The translations under genes and the position numbers were made by a program. Below the pieces are notes generated by a model. The model was not told where the DNA came from, did not search any database, and worked only from the letters and a program-made list of their open reading frames with translations. From Prostheceraeus crozeri (Eukaryota; Platyhelminthes; Polycladida; Euryleptidae): DNA of 64,000 bases. Every line of letters starts with the position of its first letter. Within the stretch, counting starts at the first letter, position 1. The DNA lies in NCBI GenBank assembly GCA_907163375.1, contig CAJQUW010011498.1, forward strand, positions 232,069 through 296,068. The letters run 5' to 3'. Below are positions 1-64,000 of this stretch, piece after piece.

Positions 1-2636
1 AAAATCACTTCTGAAGACCATGCTTCATCGTGCCTTTATAACTTAAACCAACATGGTCAGGCTTCCAGTTTCATGTCGAAGTCGTGAGACTAAAAACAAT
101 TTTCATGAAATTGCAATAGGTCTATTCTACAGAGCTCCTACAACACCATGGAACAATTTCTGTATCGTACGATGGAGAAGAGAGTGAGGAAAAAAGAAGA
201 TAGGCAGATCCTCTCATTGCCATACAAAGATGAGAAATTGCCAAAATTTGTCAGAAATGACATTAAGCTGCTGAATGTAAAAATTGAGACTATTGTTCTT
301 CCAGTATTCAAAAGTACTCGACTGAAATCCTTCGTCACAAACCTTGTTGCGAAGCTGACGCTTTCATGCTCATTGAGTAGGTCCTATATGAAATCATCTC
401 GTGGTGTAGAACGAACAACCGATGAAGCAAACAACCGTAAAATAATAGCAGACTATTGATTATGCAGTAATGAGAAAAGATAATGATGTGCCACAGCTGG
501 ACGAGGTTATACAGTACATGAAAAGCTGTTCGTGCATAAGTAAATTCGTTTGTCCGTAATGGGGTATTCTTGCAATTTTGTGGTTTGTTTTTTGCATGTG
601 ATTTGGTTCTCATATTCGGAAATCGAAAACTTGAAGTCATAATTTTCTAAAATGCAACACAACATCAGTGTCTGCTCAACATGCTTTTAAATGCCTCTAA
701 ACCGAAATTTATTTTACATTAGTTATCTCTGTCTACAATGTCCTGTTAATACTAGGATCAATCATCTGCTAAATTCATCGCCAAGAGTGACATCAAGTAT
801 GTAGGACTGAGCTAGCAAAGCATGTAAAGCTAGCACCGCACATAAAGCACAATACAGTGCTCGCAAATTTCCGCATTTTCTACACCTCATCCGTCCCTTT
901 TCGTATTATTCCACACATTGTCCGTCCTTCTCCTTTTTTCTGTACTTTCTATCGATTATTTGTCCTTTCATGTCCTTCTTGCTGCTATGCATCAGATTTC
1001 AGAATATTCACCATTAACTTTCCTGAATTCCGTAATATCACCAGAATCCGAAATGTGACGGTATCAAGGTATCAAAAAAAATAGAAAACTTCCGATGTCG
1101 TTAACTCGATCGATTTTTAAACGAGGATTACCTGCATTCAATTTAATGTAGTCGGCCATTAAAAGTGACGTTTTCACCCGTTACGAAGAAAATTTTCCAC
1201 AAATTATAGATGCTGGAGATGATACACCGCATACTGTCCATAATGCATCAAAAAAACTTCAAAAAACTGTGTTGTATTCGTTGTCTTTCGATTTGGATAA
1301 AATTAGTCAGCGCAAATAGCTTCGCACAATCAGAAATATTGAGACTCAGTATCAAACCTGCAAAAAGACGTATTGAGAATCAGTGGCTGTCTGAATTTCC
1401 GATTCCAGAACAACTTTTTGATGATCTTCCACGTTCACTCACTTATACACACAGTTGCTTCATTGTCGATGAACAAAATCACATGAGATATTCGTCTTTA
1501 GTTGATGTTGTTATTTCTGCCTGTGAGATTACCTCCGAATGAGAACCTGAGAATTGATAATTGTTTTCAGCTACAGTTTCAATGTTATGTCAATTTTGAT
1601 AATTGTTTGACATTTTGACCTTGTTTTGTTGCTCTTTGATGAATATATGTAGTGAATTATAGTAGTCCTACATTATGCCTAATATCATCTTACAGCTGTA
1701 AGTCTATTAATTTTCCCTTCTTTCAAACGCAACCATCGCATACAATTTCTCTGATTGAACATTGTGATACATATTTCTTAATTAAATATTCAAAATGATT
1801 TTTGACTTAAGAAGCATCTCATTTGTGAAAGTCACATAATTATTCTAACTCTCTGGGATGTAGTTTTTCTCGGTTTAGATACTTATTGAATTTAATTTGT
1901 TTGATTTTGATGCCATCATGGATGCTGATAAGTTATTATGGGGTTTCCGCTTTTTTCTTAGTTCTCTTTACGGATATCTGGATTTTTTATTTGGAATTCT
2001 TCCCTTTTTTCGATCAGCATTTACGAGCCCTGACAATACTGACATGTGACTTTACCAGAGATGTGGAGTCTCTAGCATGTAGTTATGCACTGATATCGTC
2101 TGAGCAAATACAGTATTCTTAAAATTCGGATTGAAGTCGATTCCTGAACAAGCTGTAGCCCTTGTAAGCCTACAATTTCCTCTATATTAGTGCAGAAAAA
2201 TCCGAGGTTGGAACCGAAGCCAAAGAAAAGATGGGCGCCTCCACATGCCCTTTGGTTGCACATCCAAGAAATGAATCCACTGGTGGTTTCAACGAATCAA
2301 TGAATGCGGCATCCAAATGGAAGAGGCTTTCAAGGTGTTTTTCATTTTGAAAATCAAAAATTATTTGGAGAAAACAAAGAAACCTGGTAATGGCTTATAT
2401 GAAAGCACTTGAATCGTACTCTGAAATTTCTTGTTAAAGTGCAAAAGTACATTCTTCTGGGATGGCAATATGCGTTTTCATCACAGAAATATATGTATTA
2501 ACAAATGGTTGCCGGATATTTGCCATAGAGATATATCCTATATAGGAAGGTATGCGGTGTCTCTCGGATACCTACATTGTCTTGTCATTCTGAGTTTGTA
2601 GAATTGTACTGAATGCCAAAGTTTTCCTTTTTGCAG
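1..2636. other. Upstream of first recognised malectin exon; no gene supported
   Basis: I see no malectin signal peptide or N-terminal lectin-domain exon here. The longest open frames (148-459 and 1210-1542, + strand) match no family I recognise and have no clear splice or promoter context. The stretch is A+T-rich and most likely an intron of the malectin gene whose earlier exons lie before the window. Confidence 0.5.
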
Positions 2637-2819
2637 GTATTTGATGTAGTATTGAATGGAGAACATACTATTGTGGAAAGACTCGATATTTATTCCAAAG
2701 TTGGACGAGGAACCGGTCACGATGAAGTCATTCCATTCAAAGTGAAGGACGGCAAATTATTGGTCAATGGTGAATCTTCTGATTTATACTATAACAAGAT
2801 TGCGGTGGAATTCATAAAA
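2637..2819 (+). CDS. MLEC: Malectin, internal exon (second half of the lectin domain)
   Basis: Malectin is a membrane-anchored lectin of the endoplasmic reticulum that binds diglucosylated high-mannose N-glycans and associates with ribophorin I of the oligosaccharyltransferase. This exon of exactly 61 codons opens after a pyrimidine-rich acceptor ending ttgcag at 2631-2636 and closes at a gtaaat donor at 2820, phase 0 on both sides. The translation starts VFDVVLNGEHTIV, continues with LDIYSKVGRGTGHDE and ends KIAVEFIK. The order VFDV-NG-V-LDI-VG-HDE-IP-K-G-L-V-G-VEF is the malectin signature of the C-terminal half of the lectin domain. The frame continues into the exon at 6066. The preceding exon, expected to end near a QK dipeptide, was not found in the window. 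Identification is from family knowledge of the aligned residues. Confidence 0.93.
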
Positions 2820-5800
2820 GTAAATCTGATTAACGTTTTCGTTCATGTACAAGTATTGACAACAACTAACGAATTGATTGATTAATGCCGAGTTTGCCTT
2901 CCTGACGAGGAGTTCACTGTCAACCTCTGTCGTCCGAAATCGTAGCAGGTCGCAACTAGCGTTGCAACGGAGAGCGATTTCACTGCCAAGTGGATAGTGA
3001 ATATCTCGTTTACATAAAGATAGAGGCAAGTTGGCAGGAGAAGTTCTAGCTTAACTTGAAGGCCTGTTGATTATAAAATTTGTTTTAAATAAATATAGGA
3101 GAGCAAGAAGTCGCGTCTTGTCTCTCAATAGCTGCTTGCGAGTTTCCGAACAAATGTAGAGAAATTGCAGATTTGTGATTTTCAACAAGATGTGTCATCA
3201 ATTCGGCGCATCTATAATTCAGTGTCACATGGAAAGCTTTTCAAAAATTGATTTTATTGTTGGTCTTGGCTTATGCTTGCCAACCCAAGTAATATGTTTA
3301 TTTTAGACGATGGCATGTTTTACAAAGAATTATATGAACGTTTTTCCGTACACCTTGTTTATTTATAATGATTGGAAAGACTAACATTTTCGAGAAAACT
3401 TAAGCGCAATGACCTGAATTCTTCAAATCCGAAGAATGGTGGCAATCGGAACATTTTGAAGGAATTCACAGCAATCCGCAAGCGACGCACGACTATTTTT
3501 ATCTCTGCAAGGCATTAAAAATTTCTTTTTGCCCACTTAGTAAGCTCCTGCGTGTGCCTTTGTTTTGAATCAGTCTTCACTTCTAGCAAAGTGACACGCT
3601 TAAACAATCTAATTCTGTAGTTAGTCTAGAGCGGATATAAATCCATCCCAGCCATAGGATGCAATGGTAGCAAACGACAGAGATTGACATTTATATTCGT
3701 CTTTGACTTGTGTGATTGGACAAGTGCGCGCATTGCATAAGTGGCTCGTATCCGCGAACCCACGAATATCAGCGGTCAGATTGTAGGTAAATTTTCAAGT
3801 GAGAGGCACCTATCTTTGACTCAATTTATTTTAGTGGCAAATTCGTCAAATGGATATATTATTCACACCGTTCGACTCTTCACGATCTAAATTTACCCGA
3901 CCATGTACGTTTAATGTGTTGTCAATGTTCTAGTTCGTCAGAAATCAAGCTTGAATTTGCATCACGTTCAATGGAAAATTGATCTTCTTGCCCCTCGGGA
4001 CTAGTTCTGGTCTTGACCATCAGTATTGAGGAAACTCATCTCTAGACCGAAATACGCAGACAATGCAATTTATCTCTGTGAACGCAACCTACCAAAGAAC
4101 ATCATGGCTAGCGCATTGGCAGAGTAGATGCAAAGCAATACCATCATGGACATCTGGCGATCACAGACTTCCAGGTAGAGATTATTGACTGATGCAGATC
4201 ACCGATGGATACCGTACTAAGCTTTTAGAAGCCAGTCATATCGAAGAACGAAGACTAGCACTCAATCGAAGACGTGGAACAACCGGACGCTGAACGTGTC
4301 TAATTATGTGGTGACAGCATTCGGTGGGCAGCTAGAAATAGCGCCGAAGTGTGAAACGTGTTCCGTTCCTAGTTTGTACTAGCAGGACAATGCAACAAGA
4401 ACGTCTTCTGGTTGGGGCGGTGATAGTGGGTCAGTTCGGGGTATGCGGTGTTGATGCTCATATCATCACGAATGCCGCCGATTTGACCATGTGCTCAACA
4501 GACATTTGCTCCAACTTTTGAAAACCCTTCCCGTGGTTCAGGTCACGTCGTTGAAAGCAAGGTGTTCAAAGGCACCTGCTAACAGATACTACGTGAAATT
4601 AACAATTTGAGTTTTATGAAATTGATTTTTTGAAATCCGTGTTAATAACATTATTGCTTGAAGTTCTTTGCTACTGCATTCATAAATAAGAAAAAACACC
4701 ATCTTCATCAACGAGCGCTTTCGTCCGTTTTATTTCATGTTGAACGCGGTAATATAAAAATATGCGACATGACGATGTTAACACAAAAGTTCAATAGTCA
4801 CCAAAACAGACGTTAAGTGAACAAGATATCTTTCTGAACACAAAGGTCAGGTGCATACCTTTTCATTCACAATGTCTCGTAGAAGGACAAAAATAGCTGG
4901 AAATTGCGAGAACAGAAAGCAATCTTGAGGCGATCCAACGCGTCATCAACATTACAAAAACACATTGAAGAGGACGAACGATCGCCCTGCATGCTGGCTG
5001 ATTGGAGCGCGGTCGACAACACAGCGGCTTGTGCTGTGAAGCCAATTAGGAGCATGCTCACGAATTCTGTCACAAAGCCGCTACTGCTGCTACACATTTC
5101 AGTAAGAGCGAAGAAACTTTATTGAAATGATGGACCAATGTCGCTACTCAATAGAGAATTGTATCAAAAATATTTCGTTCTGTCTTGCTCACTGATCAAA
5201 CTGGCAGTCTCGTCGGATAAGATGTGCACCGGATTTCAGAGTCAGCCGGAATTTGTTTTTTTCAAAATGAGTCAAAAACCCGCTCGCATTTTCATCACAT
5301 TCAAGCGCTATTGTTTTACGCAGGACCGATATTTATTGCTCTTTTAACTTGGTAATGTTATTGATAGTAAGATTTCTTTTCCGATTCAGAACGAAGTTCA
5401 TTTTCTCATCTTCATATGTAGGCCATATGGTTGAAGATATATCAATCAACGGATCTACATGAAAATATCATGCAGAAGGATTGTGATCCTTAACTATCAT
5501 TAAATAAGAAGGACCATTGATTCTTCAACTGAATGTCTCAGCAAACCAACTGGATATAATCACATTTGATGCAAAACGATTGATTAATCATTTTTCCATT
5601 GTGTAATAAATTACAAGCGGTCTGTATCAACTCTCCATACGGATAACAGAAACGATGCTTTATTTTCAACTTTTCATTATGGATTCAGATTGTTCAAATT
5701 CGGTGTTTCCCTAGTTGCAAGGATGTTTCCAGAAAGTATTTCCAGTTCCTTGTCGGTCACCGCTCTGACTGACCAAGTGACAGGGCAACTATCGAGGATC

Positions 5801-6065
5801 AATCAATAAACTTCATTATCTGAGGATTCACCGATTATCGCTACAGTTAGAAGATTGGATCTACAGAAAAGCTCTGTTTCCATTTTGCCGTCCGTAAGTT
5901 GATAATTTTAAACTATGGAGACGAAATCACAGCTTTTAACTTCATTTTTAAACGCTAACGTGGTCATCTTCCAGCCTCCTAGTACAGCGGGCTTCTGCTC
6001 TCTGCACATTCTCTATTTCTGTCTGCCGATTCTGTGTGAACTTGACATTTATATTTGAATTTCAG
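2820..6065 (+). other. Malectin intron (phase 0), 3.2 kb
   Basis: It runs from the gtaaat donor at 2820 to the ttcag acceptor ending at 6065. It holds a partial hAT-type MITE copy at about 3390-3619. I see nothing gene-like in the rest; the short open frames at 4863-5347 are unsupported. Confidence 0.8.
3390..3619 (+). repeat. Partial copy (3' part) of a 0.52-kb hAT-type MITE
   Basis: This stretch matches the 3' half of the MITE copies at 52087-52608 and 60435-60953. It starts near a cgagaaaac motif, passes through the shared ggaattcacagcaatccgcaag and tttctttttgcccactta blocks, and ends aaacaatctaattctgta, close to the family terminal inverted repeat (TCTAATTCTGTG). The 5' half is missing, so it is a truncated fossil. 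Confidence 0.75.
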
Positions 6066-6123
6066 GGTGATCTGGATAATCCGAAAATCAACGGAATTCT
6101 ACTTGCAAGAGGTAGTCCTGAAG
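6066..6123 (+). CDS. MLEC: Malectin, penultimate exon (end of the lectin domain)
   Basis: A 58-nt exon opens after a tttcag acceptor ending at 6065 and closes at a consensus gtaagt donor at 6124. It continues the malectin frame in phase 0 and leaves in phase 1. It encodes GDLDNPKINGILLARGSPE plus the first base of an Asp codon completed by the exon at 27859. In known malectins the corresponding stretch, just after the VEF-K strand, contains D-N-P-K and a hydrophobic strand followed by D-V-P-L, matching here as DNPK, ILLARG and then DVPRL across the splice. It is short but fits between its neighbours in order, phase and homology. Confidence 0.9.
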
Positions 6124-7971
6124 GTAAGTCATATTTAATGTATCGTCATTCAATCATAGAAATCACTCGTGCATCATTTTCAATTCATCTCGAAGCTTCG
6201 GTCCGGGGGAGCCTTGGAAGCCGTTGAATAGACCAGACAGAGCATCTGAATGTGACATTCAATAAGAGAGACAAGCAATTTGTTCTTGAAAAATTGACAT
6301 TTATCATTTCAACGTAGCAAAGTGCGTAACAAAGTTAAAAAACAAGCTAATGACTGGTTAATTTTCAATAGGTACAAAATATGATTTAAAAGAAAATTTT
6401 TATATCCTAAAATGTTTAAAAATTTTAAAAATACTTACTAGAATGACAAACAACGCTTCTCCTCATGTGTAATGAATTGTCGAGTAAGTCGTTGTGTTCG
6501 AAATTATGTTTATCACTTATATATATTGAAAAGATACTATATAACAGTCTGCACATTCAGATGATAAGAGGACAGGTCTGTTTCCAATCAAAATACCAGA
6601 TCTAGCTAACACAGCGGGATTGCGCTATCTAAAATCTACCAGGTGTGTAAGAGAATTAATATTAGTTCCTTAAGCTAAAACGTGAAATAGAATTCTACAA
6701 AATATGCATAGAAATTATTTGACTATTTTTAATGAGGTCATCAACAGGAACTTGGTCAGGACGATCGCGTTTCGACCGCTTAATCCTGGACGCTCAAACC
6801 CGACCAAGTGCGGTCCTGTACATTTAAGATGCACAGCCTCAAAAATTAAATTTATAATAGAGAAAGATTAGCATCTATCAAAAAAAAATAGAGTCACTAT
6901 TGACTGAAATGTACCTCAGGCATTTGAAAGAAGGACAGTTTTACAGAAAACGCGCTACAATGCGCTTGCATGATTAATTAAAGAAAAAAGAGTATATTTA
7001 TATAGTATGACTTAAATCACATTATTTTTTTTAACTCTGGAATGATGGTGTACAGACACATTTTGCAGGTAGCAATTTCCAAAAAAAGAAAAACACGATA
7101 GAAAAAATAATTATGTAATGTCTGTTGTGTTAGGAAGGAATTTTGGAAAAACTTGGCACGGATTGTTGGGACAACTTCTAGCAGTGCATTAGGTTTGAAG
7201 TGAAGTAAAATATTTCCAAAAATCAGATTCAGTTATGTTATACTGCGCTTTGAAAAAGAAGATGTAAATCTAGCATTTTTCGTCTTTCAAAAAGAGAATG
7301 AAGACCTAATAATTTCAAACGGTGCTCATAGTATACATAGGAAATGTTACAACGCTTGCAAGCTTGGCGACTGAAATAGTTGGCTTCTTTCGATAGAATC
7401 ACTATCACGTTGCAAAATAGGACCGAAAAATTGACAGTGTTATATTCTACTTACAAATACTTTGTACGCATGAACCAAACATCTTCAATGTTGGACACTA
7501 ACCCTTTCAAAATGACATAAGCTCGAGAATAGGCTTTTAGCGAAGTTTTACTACAATGAGAATTAAATTGCATATCTTCTGAAATTATAATGCCAAATCA
7601 GCTACACAATTGACATTTTCTAATGAGCATCATTTAGAGTATAGGTTATATCACTACCGTACACTCCGCCAACCGAAAACACACATTTTCTTGATGGAAT
7701 CTGCAGTTGCCAAGTATTACACCAATTCTCAAAATTATAGAAACCTTCAAGTACGACTGTAGACCTTGATCGCATTTCAGATTGCAAGACAGGAGAAGAT
7801 TATTCAATTTTCGCAATGAAATAATGTAAACTTCAGACACGAGCAATCTAGGTACAGAGATTTCTCAGCTGCCATAGACGTTGGACTTCGTTCACCCTCC
7901 AAGGAATTTGCTACTTCGGCTGTTCAAATCTGTGGACATCACTTTTGTTATGCCCAGGTGATGTGACGATC

Positions 7972-8160
7972 TCTGACCGCGCAAAGCCATACCTTGTCAC
8001 TATTCCTCGCTGTCGTAGTACACAGCATTTTATGAGATCCTTCTTTCATAGGACAGCAAGGTTGTGAACAAGCTTCCTTCGGAGGTATTCTCAACATGTA
8101 TCATTGTTGAAGTATTCAAGAGAGCCGTTAATAAACTTCCACTAAGTTCTATCGAAATTC
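7972..8160 (+). pseudogene. LINE (non-LTR retrotransposon) 3'-end fragment
   Basis: The + frame reads PRCRSTQHFMRSFFHRTARL, then after one frameshift VNKLPSEVF followed by VFKRAVNKLP. This is the stereotyped C-terminus of non-LTR retrotransposon ORF2, in which a FxxRT-RLWN-LP block precedes a FK+ motif. The frame is broken near 8062, so the copy is dead. No 3' tail or target-site duplication was identified. It sits inside the malectin intron. Confidence 0.7.
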
Positions 8161-9106
8161 TCAGTGTTTAAAACCCTACCCGCCGCTTCAGTATTTCCAT
8201 TATCAACCTTAGCAGCTCCGCAATGCATTTTACAAACCCCGTGTCTATCTCTTCCATTTGTGTACCTCTCATTGTATTTTCAGGATTTCTGCTCATAAGC
8301 CTACTTTGATCTATTTTTACAAAAGGGAAACCTTAAAACGAATTATTCAGATGACTTTCACACAATTCGGAGACTTTTAAATTTGATACATGTGAATTTA
8401 TATTGTTTACAACATATGCTGCATGGGATTCTTGTAGATTGCAGTCATTCTGTTCGCATTCTCGTCGCTAATAAATTGCCAATTTGCTTCTAAGAGATAA
8501 CAGTTATTTCAAGTTGTCCCTGGATGATATTGGTGCCCGACTTTGGCGAATATTCGAAGCTGAAGGAGTAAATATGTAGTTTGAAATGAATTTAAAGAAA
8601 ATGAAAGAACAAATGTAAATTTAATGACCAAAGAAACGGAAATCTGAGAGGGCCTTAGGCGTCCAGCTCCTTCTCTCAGTCCATGTTAAGTGCCGAGGGC
8701 TCTGTCAGATTGTAACATAACTTACCGTTTCTTTGGCCATTAAATTTATCGAGAGAATTTATAACTTTTGTTCCGCTTTTGGACGAACTTGAAGCATGTC
8801 TAGCCTCTCGCCGCTTGGTCAACACGTGAAAGCAAATGTGCAGATTAGATGATTGTGAAAATTCCACAAATGTTTCATGCATCAGTTATTGGCAGAACCT
8901 CTGCAGCATGTTCGTATAAAGGAACATTTCCGCTTCGCTGAAAACAGCTGCTTAGACAATGTCAATGTTGCAAGATCTTATCCCATTAAAAGAGATGTGA
9001 TATTTGAAGATTTGTCGTCCCGGATGTTTTGATCCCAATGCGACCAAAAAAGTGACCGAAGTGAAAAAGGAGATCAGTGCGATTGTAGAATGCCCGAAAC
9101 ATGCAA

Positions 9107-9540
9107 TAGAAAATGCAATAGTCTGGTGGAAAGTGGTTGTTGAAGTAAAGGAGTCGGTTCAAACTCGATTTTCAGTGATTCTTGCAAATTATGGTGTCAT
9201 GAAAAGTGCTCCCGATTGCAATCATTTCAAGGAATAGCGAACTTCTGGTGTCCGAAGGTCGCCGATATTTTCCGCTCGTCTGATGATGATTCACTCAAAG
9301 TGAATGGAATCACCCTACAAGAGGTGCAAGAATTTTGTTTCCTTGGAGATGTCGTGGACTTAGAGGCAGATGCAGAAGGAGCGGTTCGGACTCGCATCGC
9401 GGCTTCGTGAACGGAGTGGTGAGAATAATTGGCCAGTCTTCTTACTAACACTTACTAACAAAGGCATTCAATTGAAGTGTAGAGCCCATGTGTATAAGGT
9501 CGAACTGATCGTATTCCTGAATCATTATTTCATCAAATGT
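9107..9540 (+). pseudogene. LINE ORF2 fragment (Cys/His segment plus post-RT region)
   Basis: Several + frames of this stretch resemble the end of a LINE ORF2. Upstream, around 9107-9260, a frame with stops reads GVGSNSIF-CKLWCHEKCSRLQ, like the zinc-binding GVGxNSIxCxxCxxWVHKRCSG segment found in some LINE polyproteins. Then KVNGITLQEVQEFCFLGDVV (from about 9299) leads into an EGAVRTRIAAS block, matching the conserved V-F-YLG-VD-EG-AVR-RI region after the reverse transcriptase domain. A continuation near 9460-9520 resembles the K-Y segment that follows. It has multiple frameshifts and no intact catalytic YADD box. Inert fragment. Confidence 0.72.
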
Positions 9541-9575
9541 GCCTGCATGTGAAAGCAATATTTTGCAGTCTTAAC

Positions 9576-10405
9576 CATGGATTGTAAAAAATTAATTGGT
9601 TAATAATTAATTGCAATTTAATTGGACCAATTAATTGATTGATAATTTGCATCCAATTATTAATTGATTGAATCATTAAAATTAATTGCAATTAATTGGA
9701 TCAGTGTCAATAAATTCCACCTCTGTTAGCACTTGGTACCATTCCTACTTTTTTAAAAATTTACCTTCAACATTTGTACATTCAAACTCCATCTAGGTCT
9801 ACACACACTCCTTTGAGATCAACTTTCATTTAACAATTGAAAATCGCAAGCGTGCGGATTGCATACACGCATGTCATACTCGTGTGACTGTTTAGTCTGA
9901 GGTGAGGGATGATTGATGACTAGTACAAGTTGCTTCTATTGTATGAATACAAAAATTATTTAAATTCACCTCATTTCGCATTTTTCACTTGAGAACATAG
10001 TTGAGATATTCTTAATAGATCTTAGTACCTGTAATTTGAGTATTTAATGTAGTCTGATTTCAGAGATAATTTATAGAAAGTCTAGGGAATATCCGTCGAT
10101 AAAATGTTCCCTTCTATAAAAAGTCAAAAAATCAAGTCGAGAATATGAATCACATCTAGGGTTAAATGAATGAATGCAATTAAGGCCCACATAGGCCTAT
10201 GAAGAAAATTGGCAATTAATTGCAATTAATTGATTGATAAATTTCCAATGGAAAATTAATTGATTGATAGATTTCCAATTAAAATTAATTGATTGATAGA
10301 TTTCCAATTAAAATAAATTGATTGATGAATTTCCAATTAAAAATTAATTGATTGATGGCAAAATAATTGATTTTTTATTTGCCAATCAATTATTTACAAT
10401 CCCTG
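9576..10405. mobile_element. hAT-type MITE, 830 bp, with 8-bp target duplication
   Basis: The left end reads CATGGATTGTAAAAAATTAA and the reverse complement of the right end CAGGGATTGTAAATAATTGA, an approximately 25-bp imperfect terminal inverted repeat of hAT style (CAGGG start). The flanking 8-mers are gtcttaac (9568-9575) and gtcttgac (10406-10413), 7 of 8 identical. Inside both ends are arrays of aattaattgattgata/tttccaatt repeats. There is no transposase, so it is nonautonomous. Confidence 0.8.
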
Positions 10406-11161
10406 GTCTTGACACATATATCTGATAGTCTTATAGCTGCTGATTAGGCGCAATTCCGTGCTAAATGAATACAGTTACTTGATGTTACAACGGCTAGAAT
10501 CACGATACCTTATTATTAGTCATTTTATGAGAATGTCCCTGTTAATGAAGACAACTTTAGAAGCAGTCAACGAACTGATCACTTCTTAAATCTCTATTGA
10601 TCATTCATGTAACAGATTGTTGCGTTGTTGTCCTCTGTCATTGCTTATTTGCAACTCTTTGCCTGTAACCGGGACTCGTTCAATAGTTTCATTATTTCAA
10701 GCTATTTCTATCACAACAGGTTTTCTACTTGAGTATGTTGAGATAAGACGCAGTTTGACCGTTTCTCATCTTCCTCGTGAATTAGACTTACAATGAACCT
10801 TCACATGTTTTATTTATTCTAATCTGACTGACAAAGGCGTGCTTGAGTGTATGTATTTGCTTTTCTAGTAATGCTCATGAAGAAATACATAATGAAAGTT
10901 TATTTGTGAAGACATTCGAGTTCATATCCACCTCTAGTTTGACTAACATGACATGCGGAAAATCGACGTTTATTTGCATTCAATCAATGGATATGTAGGA
11001 TTGTAGCAGATTTTCAATGACTGAAGTCTAATACTAGTTGTCTTGTGAAAGTGAACAAGAAAGACAATAAAAGAAAACAATATTAAAACCTCATTACTAT
11101 TATCAACTCATTCTTATTAAAGATATTTTTTGAACTGGTGTTTTCCCGTAGTAAGATACCT

Positions 11162-14100
11162 ATGTAATAAGCAGCTGTGAAGTGATTCGAATCCTTGTGC
11201 AGTTGGATGTGTGTGTAATAAGCAGCTGTGAAGTGATTCGAATGCTTGTGCAGTAGGATGTGTGTGTAATAAGCAGCTGTGAAGTGATTCGAATGCTTGT
11301 GCAGTAGGATGTGTGTGTAATAAGCAGCTGTGAAGTGATTCGAATGCTTGTGTAGTAGGATGTGTGTGTAATAGGCAGCTGTGAAGTGATTCGAATGCTT
11401 GTGCAGTTAGATGTGTGTGTAATAAGCAGCTGTGAAGTGATTCGAATGCTTGTGCAGTTAGATGTGTGTGTAATAAGCAGCTGTGAAGTGATTCGAATGC
11501 TTGTGCAGTTAGATGTGTGTGTAATAAGCAGCTGTGAAGTGATTCGAATGCTTGTGCAGTTAGATGTGTGTGTAATAAGCAGCTGTGAAGTGAGTCGAAT
11601 CTTGTGCAGTAGATGTTGTGTGTAACAGCTGTGAAGTGATTCGAATGCTTGTGCAGTTAGATGTGTGTGTAATAAGCAGCTGTGAAGTGATTCGAATGCT
11701 TGTGCAGTAGGATGTGTGTGTAATAAGCAGCTGTGAAGTGATTCGAATGCTTGTGCAGTAGGATGTGTGTGTAATAAGCAGCTGTGAAGTGATTCGAATG
11801 CTTGTGCAGTAGGATGTGTGTGTAATAAGCAGCTGTGAAGTGATTCGAATGCTTGTGCAGTAGGATGTGTGTGTAATAAGCAGCTGTGAAGTGATTCGAA
11901 TGCTTGTGCAGTAGGATGTGTGTGTAATAAGCAGCTGTGAAGTGATTCGAATGCTTGTGCAGTAGATGTGTGTGTAATAAGCAGCTGTGAAGTGATTCGA
12001 ATGCTTGTGCAGTAGATGTGTGTGTAATAAGCAGCTGTGAAGTGATTCGAATGCTTGTGCAGTAGATGTGTGTGTAATAAGCAGCTGTGAAGTGATTCGA
12101 ATGCTTGTGCAGTAGGATGTGTGTGTAATAGCAGCTGTGAAGTGATTCGAATGCTTGTGCAGTAGGATGTGTGTGTAATAAGCAGCTGTGAAGTGATTCG
12201 AATGCTTGTGCAGTAGGATGTGTGTGTAATAAGCAGCTGTGAAGTGATTCGAATGCTTGTGCAGTAGGATGTGTGTGTAATAAGCAGCTGTGAAGTGATT
12301 CGAATGCTTGTGCAGTTGGATGTGTGTGTAATATGCAGCTGTGAAGTGATTCGAATGCTTGTGCAGTAGGATGTGTGTGTAATAAGCAGCTGTGAAGTGA
12401 TTCGAATGCTTGTGCAGTTAGATGTGTGTGTAATAAGCAGCTGTGAAGTGATTCGAATGCTTGTGCATAAGGATGTGTGTGTAATAAGCAGCTGTGAAGT
12501 GATTCGAATGCTTGTGCAGTAGGATGTGTGTGTAATAAGCAGCTGTGAAGTGATTCGAATGCTTGTGTAGTAGGATGTGTGTGTAATAGGCAGCTGTGAA
12601 GTGATTCGAATGCTTGTGGATGTGTGTGTAATAAGCAGCTGTGAAGTGATTCGAATGCTTGTGCAGTAGATGTGTGTGTAATAAGCAGCTGTGAAGTGAT
12701 TCGAATGCTTTGTGCAGTAGGATGTGTGTGTAATAATCAGCTGTGAAGTGATTCGAATGCTTGTGCAGTAGGATGTGTGTGTAATAAGCAGCTGTGAAGT
12801 GATTCGAATGCTTGTGCAGTAGGATGTGTGTGTAATAAGCAGCTGTGAAGTGATTCGAATGCTTGTGCAGTAGGATGTGTGTGTAATAAGCAGCTGTGAA
12901 GTGATTCGAATGCTTGTGCAGTTAGATGTGTGTGTAATAAGCAGCTGTGAAGTGATTCGAATGCTTGTGCAGTAGGATGTGTGTGTAATAAGCAGCTGTG
13001 AAGTGATTCGAATGCTTGTGCAGTAGGATGTGTGTGTAATAAGCAGCTGTGAAGTGATTCGAATGCTTGTGCAGTAGGATGTGTGTGTAATAAGCAGCTG
13101 TGAAGTGATTCGAATGCTTGTGCAGTAGGATGTGTGTGTAATAAGCAGCTGTGAAGTGATTCGAATGCTTGTGCAGTAGGATGTGTGTGTAATAAGCAGC
13201 TGTGAAGTGATTCGAATGCTTGTGCATAGGATGTGTGTGTAATAAGCAGCTGTGAAGTGATTCGAATGCTTGTGCAGTAGGATGTGTGTTTAATAAGCAG
13301 CTGTGAAGTGATTCGAATGCTTGTGCAGTAGGATGTGTGTGTAATAAGCAGCTGTGAAGTGATTCGAATGCTTGTGCAGTAGATGTGTGTGTAATAAGCA
13401 CTGTGAAGTGATTCGAATGCTTGTGCATTAGATGGGTGTGTAATAAGCAGCTGTGAAGTGATTCGAATGCTTGTGCAGTAGGATGTGTGTGTAATAAGCA
13501 GCTGTGAAGTGATTCGAATGCTTGTGCAGTAGGATGTGTGTGTAATAAGCAGCTGTGAAGTGATTCGAATGCTTGTGCAGTGGGATGTGTGTGTAATAAG
13601 CAGCTGTGAAGTGATTCGAATGCTTGTGCAGTAGGATGTGTGTGTAATAAGCAGCTGTGAAGTGATTCGAATGCTTGTGCAGTAGGATGTGTGTGTAATA
13701 AGCAGCTGTGAAGTGATTCGAATGCTTGAGCAGGTAGATGTGTGTGTAATAAGCAGCTGTGAAGTGATTCGAATGCTTGTGCAGTAGGATGTGTGTGTAA
13801 TAAGCAGCTGTGAAGTGATTCGAATGCTTGTGCAGTAGGATGTGTGTGTAATAAGCAGCTGTGAAGTGATTCGAATGCTTGTGCAGTAGGATGTGTGTGT
13901 AATAAGCAGCTGTGAAGTGATTCGAATGCTTGTGCAGTAGGATGTGTGTGTAATAAGCAGCTGTGAAGTGATTCGAATGCTTGTGCAGTTAGATGTGTGT
14001 GTAATAAGCAGCTGTGAAGTGATTCGAATGCTTGTGCAGTAGGATGTGTGTGTAATAAGCAGCTTTGAAGTGATTCGAATGCTTGTGCAGTAGGATGTGT

Positions 14101-17100
14101 GTGTAATAAGCAGCTGTGAAGTGATTCGAATGCTTGTGCAGTAGGATGTGTGTGTAATAAGCAGCTGTGAAGTGATTCGAATGCTTGTGCAGTTAGATGT
14201 GTGTGTAATAAGCAGCTGTGAAGTGATTCGAATGCTTGTGCAGTAGGATGTGTGTGTAATAAGCAGCTGTGAAGTGATTCGAATGCTTGTGCAGTAGGAT
14301 GTGTGTGTAATAAGCAGCTGTGAAGTGATTCGAATGCTTGTGCAGTAGGATGTGTGTGTAATAAGCAGCTGTGAAGTGATTCGAATGCTTGTGCAGTAGG
14401 ATGTGTGTGTAATAAGCAGCTGTGAAGTGATTCGAATGCTTGTGCAGTAGGATGTGTGTGTAATAAGCACTGTGAAGTGATTCGAATGCTTGTGCAGTAG
14501 GATGTGTGTGAATAAGCAGCTGTGAAGTGATTCGAATGCTTGTGCAGTAGGATGTGGTGTAATAACAGCTGCACTTTGAAGTGATTCGAATGCTTGTGCA
14601 GTAGGATGTGTGTGTAATGAGCAGCTGTGAAGTGATTCGAATGCTTGTGCAGTAGGATGTGTGTGTAATAAGCAGCTGAGAAGTGATTCGAATGCTTGTG
14701 CAGTAGGATGTGTGTGTAATAAGCAGCTGTGAAGTGATTCGAATGCTTGTGCAGTAGGATGTGTGTGTAATAAGCAGCTGTGAAGTGATTCGAATGCTTG
14801 TGCAGTAGGATGTGTGTGTAATAAGCAGCTGTGAAGTGATTCGAATGCTTGTGCAGTAGGAGTTATGTGTGTGTAATAAGCAGCTGTGAAGTGATTCGAA
14901 TGCTTGTGCAGTAGGATGTGTGTGTAATAAGCAGCTGTGAAGTGATTCGAATGCTTGTGCAGTAGGATGTGTGTGTAATAAGCAGCTGTGAAGTGATTCG
15001 AATGCTTGTGCAGTAGGATGTGTGTGTAATAAGCAGCTGTGAAGTGATTCGAATGCTTGTGCAGTAGGATGTGTGTGTAATAAGCAGCTGTGAAGTGATT
15101 CGAATGCTTGTGCAGTAGGATGTGTGTGTAATAAGCAGCTGTGAAGTGATTCGAATGCTTGTGCAGTAGGATGTGTGTGTAATAAGCAGCTGTGAAGTGA
15201 TTCGAATGCTTGTGCAGTAGGATGTGTGTGTAATAAGCAGCTGTGAAGTGATTCGAATGCTTGTGCAGTAGGATGTGTGTGTAATAAGCAGCTGTGAAGT
15301 GATTCGAATGCTTGTGCAGTAGGATGTGTGTGTAATAAGCAGCTGTGAAGTGATTCGAATGGCTTGTGCAGTTGGCTGTGTGTGTAATAAGCAGCTGTGA
15401 AGTGATTCGAATGCTTGTGCAGTAGGATGTGTGTGTAATAAGCAGCTGTGAAGTGATTCGAATGCTTGTGCAGTAGGATGTGTGTGTAATAAGCAGCTGT
15501 GAAGTGATTCGAATGCTTGTGCAGTAGGATGTGTGTGTAATAAGCAGCTGTGAAGTGATTCGAATGCTTGTGCAGTAGGATGTGTGTGTAATAAGCAGCT
15601 GTGAAGTGATTCGAATGCTTGTGCAGTAGGATGTGTGTGTAATAAGCAGCTGTGAAGTGATTCGAATGCTTGTGCAGTAGGATGTGTGTGTAATAAGCAG
15701 CTGTGAAGTGATTCGAATGCTTGTGCAGTAGGATGTGTGTGTAATAAGCAGCTGTGAAGTGATTCGAATGCTTGTGCAGTAGGATGTGTGTGTAATAAGC
15801 AGCTGTGAAGTGATTCGAATGCTTGTGCAGTAGGATGTGTGTGTAATAAGCAGCTGTGAAGTGATTCGAATGCTTGTGCAGTAGGATGTGTGTGTAATAA
15901 GCAGCTGTGAAGTGATTCGAATGCTTGTGCAGTTAGATGTGTGTGTAATAAGCAGCTGTGAAGTGATTCGAATGCTTGTGCAGTAGGATGTGTGTGTAAT
16001 AAGCAGCTGTGAAGTGATTCGAATGCTTGAGCAGGTAGATGTGTGTGTAATAAGCAGCTGTGAAGTGATTCTAATGCTTGTGCAGTAGGATGTGTGTGTA
16101 ATAAGCAGCTGTGAAGTGATTCGAATGCTTGTGCAGTAGATGTGTGTGTAATAAGCAGCTGTGAAGTGATTCGAATGCTTGTGCAGTAGGATGTGTGTGT
16201 AATAAGCAGCTGTGAAGTGATTCGAATGCTTGTGCAGTAGGATGTGTGTGTAATAAGCAGCTGTGAAGTGATTCGAATGCTTGTGCAGTAGGATGTGTGT
16301 GTAATAAGCAGCTGTGAAGTGATTCGAATGCTTGTGCAGTAGGATGTGTGTGTAATAAGCAGCTGTGAAGTGATTCGAATGCTTGTGCAGTAGGATGTGT
16401 GTGTAATAAGCAGCTGTGAAGTGATTCGAATGCTTGTGCAGTAGGATGTGTGTGTAATAAGCAGCTGTGAAGTGATTCGAATGCTTGTGCAGTAGGATGT
16501 GTGTGTAATAAGCAGCTGTGAAGTGATTCGAATGCTTGTGCAGTAGGATGTGTGTGTAATAAGCAGCTGTGAAGTGATTCGAATGCTTGTGCAGTAGGAT
16601 GTGTGTGTAATAAGCAGCTGTGAAGTGATTCGAATGCTTGTGCAGTAGGATGTGTGTGTAATAAGCAGCTGTGAAGTGATTCGAATGCTTGTGCAGTAGG
16701 ATGTGTGTGTAATAAGCAGCTGTGAAGTGATTCGAATGCTTGTGCAGTAGGATGTGTGTATAATAAGCAGCTGTGAAGTGATTCGAATGCTTGTGCAGTA
16801 GGATGTGTGTATAATAAGCAGCTGTGAAGTGATTCGAATGCTTGTGCAGTAGGATGTGTGTATAATAAGCAGCTGTGAAGTGATTCGAATGCTTGTGCAG
16901 TAGGATGTGTGTGTAATAAGCAGCTGTGAAGTGATTCGAATGCTTGTGCAGTAGGATGTGTGTGTAATAAGCAGCTGTGAAGTGATTCGAATGCTTGTGC
17001 AGTAGGATGTGTGTGTAATAAGCAGCTGTGAAGTGATTCGAATGCTTGTGCAGTAGGATGTGTGTGTAATAAGCAGCTGTGAAGTGATTCGAATGCTTGT

Positions 17101-19592
17101 GCAGTAGGATGTGTGTGTAATAAGCAGCTGTGAAGTGATTCGAATGCTTGTGCAGTTAGATGTGTGTGTAATAAGCAGCTGTGAAGTGATTCGAATGCTT
17201 GTGCAGTAGGATGTGTGTGTAATAAGCAGCTGTGAAGTGATTCGAATGCTTGTGCAGTAGGATGTGTGTGTAATAAGCAGCTGTGAAGTGATTCGAATGC
17301 TTGTGCAGTAGGATGTGTGTGTAATATGCAGATTGTGAAGTGATCGAATGCCTTGTGCATGGAATGTGTTGTAATATCAGCTGTGAAGTGATTCGAATGC
17401 TTGTGCAGTAGGATGTGTGTGTAATAAGCAGCTGTGAAGTGATTCGAATGCTTGTGCAGTAGGATGTGTGTGTAATAAGCAGCTGTGAAGTGATTCGAAT
17501 GCTTGTGCAGTAGGATGTGTGTGTAATAAGCAGCTGTGAAGTGATTCGAATGCTTGTGCAGTAGGATGTGTGTGTAATAAGCAGCTGTGAAGTGATTCGA
17601 ATGCTTGTGCAGTAGGATGTGTGTGTAATAAGCAGCTGTGAAGTGATTCGAATGCTTGTGCAGTAGGATGTGTGTATAATAAGCAGCTGTGAAGTGATTC
17701 GAATGCTTGTGCAGTAGGATGTGTGTGTAATAAGCAGCTGTGAAGTGATTCGAATGCTTGTGCAGTAGGATGTGTGTATAATAAGCAGCTGTGAAGTGAT
17801 TCGAATGCTTGTGCAGTAGGATGTGTGTGTAATAAGCAGCTGTGAAGTGATTCGAATGCTTGTGCAGTAGGATGTGTGTATAATAAGCAGCTGTGAAGTG
17901 ATTCGAATGCTTGTGCAGTAGGATGTGTGTGTAATAAGCAGCTGTGAAGTGATTCGAATGCTTGTGCAGTAGGATGTGTGTGTAATAAGCAGCTGTGAAG
18001 TGATTCGAATGCTTGTGCAGTTAGATGTGTGTGTAATAAGCAGCTGTGAAGTGATTCGAGTGCTTGTGCAGTAGGATGTGTGTGTAATAAGCAGCTGTGA
18101 AGTGAATCGAATGCTTGTGCAGCAGGATGTGTGTGTGTAATAAGCAGCTGTGAAGTGATTCGAATGCTTGTGCAGTAGGATGTGTGTGTAATAAGCAGCT
18201 GTGAAGTGATTCGAATGCTTGTGCAGTAGGATGTGTGTGTAATAAGCAGCTGTGAAGTGATTCGAATGCTTGTGCAGTAGGATGTGTGTGTAATAAGCAG
18301 CTGTGAAGTGATTCGAATGCTTGTGCAGTAGGATGTGTGTGTAATAAGCAGCTGTGAAGTGATTCGAATGCTTGTGCAGTAGGATGTGTGTGTAATAAGC
18401 AGCTGTGAAGTGATTCGAATGCTTGTGCAGTAGGATGTGTGTGTAATAAGCAGCTGTGAAGTGATTCGAATGCTTGTGCAGTAGGATGTGTGTGTAATAG
18501 GCAGCTGTGAAGTGATTCGAATGCTTGTGCAGTAGGATGTGTGTGTAATAAGCAGCTGTGAAGTGATTCGAATGCTTGTGCAGTAGGATGTGTGTGTAAT
18601 AAGCAGCTGTGAAGTGATTCGAATGCTTGTGCAGTAGGATGTGTGTGTAATAAGCAGCTGTGAAGTGATTCGAATGCTTGTGCAGTAGGATGTGTGTGTA
18701 ATAAGCAGCTGTGAAGTGATTCGAATGCTTGTGCAGTTAGATGTGTGTGTAATAAGCAGCTGTGAAGTGATTCGAATGCTTGTGCAGTAGGATGTGTGTG
18801 TAATAAGCAGCTGTGAAGTGATTCGAATGCTTGTGCAGTTAGATGTGTGTGTAATAAGCAGCTGTGAAGTGATTCGAATGCTTGTGCAGTAGGATGTGTG
18901 TGTAATAAGCAGCTGTGAAGTGATTCGAATGCTTGTGCAGTAGGATGTGTGTGTAATAAGCAGCTGTGAAGTGATTCGAATGCTTGTGCAGTAGGATGTG
19001 TGTGTAATAAGCAGCTGTGAAGTGATTCGAATGCTTGTGCATTAGGATGTGTGTGTAATAAGCAGCTGTGAAGTGATTCGAATGCTTGTGCAGTAGGATG
19101 TGTGTGTAATAAGCAGCTGTGAAGTGATTCGAATGCTTGTGCAGTAGGATGTGTGTGTAATAAGCAGCTGTGAAGTGATTCGAATGCTTGTGCAGTAGGA
19201 TGTGTGTGTAATAAGCAGCTGTGAAGTGATTCGAATGCTTGTGCAGTAGGATGTGTGTGTAATAAGCAGCTGTGAAGTGATTCGAATGCTTGTGCAGTAG
19301 GATGTGTGTGTAATAAGCAGCTGTGAAGTGATTCGAATGCTTGTGCAGTAGGATGTGTGTGTAATAAGCAGCTGTGAAGTGATTCGAATGCTTGTGCAGT
19401 AGGATGTGTGTGTAATAAGCAGCTGTGAAGTGATTCGAATGCTTGTGCAGTAGGATGTGTGTGTAATAAGCAGCTGTGAAGTGATTCGAATGCTTGTGCA
19501 GTAGGATGTGTGTGTAATAAGCAGCTGTGAAGTGATTCGAATGCTTGTGCAGTAGGATGTGTGTGTAATAAGCAGCTGTGAAGTGATTCGAA
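11162..19592. repeat. 51-bp minisatellite array, about 165 copies, 8.4 kb
   Basis: The unit is 51 bp, running from gtaataagcagctgtgaagt through gattcgaatgcttgtgcagt to aggatgtgtgt. Because 51 is a multiple of 3, the minus strand stays open over many units and translates as a 17-residue repeat (AQAFESLHSCLLHTHPT). This is an artefact of periodicity, not a gene. Copies are highly homogeneous, with variants in the spacer (taggatg, ttagatg, tagatg) and clustered variants (three consecutive gtgtata units at 16741-16870). Each unit carries the palindromes CAGCTG and ATTCGAAT. The array lies wholly in the last malectin intron. Confidence 0.97.
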
Positions 19593-19599
19593 AGCTTTG

Positions 19600-20034
19600 G
19601 TTGACAAAATGCTACTTCTATTCTCCCCCCCCCCCAAATTCATCAAATTTCGTCAGACTTAGTCACATTGGATATAGAATAGACTTGATCTGTCACTGAG
19701 TGATAGCACAACACCACTGAGAAGTCTCACTTCTCACTGAGAGACTCCTGGGATGTGGGATTGGTCCCTTCGATACCGAGTTAGAATATAAGATACAGCT
19801 GTGATCATGAACTTCACGGGATTGTTTTCTACAGTGACAGTGAACGACCAAGCAAGTGCTGTAGATTTTCTACAGTCCAGAGGAATTTTATACACTTAAC
19901 GCTTGTGTGACGGTAGTGAAACTGTTATTAAGAGCAAGAGAAGATCGTTGACGATACAACAGTCGCAAGTGTCATCAGCAGAAAATTGTGGGAGGGGGGG
20001 GGGAGAGAGAGAGAATAGAAGTACCGACAAAACG
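19600..20034. repeat. Inverted-repeat pair with C/G homopolymer at the edge of the minisatellite
   Basis: Just beyond the last 51-bp unit, gacaaaatgctacttctatt then a C-run (19604-19634) is mirrored by a G-run, GA repeats and agaatagaagtacc (about 19990-20030). The arms are about 30 bp and flank about 400 bp without coding content. It may be a small terminal-inverted-repeat element. No target duplication was found. Confidence 0.4.
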
Positions 20035-22020
20035 TATGATCATCTTCATATCAATGAATACACTTAGTGCCCACGTTGCTTGTTAGTTTTTAGACCGTCT
20101 GACCGTCTGGGCTCTTGGGAAGGAGTGCACTTATTCAATGATAATTTCTTCGCATTACGTTTTCTGTTAGAATTGAAAGTGTGGCTGAATGGATCTTCCT
20201 TTTAGCCTACAACTTGATCAAATCACTAAATACCACGTTTGTTATTTGCAATACCAGTCATAAGGAATCATAAATGCATTTTTGTACACACATCTCTCAC
20301 AAATTCTCCTCCTAGAAGCTGCGCTTTGAATAGCTGGACGTGTTCTCGTCATACGCTGATTATCGTCTGTGATGGATTATGGCAATGATAAAGTGATATT
20401 TTATTCTGAGGAAAAATGACATCATTTTATATCATTTTATTTTTGAAAAATGATATCATCAAGAATTTTTGTTTCAATTATGTTTTCTAATCATAGATTC
20501 CTCGCATTCTGTATTGAAGCAAATTTAGTCTCTTTTGTTTGTTTTACCAATGTCCTTCCCCACTGGTTGATTCATGTAGCTAAAAGAAACTGGCTATTGT
20601 CTGTCGCACAGATTGACAATGATTGAACACTAATGTTGACTAACCAACTGCATATTGTATGCATATTTGTAATTCGTGTGTATAAAGCTTAAATCAAAAC
20701 TTGCGATGGCTAATGTATAGGCCATATGTATGAAGCTTTGTATGACTAAACTGCTTTCTTCAGTCTTCGATTATTTGGACTACATCGCTGCTGCATGCAA
20801 TCTAATTTGAATTTCATTTCTAAGAGCGGTAAAAGTATTATGTTAGCAATGTAAATCGAAAAATTCGTATGACTAGATCTAATATGCGGTGTAGGCTTGC
20901 CCATACGCACATTTCACTAAAAAATGGCATTTATGAAAAATAAAATGATATCATTGCCGATCATAGGATTATGGCCTATGAAGGATCGAGACGCGACTTG
21001 AGAACGTTGGCTTATGGCTTTTTCTGTGTGCCTCCGGCCTCACTGTTCAAGATGCTTAACTTTAGTATACCGTGTGTTCCTAAATCTTCAATATATTTCG
21101 TATTGAATGAGAGATCTTCCATTGGAGCCTTGGCATTAGTTTTCGGGTACTTCAGGGCATTGAAAAGGTTTGAGAAGCTTGACATAATATCCCCTATCAG
21201 ATTAGGCCGACCAGGTTGTGATTTTGAAATGACGATCGTATTATTTCGGCTCACAAGTCAAGCATTTCGTCATAAACACATGATTGGTATCCGTGTTTGA
21301 TATGACAGACATCATTTATGTCTACTGTGGTCTACAATGCCACAACGTCGATGTTCGCATCATTCTTATCTACTTGTATGTAATAATTCATCCTGAAACA
21401 CCTCGGTAGCACCATTCATTTCAGGAAGTCGTGTTCATCTTCAACGTGTTATAGAGCATCTTGTGATGAAATCCTAGGGGAATTTTAATTTTTCACATTG
21501 GTGCATAAGTCAACATAAGAATTCTCATCTCAACCAAGTTTTAAAACGTTTTTGCTTTCTAAAACATGTTGCTAATCAGATTTGAGATAATAAAATATTT
21601 CACTTTTGATGCAGACTAATGTTGGCATTTTTCATGAAAAAGTAAAAAATTTGAAGAAACGTAAATTTACATCAGCAATATTCCAACAGTTTATTCCAAC
21701 TCAACACGAAGCCTGTTTTCCTAGCATTCATGGCAATGTCCACAGTGGTCGTGGCGGCGCGAAAACCTCGCGTATTACACGAACGAAACGCGAATACGCG
21801 AATTTAAGAGGAAAATGATGACATTACGTGAAATTTATCATTTCGTGATTTCGAAGGTTTAATTTTGCCATTTTGACCATTTCGTATGTTTTGATTTTAT
21901 ATTCACACTCCATCCACTGATTGTATAATAGTGGAAGTCTACAAAGAAATATTGTTGCACTTCATCAAAGTGAATTCGATTTCTTCTCCTTGTTGGAACA
22001 CCCCTATTTCAGACTCCATG

Positions 22021-24163
22021 CAGGATGGCGGCCGAGCCCGGGCACCCGGGAATTTTGTTGGGGCCCGGGCTCGGCCTTAAATTTTAGCGAAATAGTCAAT
22101 TAGTCCTTAAATAGCGCGGGAATGCCATTTCATGACTTTTATCTCTAAGTTCAATGAGCATAATTTCTTGATTTCAACAACTATTATTAAGCCCACTATT
22201 TCTATTAAATGTCTTCTAATCTTGATTGATACAATCAAGTAAATATGTCCAACATCTGAATGGAATATTCATGACTAAATAAATTTGCTTCATTTCCACA
22301 TTACTGTCAGTGATATCTGTGAGGCAATGGTTATGTCGCTAATAGTGAAATCGTGAAAAGTTTTCCAAATAAGTAATCGCTGCATTCTATAAAACCAATT
22401 CCGTGGTGATTCACAATACCTTGAAGTCGTGTATCCAATTGGGTTGACTACAATTCGTACATACAAGCATAAAGTGGCAATCAATCGACAGGGGTCGTAA
22501 AATATCGCTTTTATTTTCGTGTTTCATAATGTGCTTGCATACAATTTCGTAGCAGACTCGCAATATGACAAATTGTGCACCCACTAAATACTCACTTAAA
22601 AAGTCATGTCTAAAAGATCGTTTATCCTACATTATCAATTTCATTGGTTGAAAGACATTTTACAAAAGCACAACTTTTTTGTAATAAAAAATCTAAAGAA
22701 TAATCGCCCAATTAAACAATGTAGACTATTTATGCGCCTACATCCACACCAAGTTGAGGATGATGTGTCCAAAATCATCCCAACAAAATGTTATTAACGC
22801 TGCCACTTACAGAAGGTTCATCAGAGTTTTTCTTGATATTTCGAATAAAAGTCGATGGCTAAGCTGAGTAATGAGTTCGAAAACCTCACAGTACCTAAAT
22901 CATGACAGGAAGGCCACCCAAACCAATGGGGATTGTGTACAGACCACTGCTTCCAAAAGTCAAGGTCTTTAAGGAGTCATCCGGAGCTTCTGGTAGCGGC
23001 AAAGATTTCGCTCTCTATACCAGAAACTCGAAAAATAAGTTAATAAATATCATTCTAGGTAACTTATCGAGTAAATTTTGCAAGTCTTCCATGTGCCTAG
23101 AAAGAAAGGCCCAGCTATCTCAGATCTGTTCTGCCGGTTAACCGCGACATACACGTATGTATTTCTCATAAAGTGTACCGCATTACTAATCGACAACCAA
23201 AGAAAATATTTAGAATGCGAGATTGACTGATAGCCTATTAAAAAATTTATGACACATAATTGAGCCTGTTGATTTTGAAAATAATCAGAACCATAAAAGA
23301 ATGAACTTAATTAGGCCTACACGATACAAATTTAATTACGCATTTAACCGGTCAACTTTTTAAGTGATCACAGATTTTCAGGCCTTTATTCAGTGGCTTC
23401 TAACCCGTGATCTATCTATGAGATCTGAGTGATTTTCCAACGATAGAAGGAAATTTTCGAATGATCAAAAAAGGTGTGCAGTATTTAATTTTCTTCAACT
23501 GATTCATGTAATTTTGTGACTTTTTTATACTTTTTTTCATACATCTTTGCTTTTAGTTAATTTTTCAGACTTCAACTTTCAAACATAAAAGTAGCTGACT
23601 GCCTATTGAGACGTGATATTTTCAAAAACTGCATTCTCCATTAATTGGCAAGCATGTATTTGTTATCGACACGCTTTCAATAATATTTCAATAAAAACCA
23701 ATTGCAAGAATCTGACGGAATTAATTATGGAGTGCGAAGAAGAAGCAAGTTGTGCAATTTGATGACGAGGAATGCAAAATCACAAATTGAGTCAAATTAA
23801 CTTCTGCCATGGTTTAATCCGATGGTAATGGCTTCAATACGGAAGTAGATCTCATCAGCAGTTCACTAACTGGGTCATTGATGAAAGGTGTATGTTTGTA
23901 ACGCCGCTCACAGAATTCACAAATTTTGAGAAATGAGTACGGTAGAGTCAAATATCGTTCATCATCTATCACAATTGGTGGCATATTCAAGCAGGAAATG
24001 TCTCAAATTTAATGATGAAAATAGTTAAAAGAAGCGTCCGAATAATTTTTGACCGGTGTAATTGGAATAACATATCTGGTCAGTACAAAAAAGAACGAAA
24101 ATTCGATGAAACAGTCCGGGAATCGCGCGGTAATTTGAAACTGGAAATCTGGCCGCCACCCTG
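22021..24163. mobile_element. Nonautonomous hAT-like element, 2.1 kb
   Basis: The left end reads CAGGATGGCGGCCGAGCCCG; the reverse complement of the right end reads CAGGGTGGCGGCCAGATTTC. The shared terminal repeat is CAGGRTGGCGGCC, typical of hAT elements. The flanks share tccatg: left flank ...actccatg, right flank tccatgat..., suggesting a target duplication that is 6 rather than 8 bp as seen. The interior has no recognisable transposase. Confidence 0.6.
22030..22076. repeat. Perfect 14-bp G+C-rich hairpin near the hAT-like left end
   Basis: GGCCGAGCCCGGGC (22030-22043) is the exact reverse complement of 22063-22076, with a 19-nt loop. It contrasts sharply with the A+T-rich surroundings and is probably a subterminal feature of the hAT-like element. 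Confidence 0.85.
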
Positions 24164-25105
24164 TCCATGATATGGTTGAATCCCTATGACATGATCATCG
24201 CCACAAAGGCTGGGAGAATTTTCAGTGGCATGTCATAATCAAAGCAAGCTTTTGCTCAGCAGTGTAGCAGAAAAGTTGAAAGACTATCTCACTTTCGGGA
24301 ACAATTTGCTTGTGTGCCTGTTAGCCCTCGATTGCAAGACTACGAAAATTTCGAAAAATGGGTCGTACAAGTGGCGCAGTCGATGCCGTCCGTGACAGCA
24401 ACGAATTTCAATTGAAAGTTGAAATCCGACTTCATCGAAGGAGTCTGTCAGGATTCTCTCAAGATCGTGGCGATGCGTCTACATTTTGGAAGAAGGTCGA
24501 AGTTAGCGGAAAAGTGCCAACTTCGCTTAAAGTCGCGAAGACAGATTTGTTCTGCCGCACGGGAATGCAAAGGTGATTAGGGTTTTTCAAACCTATCCGA
24601 CATATTGGCCAAAAAAGGCGCTCGCTGATACGTGAAACCGCGAGAACCCTTGCGATTTGCAGGTGCAGAGACATGAGGATCCAATAATAAAAGTACAAAG
24701 ATAAAGAAGCAAGAACGAGCAAATTATGCATATACGATAGATTAGCACACGTGAGATAAGACTCGGGTAGTAGTCACGTTCGCATCACTATGAACATAAA
24801 TTGGTTTGCTAAATGGAAGTGTCTCAATCATACAACTTCCATACGGCATCGTTGCTGACAATGCTGGGTCAACTCCACAATAGACAGTACTTGGAAATGT
24901 CAAGTGATACTTGAAAATTAGCGATTATTCACGACCCTCATGCATAGAAGCTTGTGAGAACTTTTCTACGTCTGTTATCTTCCAAACTTTCCATTGAACG
25001 TTGCAGCGCCCTTTAACATCTAGAGTTCGACTTCGTTCAAATTTCCTTTGATGTGGTGTATATCAATAAGGTGTCATTTATCATTCTGCATTTTCGGAAT
25101 GTACC

Positions 25106-26110
25106 GTAAAACCTCCAATAGAGCGCCATCTGTAATGGAACGCCACCTGCAATAGAACGCCACCTGCAATAGAACGCCACCTGCAATAGAACGCCACCTG
25201 TAATAGAACGCCACCTGTAATAGAACTCCACCTGCACTAGAATGCCACCTGCAAAAGAACGCCACCTGCAAAAGAACGCCACCTGTAATAGAACGCCACC
25301 TGCAATGGAACGCCACCTGCAATAGAACGCCACCTGCAATAGAACGCCACCTGTAATAGAACTCCACCTGCACTAGAATGCCACCTGCAAAAGAACGCCA
25401 CCTGCAAAAGAACGCCACCTGTAATAGAACGCCGCCTGTAATAGAACGCCACCAGCAATAGATCGCCACCAGCAATAGATCGCCACCAGCAATAGATCGC
25501 CACCAGCAATAGATCGCCACCTGCAAAAGAATGCCGCCTGTAATAGAATGCCACCTGCAAAAGAATGCCGCCTGTAATAGATCGCCACCAGCAATAGATC
25601 GCCATCTGCAATAGAATGCCACCTGCAAAAGAATACCGCCTGTAATAGAATGCCACCTGCAAAAGAACGCCACCAGCAATAGATCGCCACCAACAATAGA
25701 TCGCCGCCTAAAATAGATCGCCACCAGCAATAGATCGCCACCTGCAAAAGAACGCCACCTGCAATAGATCGCCACCTGTAATATAACTCCACCAGCAATA
25801 GATCGCCACCTGCAAAAGAATGCCGCCTGTAATAGAATGCCACCTGCAAAAGAATGCCGCCTGTAATAGAATGCCACCTGCAAAAGAACGCCACCTAAAA
25901 TAGATCGCCACCAGCAATAGATTGCCACCTGTAATATAACTCCACCAGCAATAGATCGCCACCTGCAAAAGAATGCCGCCTGTAATAGAATGCCACCTGC
26001 AAAAGAATGCCGCCTGTAATAGAATGCCACCTGCAAAAGAACGCCACCTAAAATAGATCGCCACCAGCAATAGATTGCCACCTGCAATAGAACGCCACCT
26101 GTAATAGACC
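25106..26110. repeat. 17-bp minisatellite array, about 58 copies, with a 153-bp higher-order repeat
   Basis: The unit is gccacctgcaatagaac (17 bp) with many variants (ccagcaatagatc, cgcctgtaatagaat, cacctgcaaaagaac). Three units make 51 bp, so all frames stay open, giving spurious minus-strand frames of up to 337 codons. At 25771 and 25924 the same nine-unit string, including the rare gtaatataac variant, recurs at a 153-bp offset, showing a higher-order repeat. The array starts after accgtaaaacctccaatag, and a lone related unit lies at about 27512-27540. Confidence 0.95.
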
Positions 26111-26255
26111 GACTTGTTCATTATTAACGATTGATTTAAAGTAACCATTAAGTGCCTGCAATGTCAATCACGATTTGTGTTGCTCGTCTTGTTTTCTTAG
26201 TGGGCAGTAATCTTCGTGCACAATATATTAATTAGATGTAGTATTCAGTGTTGAG

Positions 26256-26401
26256 CTACACCTTTTAATGTCTATTTCAGATGTTTCCAATTGAATTTCA
26301 GATATCTTCAAACTTGTGACTGTTGATAGATATCTGAAATTCAATTAGAGAAATCTGAAATCCATCTGGAACTGACTGAAATAGACATTGAAAAGGTGTA
26401 G
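26256..26401. repeat. Foldback (inverted-repeat) element, 146 bp
   Basis: The left arm (ctacaccttttaatgtctat ... gaatttcagatatc) and right arm (gatatctgaaattcaat ... atagacattgaaaaggtgtag) are imperfect reverse complements around a loop of about 15-20 nt. It is a small foldback MITE or hairpin. No coding content. Confidence 0.75.
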
Positions 26402-26454
26402 TACACGGGTGAATTGGATCTAAATGTTTACTGTCATTAATTACTTATAATATA

Positions 26455-27302
26455 CCGTATTTCTTTGAATAGTAGCCGCGGGTACTATTAGAGGCAACGG
26501 TTCTAGAGAATTTAGCAATGCTCGACATTTACACATGCACACCCATTTCCTAAATATCACCAGTTTAATACAGATTTACAATATGCCAATCTTGCCTATT
26601 TCTACATTATTAAGCCTAATGGTTGTAACCTTAAGGTTAGTGTTAACAGTGCACTAATATACCATCCACATGTATATATTAAAAATAAGATGAGACCTAT
26701 TTTATGTCTGTTTTTATATTCGAATTTTTAACTAGATATACCGGCAATTTCCGTATGCTTACAAGCATCAAACGACTTCTACTAATACATGTCCTATCTC
26801 TTATCCCAAATTAAAGCCCAAAAAATCAAAATTCTTTGAAGCACAAGGCAAGTAGTAGATGTGAAAGATATACCGGTACATGGTTTATCGACAAAATTTG
26901 TTCTCAATGTGCTGAACTTTCCGATTATGAAGAAAACATGAGCGTACGACTACCTGAGTCGAATCTACAGCGACTTTAAGTTGAGAATGGACAAATTCTC
27001 CTACTCAAACGGTTAAGGTTTCTACCCACCTAATAAGTTCTGCTCGTGTGTCGCAAATTTCTCTGAATTTCCGAACATCCGCAGAATTTTGCCGAATATC
27101 CATAACATGAGCGTTAAAATCAAGTTCTGCGCACGTACATAATTTACCAGTTGTCAGCAGGTGAACAAGGAAGTCGATTTCAAGTCAACATTTCGTCTCA
27201 TCGCATCAGTCAAGTTACTGATCATGCGACTTTTTAATAATAGCTGCACACGAAATGTACAGTTTTTAATAGTAACCGCGGCTATCATTCGAAGAAACAC
27301 AG
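26455..27302. mobile_element. TIR element of 848 bp with TA target duplication (MITE)
   Basis: The left end reads CCGTATTTCTTTGAATAGTA and the reverse complement of the right end CTGTGTTTCTTCGAATGATA. Both continue into GCCGCGG and TACTATTA, an inverted repeat of about 38 bp with roughly 80% identity. TA flanks both ends (26453-26454 and 27303-27304), as expected of a Tc1/mariner/pogo-type insertion. No transposase inside. Confidence 0.65.
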
Positions 27303-27858
27303 TACTTCATTGAAAATCGATATCAGTAAAACTAAAATACGTGTTCAGTATCATATTAAGTTTCAATCACAAAATGAAAAATCACAATGATAAGCCGAAA
27401 TGTATGTGCTTCATAATAGGATATTTAGTAATTTATTTGAGAGTTTCACAGGTGGAACATACTTGCAAATACTTAATTTTGAAGCGATATTCCTTATTAT
27501 TTTGTGCTCGGAGATTTTGAAAAATAGACCGCCACTTGTAGTATATTGATTGCTACCCAAGAAAGAGGACCGATGTAAACCCATGTGCGTGATTCAATTT
27601 TACTGGTGAAAAGTTCTGATATTTTGGGGAACGATTATTGGTTGTGATGAATTTCGATAAAATACAATGCAAAAGTGCAGTCCCTTGTAGAAAAATCTAG
27701 AATTTATTGAAAACTTGAATAATATTTAGATTAAGTTTCTAATTGTTTTACGTGTTCACAAAAAACGTTTAATCCGCGCTACTTCTTGCTGATACATCAG
27801 TAGCATGCAATGTTTATCTACAAAATTAGAACAGAAGTGAAAAACGATTTTCTTGCAG

Positions 27859-28118
27859 ATGTGCCACGCCTTCCACCAATGCCGGAAGAATCGGAGGAAG
27901 AACAACCAGCACCACGTCGAGAATCTCCACCAGCTACAGGAGAGACTCCTCCGCAGACTGAAGAGGACATGATGGAGAAGCCGAGAAAGAAAAGACCAGT
28001 CAGCGGACCGAAGACTCCTAACCCCTATGCATCAGATGACACTAGTACGATGTTACTGCCTGTGATCCTCTCCATAGCAGCTTTCCTGCCGATAGTATTC
28101 TGTCTGTGCAAGCTCTAA
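27859..28118 (+). CDS. MLEC: Malectin, terminal coding exon (acidic stalk, membrane anchor, stop)
   Basis: The exon opens after tcttgcag at 27851-27858 in phase 1; its first two bases complete an Asp codon begun in the exon at 6066-6123. It encodes DVPRLPPMPEESEEEQ, a Pro/Glu-rich luminal stalk, then the malectin hallmark GPKTPNPYASDDTS, a hydrophobic membrane span (about 20 residues from MLLPVI to VFCL) and a two-residue tail after LC, ending at taa 28116-28118. The acidic stalk, the GP-TPNPYASD block and the C-terminal F-LC-L anchor match known malectins in order. This gives a type I endoplasmic reticulum membrane protein with almost no cytosolic tail. No clear AATAAA was seen in the first 800 bp downstream, so the mRNA end is undetermined. 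Confidence 0.94.
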
Positions 28119-28986
28119 CCTTCCTCTCCTTCAGTGCACTTGGTATTGAGAAGTCTGATCGTTGGATGAACTTTGATGGAACCGCATCTGTCTATCGTGC
28201 CGGCTTTTCTCAATTATCAAATGGTGTGTCTTGGGTCTACAGTGAAGGACAACGTTCAGTTAACGCCAATTAGTCTTGTTGTACAGAAGTGTCTAATTGG
28301 CTTTTTAAATGTCGTTAGACTGTCTTTCCAATTTCATAATAGTTGCTTTTGTGTTCGTGCTATGGACTTGAAGATATCCGACACGGGGAGACTTGTGATT
28401 GTCATAGCTATCTTTCCATACATCGAGGGTCTGATAGATAGAAATGCTGGTCATGTCAGATATCTACAAGGCCATTGCTCGAAGGGAAACTGTCATTTTT
28501 GTGCGCCTCAGGCACTCATCAATGATTTTATCACACACAGGACGAACAGGAACCCATTCCACCTGATCTCGTCTGTATCGAGTCATTTATACGATGCTCA
28601 AGCACGTAGGTCTTGAAGTTGTAACGATTGTTGGGAGATTGTTTGTGTTCTCTATTTAATATCTCTTGTTCTCGTATGTATCTCTCGTTCATTCTATGAT
28701 TTATCGTGTTTTTCATATTCTTATTTGCAATTATCAATGTGCCGCAACTATTGAGTGACACTGATCACTTTGCAAATATATCATGATGGAGCCATCTGTC
28801 TTTTCATTGATAACATTTTACGGAAACTAAATACGATAATTTTCGGACGGAATTTAGTTGTGGACAAATGTCTGACATACCAGAAAGTTAACAGTCAGGT
28901 GCAAAATATCTCATGGATTTGCAGCTTCTCTGGAATTCTGATTATAAAATCAACGTTTTGCAGTAAAGTCAACGTGTGCTGTTATA
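28119..28986 (+). other. Malectin 3' flank / probable 3' UTR
   Basis: No second gene is recognisable here. A 147-codon open frame at 28173-28616 has no domain I know and lies where the 3' UTR is expected. I found no canonical polyadenylation hexamer before the Tigger-type terminus at 28989. Confidence 0.45.
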
Positions 28987-28988
28987 TA

Positions 28989-29979
28989 CAGTCAACTCCC
29001 GCTTATCCGCCACCATCGGTGAAATCACTTTTTTTGGCGGATAAACGAAATTATTGTTCAATTCATCAAATATTCTATTTTCCTTGGTACTGCATTAGAA
29101 AACAACTCTGGCTACCTAGCGTATCTCAAGCTCATTTCTGGACGATAGGCGTATAGGCTAGAAACATGTAATGGAGGCAACAGATTATGTACACGCACAT
29201 TACTATTGACTATATAAGGATTGGTCTTTTAACACTTAGAGAAGAAGTCAGCAATTTTCTTTTGTGTTGCATGGTGTTGAGATAAAACAACAATTCACTC
29301 AGCTGCATGAGAGATTTGACATCGTCCTCACTAGCCAGCGGATTATTCTCAAAGTATTCAATCATCGTTGACAGTGAATCACGAGCTCGTTAGGATGTAA
29401 TGGGCTCTTTTTCTGACTCATTGACGCTGCCACAATTTTCCTCCTCATCTGAAAATATCACCGGTACGTCCTCTTCGGCATAATTATTTTCAGTTTCAGT
29501 TGCATTGTCTATCTCACAAAATTCGTCGGGTGTCAAGATGTCAATAATATTGAAGATTGATTTCATTCTGTCAAAAACATTACCTCTCAAAACAGGCGTT
29601 GGGGATTCATTTTCTTCCGAACTATTCGGCGAAAGTACGCCGATGTGACTCCAGCAGTTTTGAATCGTCTTTTCACTAATTGAATCCCATGCGATCTTAC
29701 TGAACATGATTGCTTCCTTCAAGGTGATATCAGGGGTATTATCATCTGCCATTACAACATACTGACTCAGTTGTGACTGGCGGTAGAAAGCCTTGAAATT
29801 TTTTAATGATCCCGCAAGGTTGCAATGAGGAAATCATGTTTGGAGGCAGAAAAATAAGTTCAATATGAGGCAGTTGAGGGCAACAGTGACTTGTCGCATT
29901 ATCCAAGAGAAGTAATATTTTCTTGTTCTCAGCAACGAAGCAATTGCATTCAAGTCCCGTAGGCATTTAGTCCCGTGTA
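28989..29979 (-). mobile_element. Decayed pogo/Tigger-type transposon remnant
   Basis: CAGTCAACTCCCGCTTATCC, directly after TA (28987-28988), has the form of a Tigger/pogo terminal repeat, with its own short inverted echo (ggcggataa) about 30 bp inside. A minus-strand transposase remnant lies at 29390-29966. The partner terminus is absent: homology switches to a hAT MITE at about 29980, so the 5' part of the element was lost. Confidence 0.65.
29390..29966 (-). pseudogene. Tigger/pogo-family DDE transposase, C-terminal fragment
   Basis: Two minus-strand frames joined by a frameshift near 29745 encode the end of a CENP-B/Tigger-type DDE_1 transposase. The first contains KKILLLLDNATSHC, with the second catalytic Asp, and IELIFLPPNMISSLQP. 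The second (from 29752) contains ITLKEAIMFSKIAWDSISEKT and NCWSHIGVL, the family's helical tail with the W-----TI-NCW-H-G motif, then an acidic C-terminus. After SLQPC the expected Asp-Gln of the third catalytic motif is missing (SLQPCGIIKKF), so the copy would be inactive even without the frameshift. The N-terminal DNA-binding domain is absent. Confidence 0.82.
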
Positions 29980-30017
29980 ACGTAAATGGAATGGCACAAT
30001 CTTCTGACTAAATACCA
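29980..30017 (+). repeat. 5' stub of a hAT-type MITE copy split by a later insertion
   Basis: The stretch aacgtaaatggaatggcaca through ctgactaaataccata matches the interior of the MITE copy at 52087-52608. The same copy resumes at 32901 with gcaatcgaacaatgagcagc. The interruption is the 2.9-kb element at 30020-32898. Confidence 0.75.
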
Positions 30018-30596
30018 TACCCGGTGATAAATGATGTCAGGGTCCCTGACGGGGCCCTTTAGGGCACTCGGGCAAAACTAGGGCAACAATAAATTTTCAA
30101 AATAGGCTCTTTGTCTTTGTAAATGACTAGATTTTTGATAATTTCCCTGAGAAAATCGATAACGAGCAAGTTTTCTCAAAATTCCATATCAGGGCAAGAT
30201 TAGGGTAACCTTAGGGCAATATAATTTCAGGGCATGTTCAGGGTATGCCCTGATTACACTAGATGATGCTGCAGCTCCACACACATCATTCACATGCTTC
30301 CTCAGTTATGTGCCACTTCCTACTTTCTGTAATTTGACAGACTCGGCAATGTAATTTTACCATACAACTTTTGGGTCACGTAAAATTACATGCTATTCTA
30401 TGTAAAACAACATTATGAAAAGATGTCTGCAAGATAGGACATATGATTCATTAATAGATAGAAAATTTGGAAATTAATTGCGGTCATATGATCTATACAC
30501 CTGCAAAAGGAATATTTAGTTCAATCTACTCCGTCTCTTAATTATTCGTTTTTGATAGGACGGCACAATGCACGAAGCACAGACATATTCCTTCTT

Positions 30597-30662
30597 CTCT
30601 TCTCTTCTCACTCACTCACTCACTCACTCACTCACTCACTCACTCTCTCTCTCTCTCTCTCG
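30597..30662. repeat. (CTCA)n/(CT)n microsatellite
   Basis: Short tcttctc repeats pass into about ten ctca units and then a ct run. A smaller similar tract (tctctcactcactcactctcc) lies at about 32150-32175, near the other end of the same 2.9-kb element. Confidence 0.9.
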
Positions 30663-32419
30663 TAATTCATTTATTCATTTTCTTGTATCCTTTTATCCAT
30701 TCAGAAACTTATCTTAAATGATATCCTAGCTGGAACATATGGGAAGTCATAATGCTGTTCAGATGCCTGTTGGTCCTACAATTACGTAAGACTCGTCTGC
30801 GCACACCGATTCTCTATATGAAATAGTTTCCCTGTCGCTCGCCTGCTGAACCGACCTTCATTCCATGAGTCACATGACAGAGAGGATGCGAGCTGGTAAT
30901 GTTTATCAAGCAGGCGTCATTTGTTTGATACAGTCGACTCCCATCTCCCACTGCATCGTGATATGTGGCTGTACGCATATCAGTCAGCAAACTCGCCGGC
31001 ATTACTATCTGCAGTCTCAAACTTGCGAATTTATAAGACTTTTAACGGCGATTCAAGTCAGTGATTTGTGTTTTCGACATTCAGAGGAATTCTGTCGTAA
31101 TTCGATTATGCCTACAGTTTGGAAATAATCTCTGGTATATCTTCATCTACAGGATACGTCTTGATTCCCATTTAATTGCAGACTCAGTGAAGTACGTACT
31201 GCACTGTTTCTATATTTTCGCTGAAAACCATCAAATTCATGTGATATTGATTATTGCTCTAAAGTCAAGAGAATGCAACATTTGATCAAAGATTTGGACC
31301 CGCTACAGGTGAGATGTTTATTTTGATAATTGCAACAGCATTGCATGAGCTCATTATTGCTAAATAAAGTTTCATTAGGGTGAAGATGCCTTGGCTTGAC
31401 TTGTAGGTATTATGTGGGAAGAACCAAGTAAACTGATGTTATGTTCGAGGTTAGCATATTTTTCTTTTTGTAATATGTATTTCGAAATCATCGTCAGACA
31501 AGTGAATCGTAGTTAAGGTAAACAGTAAATTCAAGCAAAGATAACAAATTTAAAATATAATGCGTATAGCTATAAGAATTTTAGAATATAACTCAATAAC
31601 TGCAATAAACATGCTTGCATCCGTAAATGTCATTAAGTGAGCAATGTAATGTTCGTCCATTCTTCAAAGAGCAACGATTCTTTTACAAACTTGTTTTCAA
31701 ATTGTGTTTGTCAAAGCCACCTGATGCGTCATTATAATGTTCTTAGGAAATTGCAAAAAATCTGTCATTTTCGTACATATCATGCTGATAATGAAACGTT
31801 AATATGTAAACATTTCTATAAATTTTATAGGATCTATAAATATCTGATCGATTTTCTTAAAAGTTGTGCATATTCAATTAATTACCATTAAGAATTTGAT
31901 AAATGAATAAATGTAATTAATGTTATCAATAAAGTAAATAGATACCCACATTTGTCTGTGTTAATTTCATTCCTTTCCATTGGCCCTCATTTCTTTTTTA
32001 ATTGATATCCTATTTTTTCAAAGAAATATATCCATATCTAATAAGTTTTAATTAAATAAACATTAAATCGATCATCGTAGCTTGTGTTATCATGCTGGAG
32101 GAATAGATAGTAGATTTTCTTTATTTGCATCATTGTCATTTCTTTGCCCGTCTCTCTCTCACTCACTCACTCTCCACTATTTCTCATGATTGTGAGCAAT
32201 GGAATATCTGTCGAAATATCTGGTTGAATTGCAGATAATATTGAATTGTAAATAAGCATAGTTTTATTGTGCCTTGCTGATTTATTTTTCATTGCTTTCG
32301 GAAAGTCGATTTGCGCTTTTTTCATAAAATCCTGTTGCTTGTGCATCACTGTATGGTAGATATGACTTTAATATATATTTTAACTACCAGTGAATTTAAC
32401 AGGCATTTTTTCCTTTCAG

Positions 32420-32574
32420 AGTCATCTGCAGATCTATTTGAGACAACCTGCAAGGAGGTCGAACTGACCGTGTCTAAGTTCTTCAACAACGCCCACAATC
32501 GGTATGGTGGAAGGAGAAAGAGGCAACAGGAATCTAGTGATATGAGCACTACGTGTATTGGATTCCGACAGTGA
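32420..32574 (+). CDS. Possible terminal coding exon, unidentified, inside a transposon
   Basis: A pyrimidine-rich acceptor (tttttcctttcag, ending 32419) precedes an open frame to tga at 32572-32574. If the upstream exon ends in G (phase 1) it begins ESSADLFETTCKEVEL, continues TVSKFFNNAHNRYGG, then a basic RRKRQQ stretch resembling a furin-type cleavage site, and ends TTCIGFRQ with two Cys in total. Third codon positions are relatively C/G-rich against an A+T-rich background, which favours real coding. I recognise no family. It lies inside the TA-flanked 2.9-kb element, so it could be a captured host-gene fragment or part of an element gene. No donor-linked partner exon was found. Confidence 0.35.
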
Positions 32575-32900
32575 ATGACTTATACGTGATTTCTTACGTG
32601 ATGACTTATATAACGTGATTTCTTCAAAAATATAAAGAAATTCTGAATGCAAACTGTTTTCACAACTCTAATCACGTGCGGTTGTCGGGTAGGATTTTTT
32701 AGATCTGAATTAAAAAAGGGTATAAACTACTGATATACTACTATTTAATGAACAATGAGTAGCACAAATAACCCTACTTTTTTAAGATTGGACGCGGTTA
32801 AATACCGCTACGGGCCCTGATCAAAGCTTGCGGAACTCCACCGTTGGGGCCCCTGAATGCAAACCTGTTAAGGGCCCCTGATGTGATTTATCACCGGGTA

Positions 32901-33310
32901 GCAATCGAACAATGAGCAGCCAGTTCAACATTAAACACGCCAAATTGTGCAAAGTTTCAGTGACTGTTATCAACCGGATCACACAGCAAAGAGACACAAT
33001 TGATGTCGAGTTCTACAGAGAAGTTTGTGAACGTTTTTTTCATGCGCCTGCTAACTTTTTTAAAATGATCGGAGGGCCCATTATCGAGAAACCTTTTGCG
33101 CAATGATCTGAATTCTTCGAATCTGAAGGAATCGTGGCGATCGGAGCATTTTGAAGGAATTCAGAGCAATCCGCAAGCGACGCATGACTATTTTTCCTAT
33201 CTCTGTAAAGTATTAAAAATTTCTTTTTGCCCACTTAATAAGTTCCTGCATGTGCCATCTGTTTGAATCAGTTTGCACTTCTAACAAAGTGATACGATTA
33301 AACAATCTAA
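32901..33310 (+). repeat. 3' part of the split hAT-type MITE copy
   Basis: It resumes the copy begun at 29980 and is colinear with 52196-52600 and 60540-60940. The terminal TCTAATTCTGTG is replaced by a duplicated ctaattgctttttt sequence, so the right terminus is lost. Confidence 0.8.
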
Positions 33311-34225
33311 TTGCTTTTTTCTAATTGCTTTTTTCAGATATGCACCAACAGTGTGACTTTTTCATATAAAAATTTTCACAGTATACAGATACTTATTTTA
33401 GTCGACACTCTACCTATATATCCCTACTCTATGGACTAACTGTTTTGGTACGTTCATGGAACTGCACACAGTTGAAATTTTTTCTTCGTCGAATTAGCGC
33501 ATCTGCCCAGCATCATCACTGGCTGATTCAAGAAGACTGAAAATTATAACATGATTCATCTTCTCAAAACTTTCTTTGATATGTATAAATCGCGAACAAT
33601 TTCTCCAATATCTTCTATCAAATTCGATGTGAATTCATGGCATGCATTTCTTTCTCGATTGCGATTGATTGAGATTCTCATGCACATTGATAGACTTGCA
33701 CTGATTGCAATTACCGAGCTGTTGTACTCTGTTTCTTTGCAAGAGTGATGCAAGCGATTTATCACCACAGTTAGCCGATTTCTATGTAATTGCCCACACT
33801 ATGTTAGGAATCTGTATTCCGCAATTAATGGCATAGAAATCGTTTTTCAAACATAGATATTTATAACCAGCGATTTAGGTTGACCAACTGTCTGTCGATG
33901 TGGCCAGAATTAGGATTGTTCAGGCAGCGTCGTCAGAAAATAGCTATCGTAGAGCTATCATAACGTTCTCAAGCGAAGGCGCTTCAAAGAATAACACTGT
34001 CATAATAAACTCCAGATATTGCTAGCGAAAACACTCGTTGGTTTCATATCAATCGCTTCATAATGATAGATTTGCACTGATTGCAATAATAACAAAGTTG
34101 TTCCGACGAAAGAATAGCTTTACTTTGGCTTAACATTAAATTGGAGCACTCTCGCTTTTGGTGAAATAGGTTGTGCAACATAGGCTACAATTTGGTGTGC
34201 TGTCTACCCATAGAAATAGATTGCT
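33311..34225. other. Non-coding stretch with a repeat terminus
   Basis: At 33345-33434 it carries the right end of the dispersed repeat found complete at 56230-56893 (acagtatacagatac, ctctacctatatatccctac, ctctatgg). I see nothing supportable in the rest. Confidence 0.6.
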
Positions 34226-34438
34226 TATCTGAAGTTGACTCAAGGTCGCGCACATCCGCGGGGGCCTTTAAGTTGGGGCATGAATGACCAATTAAAAACT
34301 TAGATTTACTAATGTGACTGATTCTGACCCAATGATGCAGACGTTGACAAGTGCATCTAAGCGAAAATGTGTGGGATTTACGTGCCGTTATTGTGCATTG
34401 CATGAAGGTTTACTTCCATTCTACTTTTCCAGTTTTGC
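34226..34438 (+). repeat. Dispersed repeat, copy 1 (target of element A)
   Basis: It shares tagaaatagattgcttatct, ttgactcaaggtc, aagttggggcatgaat, gtgactgattctgacccaat and ttgacaagtgcatc with an inverted copy at about 46110-46375. Element A is inserted at its right edge. Family not identified. Confidence 0.7.
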
Positions 34439-34932
34439 TACAGAACTTACCAAGTATGTAGTTGAATGTATCATTTATATTTCAATAATTCAGTTTTAAT
34501 TCGAGAAAAGCTCAATGCGATTCAGAATTGATCATTTATATTCAGTCATATGCAAAACAGTCATTTCATTTTCAGAATTTGATATTTGTATTTCGAAGTC
34601 AAGCATATATATTACAGAAAGGTCATTGAAGATTGCAATCGGTCACTTTATTTTGAGTGTTGGTCATTTCTATTCCATCAGTTTAGAATTTGACGTTTAT
34701 ATTTCAGAAGCAGTTATAAATATTCTATCAATTAAGAAATTGACATTAGCATTTTAGATGTGGTAATTTACATTTCAATACTGAAATTTATATTTCGGAC
34801 TCTGTCATTTAAGTAATGAATTATACCATTTCAATTTCAGATAATACATGTAACAATATTCCCGAGTACATCATATTTCCGAAAGTAGCAAATACATTCA
34901 AGAAATTAACGGTTATATTCCATTTCGTCAGG

Positions 34933-36204
34933 CTAATGTTGAGAAGAAATCACTTTTATTCCAGAAATCATTATAAGAAAGTACAAAACAAGTAAAATAC
35001 AAAACTTAATGAGCTCATTCTCCAACTCGTAAGTCTCTGAGCTCGAGGACGTGCACATGAAATCTTGCGGTATGTTGAGATGCCCGAACACAGATTTTAT
35101 CACAAGGGGAATAGATCCTTCCTCCACTATTCCCTGAAGGTATACCACTCGCACTACTCGCCGGACAGCTGACTTTAGTTTCGACCAGACATTCTCAATT
35201 GGGTTAAGTGGAGGGGAGTATGGTGCCAAACGGAGAATCTGCGCTCCAGTTCCTTCCAGTGCTTCCTCTATGCGAGAATGACATGGTGTGTTGTCACATA
35301 CTACTATGAGATTATTCACACTTTTCCTTTGTTTAACCATCCATTCAGTACCAAGGAAATCCAATCATTGCACGCAAGACTGCGATAAGCACCGATCGTC
35401 TCAGTCATGTGCACAATTCCTTCGCAGGAAATCACCCCAATGACGTGGAGGTTAGGTCCACGCGTATATGGCCTATCTTGCACGGCACGGATACCCTTGC
35501 GTGACCAGCCTTGAGCCTGTCTCGTAAATGAATTGAAACTTGTTTCATCTATCCAAATTACTTCTTTCCCCTCTTGGATGAAAGCGTTTAACTCTGGACG
35601 TCGTTTCTTCTAGCTTGCTTGCTCCCTTCCGTATTCATTGTCACACTGTGATGATGGAGTTTCTTTATGGTATAAACATGTCCGTCCATGTAGCTCCCAA
35701 TAGTTGAAATTACCAAATTTAGTTTAAAGCGTTCACGCATAAAGTCCTAGAATAGGCGCAACGTTACTTCGGGATCTCCTTCTACCTGACTGAGCAGAAT
35801 TTCCAGTTGGCCATCAGAAAGGTACTTCCGTTTGTATCCACCTCTCACTGTCCTGCTCGTCTTTCCCGATCGAACCCAACATGTCTTGTATTTGACGTTG
35901 AGTTGGTTTTCTGAACTTCTCCAATCTCCTCCGTGATCAGCACATTCTACTTATTCTCTGTCGGAATTCAGGTACGCATCGTTCATATTGCCGATGTTCT
36001 ACTGTTTCTATATCTTCAATGGTCTCTCAACACTATGAACACAAAGGATGATTTACTCCCAAGAGCAACACAGTCTTCGTGTAAAAAATTAAAACAAGGC
36101 ACTGATATTCTTGTTAAGGTACCCGAAAGCATAGTACGAAGGCAAATTGCACAGTTATCCGACATTTTCATAATTGAACAATGTGTCTGAAACTTGATTG
36201 CCAA
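34933..36204 (-). pseudogene. Element A transposase: N-terminal RING finger + HTH + DDE, broken
   Basis: Read on the minus strand with frameshifts. From 36204 a short frame has SDNCAICLRTM and VPCFNFLHEDC, the first half of a RING-H2 in which one His is Asn; the last Cys pair is lost. The next pieces, CADHGGDW and KYKTCWVRSG, match the helix-turn-helix part of element B. Then come STIGSYMDGHVYTIKKLHHH and FIQEGKEVIWIDETSFN, with the first catalytic Asp. After another break the frame at 34933-35364 has NLIVVCDNTPCHS, with the second Asp, and LAPYSPPLNPIENVWSKLKS, with the catalytic Glu. The Asp-to-Glu spacing is 32 residues by my count (DD32E). At least three frameshifts or stops make it a pseudogene. 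Homologous throughout to the intact frame of element B. Confidence 0.85.
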
Positions 36205-36326
36205 GTATCAATAAGGCGCTTCTTATATACGTCTTTCAATGGCAAGTGTTCACTTCATATCTCAAATAGAAGTGATTTCTTCTCAGCATAAAACTGAATA
36301 AATGGAATTTGACTGTCACATTCGGA

Positions 36327-36457
36327 AATTTTAACAGACGGAAAATAGCTGCGCGTCTTGGTGGATTTGAACCACCGACCTCTGGCATTCTAGGCCAACG
36401 CTCTACCAACTGAGCTATCGACGAGCGACAGAACGACATAAGTCCTCAATTGAAGAA
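36327..36457 (-). repeat. 131-bp direct repeat, copy 1, containing a tRNA-like gene
   Basis: Identical base for base to 36615-36745, at an offset of 288 bp. The two copies enclose a 157-bp spacer and together interrupt the right arm of element A, so they arrived after it. Confidence 0.92.
36351..36426 (-). tRNA. tRNA-like sequence, copy 1 (probable pseudogene or SINE head)
   Basis: The minus strand has a good A box (TAGCTCAGTTGGTAGAGC), a 5-bp anticodon stem, a T arm GGTGGTTCAAATCCACC with a near-consensus B box, and a TTTT terminator about 7 nt after the 3' end. The anticodon loop CTAGAAT would give AGA (Ser), but the variable arm is short and the 7-bp acceptor stem pairs poorly. It is therefore more likely a tRNA-derived repeat than a working tRNA-Ser. 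The RNA polymerase III promoter elements look intact. Confidence 0.6.
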
Positions 36458-36614
36458 CCCGCGTAGGAGAATCCGATAGCTTCATCCTCCAAGACAACAT
36501 AGCATTAACCGTCAAGCCAAACTACTGAAGCAAGTTATCAGTAATTCAAAGCCAGCATTATACTTTGAAACGGGGACTTAGTCCACACAAGTATTCAAAG
36601 AAAGCTGCAATGAT

Positions 36615-36745
36615 AATTTTAACAGACGGAAAATAGCTGCGCGTCTTGGTGGATTTGAACCACCGACCTCTGGCATTCTAGGCCAACGCTCTACCAACTG
36701 AGCTATCGACGAGCGACAGAACGACATAAGTCCTCAATTGAAGAA
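36615..36745 (-). repeat. 131-bp direct repeat, copy 2, containing a tRNA-like gene
   Basis: Identical to 36327-36457. Right of it the A+T-rich arm of element A resumes (attcatatgacactttctga). Confidence 0.92.
36639..36714 (-). tRNA. tRNA-like sequence, copy 2 (probable pseudogene or SINE head)
   Basis: Identical to the copy at 36351-36426, with the same A box, B box, AGA-type loop, short variable arm and downstream TTTT. Complete identity implies recent duplication or ongoing conversion. Confidence 0.6.
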
Positions 36746-37739
36746 ATTCATATGACACTTTCTGAAATATAAATTTTGTTTTATGAAATTTTACTTAATT
36801 CTGAAATATAACTGATCTAATAAAAAAATATTGAAGTGATTCTAATATACAAATTTGCGGACTTGAATATAAGTGATCATTGCATTAATATAGATGTTCA
36901 TTTCTTGATAATTGAAATAAATATGTGATTTATTCTCGAAATAAAAGAATAATCTCATTGACAATGTTCATGCTGTTGAATTCTGAAATTAAAATGAATA
37001 CCGGTATTTCATAGATGATTGAATACAAATGATTGATTCTTAAATTGTAGTTACCAAATCTTGAATTAAAGTTAAATTTTGAAATATAAATGTTTGGATC
37101 AAAACTACAGATGGCAAGTTCTGTAATAAACACGGAAAAGGTGCAGAGGTTTTATTGTTGTCAATTCCCATGTGTCTACTATAGTACTGCTTGCAAAGCA
37201 GACAATAATAGAGACGTCACTTCCTTTCCGACATTCGGACATCAGACCGCAGAGTATCATTCAATAACAATGCAAGACAGTTTTTCGAATAACACGAACC
37301 ACAATATTGCGATGCTCAAAAACCAAACCAGTCTCCGGAGAGCGGCAAGAGCTATCGAATGATATGAATAATAATTTGATATGAGTCCGATGACACTGAG
37401 AAAATCTGGAAAGAAGAAATCTTTGAAAGAGTGAGAGCAACGTACGTCCGACCACGACCACGATTGATGGGCAGCACGGCGAAAAAATTAATTGATAAGT
37501 TGTAAGTCAGTGATCTCAATCAAAATGTGGCCTTTAATACACTGGAGCCTCCCTTGCTGATCAAAGCATTATTATAGAATAGCTAATGCTTCTTGTTTTG
37601 GTGATTGATGTTCTTTAAAATAAAGTTGAACAAGAGAGTAATAGATAATGGTGGTTCACAGTGCCCCACTGAGGGTCTACATGGGGCATATTGAACCACT
37701 TTGGTAGAAAATTTAAAATTCAAATTGTGAGTTGATGAA

Positions 37740-38527
37740 ATGTCATACAAACGTCCAGCAACTCAGGGATTACAAAGTATACCCTCAACCTTTCATCCCA
37801 GTTTGATATTGGTTCATTTGATTCAGTATATTCAAAGTGTTGAGAAAAGATCAAAAACATGTTTAATGTTTTTTCAACATTTCAATGTTTTGAATTTGAC
37901 CGATCATGATAGCAATACAGAAGAAAGAATTGTAATTTACAAATCCTCCATGTCATGACAGCCTTGGAGAGATAATATGGTTTTGAATTAGCAATTCAAT
38001 GGATTGCCATTACTTTGAAGGTCAGCCTTGTTATAATAATTTTCTTAAGCGTGATCACATCACAAACTATTGCCACTGAAAGAGCAAAGGCATCACAATC
38101 AAAGAAACTGATCATAATTAACTTTAAAAGGTGTAAATGGGTCAACATTACCATTCAGATTCAAGCAATGACGCTTTGTGAATCATAAATTCATGCCGGT
38201 AAAAATTGAATTAAAAACATGACATCTCAGCCAAGAAGCTCTCAATAAGATCTCAACTTTTCCTTGGAGACTAGCAGCGAATTGCATTATAATACAGTTC
38301 ATGAAATTTCCTTGATCATCATCTGCTTACTTCCCACTTAACTAAGATGCTTGTAAGTAAACATTCAATCCTTTTGATATCCAACTTGTTTCACACTACT
38401 TATAAGGTGGCTTCATGTCGGTAGTATATAAATACAGGAATAATTTGCAAAAATTGAACTTTTTTAAAACTGCTCAAATAATATTTTGGACTACAGGAAC
38501 GTAATCTCCGCAAAAAACTGAATCTGA
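37740..38527 (+). repeat. Dispersed repeat family R, copy 1
   Basis: Colinear with 53440-53970 and 56390-56820. Shared blocks include gatcatgatagcaa, tgtcatgacagcctt, gtgatcacatcac, ccttttgatatccaacttgt and, at the end, ggaacgtaatctccgcaaaa aactgaatct. A short minus-strand piece lies at 62731-62790. After this copy the sequence passes directly into the 28-bp minisatellite. No transposase is recognised. Confidence 0.7.
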
Positions 38528-38530
38528 AAA

Positions 38531-39470
38531 GTGCAGGCCGGTCTGAAGAACACCAGTGGTGCAGAACAGCCTGAAGAACAACGGTGGTGCAGACCAGCCT
38601 GAACAACACCGGTAGTGCAGACCAGCCTGAAGAACACCGGTGGTGCATGCCGGCCTGAAGAACAACGGTAGTGCAGACCAGTCTGAAGAACAACGGTGGT
38701 GCATGCCGGCCTGAAGAACAACGGTAGTGCAGACCAGCCTGAAGAACATCGGTGGTGCAGACCAGCCTGAAGAACAACGGTGGTGCAGACCAGCCTGAAG
38801 AACACCGGTGGTGCAGACCAGCCTGAAGAACACCAGTGGTGCAGGCCGGTCTGAAGAACACCGGTGGTGCAGACCAGCCTGAAGAACACCGGTGGTGCAG
38901 ACCAGCCTGAAGAACACCAGTGGTGAAGGCCGGCCTGAAGAACACCGGTGGTGCAGACCAGCCAGAAGAACATCGGTGGTGCAGACCAGTCTGAAGAACA
39001 TCGGTGGTGCAGACCAGCCTGAAGAACAACGGTGGTGCAGACCAGCCTGAAGAACATCGGTGGTGCAGACCAGCCTGAAGAACAACGGTATTGCAGACCA
39101 GCCTGAAAAACACCGGTGGTGCAGACCAGCCTGAAGAACACCGGTGGTGCAGACCAGCCTGAAGAACACCGGTGGTACAGACCAGCCTGAAGAACAGCGG
39201 TGGTGCAGACCAGCCAGAAGAACAACAGTGGTGCAGACCAGTCTGAAGAACACCAGTGGTGCAGACCAGCCTGAAGAACAACGGTGGTGCAGACCAGCCT
39301 GAAGAACACCGGTGGTGCAGACCAGCCTGAAGAACAACGGTATTGCAGACCAGCCTGAAAAACACCGGTGGTGCAGACCAGTCTGAAGAACACCAGTGGT
39401 GCAGACCAGCCTGAAGAACACTGGTGGTACAGACCAGCCTGAAGAACAGCGGTGGTGTAGACCAGCCTGA
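38531..39470. repeat. 28-bp minisatellite array, about 33 copies
   Basis: The unit is gaagaacaccggtggtgcag accagcct (28 bp), with variants caccagtgg, caacggtgg, catcggtgg and ccggcctg. Because 28 is not a multiple of 3, each frame cycles through all three phases. All three minus-strand frames are nevertheless open for about 300 codons, since the unit has no stop in any phase. These frames are spurious. The array is G+C-rich in an A+T-rich region. Confidence 0.95.
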
Positions 39471-39474
39471 AAAA

Positions 39475-40592
39475 GACTTGCTGGTGGTGACGATGAAACA
39501 GACAGTAGAAAATGTCAAATGAAGTTCAAAATCTTTCCATTCATCAATGAGTTGTCTTACCATTTATCTCACTAGTTGCGCCGTCATCTTGAAATTATCA
39601 CTGTAAAAACGCACAAAGGCTTCTCTTCATTTTCGTCCGTAAATACAGTGATGAATTCAGATGATTCTCCTCTTCAAATCAATTGGCATCTTGGGGAAAT
39701 AGCTGAAAGAAAATGTTGAATCCAATGATAAGTTTATTCACACAATTTTGTAAATGTCATTTGATTTGAAAAGAAATTTTCTTATTTCAAGGCTAATCGA
39801 AAATGGATCATTCATTATCTTTGAGTAATCGACCAACTCTTAACACGATAACTCAACGATTCTAATGAGCATGATGTCCTTTACAATCATTGGAAGAAAA
39901 CCTCAAATGAAAAAATCGAATAACAATAGAGAAATTTGCTCTAAACATAGATGACAATTTTACTGAAACATCAGCGAGGCATTGATAAGGAAAGTGAAAG
40001 TGCATCGCTACAAGACAAAGTGTTCGATTTAGGAGTCCAATCTCTAGCAGAAGTCAACTGGCTACAATAGCGGCCCAATCTCAAAAGGAAAGTGGTGGGC
40101 TAGATGGGCAGATGGCAAGTTGGGCTAGAGGGCCACAAGTAGTGACCCGAGAGACGGCTCGCGGGCCACCAATTTTGAAAGGCAGAAATAAGTTCAAATT
40201 CCTTTACTGAGTACTTCTGAGCGTAATTTTAAGGACTGTATTTTATATTCTGAAATCTATTGAATAATGAAAAGTGAACAGCCAAACTAATTGCGGGACC
40301 ATCTTCTTTATTGTATCAAATGATGCTAATGTGACCATACTGGAAAATATCACCAGATTTCATCGAAAAATGACGGTCTGGAGGTATAGACCGTTTCATA
40401 AATAATTTCACAAAAAGTTAACCTATTTCAAATGTAATTCTCGTGTTGAAGTCCTCGCTCAATCTTACTAAATGATATACCATATGAAACCTGATGCTCC
40501 ATAGATTATTTTGGCATATATTTTCTTTCTTAAGTCGTCATTTGTGGTCAGTAGGCCTTTTGAAAGAAAATTGATCGTCTTCTTTGATGCAG
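39475..40592. other. Non-coding stretch; possible hAT-like left end
   Basis: Near 40090, aagtggtgggctagatgggc followed by G+C-rich cggctcgcgggccacc resembles a hAT start (CAGTGGTGGGC). The rest shows nothing supportable. Confidence 0.35.
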
Positions 40593-41135
40593 GATTTTAA
40601 GATGAGGAATTTTTTGATAAATGCTGACAGACAGTGTGAGCTATCACTCAGCTTCATCATGATGTAAAGATTTTAAGATGAAGAATTTTTTGATGAATGC
40701 TGACAGACAGTGTGAGCTATCACTCAGCTTCATCATGATGTAAAGATTTTAAGATGAAGAATTTTTTGATGAATGCTGACAGACAGTGTGAGCTATCACT
40801 CAGCTTCATCATGATGTAAAGATTTTAAGATGAAGAATTTTTTGATGAATGCTGACAGACAGTGTGAGCTATCACTCAGCTTCATCATGATGTAAAGATT
40901 TTAAGATGAAGAATTTTTTGATGAATGCTGACAGACAGTGTGAGCTATCACTCAGCTTCATCATGATGTAAAGATTTTAAGATGAAGAATTTTTTGATGA
41001 ATGCTGACAGACAGTGTGAGCTATCACTCAGCTTCATCATGATGCAAAGATTTTAAGATGAAGAATTTTTTGATGAATGCTGACAGACAGTGTGAGCTAT
41101 CACTCAGCTTCATCATGATGTAAAGATTTTAAGAT
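40593..41135. repeat. 76-bp tandem repeat, about 7 copies
   Basis: The unit runs ttttaagatgaagaattttt, tgatgaatgctgacagacag, tgtgagctatcactcagctt, catcatgatgtaaaga. Copies are nearly identical; the first differs at a few bases (gaggaa, ataaatg). Each contains TGAG-CTATCA-CTCA and gatgaa/ttcatc inverted motifs that can fold. Confidence 0.95.
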
Positions 41136-41930
41136 TCGTTGAATGTACAAATAAATTTTAGCGAAGAAATGCTGCTAAAAAAGTCTGACATGATTTTTTC
41201 ATTGATGAAGGCGCTCAGTTTCAACAAACTTTATACCATGTGAAGGGATGTGTTTAGTACTTTGATTTGGCAGGGCGATTAGGTTGTGTCTGGTCAGTTG
41301 CGGTCAGAAGACATAAAAGTATGAAGCTATATAGTACATCTATTCGCCTACATATCGTGCAATATGAAATAATACAAATAAAGACTGATTAAACTACTTG
41401 CATCTAAGTGTACATAGGAATATTTCACCCAAACCCAAGCGGATTCGAAAACCGTGCATGGGCTCCCCTGAAGATGCTCGTGCGATAATGCCATTCTACT
41501 ACAAAATTGGTGCAGTATACAAATAGAATCCAGAAAGAATACTTGACATAAAAATCACATGTCCTCATGTTGGATTCCTTCATGCGTAGCCTATACTTTC
41601 TGTATTTATAGGCTAATTGCAAGGTTGCTCATTACGTGGTGAAACAAACTCAACAAGGTATAGAACGAACACCATGCAACTTAGCACTGCAGTTGATGGC
41701 TATGTCCATTACCTTCATGGTGATACGATATTCATTGCGAACGGAGCATGGCTTGAGCATTCGAATGAATTTTTGTGTCAACATGTTGCTCAAAAAGTCA
41801 TTAAGCAATGCTTTTGCAAATTCTAAAGAAGATCAACCTCAATCTAAAAATCACCTCCATAGGTCAAAGTCGGAGGCGGCTATTTTAACATCAGCGATTC
41901 AAATAATGTCCGCGGGGCACTTTGGATATG

Positions 41931-42036
41931 AGAATCGGTGGCGGGCCAACCAATATGCATCGGCGGACCACTTAGGGTGAGAATCGGTGGCGGGCCAACC
42001 AATATGCGTCGGCGGACCACGCGTTGCCCACCACTG
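41931..42036. repeat. Two direct copies of a 48-bp G+C-rich motif ending in a hAT-like terminus
   Basis: gagaatcggtggcgggccaa ccaatatg is repeated at about 41931 and 41979. The stretch ends gcgttgcccaccactg, whose reverse complement CAGTGGTGGGCAACGC is a typical hAT terminal sequence. With the CAGTGGTGGGC-like site near 40090 it might delimit a 1.9-kb element, but the flanking 8-mers do not match. Confidence 0.4.
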
Positions 42037-42660
42037 ATGTAGAATCTTGTCAAACCCCGCGGTCGGAATGATATGAACTCATTTTATTCATAAAAGGATG
42101 CGGAATTAGCCACTTCTGTTTTGTTTCTTCTTCTTCTGATGGGAAATGGGACAGTATGCTCAGATTCATTCCCACAAACGATGGTAATGATGGAAATAAT
42201 CAACATCAAAACTCAATACCTCAGCATTTCTGCGTGTGCACTTGGGCGGGCAATGATGGCAGTCCTAAACGAAATTGACGACATATGCACACATACATTT
42301 CTTCAACGACGAAACATCCTTTCTATCCACAGAATTAGATTGTTCAAGCGCGTCGGTTGACTTTCAGTATCAAGAAATCATCCTTAGTCAAAATGTCATG
42401 CTGATAATTGTATGACAGAATAATGTCTTTCCTATAATATTGGAATTATCATAGATTCTACCATAGTCATTAGTTATTTTTCCATAGGATATAAAAGAAT
42501 AAATTTCTTTAATTTCATAGTTTTACTATCAAAGTGTGAAAATACTCAGTTATTTTCACAGTTGATGTGAGAGCATGCTCTCTGGCAATATCACTGCTGA
42601 TTTGATTCATTTTTAGAAAATAAGTTGATATCCATACATGCCATACTACACCATTTCCAG

Positions 42661-42871
42661 GTGTAATATAGAAGAGGTCAATTGTAATATCGAACTGTAA
42701 ATTTGTAATATAGAAATCGATCATGCAATATCGAAAATGTCAAATCTATAATTGTAATATCGAACTGTAAATTTGTAATATAGAAATCCATCATGCAATA
42801 TCGAAAATGTCAAATCTAATATAGAAATCTACAATTGTAATATCGAATTTCAAAATGTGATATAGAAGATA
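42661..42871. repeat. Left subterminal repeat array of element B
   Basis: Alternating tgtaatatagaaatc and tgtaatatcgaac/gcaatatcgaaaatgtcaaatc motifs, with a direct repeat of about 80 bp (near 42680 and 42756). They are plausible binding sites for the element's transposase, by analogy with subterminal repeats of other DNA transposons. Confidence 0.8.
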
Positions 42872-43696
42872 TCACTTTCCTGCTACACTTTCCCTCTTGT
42901 AGGAGCCACGTTTGGTAGTAATCTTTACAACACCCTCAGTTGACACAGCTCCTAGCATGTGGACGTTTGGGCCACGGGATGCTGGCAATGTGCTCACTGC
43001 TCTTGTACCCTTTCTTGATCTTCCAACTGTTCTGCGGCAAAACAAATTCACATTGGATTCATCCATCCAGATGATCTCTTTACCGTCTCTAATAAATTGA
43101 TTCAGTTTCTCGAGATATTCTTTTCTTAGATTTTTGTTGTTAGTTGAGTTCATATTGCATGGCATGTGATGCGTCTTCTTAATTTTCAAACATTTTGCTT
43201 CAAGAGCATTGGCAATTGTTGAGATACACACCTTGATACCATGAGAATGAGTCAATTTCTCCTTGATCTGCTTCAAAGAAATTTCACAGTCATCCTCAAT
43301 CCATCGGGCCATTTCCTCGAAGACAGCTTCCGTAATCAATTTCGGCTTTTTACCACCCTTTCCTGGTGTTTCAACTTCACCAGAACGAATCCAGGAGTAG
43401 GCTGTCTTGTACTTAATGCCGAGAGTGTTTGCCAGACTGATCCAGTTTTCTCCGCGATTTGCACATTCAATAATTCTCTTCCTGTCTTCCCTTTGTGGGG
43501 TTGCGTTCTTCCTTCTATTGAATACCATTAGATCTTCGTTGGGTACATCTTCATCGCATGTAGGACATTTGTTGTTCATTTCTACATATGGAACAATGCA
43601 CTTGGAATGGTAGAGGTGCATGCAGTTAGAAGAGAATTGGAGCTGTCCGCGGGTCATTAATTTCTTACAAATCTTGCATTCCTCTGTGACTTTCAT
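42872..43696 (-). CDS. RING-H2 / helix-turn-helix / DDE transposase, C-terminally truncated
   Basis: A 274-residue frame with no internal stops. Residues 7-47 form a complete RING-H2: C7-x2-C10-x14-C25-x1-H27-x2-H30-x2-C33-x10-C44-x2-C47, a fold usually found in ubiquitin ligases. Residues about 65-180 resemble the tandem helix-turn-helix of IS630/Tc1-type transposases (ECANRGENWISLANTLGI, YKTAYSWIRSGEVETPGKGG). The DDE domain starts at EIIWMDESNVNLF, with catalytic Asp at about 212, and goes on to GPNVHMLGAVSTEGVVKI. It stops at GSYKRESVAGK, before the second Asp and the Glu, immediately at the left arm. The missing half is present in element A. As it stands the protein cannot be a complete nuclease; it may be a deletion derivative or a DNA-binding relative. 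Fusion of RING and transposase is seen directly; ligase activity is inference. Confidence 0.88.
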   Translation of the reverse strand: MKVTEECKICKKLMTRGQLQFSSNCMHLYHSKCIVPYVEMNNKCPTCDEDVPNEDLMVFNRRKNATPQREDRKRIIECANRGENWISLANTLGIKYKTAYSWIRSGEVETPGKGGKKPKLITEAVFEEMARWIEDDCEISLKQIKEKLTHSHGIKVCISTIANALEAKCLKIKKTHHMPCNMNSTNNKNLRKEYLEKLNQFIRDGKEIIWMDESNVNLFCRRTVGRSRKGTRAVSTLPASRGPNVHMLGAVSTEGVVKITTKRGSYKRESVAGK

Positions 43697-43897
43697 GATT
43701 CCGTGATCGCTTGTAAGTTTAAAAAACAGTGACTTTTGTAAGCTGATGAAATAATATTGTACTAAACTTCACATTTAAAATTCAAATGATTAAATCGTGT
43801 TTCAACATGTCTATGATGCAACATATTCGTATACACAAAAAGGTACAGTGCAGACTACTTTAACAGTACAACAGTTCACTCATTCATCACCAATTAT

Positions 43898-44339
43898 GAC
43901 ATCGATATTACAAATGTAGATTTCTATATTACATCTGATATCTTCTATATCACATTTTGAAATTCGATATTACAATTGTAGATTTCTATATTACATCTGA
44001 TATCTTCTATATCACATTTTGAAATTCGATATTACAATTGTAGATTTCTATATTAGATTTGACATTTTCGATATCACATTTTGAAATTCGATATTACAAT
44101 TGTAGATTTCTATATTACATCTGATATCTTCTATATCACATTTTGAAATTCGATATTACAATTGTAGATTTCTATATTACATCTGATATCTTCTATATCA
44201 CATTTTGAAATTCGATATTACAATTGTAGATTTCTATATTAGATTTGACATTTTCGATATTGCATGATGGATTTCTATATTACAAACTTACAGTTCGATA
44301 TTACAATTGACCTCTTCTATATTACACATGGAAATTGTG
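43898..44339. repeat. Right subterminal repeat array of element B
   Basis: About five tandem units of roughly 61 bp (gatttctatattacatctga tatcttctatatcacatttt gaaattcgatattacaattg ta), with an alternative unit containing agatttgacattttcgatat. It is complementary in sequence to the left array and about twice as long. Confidence 0.85.
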
Positions 44340-44341
44340 TA

Positions 44342-47300
44342 GAATAGTCAATGTTACTTCGATTATGACGCATTAGTATACGTAGAGTTGATATCACGAT
44401 AGATTCATGCTCCACTTAGTTTTCATTTGCTTACTAAACACTTCTTTTTCACTCTTCATCGACCTACCAATAGAAAAACCAGCTGGCTTTTCGGATTTGA
44501 ACGTCAAATTATCCACTTAACTTAACTTAACTTGCTAATTTGCGTTACTGTTTTTATTAGTTTTGATGTCCAATTGCTTATGATTGCTCATTTGAGAAAC
44601 ACATTGCATTCATTTCAGTTGCTGGGAACGTTCGTTAAATTAACGACAAAGGATGCCGTCCAAAAGCAAATTTTGCAAGAGTCAATTTTAGAATACAAAT
44701 AAGCAATTTCGTGGTATGCAGTTTTGTTGCTCAATATGGCTCCATTACTTTGCCGCTATTATATTTGCAACTCATAGATTGCTTTATCCGTGCTTCCAGT
44801 AAATTCGAAAATGTTCCTATACTATCTTCTTCATTGAAATGTTTCCTGTTCTAAACCTTCGTTATACATCGAACATCTTGAGATACAAAATTTGAATTGG
44901 TGTTGGCGTATCACACACCAGCTTTCCTCAAACTCTGACAGTTTCCCTGGCGTGTGGTTCAGTCTTCAATTAAGCATAATGTTTTATCATGCCTTGGATT
45001 TGTTAATATCCGTTATTCACACGTCAATGTCATAATTATTTAATTGAACACAGCAGAATTGCATCTTGAACTAACTACTTCCATAGGTGAATTCAAAACT
45101 GTGAAAGTAACTGACTTTCGAATATGAAGGTCAAAATCATAGAGCTAGGCTATCATTTATCATTGCTTTGTGCTGATAACTATGGCACAAAATAGTTATA
45201 CCATAGATAGATGTGATGCATGAAAATTTACACAGTTTCAAAACACTCGTATTCTGCATCACTCGCTAAAGCTCATGATCTATGCAGAATGCCGATGTTT
45301 TGAAACTATGAGAATAAATCTCCATATACCACATTTGTCGATGGTATGACTACTCTACTTATTACACATGAGCATGGAAGGTAATGATTTTGGACCTCTT
45401 ATCAAATTACAAAAGTAAAGAGGCTTTTATTGAGGCTCGGATGCACATTGAGCGAGACACCTTGGTTTCATGTGGCCAAGTTTTTGTCATTCTTTTGCGC
45501 TTTGTGTTAGATAAGGAAGTCCTAGATTTGACCATCCGACAAAGGAATAGAGCAGACATGTACGTTGAAAGCAACAGAACGTGATGGAGAACGTCTTGAC
45601 AACGGCGCCTAAATGATGGCATCTTCTAGCGGATGGGAAGTTACTGGCAGCTTATCAATGTACTTTGCAAATATTCAGTATTACAATCATTTCTCTTTAT
45701 ATATAAAAGCATTTCCATGAAATAGCTTACAATAAATTGGCTTGCGGTAAGAATCTACAACTGTTGCAATTTTCAGTAATTTACTTCTTCTACAGAACTA
45801 GCAATCGGTGCCGAGCAGCTGAAATTGTCATCAACAGACAGCGGCTGTCCATTCTAATCTCACTAGTTAAAGCGAAAAGTCGGATTTCTATGTAACGCAG
45901 AGCGAACACTACTACAAAGCTACAACGTCGGCAAGCAATGATCATAAAAAGGGAAAGAACTACAATGCACGTGACTTCATACAGTCAAAAATATGTAAAA
46001 TGTACTTACGAACGAGAGAATAAAAAGATATTTGGATAAGTACTGCGATAGCGGAATTTCAATTTATATAGTCTAGCAAGCAACAGCGTCCACTTCTGCA
46101 CAACAGCACGCCTCAAAGCATAGATTAATAACATTCTAGAATGGAAGGAAGGTTTCATGCAATCCACAATTGTGCCACATGAATCGCACCATTTACACTT
46201 CGATGCACTTGTCAACGGCTGTTTCATTGGGTCAGAATCAGTCACATGTGCAATTCTAGGCTTTTCATTGGTTATTCATGCCCCAACTTAGTTCTCCCGG
46301 ATGTGCCGAGACCTTGAGTCAATTTCCATTCTAATCAATTCAGATAAACAATCTATTTCTATGCCTAGGATAACAGAATGAAAATCATGAAATTGAAATC
46401 ATGATAACAAAAAGACGGCACACTAGGACTGTCTGCGGTGCACCGGATCTCCGGCCGATGCATCGAAATGTGCGAATTTCGATCAAATTGATATTTTGCT
46501 CAAAAACTTCAAATACAACTAATTTTTCTATCTCTTTCTTATCTTGGTCACAGCAAGTTAGAGAGAGAAATATTATAAGCATTCAACGCAGTCAATTCAA
46601 CTGGGAGAACATTATTCAATTCCTTTTTGAAATTCAATTCAAGTTTTAATGAAAATGTAACATTTTGAAAATCAAGGCTAGATTATGAAATTTCTATTAC
46701 GATGCATTTTCTATTACGAAAAAATGTGAAACAAGCGACAAAAAGTCGGCAATTTAAGTTCATGATCAATTACTTTAGGTCACAAAGTCTCAATTTCCGC
46801 AAGCTCAGAATTTCGGAATTTCATAGTGAATACTGGGCACCCTGCCGTTGCTGCTCTTGCTAAGAAAAAGAGTTATGTCGTGATGAGGACCTTGTTGCGG
46901 TAATTTGTAAATAGCAGTTCTTTCTACAGCTTCTGATGTGTTGAGGCATTTGAAAGAAAAATAAACTCTTCCTTTGTTATATATAAGCCTATTTTTGAGG
47001 AATTAAAAACCCAACGCTTCGTACGCCACTTTCAACTTTTTACCATATTTTTGCTGCATATCTGTATAATTTCTGTCTGCATCTCCACGCAGTTTTAAAG
47101 AATCCCATTAGAACTATCATAGAGACGTATACGGGTTAGGTGTGATAAGTCATTTGCAAGTATGGGCAAATTAAAAGAGGTCTGCTTCAACTTCTCCAGA
47201 AATAGAAAGAAACAGAAATAATTTGTTTGTCAGACAATTGAAAATCACAACGTTTCATCAGTTTGTGCATAACTAAGAAATTTTTAAGTTTCAAGTTAAC

Positions 47301-47469
47301 ATTGCTTGGTAGGTAGGATAGAATTTCAATCTATGAAGCAGTTATGGATGTGTGCAGTAATGAAATTGGAACGAAAGTTGAAAAACTCAGTTTAGAGAGA
47401 GAGTTTGATTGAATTAGTCTTCCTGTTCGATTTGATCGCTGTGGGATGATGTCATGCAGAGAGTCATCG
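44342..47469. other. Non-coding stretch with an inverted copy of the 34226 repeat
   Basis: About 46110-46375 is the reverse complement of the dispersed repeat at 34226-34438, including gtgactgattctgacccaat and ttggggcatgaat. Small open frames at 45384-45584 and 46401-46649 match nothing I recognise. The rest is A+T-rich with nothing supportable. Confidence 0.55.
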
Positions 47470-48597
47470 CTATCTCATCCAATTCTTTTTTTTTAATAGA
47501 CGGACTGCAGATTCAATACGCCAGTCTCGTAGACATTCGAATTCACCACATGGACATTCACTCGTAGATTTGACGCGGCAAATTAACTTTAGCATAGTCC
47601 TACTCTTGCACAGTCCTAATGAGACCAAAGTAAACGGTTTTGAGGTCAGTGTCGGACAAGTTGGCCGCAATGCTCGCATTTTCCTTGAAGCAGACTTCAC
47701 AGAAGAATGCGCATCCCACTTTAAGCGGTCGTTGATTGTCAAACCAAAGATTCTGGCTTCCCTCACAACCATCATATCTGGAATTGCAACAGGTGCTACA
47801 CCAGATGACTTTGCTATAAACATAGCTTTGTTTTTTCGGATATTGAGTCTCAGTCTTTTAACTAATTAACAACAATGAGATTAAATACACGATAGATCAG
47901 ATTGCCAGGCAAAAGATGTGCGGTTGGTAGGATTCGACCCTACGACCAAGGTTAACTAGACCTGTGCTCTAACCAACTGAGCTACGAGCCACTTGCGCGA
48001 CTCTGTCAATTGGCATGATCAAACCAGATCAAACGGCAGACCACGAAACCATGTTATTACGCTCAGAAATGACATATGAATCGCCTGATATTTCAACTGG
48101 GATCGTAAAAGCAGTGTCGTCAATGTATTCATAATGAAAGATGATTGTTGAACTTTGTGGAGATCTGCTGCCACGAGACAAAAGGAACAGGTCCTAGAAC
48201 AGAACTTTGAGGCATTCCTGACGTTCCCGGGATTGACCCACTTACTACGTCCTTGATGCGAGTAGCTTGGTGGCGGTCCGTGAGATATTTTGCTGTTCAC
48301 GCTATGAAGTCGCAGGACAATTCAAATCTATGAGTCGTTGTATTACAACATGATGTCCAACTGAATCGAAGGCCTTCGAATAATCGTATAGAAGTAATTG
48401 TTTTCTCTTGCAATTCCTTTTTATCCAATGTTTTCCTCACAAATACAAGAAGTTGTATTATTGCACAAATTGTTGATGATCCAGGTTTCGAGTCGATCTG
48501 AGAATTCCCAAAAGGCTTAATAAGTAATGATCGCAGACTTGAATTCAAAACAAAGTGTTGAGGAATTTTGGATGGGACGGGAAGGAGAGACACTGGT
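47470..48597 (-). pseudogene. LINE reverse transcriptase fragment, split and frameshifted
   Basis: Minus strand, two parts. The 5' part (48597-48019) has STICAIIQLLVFVRKTLDKK, then FEGLRFSWTSCCNTT in a broken frame, in the arrangement of a LINE reverse transcriptase around the T-LL-V-D-K and DFSKAFD-VDH region, and continues into PPSYSHQG. The 3' part (47823-47470) reads EARIFGLTINDRLKWDAHSS and VKSASRKMRALR, the LG(V)T+--L-W--H-----KA--RL-L-R motif that follows the YADD box in Jockey/CR1-like elements. A tRNA-like sequence (47918-47992) lies between them. No intact frame. Dead copy. Confidence 0.75.
47918..47992 (-). tRNA. tRNA-like sequence (pseudogene or SINE head) within a LINE remnant
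   Basis: The minus strand reads gtggctcgtagctcagttgg, then ttagagc, an anticodon arm with loop CTAGTTA (anticodon AGT if functional), and a T arm GTAGGGTCGAATCCTAC. The A box is good and the B box has one change (GGGTCGAATCC). The acceptor stem pairs in only about 5 of 7 positions and T at position 37 is atypical. No TTTT follows directly. It is probably tRNA-derived rather than functional. Confidence 0.5.
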
Positions 48598-49990
48598 CAT
48601 TGACAGAAGATCGTATGATATGACTAAACTTCCACGGCTTTAAGAAGTGACAATAAAGCACCGACAAATTGAAAATATGGGCAAGGGGACCAGCAAGAAC
48701 AGAGGCAGCATACTTGTAAATACGCGTAGGAACACAATTATAACTTTCCTAGCGCTCTATAAAAGTTACATCGAATTCTAGGAATATGAACGTTTATTTT
48801 GAAAAATACAGACCAAACTTTCAAGATTTTGAAGTATTATTTGACCATCAAACGACGATCTAGAGTGCGAAATAACTTCTATTACGGTCATGCTATAATA
48901 AGTGGTTCTGTGCAATTTCTCGCAATTTTCGGTGCACCGATGCGGGTAGGTGCGGCTAGAGCACATTATTAATATTTACATAGTCTGAAAGAAACAAAAC
49001 GCAGTTGGAATAATATTCACTTAGTGGCTGGAAGGAAATTTCAGCCTTTTCCAGTATATCCCACAAACAAGCTTGGATTCTTCCATTATCACGTTTCCAG
49101 AAGAAAATGATGGAAATTGCCAAATGATATCTCCCCAATTTCTGTTGTAGTAAAATTCTCCACCTTTACAAAGAATGAAATTTTAACGATCTAAGTGGGG
49201 AAATTGAGACAGCATAACTCCTGTAGACAATGAATTTTCAAACTCTACAAGACAGCACATTGTCCGCGAATTGATTTCCATTTTACTTCGTATTTACACC
49301 TTGAGTTACCCAAATGCAAATATGAAGACTGCTTTATACGCTCTTGATCAACTGGACTTTGAATGCCAACTTGATGTTTGAAGCACCAGCTGTCAATACA
49401 ATCGTGTAAATTATAGTTTGCTAATAGAAATATTTGAAGTTTACGTAGCTTTATGCCTGCAATCTTGATAATAAGATTCCATGTCCAACCAAGATATCGG
49501 TATTCAAATTTCAAACATTCCACGAAGTACATAGTCGAGCAAAAGAAATTGATCAACTAACATCATTTAGTCATTCAAATGTGCGTTGCAAAGTGAACTC
49601 GATTCTAGGCCATAGCCACTTTTATTATATTTTTTATTAGATTGCTACTGTGTCGAATAGTTCATAAATTCGAATAATTCACAATTTCATAGTAAATGGA
49701 CCGAATTTCCGTTGGCAAAAGAGAAATCGTTGTGAAACAATGGAAAGGAGGATCAACCCATCGGGAAAATAGCCTGAATGTTACACAGCACACGCACAGC
49801 TGTACACTGTATAACAAAAAATATGAACAGTATCTATTGGGACAACAACTTCAGTAGACTTCTGTGAACTATGAATGGACAACAAATAAATGATTTCGAT
49901 GTCTATGAAAACTCAGAACTTAAAAGTATTGATAATGAATATCAAAATATCAGAATATGGAAGGTTAATTACAATTTCAAGTTGACTTAA
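48598..49990. other. Non-coding stretch
   Basis: Only short unsupported open frames (for example 49245-49556, minus strand). I recognise no repeat, gene or RNA here. Confidence 0.5.
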
Positions 49991-50506
49991 GGTCTGTTTG
50001 TACTTCTGGCGTAACACACCGGTCAACGCTAACCGGCATACGCTGACGTTAGTCGGTTGACTTCGACAGAATAAAATTTGCAGTAAACTGTAACCGGCGT
50101 GATCAACTGATCAGTCACACTGTTTAGTCGACTGATGTTTCTGGTAGCGCATTGAAGTTAAATGTGATTCAATTTCGTTTTCAACCAGCCGAGTGATTGT
50201 AATGCAATTGCCTGCGGAATCTGTAACAAATATGAATGTTGATTTGTTTGAAGAATTGTCAATTGAAGACATTCGGAAGTACGAGCATCTGTTGGTGGTA
50301 AAAAGTAATCAATTCAAGGATACGGAGAGAGCCAACAACTCATGGAAGGAGATAAGCCGAATCCTATCAGCTATCGGAATGGAGAAAGACAAAGCAGCAT
50401 GCAATACAAAATGGAAACATCTGCAGGATCAGTACATGTGACTACGAGCAAAAAACCGAGAAACAAAAAGTGGTGAAGGAAGATCAAAGCCGATCGTTTG
50501 GAAGTC

Positions 50507-51957
50507 GGGTGGGGCAGAGCAACTTCCTTATTTGAAACATATATTATAATAAAAGTAATGAACAAATAGAAATGAATTTTGTAGTAGTATGATCAAGAAG
50601 AAGTAAATTTTACAACTTTCCTGTTTTAAAGATGATATCAGGCAGATGACGTCCGCTATTGTCAATTCATTGTGACAATCGTTTCCGGAAATTGGTGTCG
50701 ACTGTTTCCAGCATCTCAATAGGAATGTTACTCTTGAGATGGTTCAGGTTGTTTGGTCTGTCTTGGTACACGATGGACTTCAAACATCCTCACAAAAAAT
50801 AATCACAAGGCGCAAGATCAAGGGACCTGGCAGGCCACTGAAGATCGCCCCTCAAAGAAATCACGTGCTCAGGAAAGGCTTCATTCAAAAAAGCCATGCA
50901 CGCTCTTGATGTATGCGCAATTGCACCATCTTGCTGGAACCAAACATCGTCCAAGCCCATCTCGTTCAGTTTTGGCAAGAAAACTCCTTTAACATCTTCA
51001 CGTAACGCTGAGATGTCACCGAAACAGTTATCTCCTTTTCTTCGAAGAACCAGGGACCAATTATTCCAACTCGGGATACTGCACACCAAACAGTCACACG
51101 TTGAGAGTGCAGAGGTCGTTGATGAAGCTCTCTTGGGTTTTCAGCGCTCCAATATCGCATATTCTGCTTGTTTACAGCCCCAGAAAGATGAAAATGTGCC
51201 TCATCGCTGAAGAACACAAGCGTGTCATCAGGTAAGTCAAGAAGTGCCCTACACGCAGCCTCCCGAGCATCGAAATCCCCAGGAAACAGGTTCTGGACGA
51301 CCGCTAGCTTGTATGGATGGAATTTCAATTCCTCATGAAGGATCCGTCTTACAGAACGAGTTGATATCCCAAGAGCCGATGCATGCTTTCGGGCAGATCG
51401 TCGGGGAGACCTCAAGATGGAATCCCACACCGCTTCGATGTTCTGCGGAGACCTTGCAGTCCTTGGAAGACCAGGCTTCTTCTTCTTTACATTTCCAGTT
51501 TCTCTAAAGTTTTTCACCCACAAAACGATTGACCTTCGTTCTGGAACACGGGCACGAGGTGTAACATTAAAGTGCCGACGAAATGCACGGTGTGGCGATG
51601 ACTGACTCCCCACATGAAAAATATGCCTCAACCGCAAAAGCACGTTCGGCGTTCGTCCATTCCATGGCTATTGCAAAGGAAAAGAAATAATCTGAGACTA
51701 ACATTTATTGCTTGTCCCTTGAGGCGCCGATTAATGCGAATTTCACCGCACACACATGCCGTGATGGTGTCGGGTTGCACTTTGAGTAAGCGTTTTGACT
51801 GCAGCTGTCTTATGCTGTTAGGGTGTAGGGAGATCAAGTTTCATTGTTAACAAAAGTTTACAGTACGCTCTGTCGATTAAACCGCTTCTCAAAGTTATCG
51901 GAGCAAATCACACTTCAGGAAGACGAATTCAAATAAGGAAGTTGCTCTGCCCCACCC
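50507..51957 (-). mobile_element. Mariner-type transposon (DD41D), 1.45 kb, with 30-bp perfect TIRs
   Basis: The termini gggtggggcagagcaacttc cttatttgaa (50507-50536) and 51928-51957 are exact reverse complements over 30 bp. The right flank begins TTA and the left flank ends TC. Continuity of the disrupted MADF frame implies a TA target duplication whose left copy has since mutated. The minus strand carries the transposase pseudogene. Confidence 0.88.
50590..51643 (-). pseudogene. Mariner-like transposase (DUF4817 + DDE_3), frameshifted
   Basis: Minus strand. The first frame (51643-50966) has AFRRHFNVTPRARVPERRSI, the N-terminal helix-turn-helix of the DUF4817 type, then SPRRSARKHASALGISTRSV, VFFSDEAHFHLSGAVNKQN with the first catalytic Asp, and VTVWCAVSRVGIIGPWFFEE. 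A frameshift near 51000 leads to the frame ending at 50790, with LDDVWFQQDGAIAHTS (second Asp) and SLDLAPCDYFL (third Asp). The spacing is 41 residues by my count, so DD41D. After DYFL a tga replaces the expected Trp, and remnants (GCLKSIVYQDRPNNLNHLKS) continue. Not functional. Confidence 0.88.
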
Positions 51958-52086
51958 TTACCAATTTATCGAGAAAGCGTTAAACGCCTCTGAAACTCTG
52001 ATCACCACTATGTTCATGCTGCCGATGATGATCAGCACTACACCAACGTCATCACTACACTGTAAACGCACAAAGACTGCGCCTCC

Positions 52087-52608
52087 CACAGAATTAGACA
52101 GGTCGTCTCTTCTTCCGTTTGACTAGAAGGGAAACATTGGAACATGCAACGTTATTGAAATGGCACAATCTCCTGACTAAATACCATAGCAATCGAACAA
52201 TGAGCAGCCAGTTCAACATTAAACACGCCAAATTGTGCAAAGTTTCAGTGACTGTTATCAATCGGATCACACAGCAAAGAGACACAGACGATGTCAAGTT
52301 CTACAGAGAAGTTTGTGAACGTTTTTTCATGCGCCTGCTAACTTTTTTTAAAATGATCGGAGGGCCCACCATTATCGAGAAGACTTTTGCGCAATGATCC
52401 GAATTCTTCGAAACTGAAGGAGTCGTGGCGATCGGAGCATTTTGAAGGAATTCAGAGCAATCCGCAAGCCACGCACGACTATTTTTCCTATCTCTGTAAG
52501 GCATTAAAAATTTCTTTTTGCCCACTTATTAAGTTCCTGTATGTGCCATCTGTTTGAATCAGCTTGCACTTCTAGCAAAGTGATACGATTAAACAATCTA
52601 ATTCTGTG
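52087..52608. mobile_element. hAT-type MITE, 522 bp, near-complete copy
   Basis: Terminal inverted repeat CACAGAATTAGA/TCTAATTCTGTG. Flanking 8-mers gcgcctcc (52079-52086) and gcgcctct (52609-52616) match in 7 of 8 positions, as for hAT (or P-type) insertions. Other copies: 60435-60953 (complete), 29980-30017 plus 32901-33310 (split), 3390-3619 (partial). No transposase. A minus-strand frame MGKKKFLxPYRDRKNS is shared by three copies and may be a transposase relic. Confidence 0.85.
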
Positions 52609-52616
52609 GCGCCTCT

Positions 52617-53287
52617 AGTTTGAACATTTGTACGCTAGCTTTCATTGATTAAAGAGAAGAGCAAGTCGACTGACATTATCAGTGGACTGAAGCTTCTTCC
52701 AGTCGGCCTGTTGCATTCTGTAGCAGCGTAATTGCATGTCAGCAGTACATACCGGCCATAAATTTATAATAATTGCATTTTAATATCTTGGAATGTCTTG
52801 ATCAAAAACATTTGCTCGGGAGTCCTTCCGTTAGACAGAAACAGAATTTATGATGCTCCTTTTATCTTTGTTTCCCCGTGCTATCAACAACAACAAAATT
52901 TCACCCGAGCAATTTTTTATCGAATGCGCTTGTCTTTGTCTAACATGGCAGTTACAGGATATCTTTTGAAGCATTATAGAGCGATAATTGAGCTGGATGA
53001 AACGGTCATGGAGGCAATGGTCTTACGCAGCAAATTTCCATTTATTAAGCAGGCCGAGGAGGTAGTCAGGTAGACTATTGCGCATTTGCGATGAATGAAA
53101 GCAGCAAATGCATATATGGAATTTCAATGTGATTACTACTTACACGTTTAGATTTGATGAATTTACAGTACAACTACGAATGAATTACGAATGTGATCAT
53201 TCAATATACAAAGTGATGAACACAAATCAATAATGTATGTGATGCATAAAAAACGCCTAAATAGTTGATCAAATCAAATGCCTCTAC
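52617..53287. other. Non-coding stretch, possibly the 3' arm of a Harbinger-type element
   Basis: The open frame 52798-53073 (91 codons) is unrecognised. A candidate worn terminus lies at about 52738-52757. Nothing else can be supported. Confidence 0.35.
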
Positions 53288-53970
53288 CCATAGAGTAGGT
53301 AAATTAGGTAGAGTGATAACTCCGCATGCACTAAATCCCAATGTGTATACACTTTCGATTTTATTAAATGAACTCAAGGGGATAGTTGGTAATTGTCACC
53401 AAATCTGAGATATGCCAATTTTTGCAGTTTTGAAGAAATTGCAACGGAATTGAGTGATCATGATTGTAATGCAGAAGGAATGATGGTATCTCCTTAAGCG
53501 TGATCATATCACAGGCAACCTGCCAATGGTAGAGCAAAATAACGTAATCAAAGACAATTATTTCAATTAACCTTGAAAGATGTAAATGGGTCCACATCAC
53601 TACTCAGATTCAAGAATTGAAACATGAATTTAGTGAATCATAAAATCATGGCGGTGAAAATTGAATTAAAAAATTGAAATTTCAGCCAAGAAAGCACGAA
53701 TAATATCGCGACTTTTTCATGAAGACTTCCATTATAATACAATTCATGAAATTCCCTTGATAATCAGCTGGATATCCGCTTAGTTAGGATGCTTATTAGC
53801 AAATACTCAATCCTTTTGATATCCAACTTGTTCCATACTACTTGTAGGCTATTGAAGAGTCATGTCGGTAGTATTGGCCTACAAATTGGCAAATTTGACT
53901 TTTTTTCAAAAGTGCTCAAATAATTTTTTGGACCTTGGGAACGTAATCTCCGCAAAAAACTGAATCTTTT
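53288..53970 (+). repeat. Dispersed repeat family R, copy 2
   Basis: It starts ccatagagtaggtaaattag and ends aatctccgcaaaaaactgaa tctttt. Colinear with 56230-56820 and, in its second half, with 38040-38527. It is joined abruptly to a Tc1 transposase fragment at 53971, so the right terminus is lost. Confidence 0.75.
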
Positions 53971-54084
53971 GGAGTGGAGGAGTGGAATCAGATTGATGAA
54001 CAGGTGATCAGAAATTTGATCGGCAGTATGCCTAATCGCATCCAAAAGGTAACAGAACTTAGAGGAGACAAATTTGGCTACTAG
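53971..54084 (+). pseudogene. Tc1-type transposase, extreme C-terminal fragment
   Basis: The frame reads EEWNQIDEQVIRNLIGSMPN then RIQKVTELRGDKFGY and stops at tag 54082-54084. The W-I-----+-LI-SMP-R-Q-V----G----Y pattern is the conserved end of Tc1 transposases. All catalytic residues are missing. The downstream aaggactaggccctta resembles sequence after the similar fragment at 57665-57910, so both derive from one family. Confidence 0.8.
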
Positions 54085-56229
54085 GGAACACACCCATCGG
54101 TCCTTTTAAGGACTAGGCCCTTACTGGGCCAACAAGTAACAAAGAAAAATATTTAATATGATATAGGAAACAAATTCATTCAATTATAGTTAGAAAGTTA
54201 CTGTTTACTGTAAAATGTTGCTGTTTTAACTAATTTTTCATTATGTATTAAACGGACTGTAAAAAATGGTTGACCTTTGACGTTGTGGCATGATCTGCGG
54301 CATTATCTGAATTTGGTTTGGTTTGATCTGTTGACTGAGTGATGAAAAACGATCATTTCCATCTTTCTGTGCTGAACAAACAAATGAATTGGATGAATAG
54401 CAAAATAAATGACCGAACACCGAAGCCATCTAGAAATAATCCCCTTTCTAAGATATTTTAACTCAAAGACAGAACCAACAATTTTCTTCAGCAATCACAA
54501 ACCGAATGTGATTGTGAAGCTTTGGCTTGTGGATTGAATCAGCGAGAGATAAAGAAAGAAATTGATAACATCAACAGCATCTACAAGCAAAAGATAAGGA
54601 CGTATCGGTATACTACATATTTGACAATTACTAGTAGTATCTGAGAAGTCGTGCATAATATCTATAAAAACTATCGAAATTCGACAATTACTTCATTTAA
54701 TTGTGTAAGTTGACGGAGCGACTTATACTGTACATGGAGGGACCTATACGTTTGACAATGTTTACTTTGTTCAAACAAGTTATACTCGACAACTTCTACA
54801 ATGCAGAAAGAAACCACGTATTCAATCTTTAAAGAAATTACTTCACTCAAGAGTTGTTCATGTAAAAAACAAAACTACCCATTAATTTTTAATTAATTTA
54901 ATTAATTAATTTAATTTAATTTACCCATCCTATGCCTATGAATCTGCTCGTCTGCCGAGTTCTAGTGAGTTCCTCTTCTTGTCGGACAGGATCAAAGAAA
55001 AAAACATGTTGATACATTGGGGCGCAGATTGAAGTTTTTTGCCAAATAACATTGTCTACTTTTTCTCTGATTATGCGGAAAGTACTAAGTTCAGAGCCAT
55101 AATTTGTGACATGGAATATCTTCAGGTCATTTCTTAGCATGTTCATGTACTTTTGTTTGTGAAGTTAAACACATTCAGATTTTCTGTCACGCCAGAAGAA
55201 GTAGAAGCCATCTTGCGGTTGGTGATGTTCGTCCACGTGAAATGTGGCATTTTGGTGATAGTTTGATTAACACTCAATAATGATTTCATCAGCCGGTGAA
55301 AAAGCAAATCTTCATCCACACATGCAAATGAATTGAAAAGAACACCTTCATCAAAGGATTTGATAAAAGCATGACATTTTGAGAGACAATTTGCCTACTT
55401 CGTGAAATTAGAAATGAACAATGACTTTACAAATTAATTGTTTTCATTTGAGGATATTGAAGCCAGGTGAGGTTGTAGGCGATGACAAGAAGAAATACAA
55501 GTCATCTTTGTCTACTCTGCATGTTTGATGCTCATAATCGTTTTCAAAATTTCAGTATTGAGAGGATCAGTTTATAATTACATAGAGTTTACTATGAGTC
55601 AAGCATTCCACTCACACGTTTTATCTGCTACCAAATCCTATTATCTACGAAATGTCGTAGAATCGAATGAATCGAATAAGCTATAATTTAAAGAACAATG
55701 GAACATCTGTCAATGAGTCTTTCTCATTCGAGGATCTATTTAGCACTAAACTGTCTACGGTGCAAACTAACTGCCTCCCTTTTCATGCATAAGTTGCGAT
55801 GTAGGTTTCAATCGATCTGTATTACAGACCATGTACTTTATAAAGACGGAACAACTGCTTTTTGGGCTTGTTATTCTTCTGTAGGTTTCACGAATATAAC
55901 ATAACAACATACACAGCATAATGAAAAAATAGAAAACCAAATGGGAAATGATAATACAAACATAAATATTATACAGGATGAGCGGCAAGCTCCTCCCTAA
56001 TTTGAAAAGCTTGTAGTTCATAAGAAAATCGACTTTTAAGACTAAATATTCGCCTTATTGATTGGGAACATCCCTTGAGTTTCTTCTCAAAACAAGCATT
56101 TTGATGTACTTTGATCGATTTTATCGCTTTCTGTGGTCAAAGATTTCTTCGCAAAAAAGCGAATTAAATAGAAAATGAAAAATCCGAAGGTGCTAGAAAC
56201 TCGCTCATAGTCTATGTAGAAGTGAGTGC
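54085..56229. other. Non-coding stretch
   Basis: Includes an aattaattaatttaattta run near 54890-54920 and an unrecognised minus-strand open frame of 76 codons (54916-55146). I see no supportable gene. Confidence 0.5.
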
Positions 56230-56893
56230 TCATAGAGTAGCTGTACTAGGTAGAACGGCAACTCCGCATTTATTAGATCCCCCATGTGTATACACTTTCG
56301 ATTTTATTAAATGAACTCAAAGGAGATAAAGTCGAAATTGTTTCAAAATGTGAGATATACACATTTATGAAGTTTTGAAAAAATTACAACGGATTTGACT
56401 GATCATGATAGCAAAGCACAATGAAATAATATTATTTTACAGATTGTTCGTGTCATGACAGCCTTCGAGAAGCATTATTTGTTAAATAGGCAACTCGATG
56501 ACCCTAGAAATTGAATTAGATTGAGAATTAGAAATATGAAATTTCAGCCGAGAAAGCACAGTAGAATCGCGACTTTTTCATGAAGACTTCCATTATAAAA
56601 CGGTTCATGAAATTCCTTTGATAATCAGCTTAATTTCCGCTTAGTTAGGATGCTAATTAGTAAATACTCATTCCTTTTGATATCCAACTTGTTTCATACT
56701 ACTTATTTAGGAGAGTCATCTCGGTGGTATGTAAATTGGCAAATTTTGACTTTTTTCAAAAGTGCTCAAATAATTTTTTGGACCACGGGAACGTAATCTC
56801 CGCAAGAAACTGAATCTTTTGATATAAAAATTCTCACTGTATACAGACACTTTTTTGAGTCGATACTCTACCTACATATCCCTACTCTATGGA
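56230..56893 (+). mobile_element. Dispersed repeat family R, copy 3: apparent complete element, 0.66 kb
   Basis: The left end catagagtagctgtactagg tagaacggcaactc and the reverse complement of the right end ccatagagtagggatatgta ggtagagtatcgactc form an imperfect inverted repeat of about 36 bp. Related left ends occur at 53288 and a related right end at 33434. Nonautonomous; no target duplication confirmed. Confidence 0.6.
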
Positions 56894-57664
56894 GTTACTC
56901 AAATCAAAATTTAGTAAGGATGGATTTTCACAAGGAGTCGAACGACATCAGCTTGAGACGTACCTGTTTGCGTTACGCCTACCATTACTTGCTGACTGTG
57001 GTCAACTCAAGGGTTGCAGTGTTGCGAAGAATTGAGAAGGAATTCAGACTTGTCTGACTAGCATTTTGCGTACGACGCTATGCAACAGCTAACTTAAGTG
57101 CTCAGCGGCTGAACCTAGTCTTAGCACTCCTTTCCTGGTAATTACAATTGCTTCCAAGAACTGACGTTACATTGCATGCCAGTGCCCAAAACTTTGATGA
57201 CAATGCAGAGAGCTCCTCAAAACACTCCATCATCAAGATGCCATGTATGGAAAATCATCGGGGTAGGTGCAGATATATGCGTAATAGAGTCTTGTAAGAC
57301 TAATGCAGATAGAAGATGCCCCAATGGATCTCCCTGCTGGACGCATGAGGAAAGTGTTCAGAGACGACATGACTGCAGCAACAATCCGAATGACAATAGT
57401 TCTGAGAAATCCAATGAATTTAACAAGGAATGCTGACCAAGGAATGATGTGTCTGAGCGCACATCATTATTCAACGTAAACTCCTGGAGATGCCGTAGAT
57501 ATCATTGTTGCTGTGTGGTATCATTGCGGTCTGATATTTTAGACATTGCATTCAATTGAAAAAATATGAACAGCAAGATATCACTGTTGTCTGCCTCTTA
57601 GATAGAGAATTCAATAGAAAAACAACGGAGTTGTGTAGCAAATTCATTCAAAGCTCAAGCCGGC
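56894..57664. other. Unassigned stretch upstream of a Tc1 fragment
   Basis: The open frame 57176-57436 is not recognised. The sequence is more G+C-rich than its surroundings and may be decayed Tc1 transposase sequence, but I could not align it. Confidence 0.3.
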
Positions 57665-57910
57665 ATAAGAACTTTGAAATGGGCCGCTTGCTCACCAGAC
57701 CTCAATCCAAAAATTGAAAGTGTCTGACGCCTACTGAAGCGTGGTGTGAGTCGATCAGTTCTTCCTGGAGATGGTCTTTCTCGACTTGAAGCTTTGCTAA
57801 TGCAAGTGTGGAAGAATTTAGATCAACAAGTAATCATCCTCCTGATCGAAAGCATGCCTTCCCGAATTCGACGAATGATTGAACTTTCTGGTGAAGTTAC
57901 GACATATTAG
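57665..57910 (+). pseudogene. Tc1-type transposase, C-terminal fragment with the catalytic Glu region
   Basis: The frame reads IRTLKWAACSPDLNPKIESV, an in-frame tga where Trp is expected, then RLLKRGVSRSVLPGDGLSRL and VWKNLDQQVIILLIESMPSR, ending at tag 57908-57910. SPDLNP-IE-VW is the third catalytic motif of DD34E Tc1 transposases; here one residue (Lys) is inserted before IE. The upstream catalytic domain is not readable. Same family as the fragment at 53971-54084. Confidence 0.82.
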
Positions 57911-60434
57911 TGATTACCAACGAACATACCATGGGCCCTTTTAAGGGCCAACTGGCTTTACAGAGGCACTGAACAAAAAAATAAAAATGTTATTTCAACC
58001 TTTATTTTCATTAATCTGCCAAATTTGTATCTGTAATTGACAAAATTTCATTAAATGAGACAAAATTCAGATGGTCAACTTTTTACTATCATAACTGTAA
58101 CTTTTCTTCAAGTATGTTTTCTGCATTCAACTATGCGCATGTTCAAGAATTTCACACACGTTGATTGTTATTACGCATTTCAGAGGTCCCGTGGGAACCC
58201 AAAAATTCAAGAACGAATCAAATAGCTAGAATTTGAGTGAAATCTACTTTCAACAATTGTGTAGAAAATTGGAAAATTCTAGAAAATAAACGTACCGATT
58301 CCACTATTTCGATTTTTTGACGCACAACTTCTTCTTTGTTTTCTGGAAAGCGTACTAATCTCATTCGTCAAAAAGAGCTTAACTGGAAGTGTTGCTTCGC
58401 GAAATCAGTTATAATTAGAAATTTATGATGCACTACTGTCATGGAGAATTTCTGTAATGGAGACTTTATTATTTGCTAGAACTTCGGTCATAATGACCTC
58501 AAATCTATGCATTATCTATTACTTAGCAGTGATCAAAAATTGCAATATTCATAGATTTCTCAAGAATTGCATACAAATAGCATTATATCATGGAATTTGC
58601 GGGCAGGACAGTCTCTATGTGTCTGACAAGCTAAGGCAGACTTGTCTATGTGTCATATTTCTGCCTCACAAATCCATGATATAATACTGCATTATAAACG
58701 AGATGAATTTAGTTGTTGGCACTATTTTGGAGAGTCTCATAATAGGTCAAAGAAAGTGACTGAATGTCATGTACAATACATTACAAGTACAGAGACGAAT
58801 CATTCTATTTCTATGGAGAACAATCATATCAGAAACTTTTATGGGAAAATACATAGACATCTCCCAGAACAGATGCAAAGTGACATTTACAGCAGTGCGC
58901 ATGAAGCACATTGAATGCTCAAGAGCGCTGTGACTTGGCATTTAGCGAGATCTTGAACTCTTATCATTGAAAGCATAAAACAATTCATTTCCTGAAAATA
59001 TCTTATTTCATCTCATATCTTCAAATGCACAATTCAATTGATCTCTAAGATTTATGAATGCCTCTTCGAATTTACTTCTGAAGCATATATTTTTGTTTCC
59101 CTAAGCGCCAAGATGATTTATCATGACGCGACACTATCTATAAATACACATGCTTGTTTAATCCACGTACCCATTCATGTTTAGAGCGGAACTGCTACGT
59201 CAAACGTAAATCAATTACGATAAATTTAGTCATTTGAAAATGACGGATGTTTTCATGTTATAAATAGCAGCAGAATCCTTCACAATTCACTTCGTGATGC
59301 TAACATTACAGAAAAAGTGCGCATCACTGAATTTTACATAATAAGAAAGGCAAAGGCAATCGTAGCAGATATTTTCCCTTCGGTCAGGTTGTGGGAGACA
59401 ATCTCATCCACATGTTAAGAAAATCTCTTCATACAACCGCGAAACAATGCGTCAATGAAGAGTTTGAAAAATTATAATAACAAGACTTTGTCGAGATCGC
59501 TTCAAACAAAGCACATATTATAAATAAGAGTAGCTTGTTGGCAGTCGAAGATGAAGATTTTAACCCCCTAACTCTTCAGCGAATCGTTTCCTTACCCCTA
59601 AAGCTGTCAATGCGTGATCACATTCATCACACGTGTAGCCTACATCCATCCATTTTATGAAGAGACTTCACTTTACGAGTAGAAGAAGCCAAGAGTGCGA
59701 TTTACTTTACTGCTTCACAGCGCGGCGGAGACGAATTTTACAGATTCAGCACGTTGTCATTCTAGGGGTACCGATATAGCGCTAAGTTAGCACAATATTC
59801 CTTCATGAACTGACGCTACGTAGATTAGACTGAGTTTTACACTAGAGCTATTTTGGACAATAAAACATAAACATGAATTTTTGAAGGTAGAGCATTTGAG
59901 AGCACGAAAACGCCTGAAAATGTCCTATCTATGTTACCGGTAATAATATTGTGCGTAATTGAAATTGACTGTGCAGCAATGTAGGAAAAGAGGGGGGAGC
60001 AATGCTATAACTACACATGGAGGTATGCGCTAACTGAAACTTCTACAATATCTTTCACATACACAGGTATTAGATAACTACCTCTATGTAGGAGATATGC
60101 GCTCAGAATCGACGAGACGTAGCAAATCGGAGACGAGTGGATTGCCTATGCGCATATCTCCACCATAGAGGCATTTATCTGATATATCCAGCGGTTCCCA
60201 ATTACATCAATTGCAACGTAGACATGAGCGATTTTGATCATTTTCAAATATCTATCTTTCACCAGAGATTTTGAATTCGTGGTCATTTTGGATGTCATCA
60301 TCCATAGATATCTAGATCATGGATGTCCATATCCATGTCTATAGGTACTACCTGGTTATTGCTGCCATAGAAATATTAGCACATTTAATTTTTGATATTT
60401 ATCGTAGATTATGCACTTCGAATACTGCCCTAAT
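57911..60434. other. Non-coding stretch
   Basis: After the Tc1 fragment, gggcccttttaagggcc (about 57934-57950) is a short palindrome probably belonging to that element. A repeat pair of the form tatgcgc...ctcca/tctatgtaggagata occurs around 60020-60170. I see no gene; open frames at 58457-58914 are unsupported. Confidence 0.5.
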
Positions 60435-60953
60435 CACAGAATTAGACAGCTTGTCTCTTCTTCCGTTTGACTAGAAGGGAAGCATTGGAACATGTAACGA
60501 TAATAAAATGACACAATCTGCTGACTAAATACCATAGCAATCGAACAATAAGCAGTCAGTTCAACATTAAACACGCCAAATTGTGCGAAGTTTCAGTGAC
60601 TGTTATCAACCGGATCACACAGCAAAGAGACAGACGATGTCAAGTTCTACAGAGAAGTTTGTGAACGTTTTTTCGTCCGCCTGCTAACTTTTTTAAAATG
60701 ATCGGAGGGCCCAACATTATCGAGAAGACTTTTGCGCAATGATCCGAATTCTTCAAATCTGATGGAATCGTGGCGATTGGAGCATTTTGAAGGAATTCAG
60801 AGCAATCCGCAAGCGACGCACGACTATTTTTCCTGTCTCTGTAAGGTATTAAAAATTTCTTTTTGCCCACTTAATAAGTTCCTGCATGTGCCATCTGTTT
60901 GAATCAGTTTGCACTTCTAGCAAAGTGACACAATTAAACAATCTAATTCTGGG
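60435..60953. mobile_element. hAT-type MITE, 519 bp, complete copy with perfect 8-bp target duplication
   Basis: It starts CACAGAATTAGACAGCTTGT and ends caatctaattctggg. The flanking 8-mers are both gccctaat (60427-60434 and 60954-60961), an exact duplication that fixes the boundaries. Colinear with the copy at 52087-52608. Confidence 0.92.
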
Positions 60954-60961
60954 GCCCTAAT

Positions 60962-61258
60962 ACACATGTACAAGAGATCACCAGGGAATAGTTGGATGTA
61001 TACAGATGTCATCATCACGAGATGCAGTGTTGCCATCTTTTTTCCACATTGCACCATAGCTAAATAAAGCACAATAGCAGTAGATAAATGCCATTGATAA
61101 TAATTCGATTTCTGTCTCAAAATAACAAGGTATTGGCTTGCTAATTATCTGCAGGTGAAGTACAACGAACACATGACATATAACGGCAGTGTGATAACAA
61201 ACTTCAAAAACCATGCAGCGATAAATTCTTTGACAATATTTATTGCATCATGAGGGGT
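60962..61258. other. Non-coding stretch carrying a minus-strand AATAAA
   Basis: Minus-strand AATAAA (61239-61244) lies about 15 nt past the stop codon of the candidate frame at 61259-61570. Nothing else is seen. Confidence 0.4.
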
Positions 61259-61570
61259 TCATTTATCTTCCGTCGAGTTATAATTGAGCTTTCTTATTGA
61301 TGTCTTAAGGTAGCTATCTGACCTGTAGATCAGAGCGCCGGTTTGCTGACGCAATAAAATCAACATTGACAGACAGATGAACGGAACAAACATGTAGAAA
61401 TCTACCGAAGTAAAACAAAAGAGAAAATGAATTGTCTTTGGATACAGGATGTCTAGGTACAATCTTTCTGTTGGTACAGCCAACCTGTGTCGTTGACGTG
61501 TGCACAATCCCCTAAGAATGAGATGAACAGCGAAGTAACCATAGTCTCTTCTGTCAATGTATTTTACCAA
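61259..61570 (-). pseudogene. Candidate membrane-protein exon or fragment, GPCR-like
   Basis: A minus-strand frame of 103 codons. It contains GYFAVHLILRGLCTRQRHR, reminiscent of the second intracellular loop of peptide-type G-protein-coupled receptors, then after a short gap a hydrophobic segment of about 27 residues from IHFLFCF through DFYMFVPFI to LLRQQ, with the F--P layout of a fifth transmembrane helix, and a polar tail. The fourth transmembrane helix is absent, so it would be deleted or spliced. AATAAA follows the stop. Neither a donor nor an acceptor was established. The resemblance is suggestive only. Confidence 0.25.
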
Positions 61571-63310
61571 TCACGGTGTTATGGCTAAGTTGTAGGCTGC
61601 CACTCTGCACAATCCTATCTGGAGTTTGCACGGTTGCACCATTGTGTGCAACAAGAGCACTACAGTCAAACGCTGACTACTCCTTCGCAGTAATCGGGTA
61701 CCATCAGTAGAATCGAAGCATTGTTCACCAACTGCCAGAACGAATTTCTGCACGACACGAGGCTGAACATGAGACTTTCAGCCCTTCTATCCTTTCTATT
61801 CACGACATTTCAAAGTATTTAAATTTCTCAACTCACAATCTGTATATATTTAGCTTAATTAAGTTACAAAAACTTGCAACAATAATCGTAATAACTAAAA
61901 TAGCACTAGCCTTTTAACACAGCCATTCAATTGCAATAGATTTGCCTCATTTTGGTATTACCTCAATAATTAGAGAATGCCAAATTACATTGACTGGCAG
62001 ATTCAGAATGTTGGTACAAATATCTTACAAAGTGTCAAGGTTGAGCTCGCCTTAATGTATGGCCAATTATGTGCTGATTTTGTATTATTGAAAATCCCTG
62101 AGAATTGCCAGTTTCTATTGTGTTTTAAAGACTTCTAATTTATAATCTTCGACCCATATTTATAGAAAGCATTGTCTGGTTTGATCGGCGTTGAACTTAA
62201 TGCAGTGACATAAAATGATCTTTAGGACTTAAATAATATAAAAAATTACAAAATAGATGGATTTGACTTGATAAGTGCGTCAGGCAATCAAATTTAAAAA
62301 TGTCAAGATGCAGTCAATCAGGTGATAATCCCCAAATGGCAATGAATATTCTGTTTATTTCTACATCAACTAGCGGGCACTACTGCCGCTCAAAGCAAGT
62401 TTCACTCTCACTTACTATGAAACTCAATCTTCCAAAACCACAGAATTAAATATTCGATGTTAAGGACAGCTACAATACTTCCATTCTAGAAACCGAAGCC
62501 GCGCGCGCAAATAAATCTAATTCTGTGTATAAAACAGTGTTATACTTCATCATAGAAATTTCATCATTTATCTAAGACTGAAATTTGAAGTTGCAGTAAA
62601 TCACAGATATATCTCATACTTCGTAGAATAAGTACATAAAAAATGTCAGCATATAGTGAATATTTTTCACTGTATGTGTACAACTTCATACTCATTACTC
62701 ACATTCATACTCACAAATTCTTCAAAAGTATCATTTTTGCGGAGATTCCGTTCCTGTGGCCTAAAAAAATATTTGATCAAAAAGTTTTGCATATTATTTC
62801 TGTTTTTATATATTAGCGACTTGGCAGTGTTGCAGGCGGTCACGATTTTTTTGACTGCGATCACGATCGCGGTGATGAACGCAGAATTTTTCAAAAATGA
62901 ACACCACCACGGTCATGGTCATTTTTAACGGTCATTATAAAATAAACACATGAATTGACCGGTCAACCGAAATCGAAAAGTTTTGGAGATTCGACAGGTT
63001 ATTTGTATTTGACTTTCCTAAATCTACCGATAAACAATTTACTTAGTGAAACCGTCAAGTGAATAAATAAGCTTAGAGGATGAGAGTAACATCATTGCGG
63101 GCTTAAATGCAATAAAATTGTAATTGTTGGCCTATAGAAGTTATAAAGGTTGTAAAATTCAAGTAATTGTTCAAGCAGCTATAAGCTATATATTCAGTGA
63201 AACTCTACATCCGTTCTTGAATATTCGCATCTAGGCTGCATGCAAGGACCGCACCTATGCATGATTTGAGTGAATAAGACACGAATTTTAGACTGATTTA
63301 TAAACAATTA
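61571..63310. other. Non-coding stretch with a small repeat piece
   Basis: At 62731-62790 a minus-strand fragment matches the end of repeat family R (gcggagattccgttcctgtg). I see nothing gene-like in the remainder. Confidence 0.5.
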
Positions 63311-63682
63311 ATTTTCTCATCATACTTGCTAGGAATTTTAGAATTTCAAGCAGCACAAGTTTGATCTCATGCATAATACTTTTTTTCTACCTTTTAGGTA
63401 ATAACCAAAAACAAATGGTATAAATTGATTCTGCAATAAATAAATGGAATCAATCTACTTCATACATTATAGGCTAGTTGTCAAAATTAATTAAACTGTT
63501 TTTGTTATTTGACAATTATCCTATAGTGTATGAAGTAGATTGATTCCATTTATTTATTGCAGATTATATTTATACCATTTGTTTTTGGTTATTATCTAAA
63601 CGGTAGGAAAAAAGTATTATGCATGAGATCAAACTTGTGTTGCTTGAAATTCTAAAATTCCTAGCAAGTGTAATAAGAAAAT
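63311..63682. repeat. Long hairpin: 175-bp inverted arms with a 22-nt loop
   Basis: The left arm 63311-63485 and right arm 63508-63682 are the same length and reverse complementary with only a few mismatches, for example attttctcatcatacttgct against attttcttattacacttgct. The loop is attaattaaactgtttttgt ta. It could be a foldback element, a long-hairpin RNA source, or a palindrome from DNA repair. No coding content. Confidence 0.92.
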
Positions 63683-64000
63683 GGATGCCGTAATTAATTT
63701 GATTTGAAGATAGGGCCTACCATTATTCTAGATCTGAATTTTCATATGCAACAGGAATTAATGAAATCGGACAGTCCTAACGGAATCTACAGCGATCCGC
63801 GTCCTTTTCCTGGTCTAATTTTCCTAGTACTATGTAAATACAAGAGGGCATGTGTGGACCAGGAGTGTAATGCTTTTTTATGCATTCATTTTGGATCTTT
63901 TACGTTATACCCCCTCCACTGTCATTCCTCTCAAACTTTATCAACAATTCAGTCCAATAGAAAATATAAATGCGTAAATACTGCCTATCCTTCTTCCGAC

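Follow-up and report, generated by a model that had tools for sequence, protein, structure and literature searches.

The window, the whole stretch of 64 kb analyzed here from contig C9541 of a genome of 2.05 Gb, harbors at positions 42649..44339 (minus strand) a DNA transposon, hereafter referred to as element B. Its tips are of the type CAC[C/A]ATTTCC, and it is flanked by a TA on both sides (42647..42648 and 44340..44341) with a C outward of each TA, as in a C-TA-G target; duplication of this TA was demonstrated on the relatives described below. The ends form inverted repeats of 125–128 nt with complementarity of 90–99% and carry 27 copies of a 12-bp iteron, TGYRATATMGAA, all of which point inward: nine at the 3′ element end relative to the gene (42662..42867, plus strand) and 18 at the 5′ end (43922..44326, minus strand), the latter in a 62-bp tandem unit. 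The iterons are spaced at 20–21 or 42 bp, plus a single gap of 29. No copy of the iteron was found in the rest of the window. An earlier note on this DNA had taken terminal inverted repeats and TA duplications as marks of a real element; both proved genuine, and with their iterons the ends exceed plain inverted repeats.

The transposase reading frame of element B (42872..43696, minus strand) encodes 274 aa and is cut off after the region of the first catalytic Asp. At its N-terminus lies a RING-H2 finger (residues 7–47; 43556..43678, minus strand) with ligands C7, C10, C25, H27, H30, C33, C44 and C47, which was matched by the Pfam profile zf-RING_2 at residues 6–47 (6e-07, 30.1 bits versus a cut-off of 27.3). 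It is followed by a helix-turn-helix (HTH) region at residues 67–165 (43202..43498, minus strand), with matches to HTH_28 (1.7e-04), HTH_32 (7e-05) and HTH_23, each under its own Pfam cut-off, and by the first part of a DDE_3 domain at residues 208–271 (42884..43075, minus strand), where the first catalytic Asp, D212, is found in the motif WMDESN. The DDE_3 match (4.3e-06) covers profile positions 2–64 of 146, and its score of 27.1 is slightly under the cut-off of 28.6. The earlier note had called the finger a textbook RING-H2. This description stands for the eight ligands and the profile score, but an Asp follows the last Cys in place of a basic linchpin residue, and Tyr is present where many E3 RINGs have Trp. 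The order of RING, HTH and start of a DDE domain in one minus-strand frame, also claimed there, was confirmed by the Pfam profiles and recurs across the families described below. An AlphaFold model of the window protein computed from the single sequence had a pLDDT of 44.6, too low for use.

Comparison with relative L006 revealed that approximately 1.28 kb is gone from the window copy directly after residue 272, the junction containing about five filler bases; blastn blocks 1119–2317 and 3597–3721 bound the deletion. Past residue 272 the window copy runs into the opposite subterminal repeat, where the reading frame ends. As a result of this internal deletion the window copy is devoid of the second Asp and the Glu. 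Element B is thus a DNA transposon with both ends, and a non-autonomous internal-deletion derivative.

Several other features of the window are related to mobile elements. Element A (35018..36177, minus strand) is a second RING-DDE transposase, decayed and frameshifted, with a RING piece at 36064–36174. It belongs to another RING family, nearest to the F2 family (68% tblastn identity to residues 24–59 of the L022 frame); its ends are weak. A 140-bp MITE at 26259..26398, sitting between TA dinucleotides, has tips CTACACCTTTT of the same tip class and TATTTCAGA-like iterons, and is likely a non-autonomous passenger of the same transposon group. Fragments resembling a DDE_1 transposase (29390–29752, minus strand, under the cut-off) and a Tc1-like transposase (57602–57904, plus strand) are also present. 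Tandem arrays occupy positions 11163–19597 (51-bp x 166), 25111–26108 (17-bp x 59), 38531–39471 (28-bp x 34) and 40593–41135 (76-bp x 7). Several long, repetitive ORFs run through the first three of these.

A separate observation concerns a mitochondrial COX1 sequence (L071, C6227), which was aligned with chain 5z62_A, presumably human COX1. TGA was found at Trp sites in eight of ten cases; of 30 ATA codons, 25 fell on Ile/Val/Leu sites and three on Met; and AGA occupied Ser/Thr sites in nine of 14. TGA is accordingly read as Trp, and ATA apparently as Ile. Two informative AAA codons disagreed. Before the aligned part begins, the frame is already open over about 60 codons. We take this codon pattern to fit the echinoderm or flatworm mitochondrial code.

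Relatives of the element B transposase were looked for by searching the entire genome in six frames, which produced at least 141 matches. Seventy loci were examined, 30 extracted directly by this search (including L001, the window copy) and 40 further ones picked from its matches for their length or long frames; two pairs overlap (L015/L019 and L017/L018), leaving 68 distinct places. All eight RING ligands were present in 37 of the 70 rows (L015 and L019 being one place), and at nine loci (L003, L022, L024, L030, L031, L033, L039, L040 and L051) the eight ligands and the complete D-D-E triad were found in one open frame, with L051 also having a short in-frame deletion ahead of the first Asp. 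The remaining rows were truncated, mutated or RING-less. Full-length copies with both Asp and Glu, which the earlier note had suggested looking for, therefore do exist.

Clustering at 72% identity of the 53 rows with ORFs of at least 240 aa resulted in 12 clusters, seven with a RING (B and F2–F7) and five without. Pairwise identity of family representatives was 30–64% overall and 39–64% among the RING families. The zf-RING_2 profile was over its cut-off in all seven RING-family proteins scanned. DDE_3 was over its cut-off, with values from 1.3e-26 to 6.5e-19, in L003, L022, L030, L033 and L051, all of which have the DDE domain in one frame; together with the TA duplication this bears out the assignment of element B to the Tc1/IS630 type. 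HTH_32 exceeded its cut-off in L022, L060 and L068, and sub-threshold HTH matches were seen in the window protein and in the remaining six proteins of the scan. Two RING-less sisters had both DDE_3 and HTH_32 over the cut-offs and no RING match.

The truncation of the window copy is the sole point in favor of an accidental join, in which an exon for a RING and a piece of a transposase would share a frame by chance. The same domain order is, however, found in seven families 39–64% identical to each other, five of them have RING and DDE in a single ATG-to-stop frame of about 400 aa, and the ligands are invariant, so that a chance join can practically be dismissed. We regard the RING, HTH and DDE architecture of a single gene as virtually certain.

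In families F6 and F7 the frame stops shortly past the first Asp region, at CGAGGTAAG. In three of five loci (L041, L043 and L046) a continuation beginning with GPNVHLIGA was found downstream, after TTTTTAG or TTTTCAG. The gap is intron-like, bounded by GT and AG, approximately 250 and 80 bp long in F6 and F7, respectively, and located at the same place of the DDE domain, between SRG and GPN; it lies from position 2333 of L043 and from position 2409 of L046 (gene-oriented) onward. We infer that it may be spliced as an intron. In F6 loci L038 and L044 the DDE continuation was not recovered; all that L038 showed at this place was weak similarity to a transposase of a different kind.

A truncated protein that keeps RING and HTH could be a product of selection. 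The half-protein of deleted copies would then act as a repressor, titrating the ends or marking full transposase for destruction; the window ORF, open to residue 274 with RING and HTH kept, and two B copies, L002 and L005, which end at a common stop past the first Asp, are what one would expect of it. On the other hand, among ten B loci compared the deletion of the window copy was found in that copy only, L002 and L005, which also share flanks, are probably one duplication, and a chance truncation would leave an open 5′ part anyway. We consider a selected repressor improbable.

Element ends and insertion sites of the relatives were compared next to those of element B. B, F2–F5 and RING-less G4 have inverted ends that extend over hundreds of bp and are mostly 97–100% alike, the longest being 686 bp (L068), and in G1, G3, G5 and F6 the ends are shorter or match less well; in L038, L046 and L052 inverted ends were looked for and none were found. 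A 21-bp period was the strongest or second-strongest near the 5′ end in all 16 relatives tested, which covered B, F2–F5 and RING-less G1 and G3–G5, with F6, F7 and G2 left out. Most families have the tip CTACAC[C/A][A/T]TTTCCA, whose counterpart is CTACACCTTTTTCA in F6/F7 and CTACACCTTTTTAA in G3/G4. When neither the C nor the TA was assumed, CTA preceded CAC[CA]WTTTCCA in 72 of 75 distinct contexts.

Several loci from different RING families are inserted at an identical CTAG within a single dispersed repeat, which was recognized at one or both flanks of L021, L030, L033, L035, L044, L046, L049 and L070. The unoccupied target, which contains CTAG once, has 2,319 exact copies genome-wide (1,197 forward and 1,122 reverse), and the exact occupied junction of one class has 29 (16 and 13); the control gave 0 in both cases. 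Since occupied copies read CTA-element-TAG and empty copies contain a single CTAG, insertion is accompanied by duplication of TA within CTAG. RING-less L056 and L062 have a common CTAG target, the left flank of which resembles that of RING-family L003, and the RING therefore apparently does not set target choice. Families with and without the RING have a common tip class, iterons of about 21 bp and TA duplication in CTAG.

The window itself contains two copies of the dispersed repeat, one exact and one near, at 52117 and 60465; the CTAG is empty in both. B copies L002 and L005 are located at a CTAG between the arms of a near-perfect palindrome of 75+75 bp. A search for the empty palindrome (901 candidates, of which 40 were scored, giving 80 matches) yielded no match over the whole 154 nt; matches to one arm are common in the genome. 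An Rfam scan of five loci produced nothing above the gathering score, and an ARAGORN scan of nine loci detected no tRNA.

For phylogenetic analysis only HTH and DDE columns were used (331 columns; 27 chosen rows, of which 13 had a RING, nine were RING-less and five were outgroup). The RING rows formed one side of a branch with support of 90/88, implying one change of state. The earlier note had held that related elements lacking the RING would speak against it. Five sister families do lack it, which goes against the claim in part, but all of them fall outside the RING clade, where they do not form one group. In an alternative tree that included poor bacterial rows L075 and L076 the RING rows were again on one side, with support of 85. 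Because support of 90/88 is below the starred level and the outgroup branches are long, one gain is likely rather than proven; that the RING was gained once within the IS630-Tc1-mariner clade would be the simplest reading of these alignments. The spacing between the second Asp and the Glu is 31 in B and 32 in the other measurable RING rows, with the exception of L036 (35, the Glu position being altered), and 33–35 in RING-less sisters.

The RING of L022 has ligand spacing 2-14-1-2-2-11-2, that of a C3H2C3 cross-brace. The eight ligands are invariant in all eight rows of an alignment that covers the seven RING families. The closest solved sequences are those of RNF126, Arkadia, ARK2C and RNF165, whose names are those of E3 ligases or RING finger proteins. 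RING positions that presumably contact the E2 include the one before C2 (C2-1), the Trp, the linchpin after C8 and the Pro of the CPxC motif. At the first of these, every one of the 37 eight-ligand rows carries I, V or L. The linchpin is Arg in 27 of 30 eight-ligand rows outside B, versus Asp or His in all seven B rows. At the usual Trp position none of the 37 rows has Trp; I, V, M or Y is found there. The Pro is replaced by Ala in F5 and by Ser in L007 and L041.

Synonymous sites of the RING are saturated between families (pS of 0.76–0.96 in ten pairs), so that omega could not be computed between families. Nonsynonymous distances among F2–F7 were 0.27–0.44 for the RING versus 0.24–0.59 for the core in the same pairs; where B was one member of the pair they were 0.73–0.94 versus 0.49–0.56, and the RING of B is 27–34% identical to that of other families, less than the core (44–48%). 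Within families, RING omega was 0–0.75 on 0–4 synonymous changes, one pair having zero, and the core was similarly relaxed, as expected of decaying inserted copies. With synonymous sites saturated between families and the eight ligands fixed, the RING appears to have been maintained. Judged from these alignments, it is under constraint across families, with fitness as an E3 that seems to vary among them, and we are confident that it is functional and under selection.

Our main reading, to which we assign a probability of roughly 0.6, is that element B is a deleted member of an IS630-Tc1-mariner clade that gained a RING, and that this RING most likely recruits an E2 and ubiquitylates. The HTH region of the complete enzyme would bind the inward iterons, the two ends would be paired, and the DDE core would cut and join at the TA in CTAG, by analogy with ISY100 and Tc1. 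The RING would most likely recruit a host E2; the targets of ubiquitylation would most likely be the transposase itself or proteins of the insertion site, as with RAG1, and the modification would most likely limit or time transposase activity. Since tip class and CTAG targets are the same in sisters that lack it, the RING is probably dispensable for recognition of ends and target.

Taken separately, action of the RING through ubiquitin, with a putative ligase activity that is plausible from the sequence, is placed slightly below even odds and ahead of a non-catalytic role in contacts or dimers. The latter role would make the RING a structural zinc module for dimerization or protein contacts without ligase activity, like the cross-brace finger of piggyBac. 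The Trp position that is not conserved, the linchpin missing in B and the Pro missing in F5 are in agreement with such a module, and in piggyBac, according to the available text of PMC8086355, transposon ends are bound by the cysteine-rich domain, a cross-brace finger of the PHD-like type. Against a structural module speak the retention of I/V/L at C2-1 and of the linchpin Arg by most rows outside B, and the E3 RINGs that are the closest sequence matches; judging from the RING-less sisters, which have the same tip class and iterons of about 21 bp, end binding probably does not need the RING. We regard the structural role as possible, at odds well short of even. The broader form of the ubiquitin reading, a whole Tc1/mariner-IS630 clade with its own ubiquitin ligase that would bring an E2 to DNA and set turnover or open chromatin, is tentative and somewhat more doubtful than believable.

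The families with and without a RING belong to the IS630-Tc1-mariner (ITm) group, with DD31-32E and DD33-35E triads, respectively: they have a DDE_3-type triad (of which the window copy keeps the first Asp only), TA duplication and an N-terminal HTH. DDE catalysis, TA duplication and an HTH N-terminal to the core are shared with Tc1/mariner, pogo, Gambol, Zator and Sailor; the differences would be the N-terminal RING, the 31–32 spacing and, in several families, iteron-bearing inverted ends of hundreds of bp. Spacings named in the available text of PMC8533490 include DD34E for Tc1, DD34D for mariner and DD34E for Gambol, among others, and the spacing of the RING families is unlike those of the ITm families named there; DD33E is mentioned in the part of PMC8472432 at hand. 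Gambol was considered as a possible carrier of a PHD finger and set aside, there being no mention of this in the accessible text on ITm families. The DDE part had a weak match to Sleeping Beauty SB100X (5.6e-3). No description of a RING-bearing Tc1/mariner element was found among the papers listed from open-licence PMC text, in agreement with the earlier note, which knew of no named family of this kind, and the novelty of the family is provisional.

Bacterial IS630/ISY100 elements are alike in the HTH and DDE_3 core, TA duplication and CTAG preference. Their ends are short and are not known to carry iteron arrays. A tblastn search of a plasmid collection with L022 produced 991 IS630-like records, with 24–31% identity among the 15 matches listed. 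Ten of these 15 start at residue 71, past the RING, which was thus not seen in them; three start at 22 and one each at 5 and 57. Since most of the listed matches start past the RING, we read the RING as a probable addition. No relatives were found by tblastn in viral contigs or prokaryotic genome contigs. A preference of IS630 for CTAG is given in the title of Tenzen & Ohtsubo 1991, as referenced in PMC2170065, the accessible part of which also describes cut-and-paste transposition of ISY100. In Metnase/SETMAR, KRABINER, POGK and POGZ, too, an ITm transposase has been joined to an additional domain; these are, going by the portions of the sources at hand, single host genes, whereas the domain described here moves along with families of mobile elements.

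The target duplication of Chapaev and Transib elements is 4–5 bp, which the TA duplication in CTAG described here does not fit. Neither RAG1 nor Chapaev appeared among Pfam matches of nine proteins at E 0.001, although Pfam may hold no Chapa model. RING-DDE precedents given in the available text of PMC4411706 (2015) are RAG1, whose RING has ubiquitin ligase activity, and two Chapaev subgroups. The same text states that no other known transposable elements encode RING or Chapa domains; this statement is not exhaustive, since RING fingers are reported in proteins of some LTR elements in the part available of PMC3630058. The RING of RAG1 has so far been treated as a property of the Transib/Chapaev line. 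We infer that the families described here acquired theirs independently of RAG1/Chapaev, and a maintained RING in a second, unrelated transposase superfamily would be an independent replicate. With sister families that have or lack the RING and share tip class and CTAG targets, the role of the RING is directly testable. If a clade-borne ubiquitin ligase is real, the combination of RING and DDE would be a recurrent means of recombinase control and not a peculiarity of the RAG lineage. RAG1 and RING-bearing Chapaev resemble the present families as DDE recombinases with an N-terminal RING, but the core here is a DDE_3 of the IS630 kind, the TA in CTAG is duplicated and the protein is about 400 aa long.
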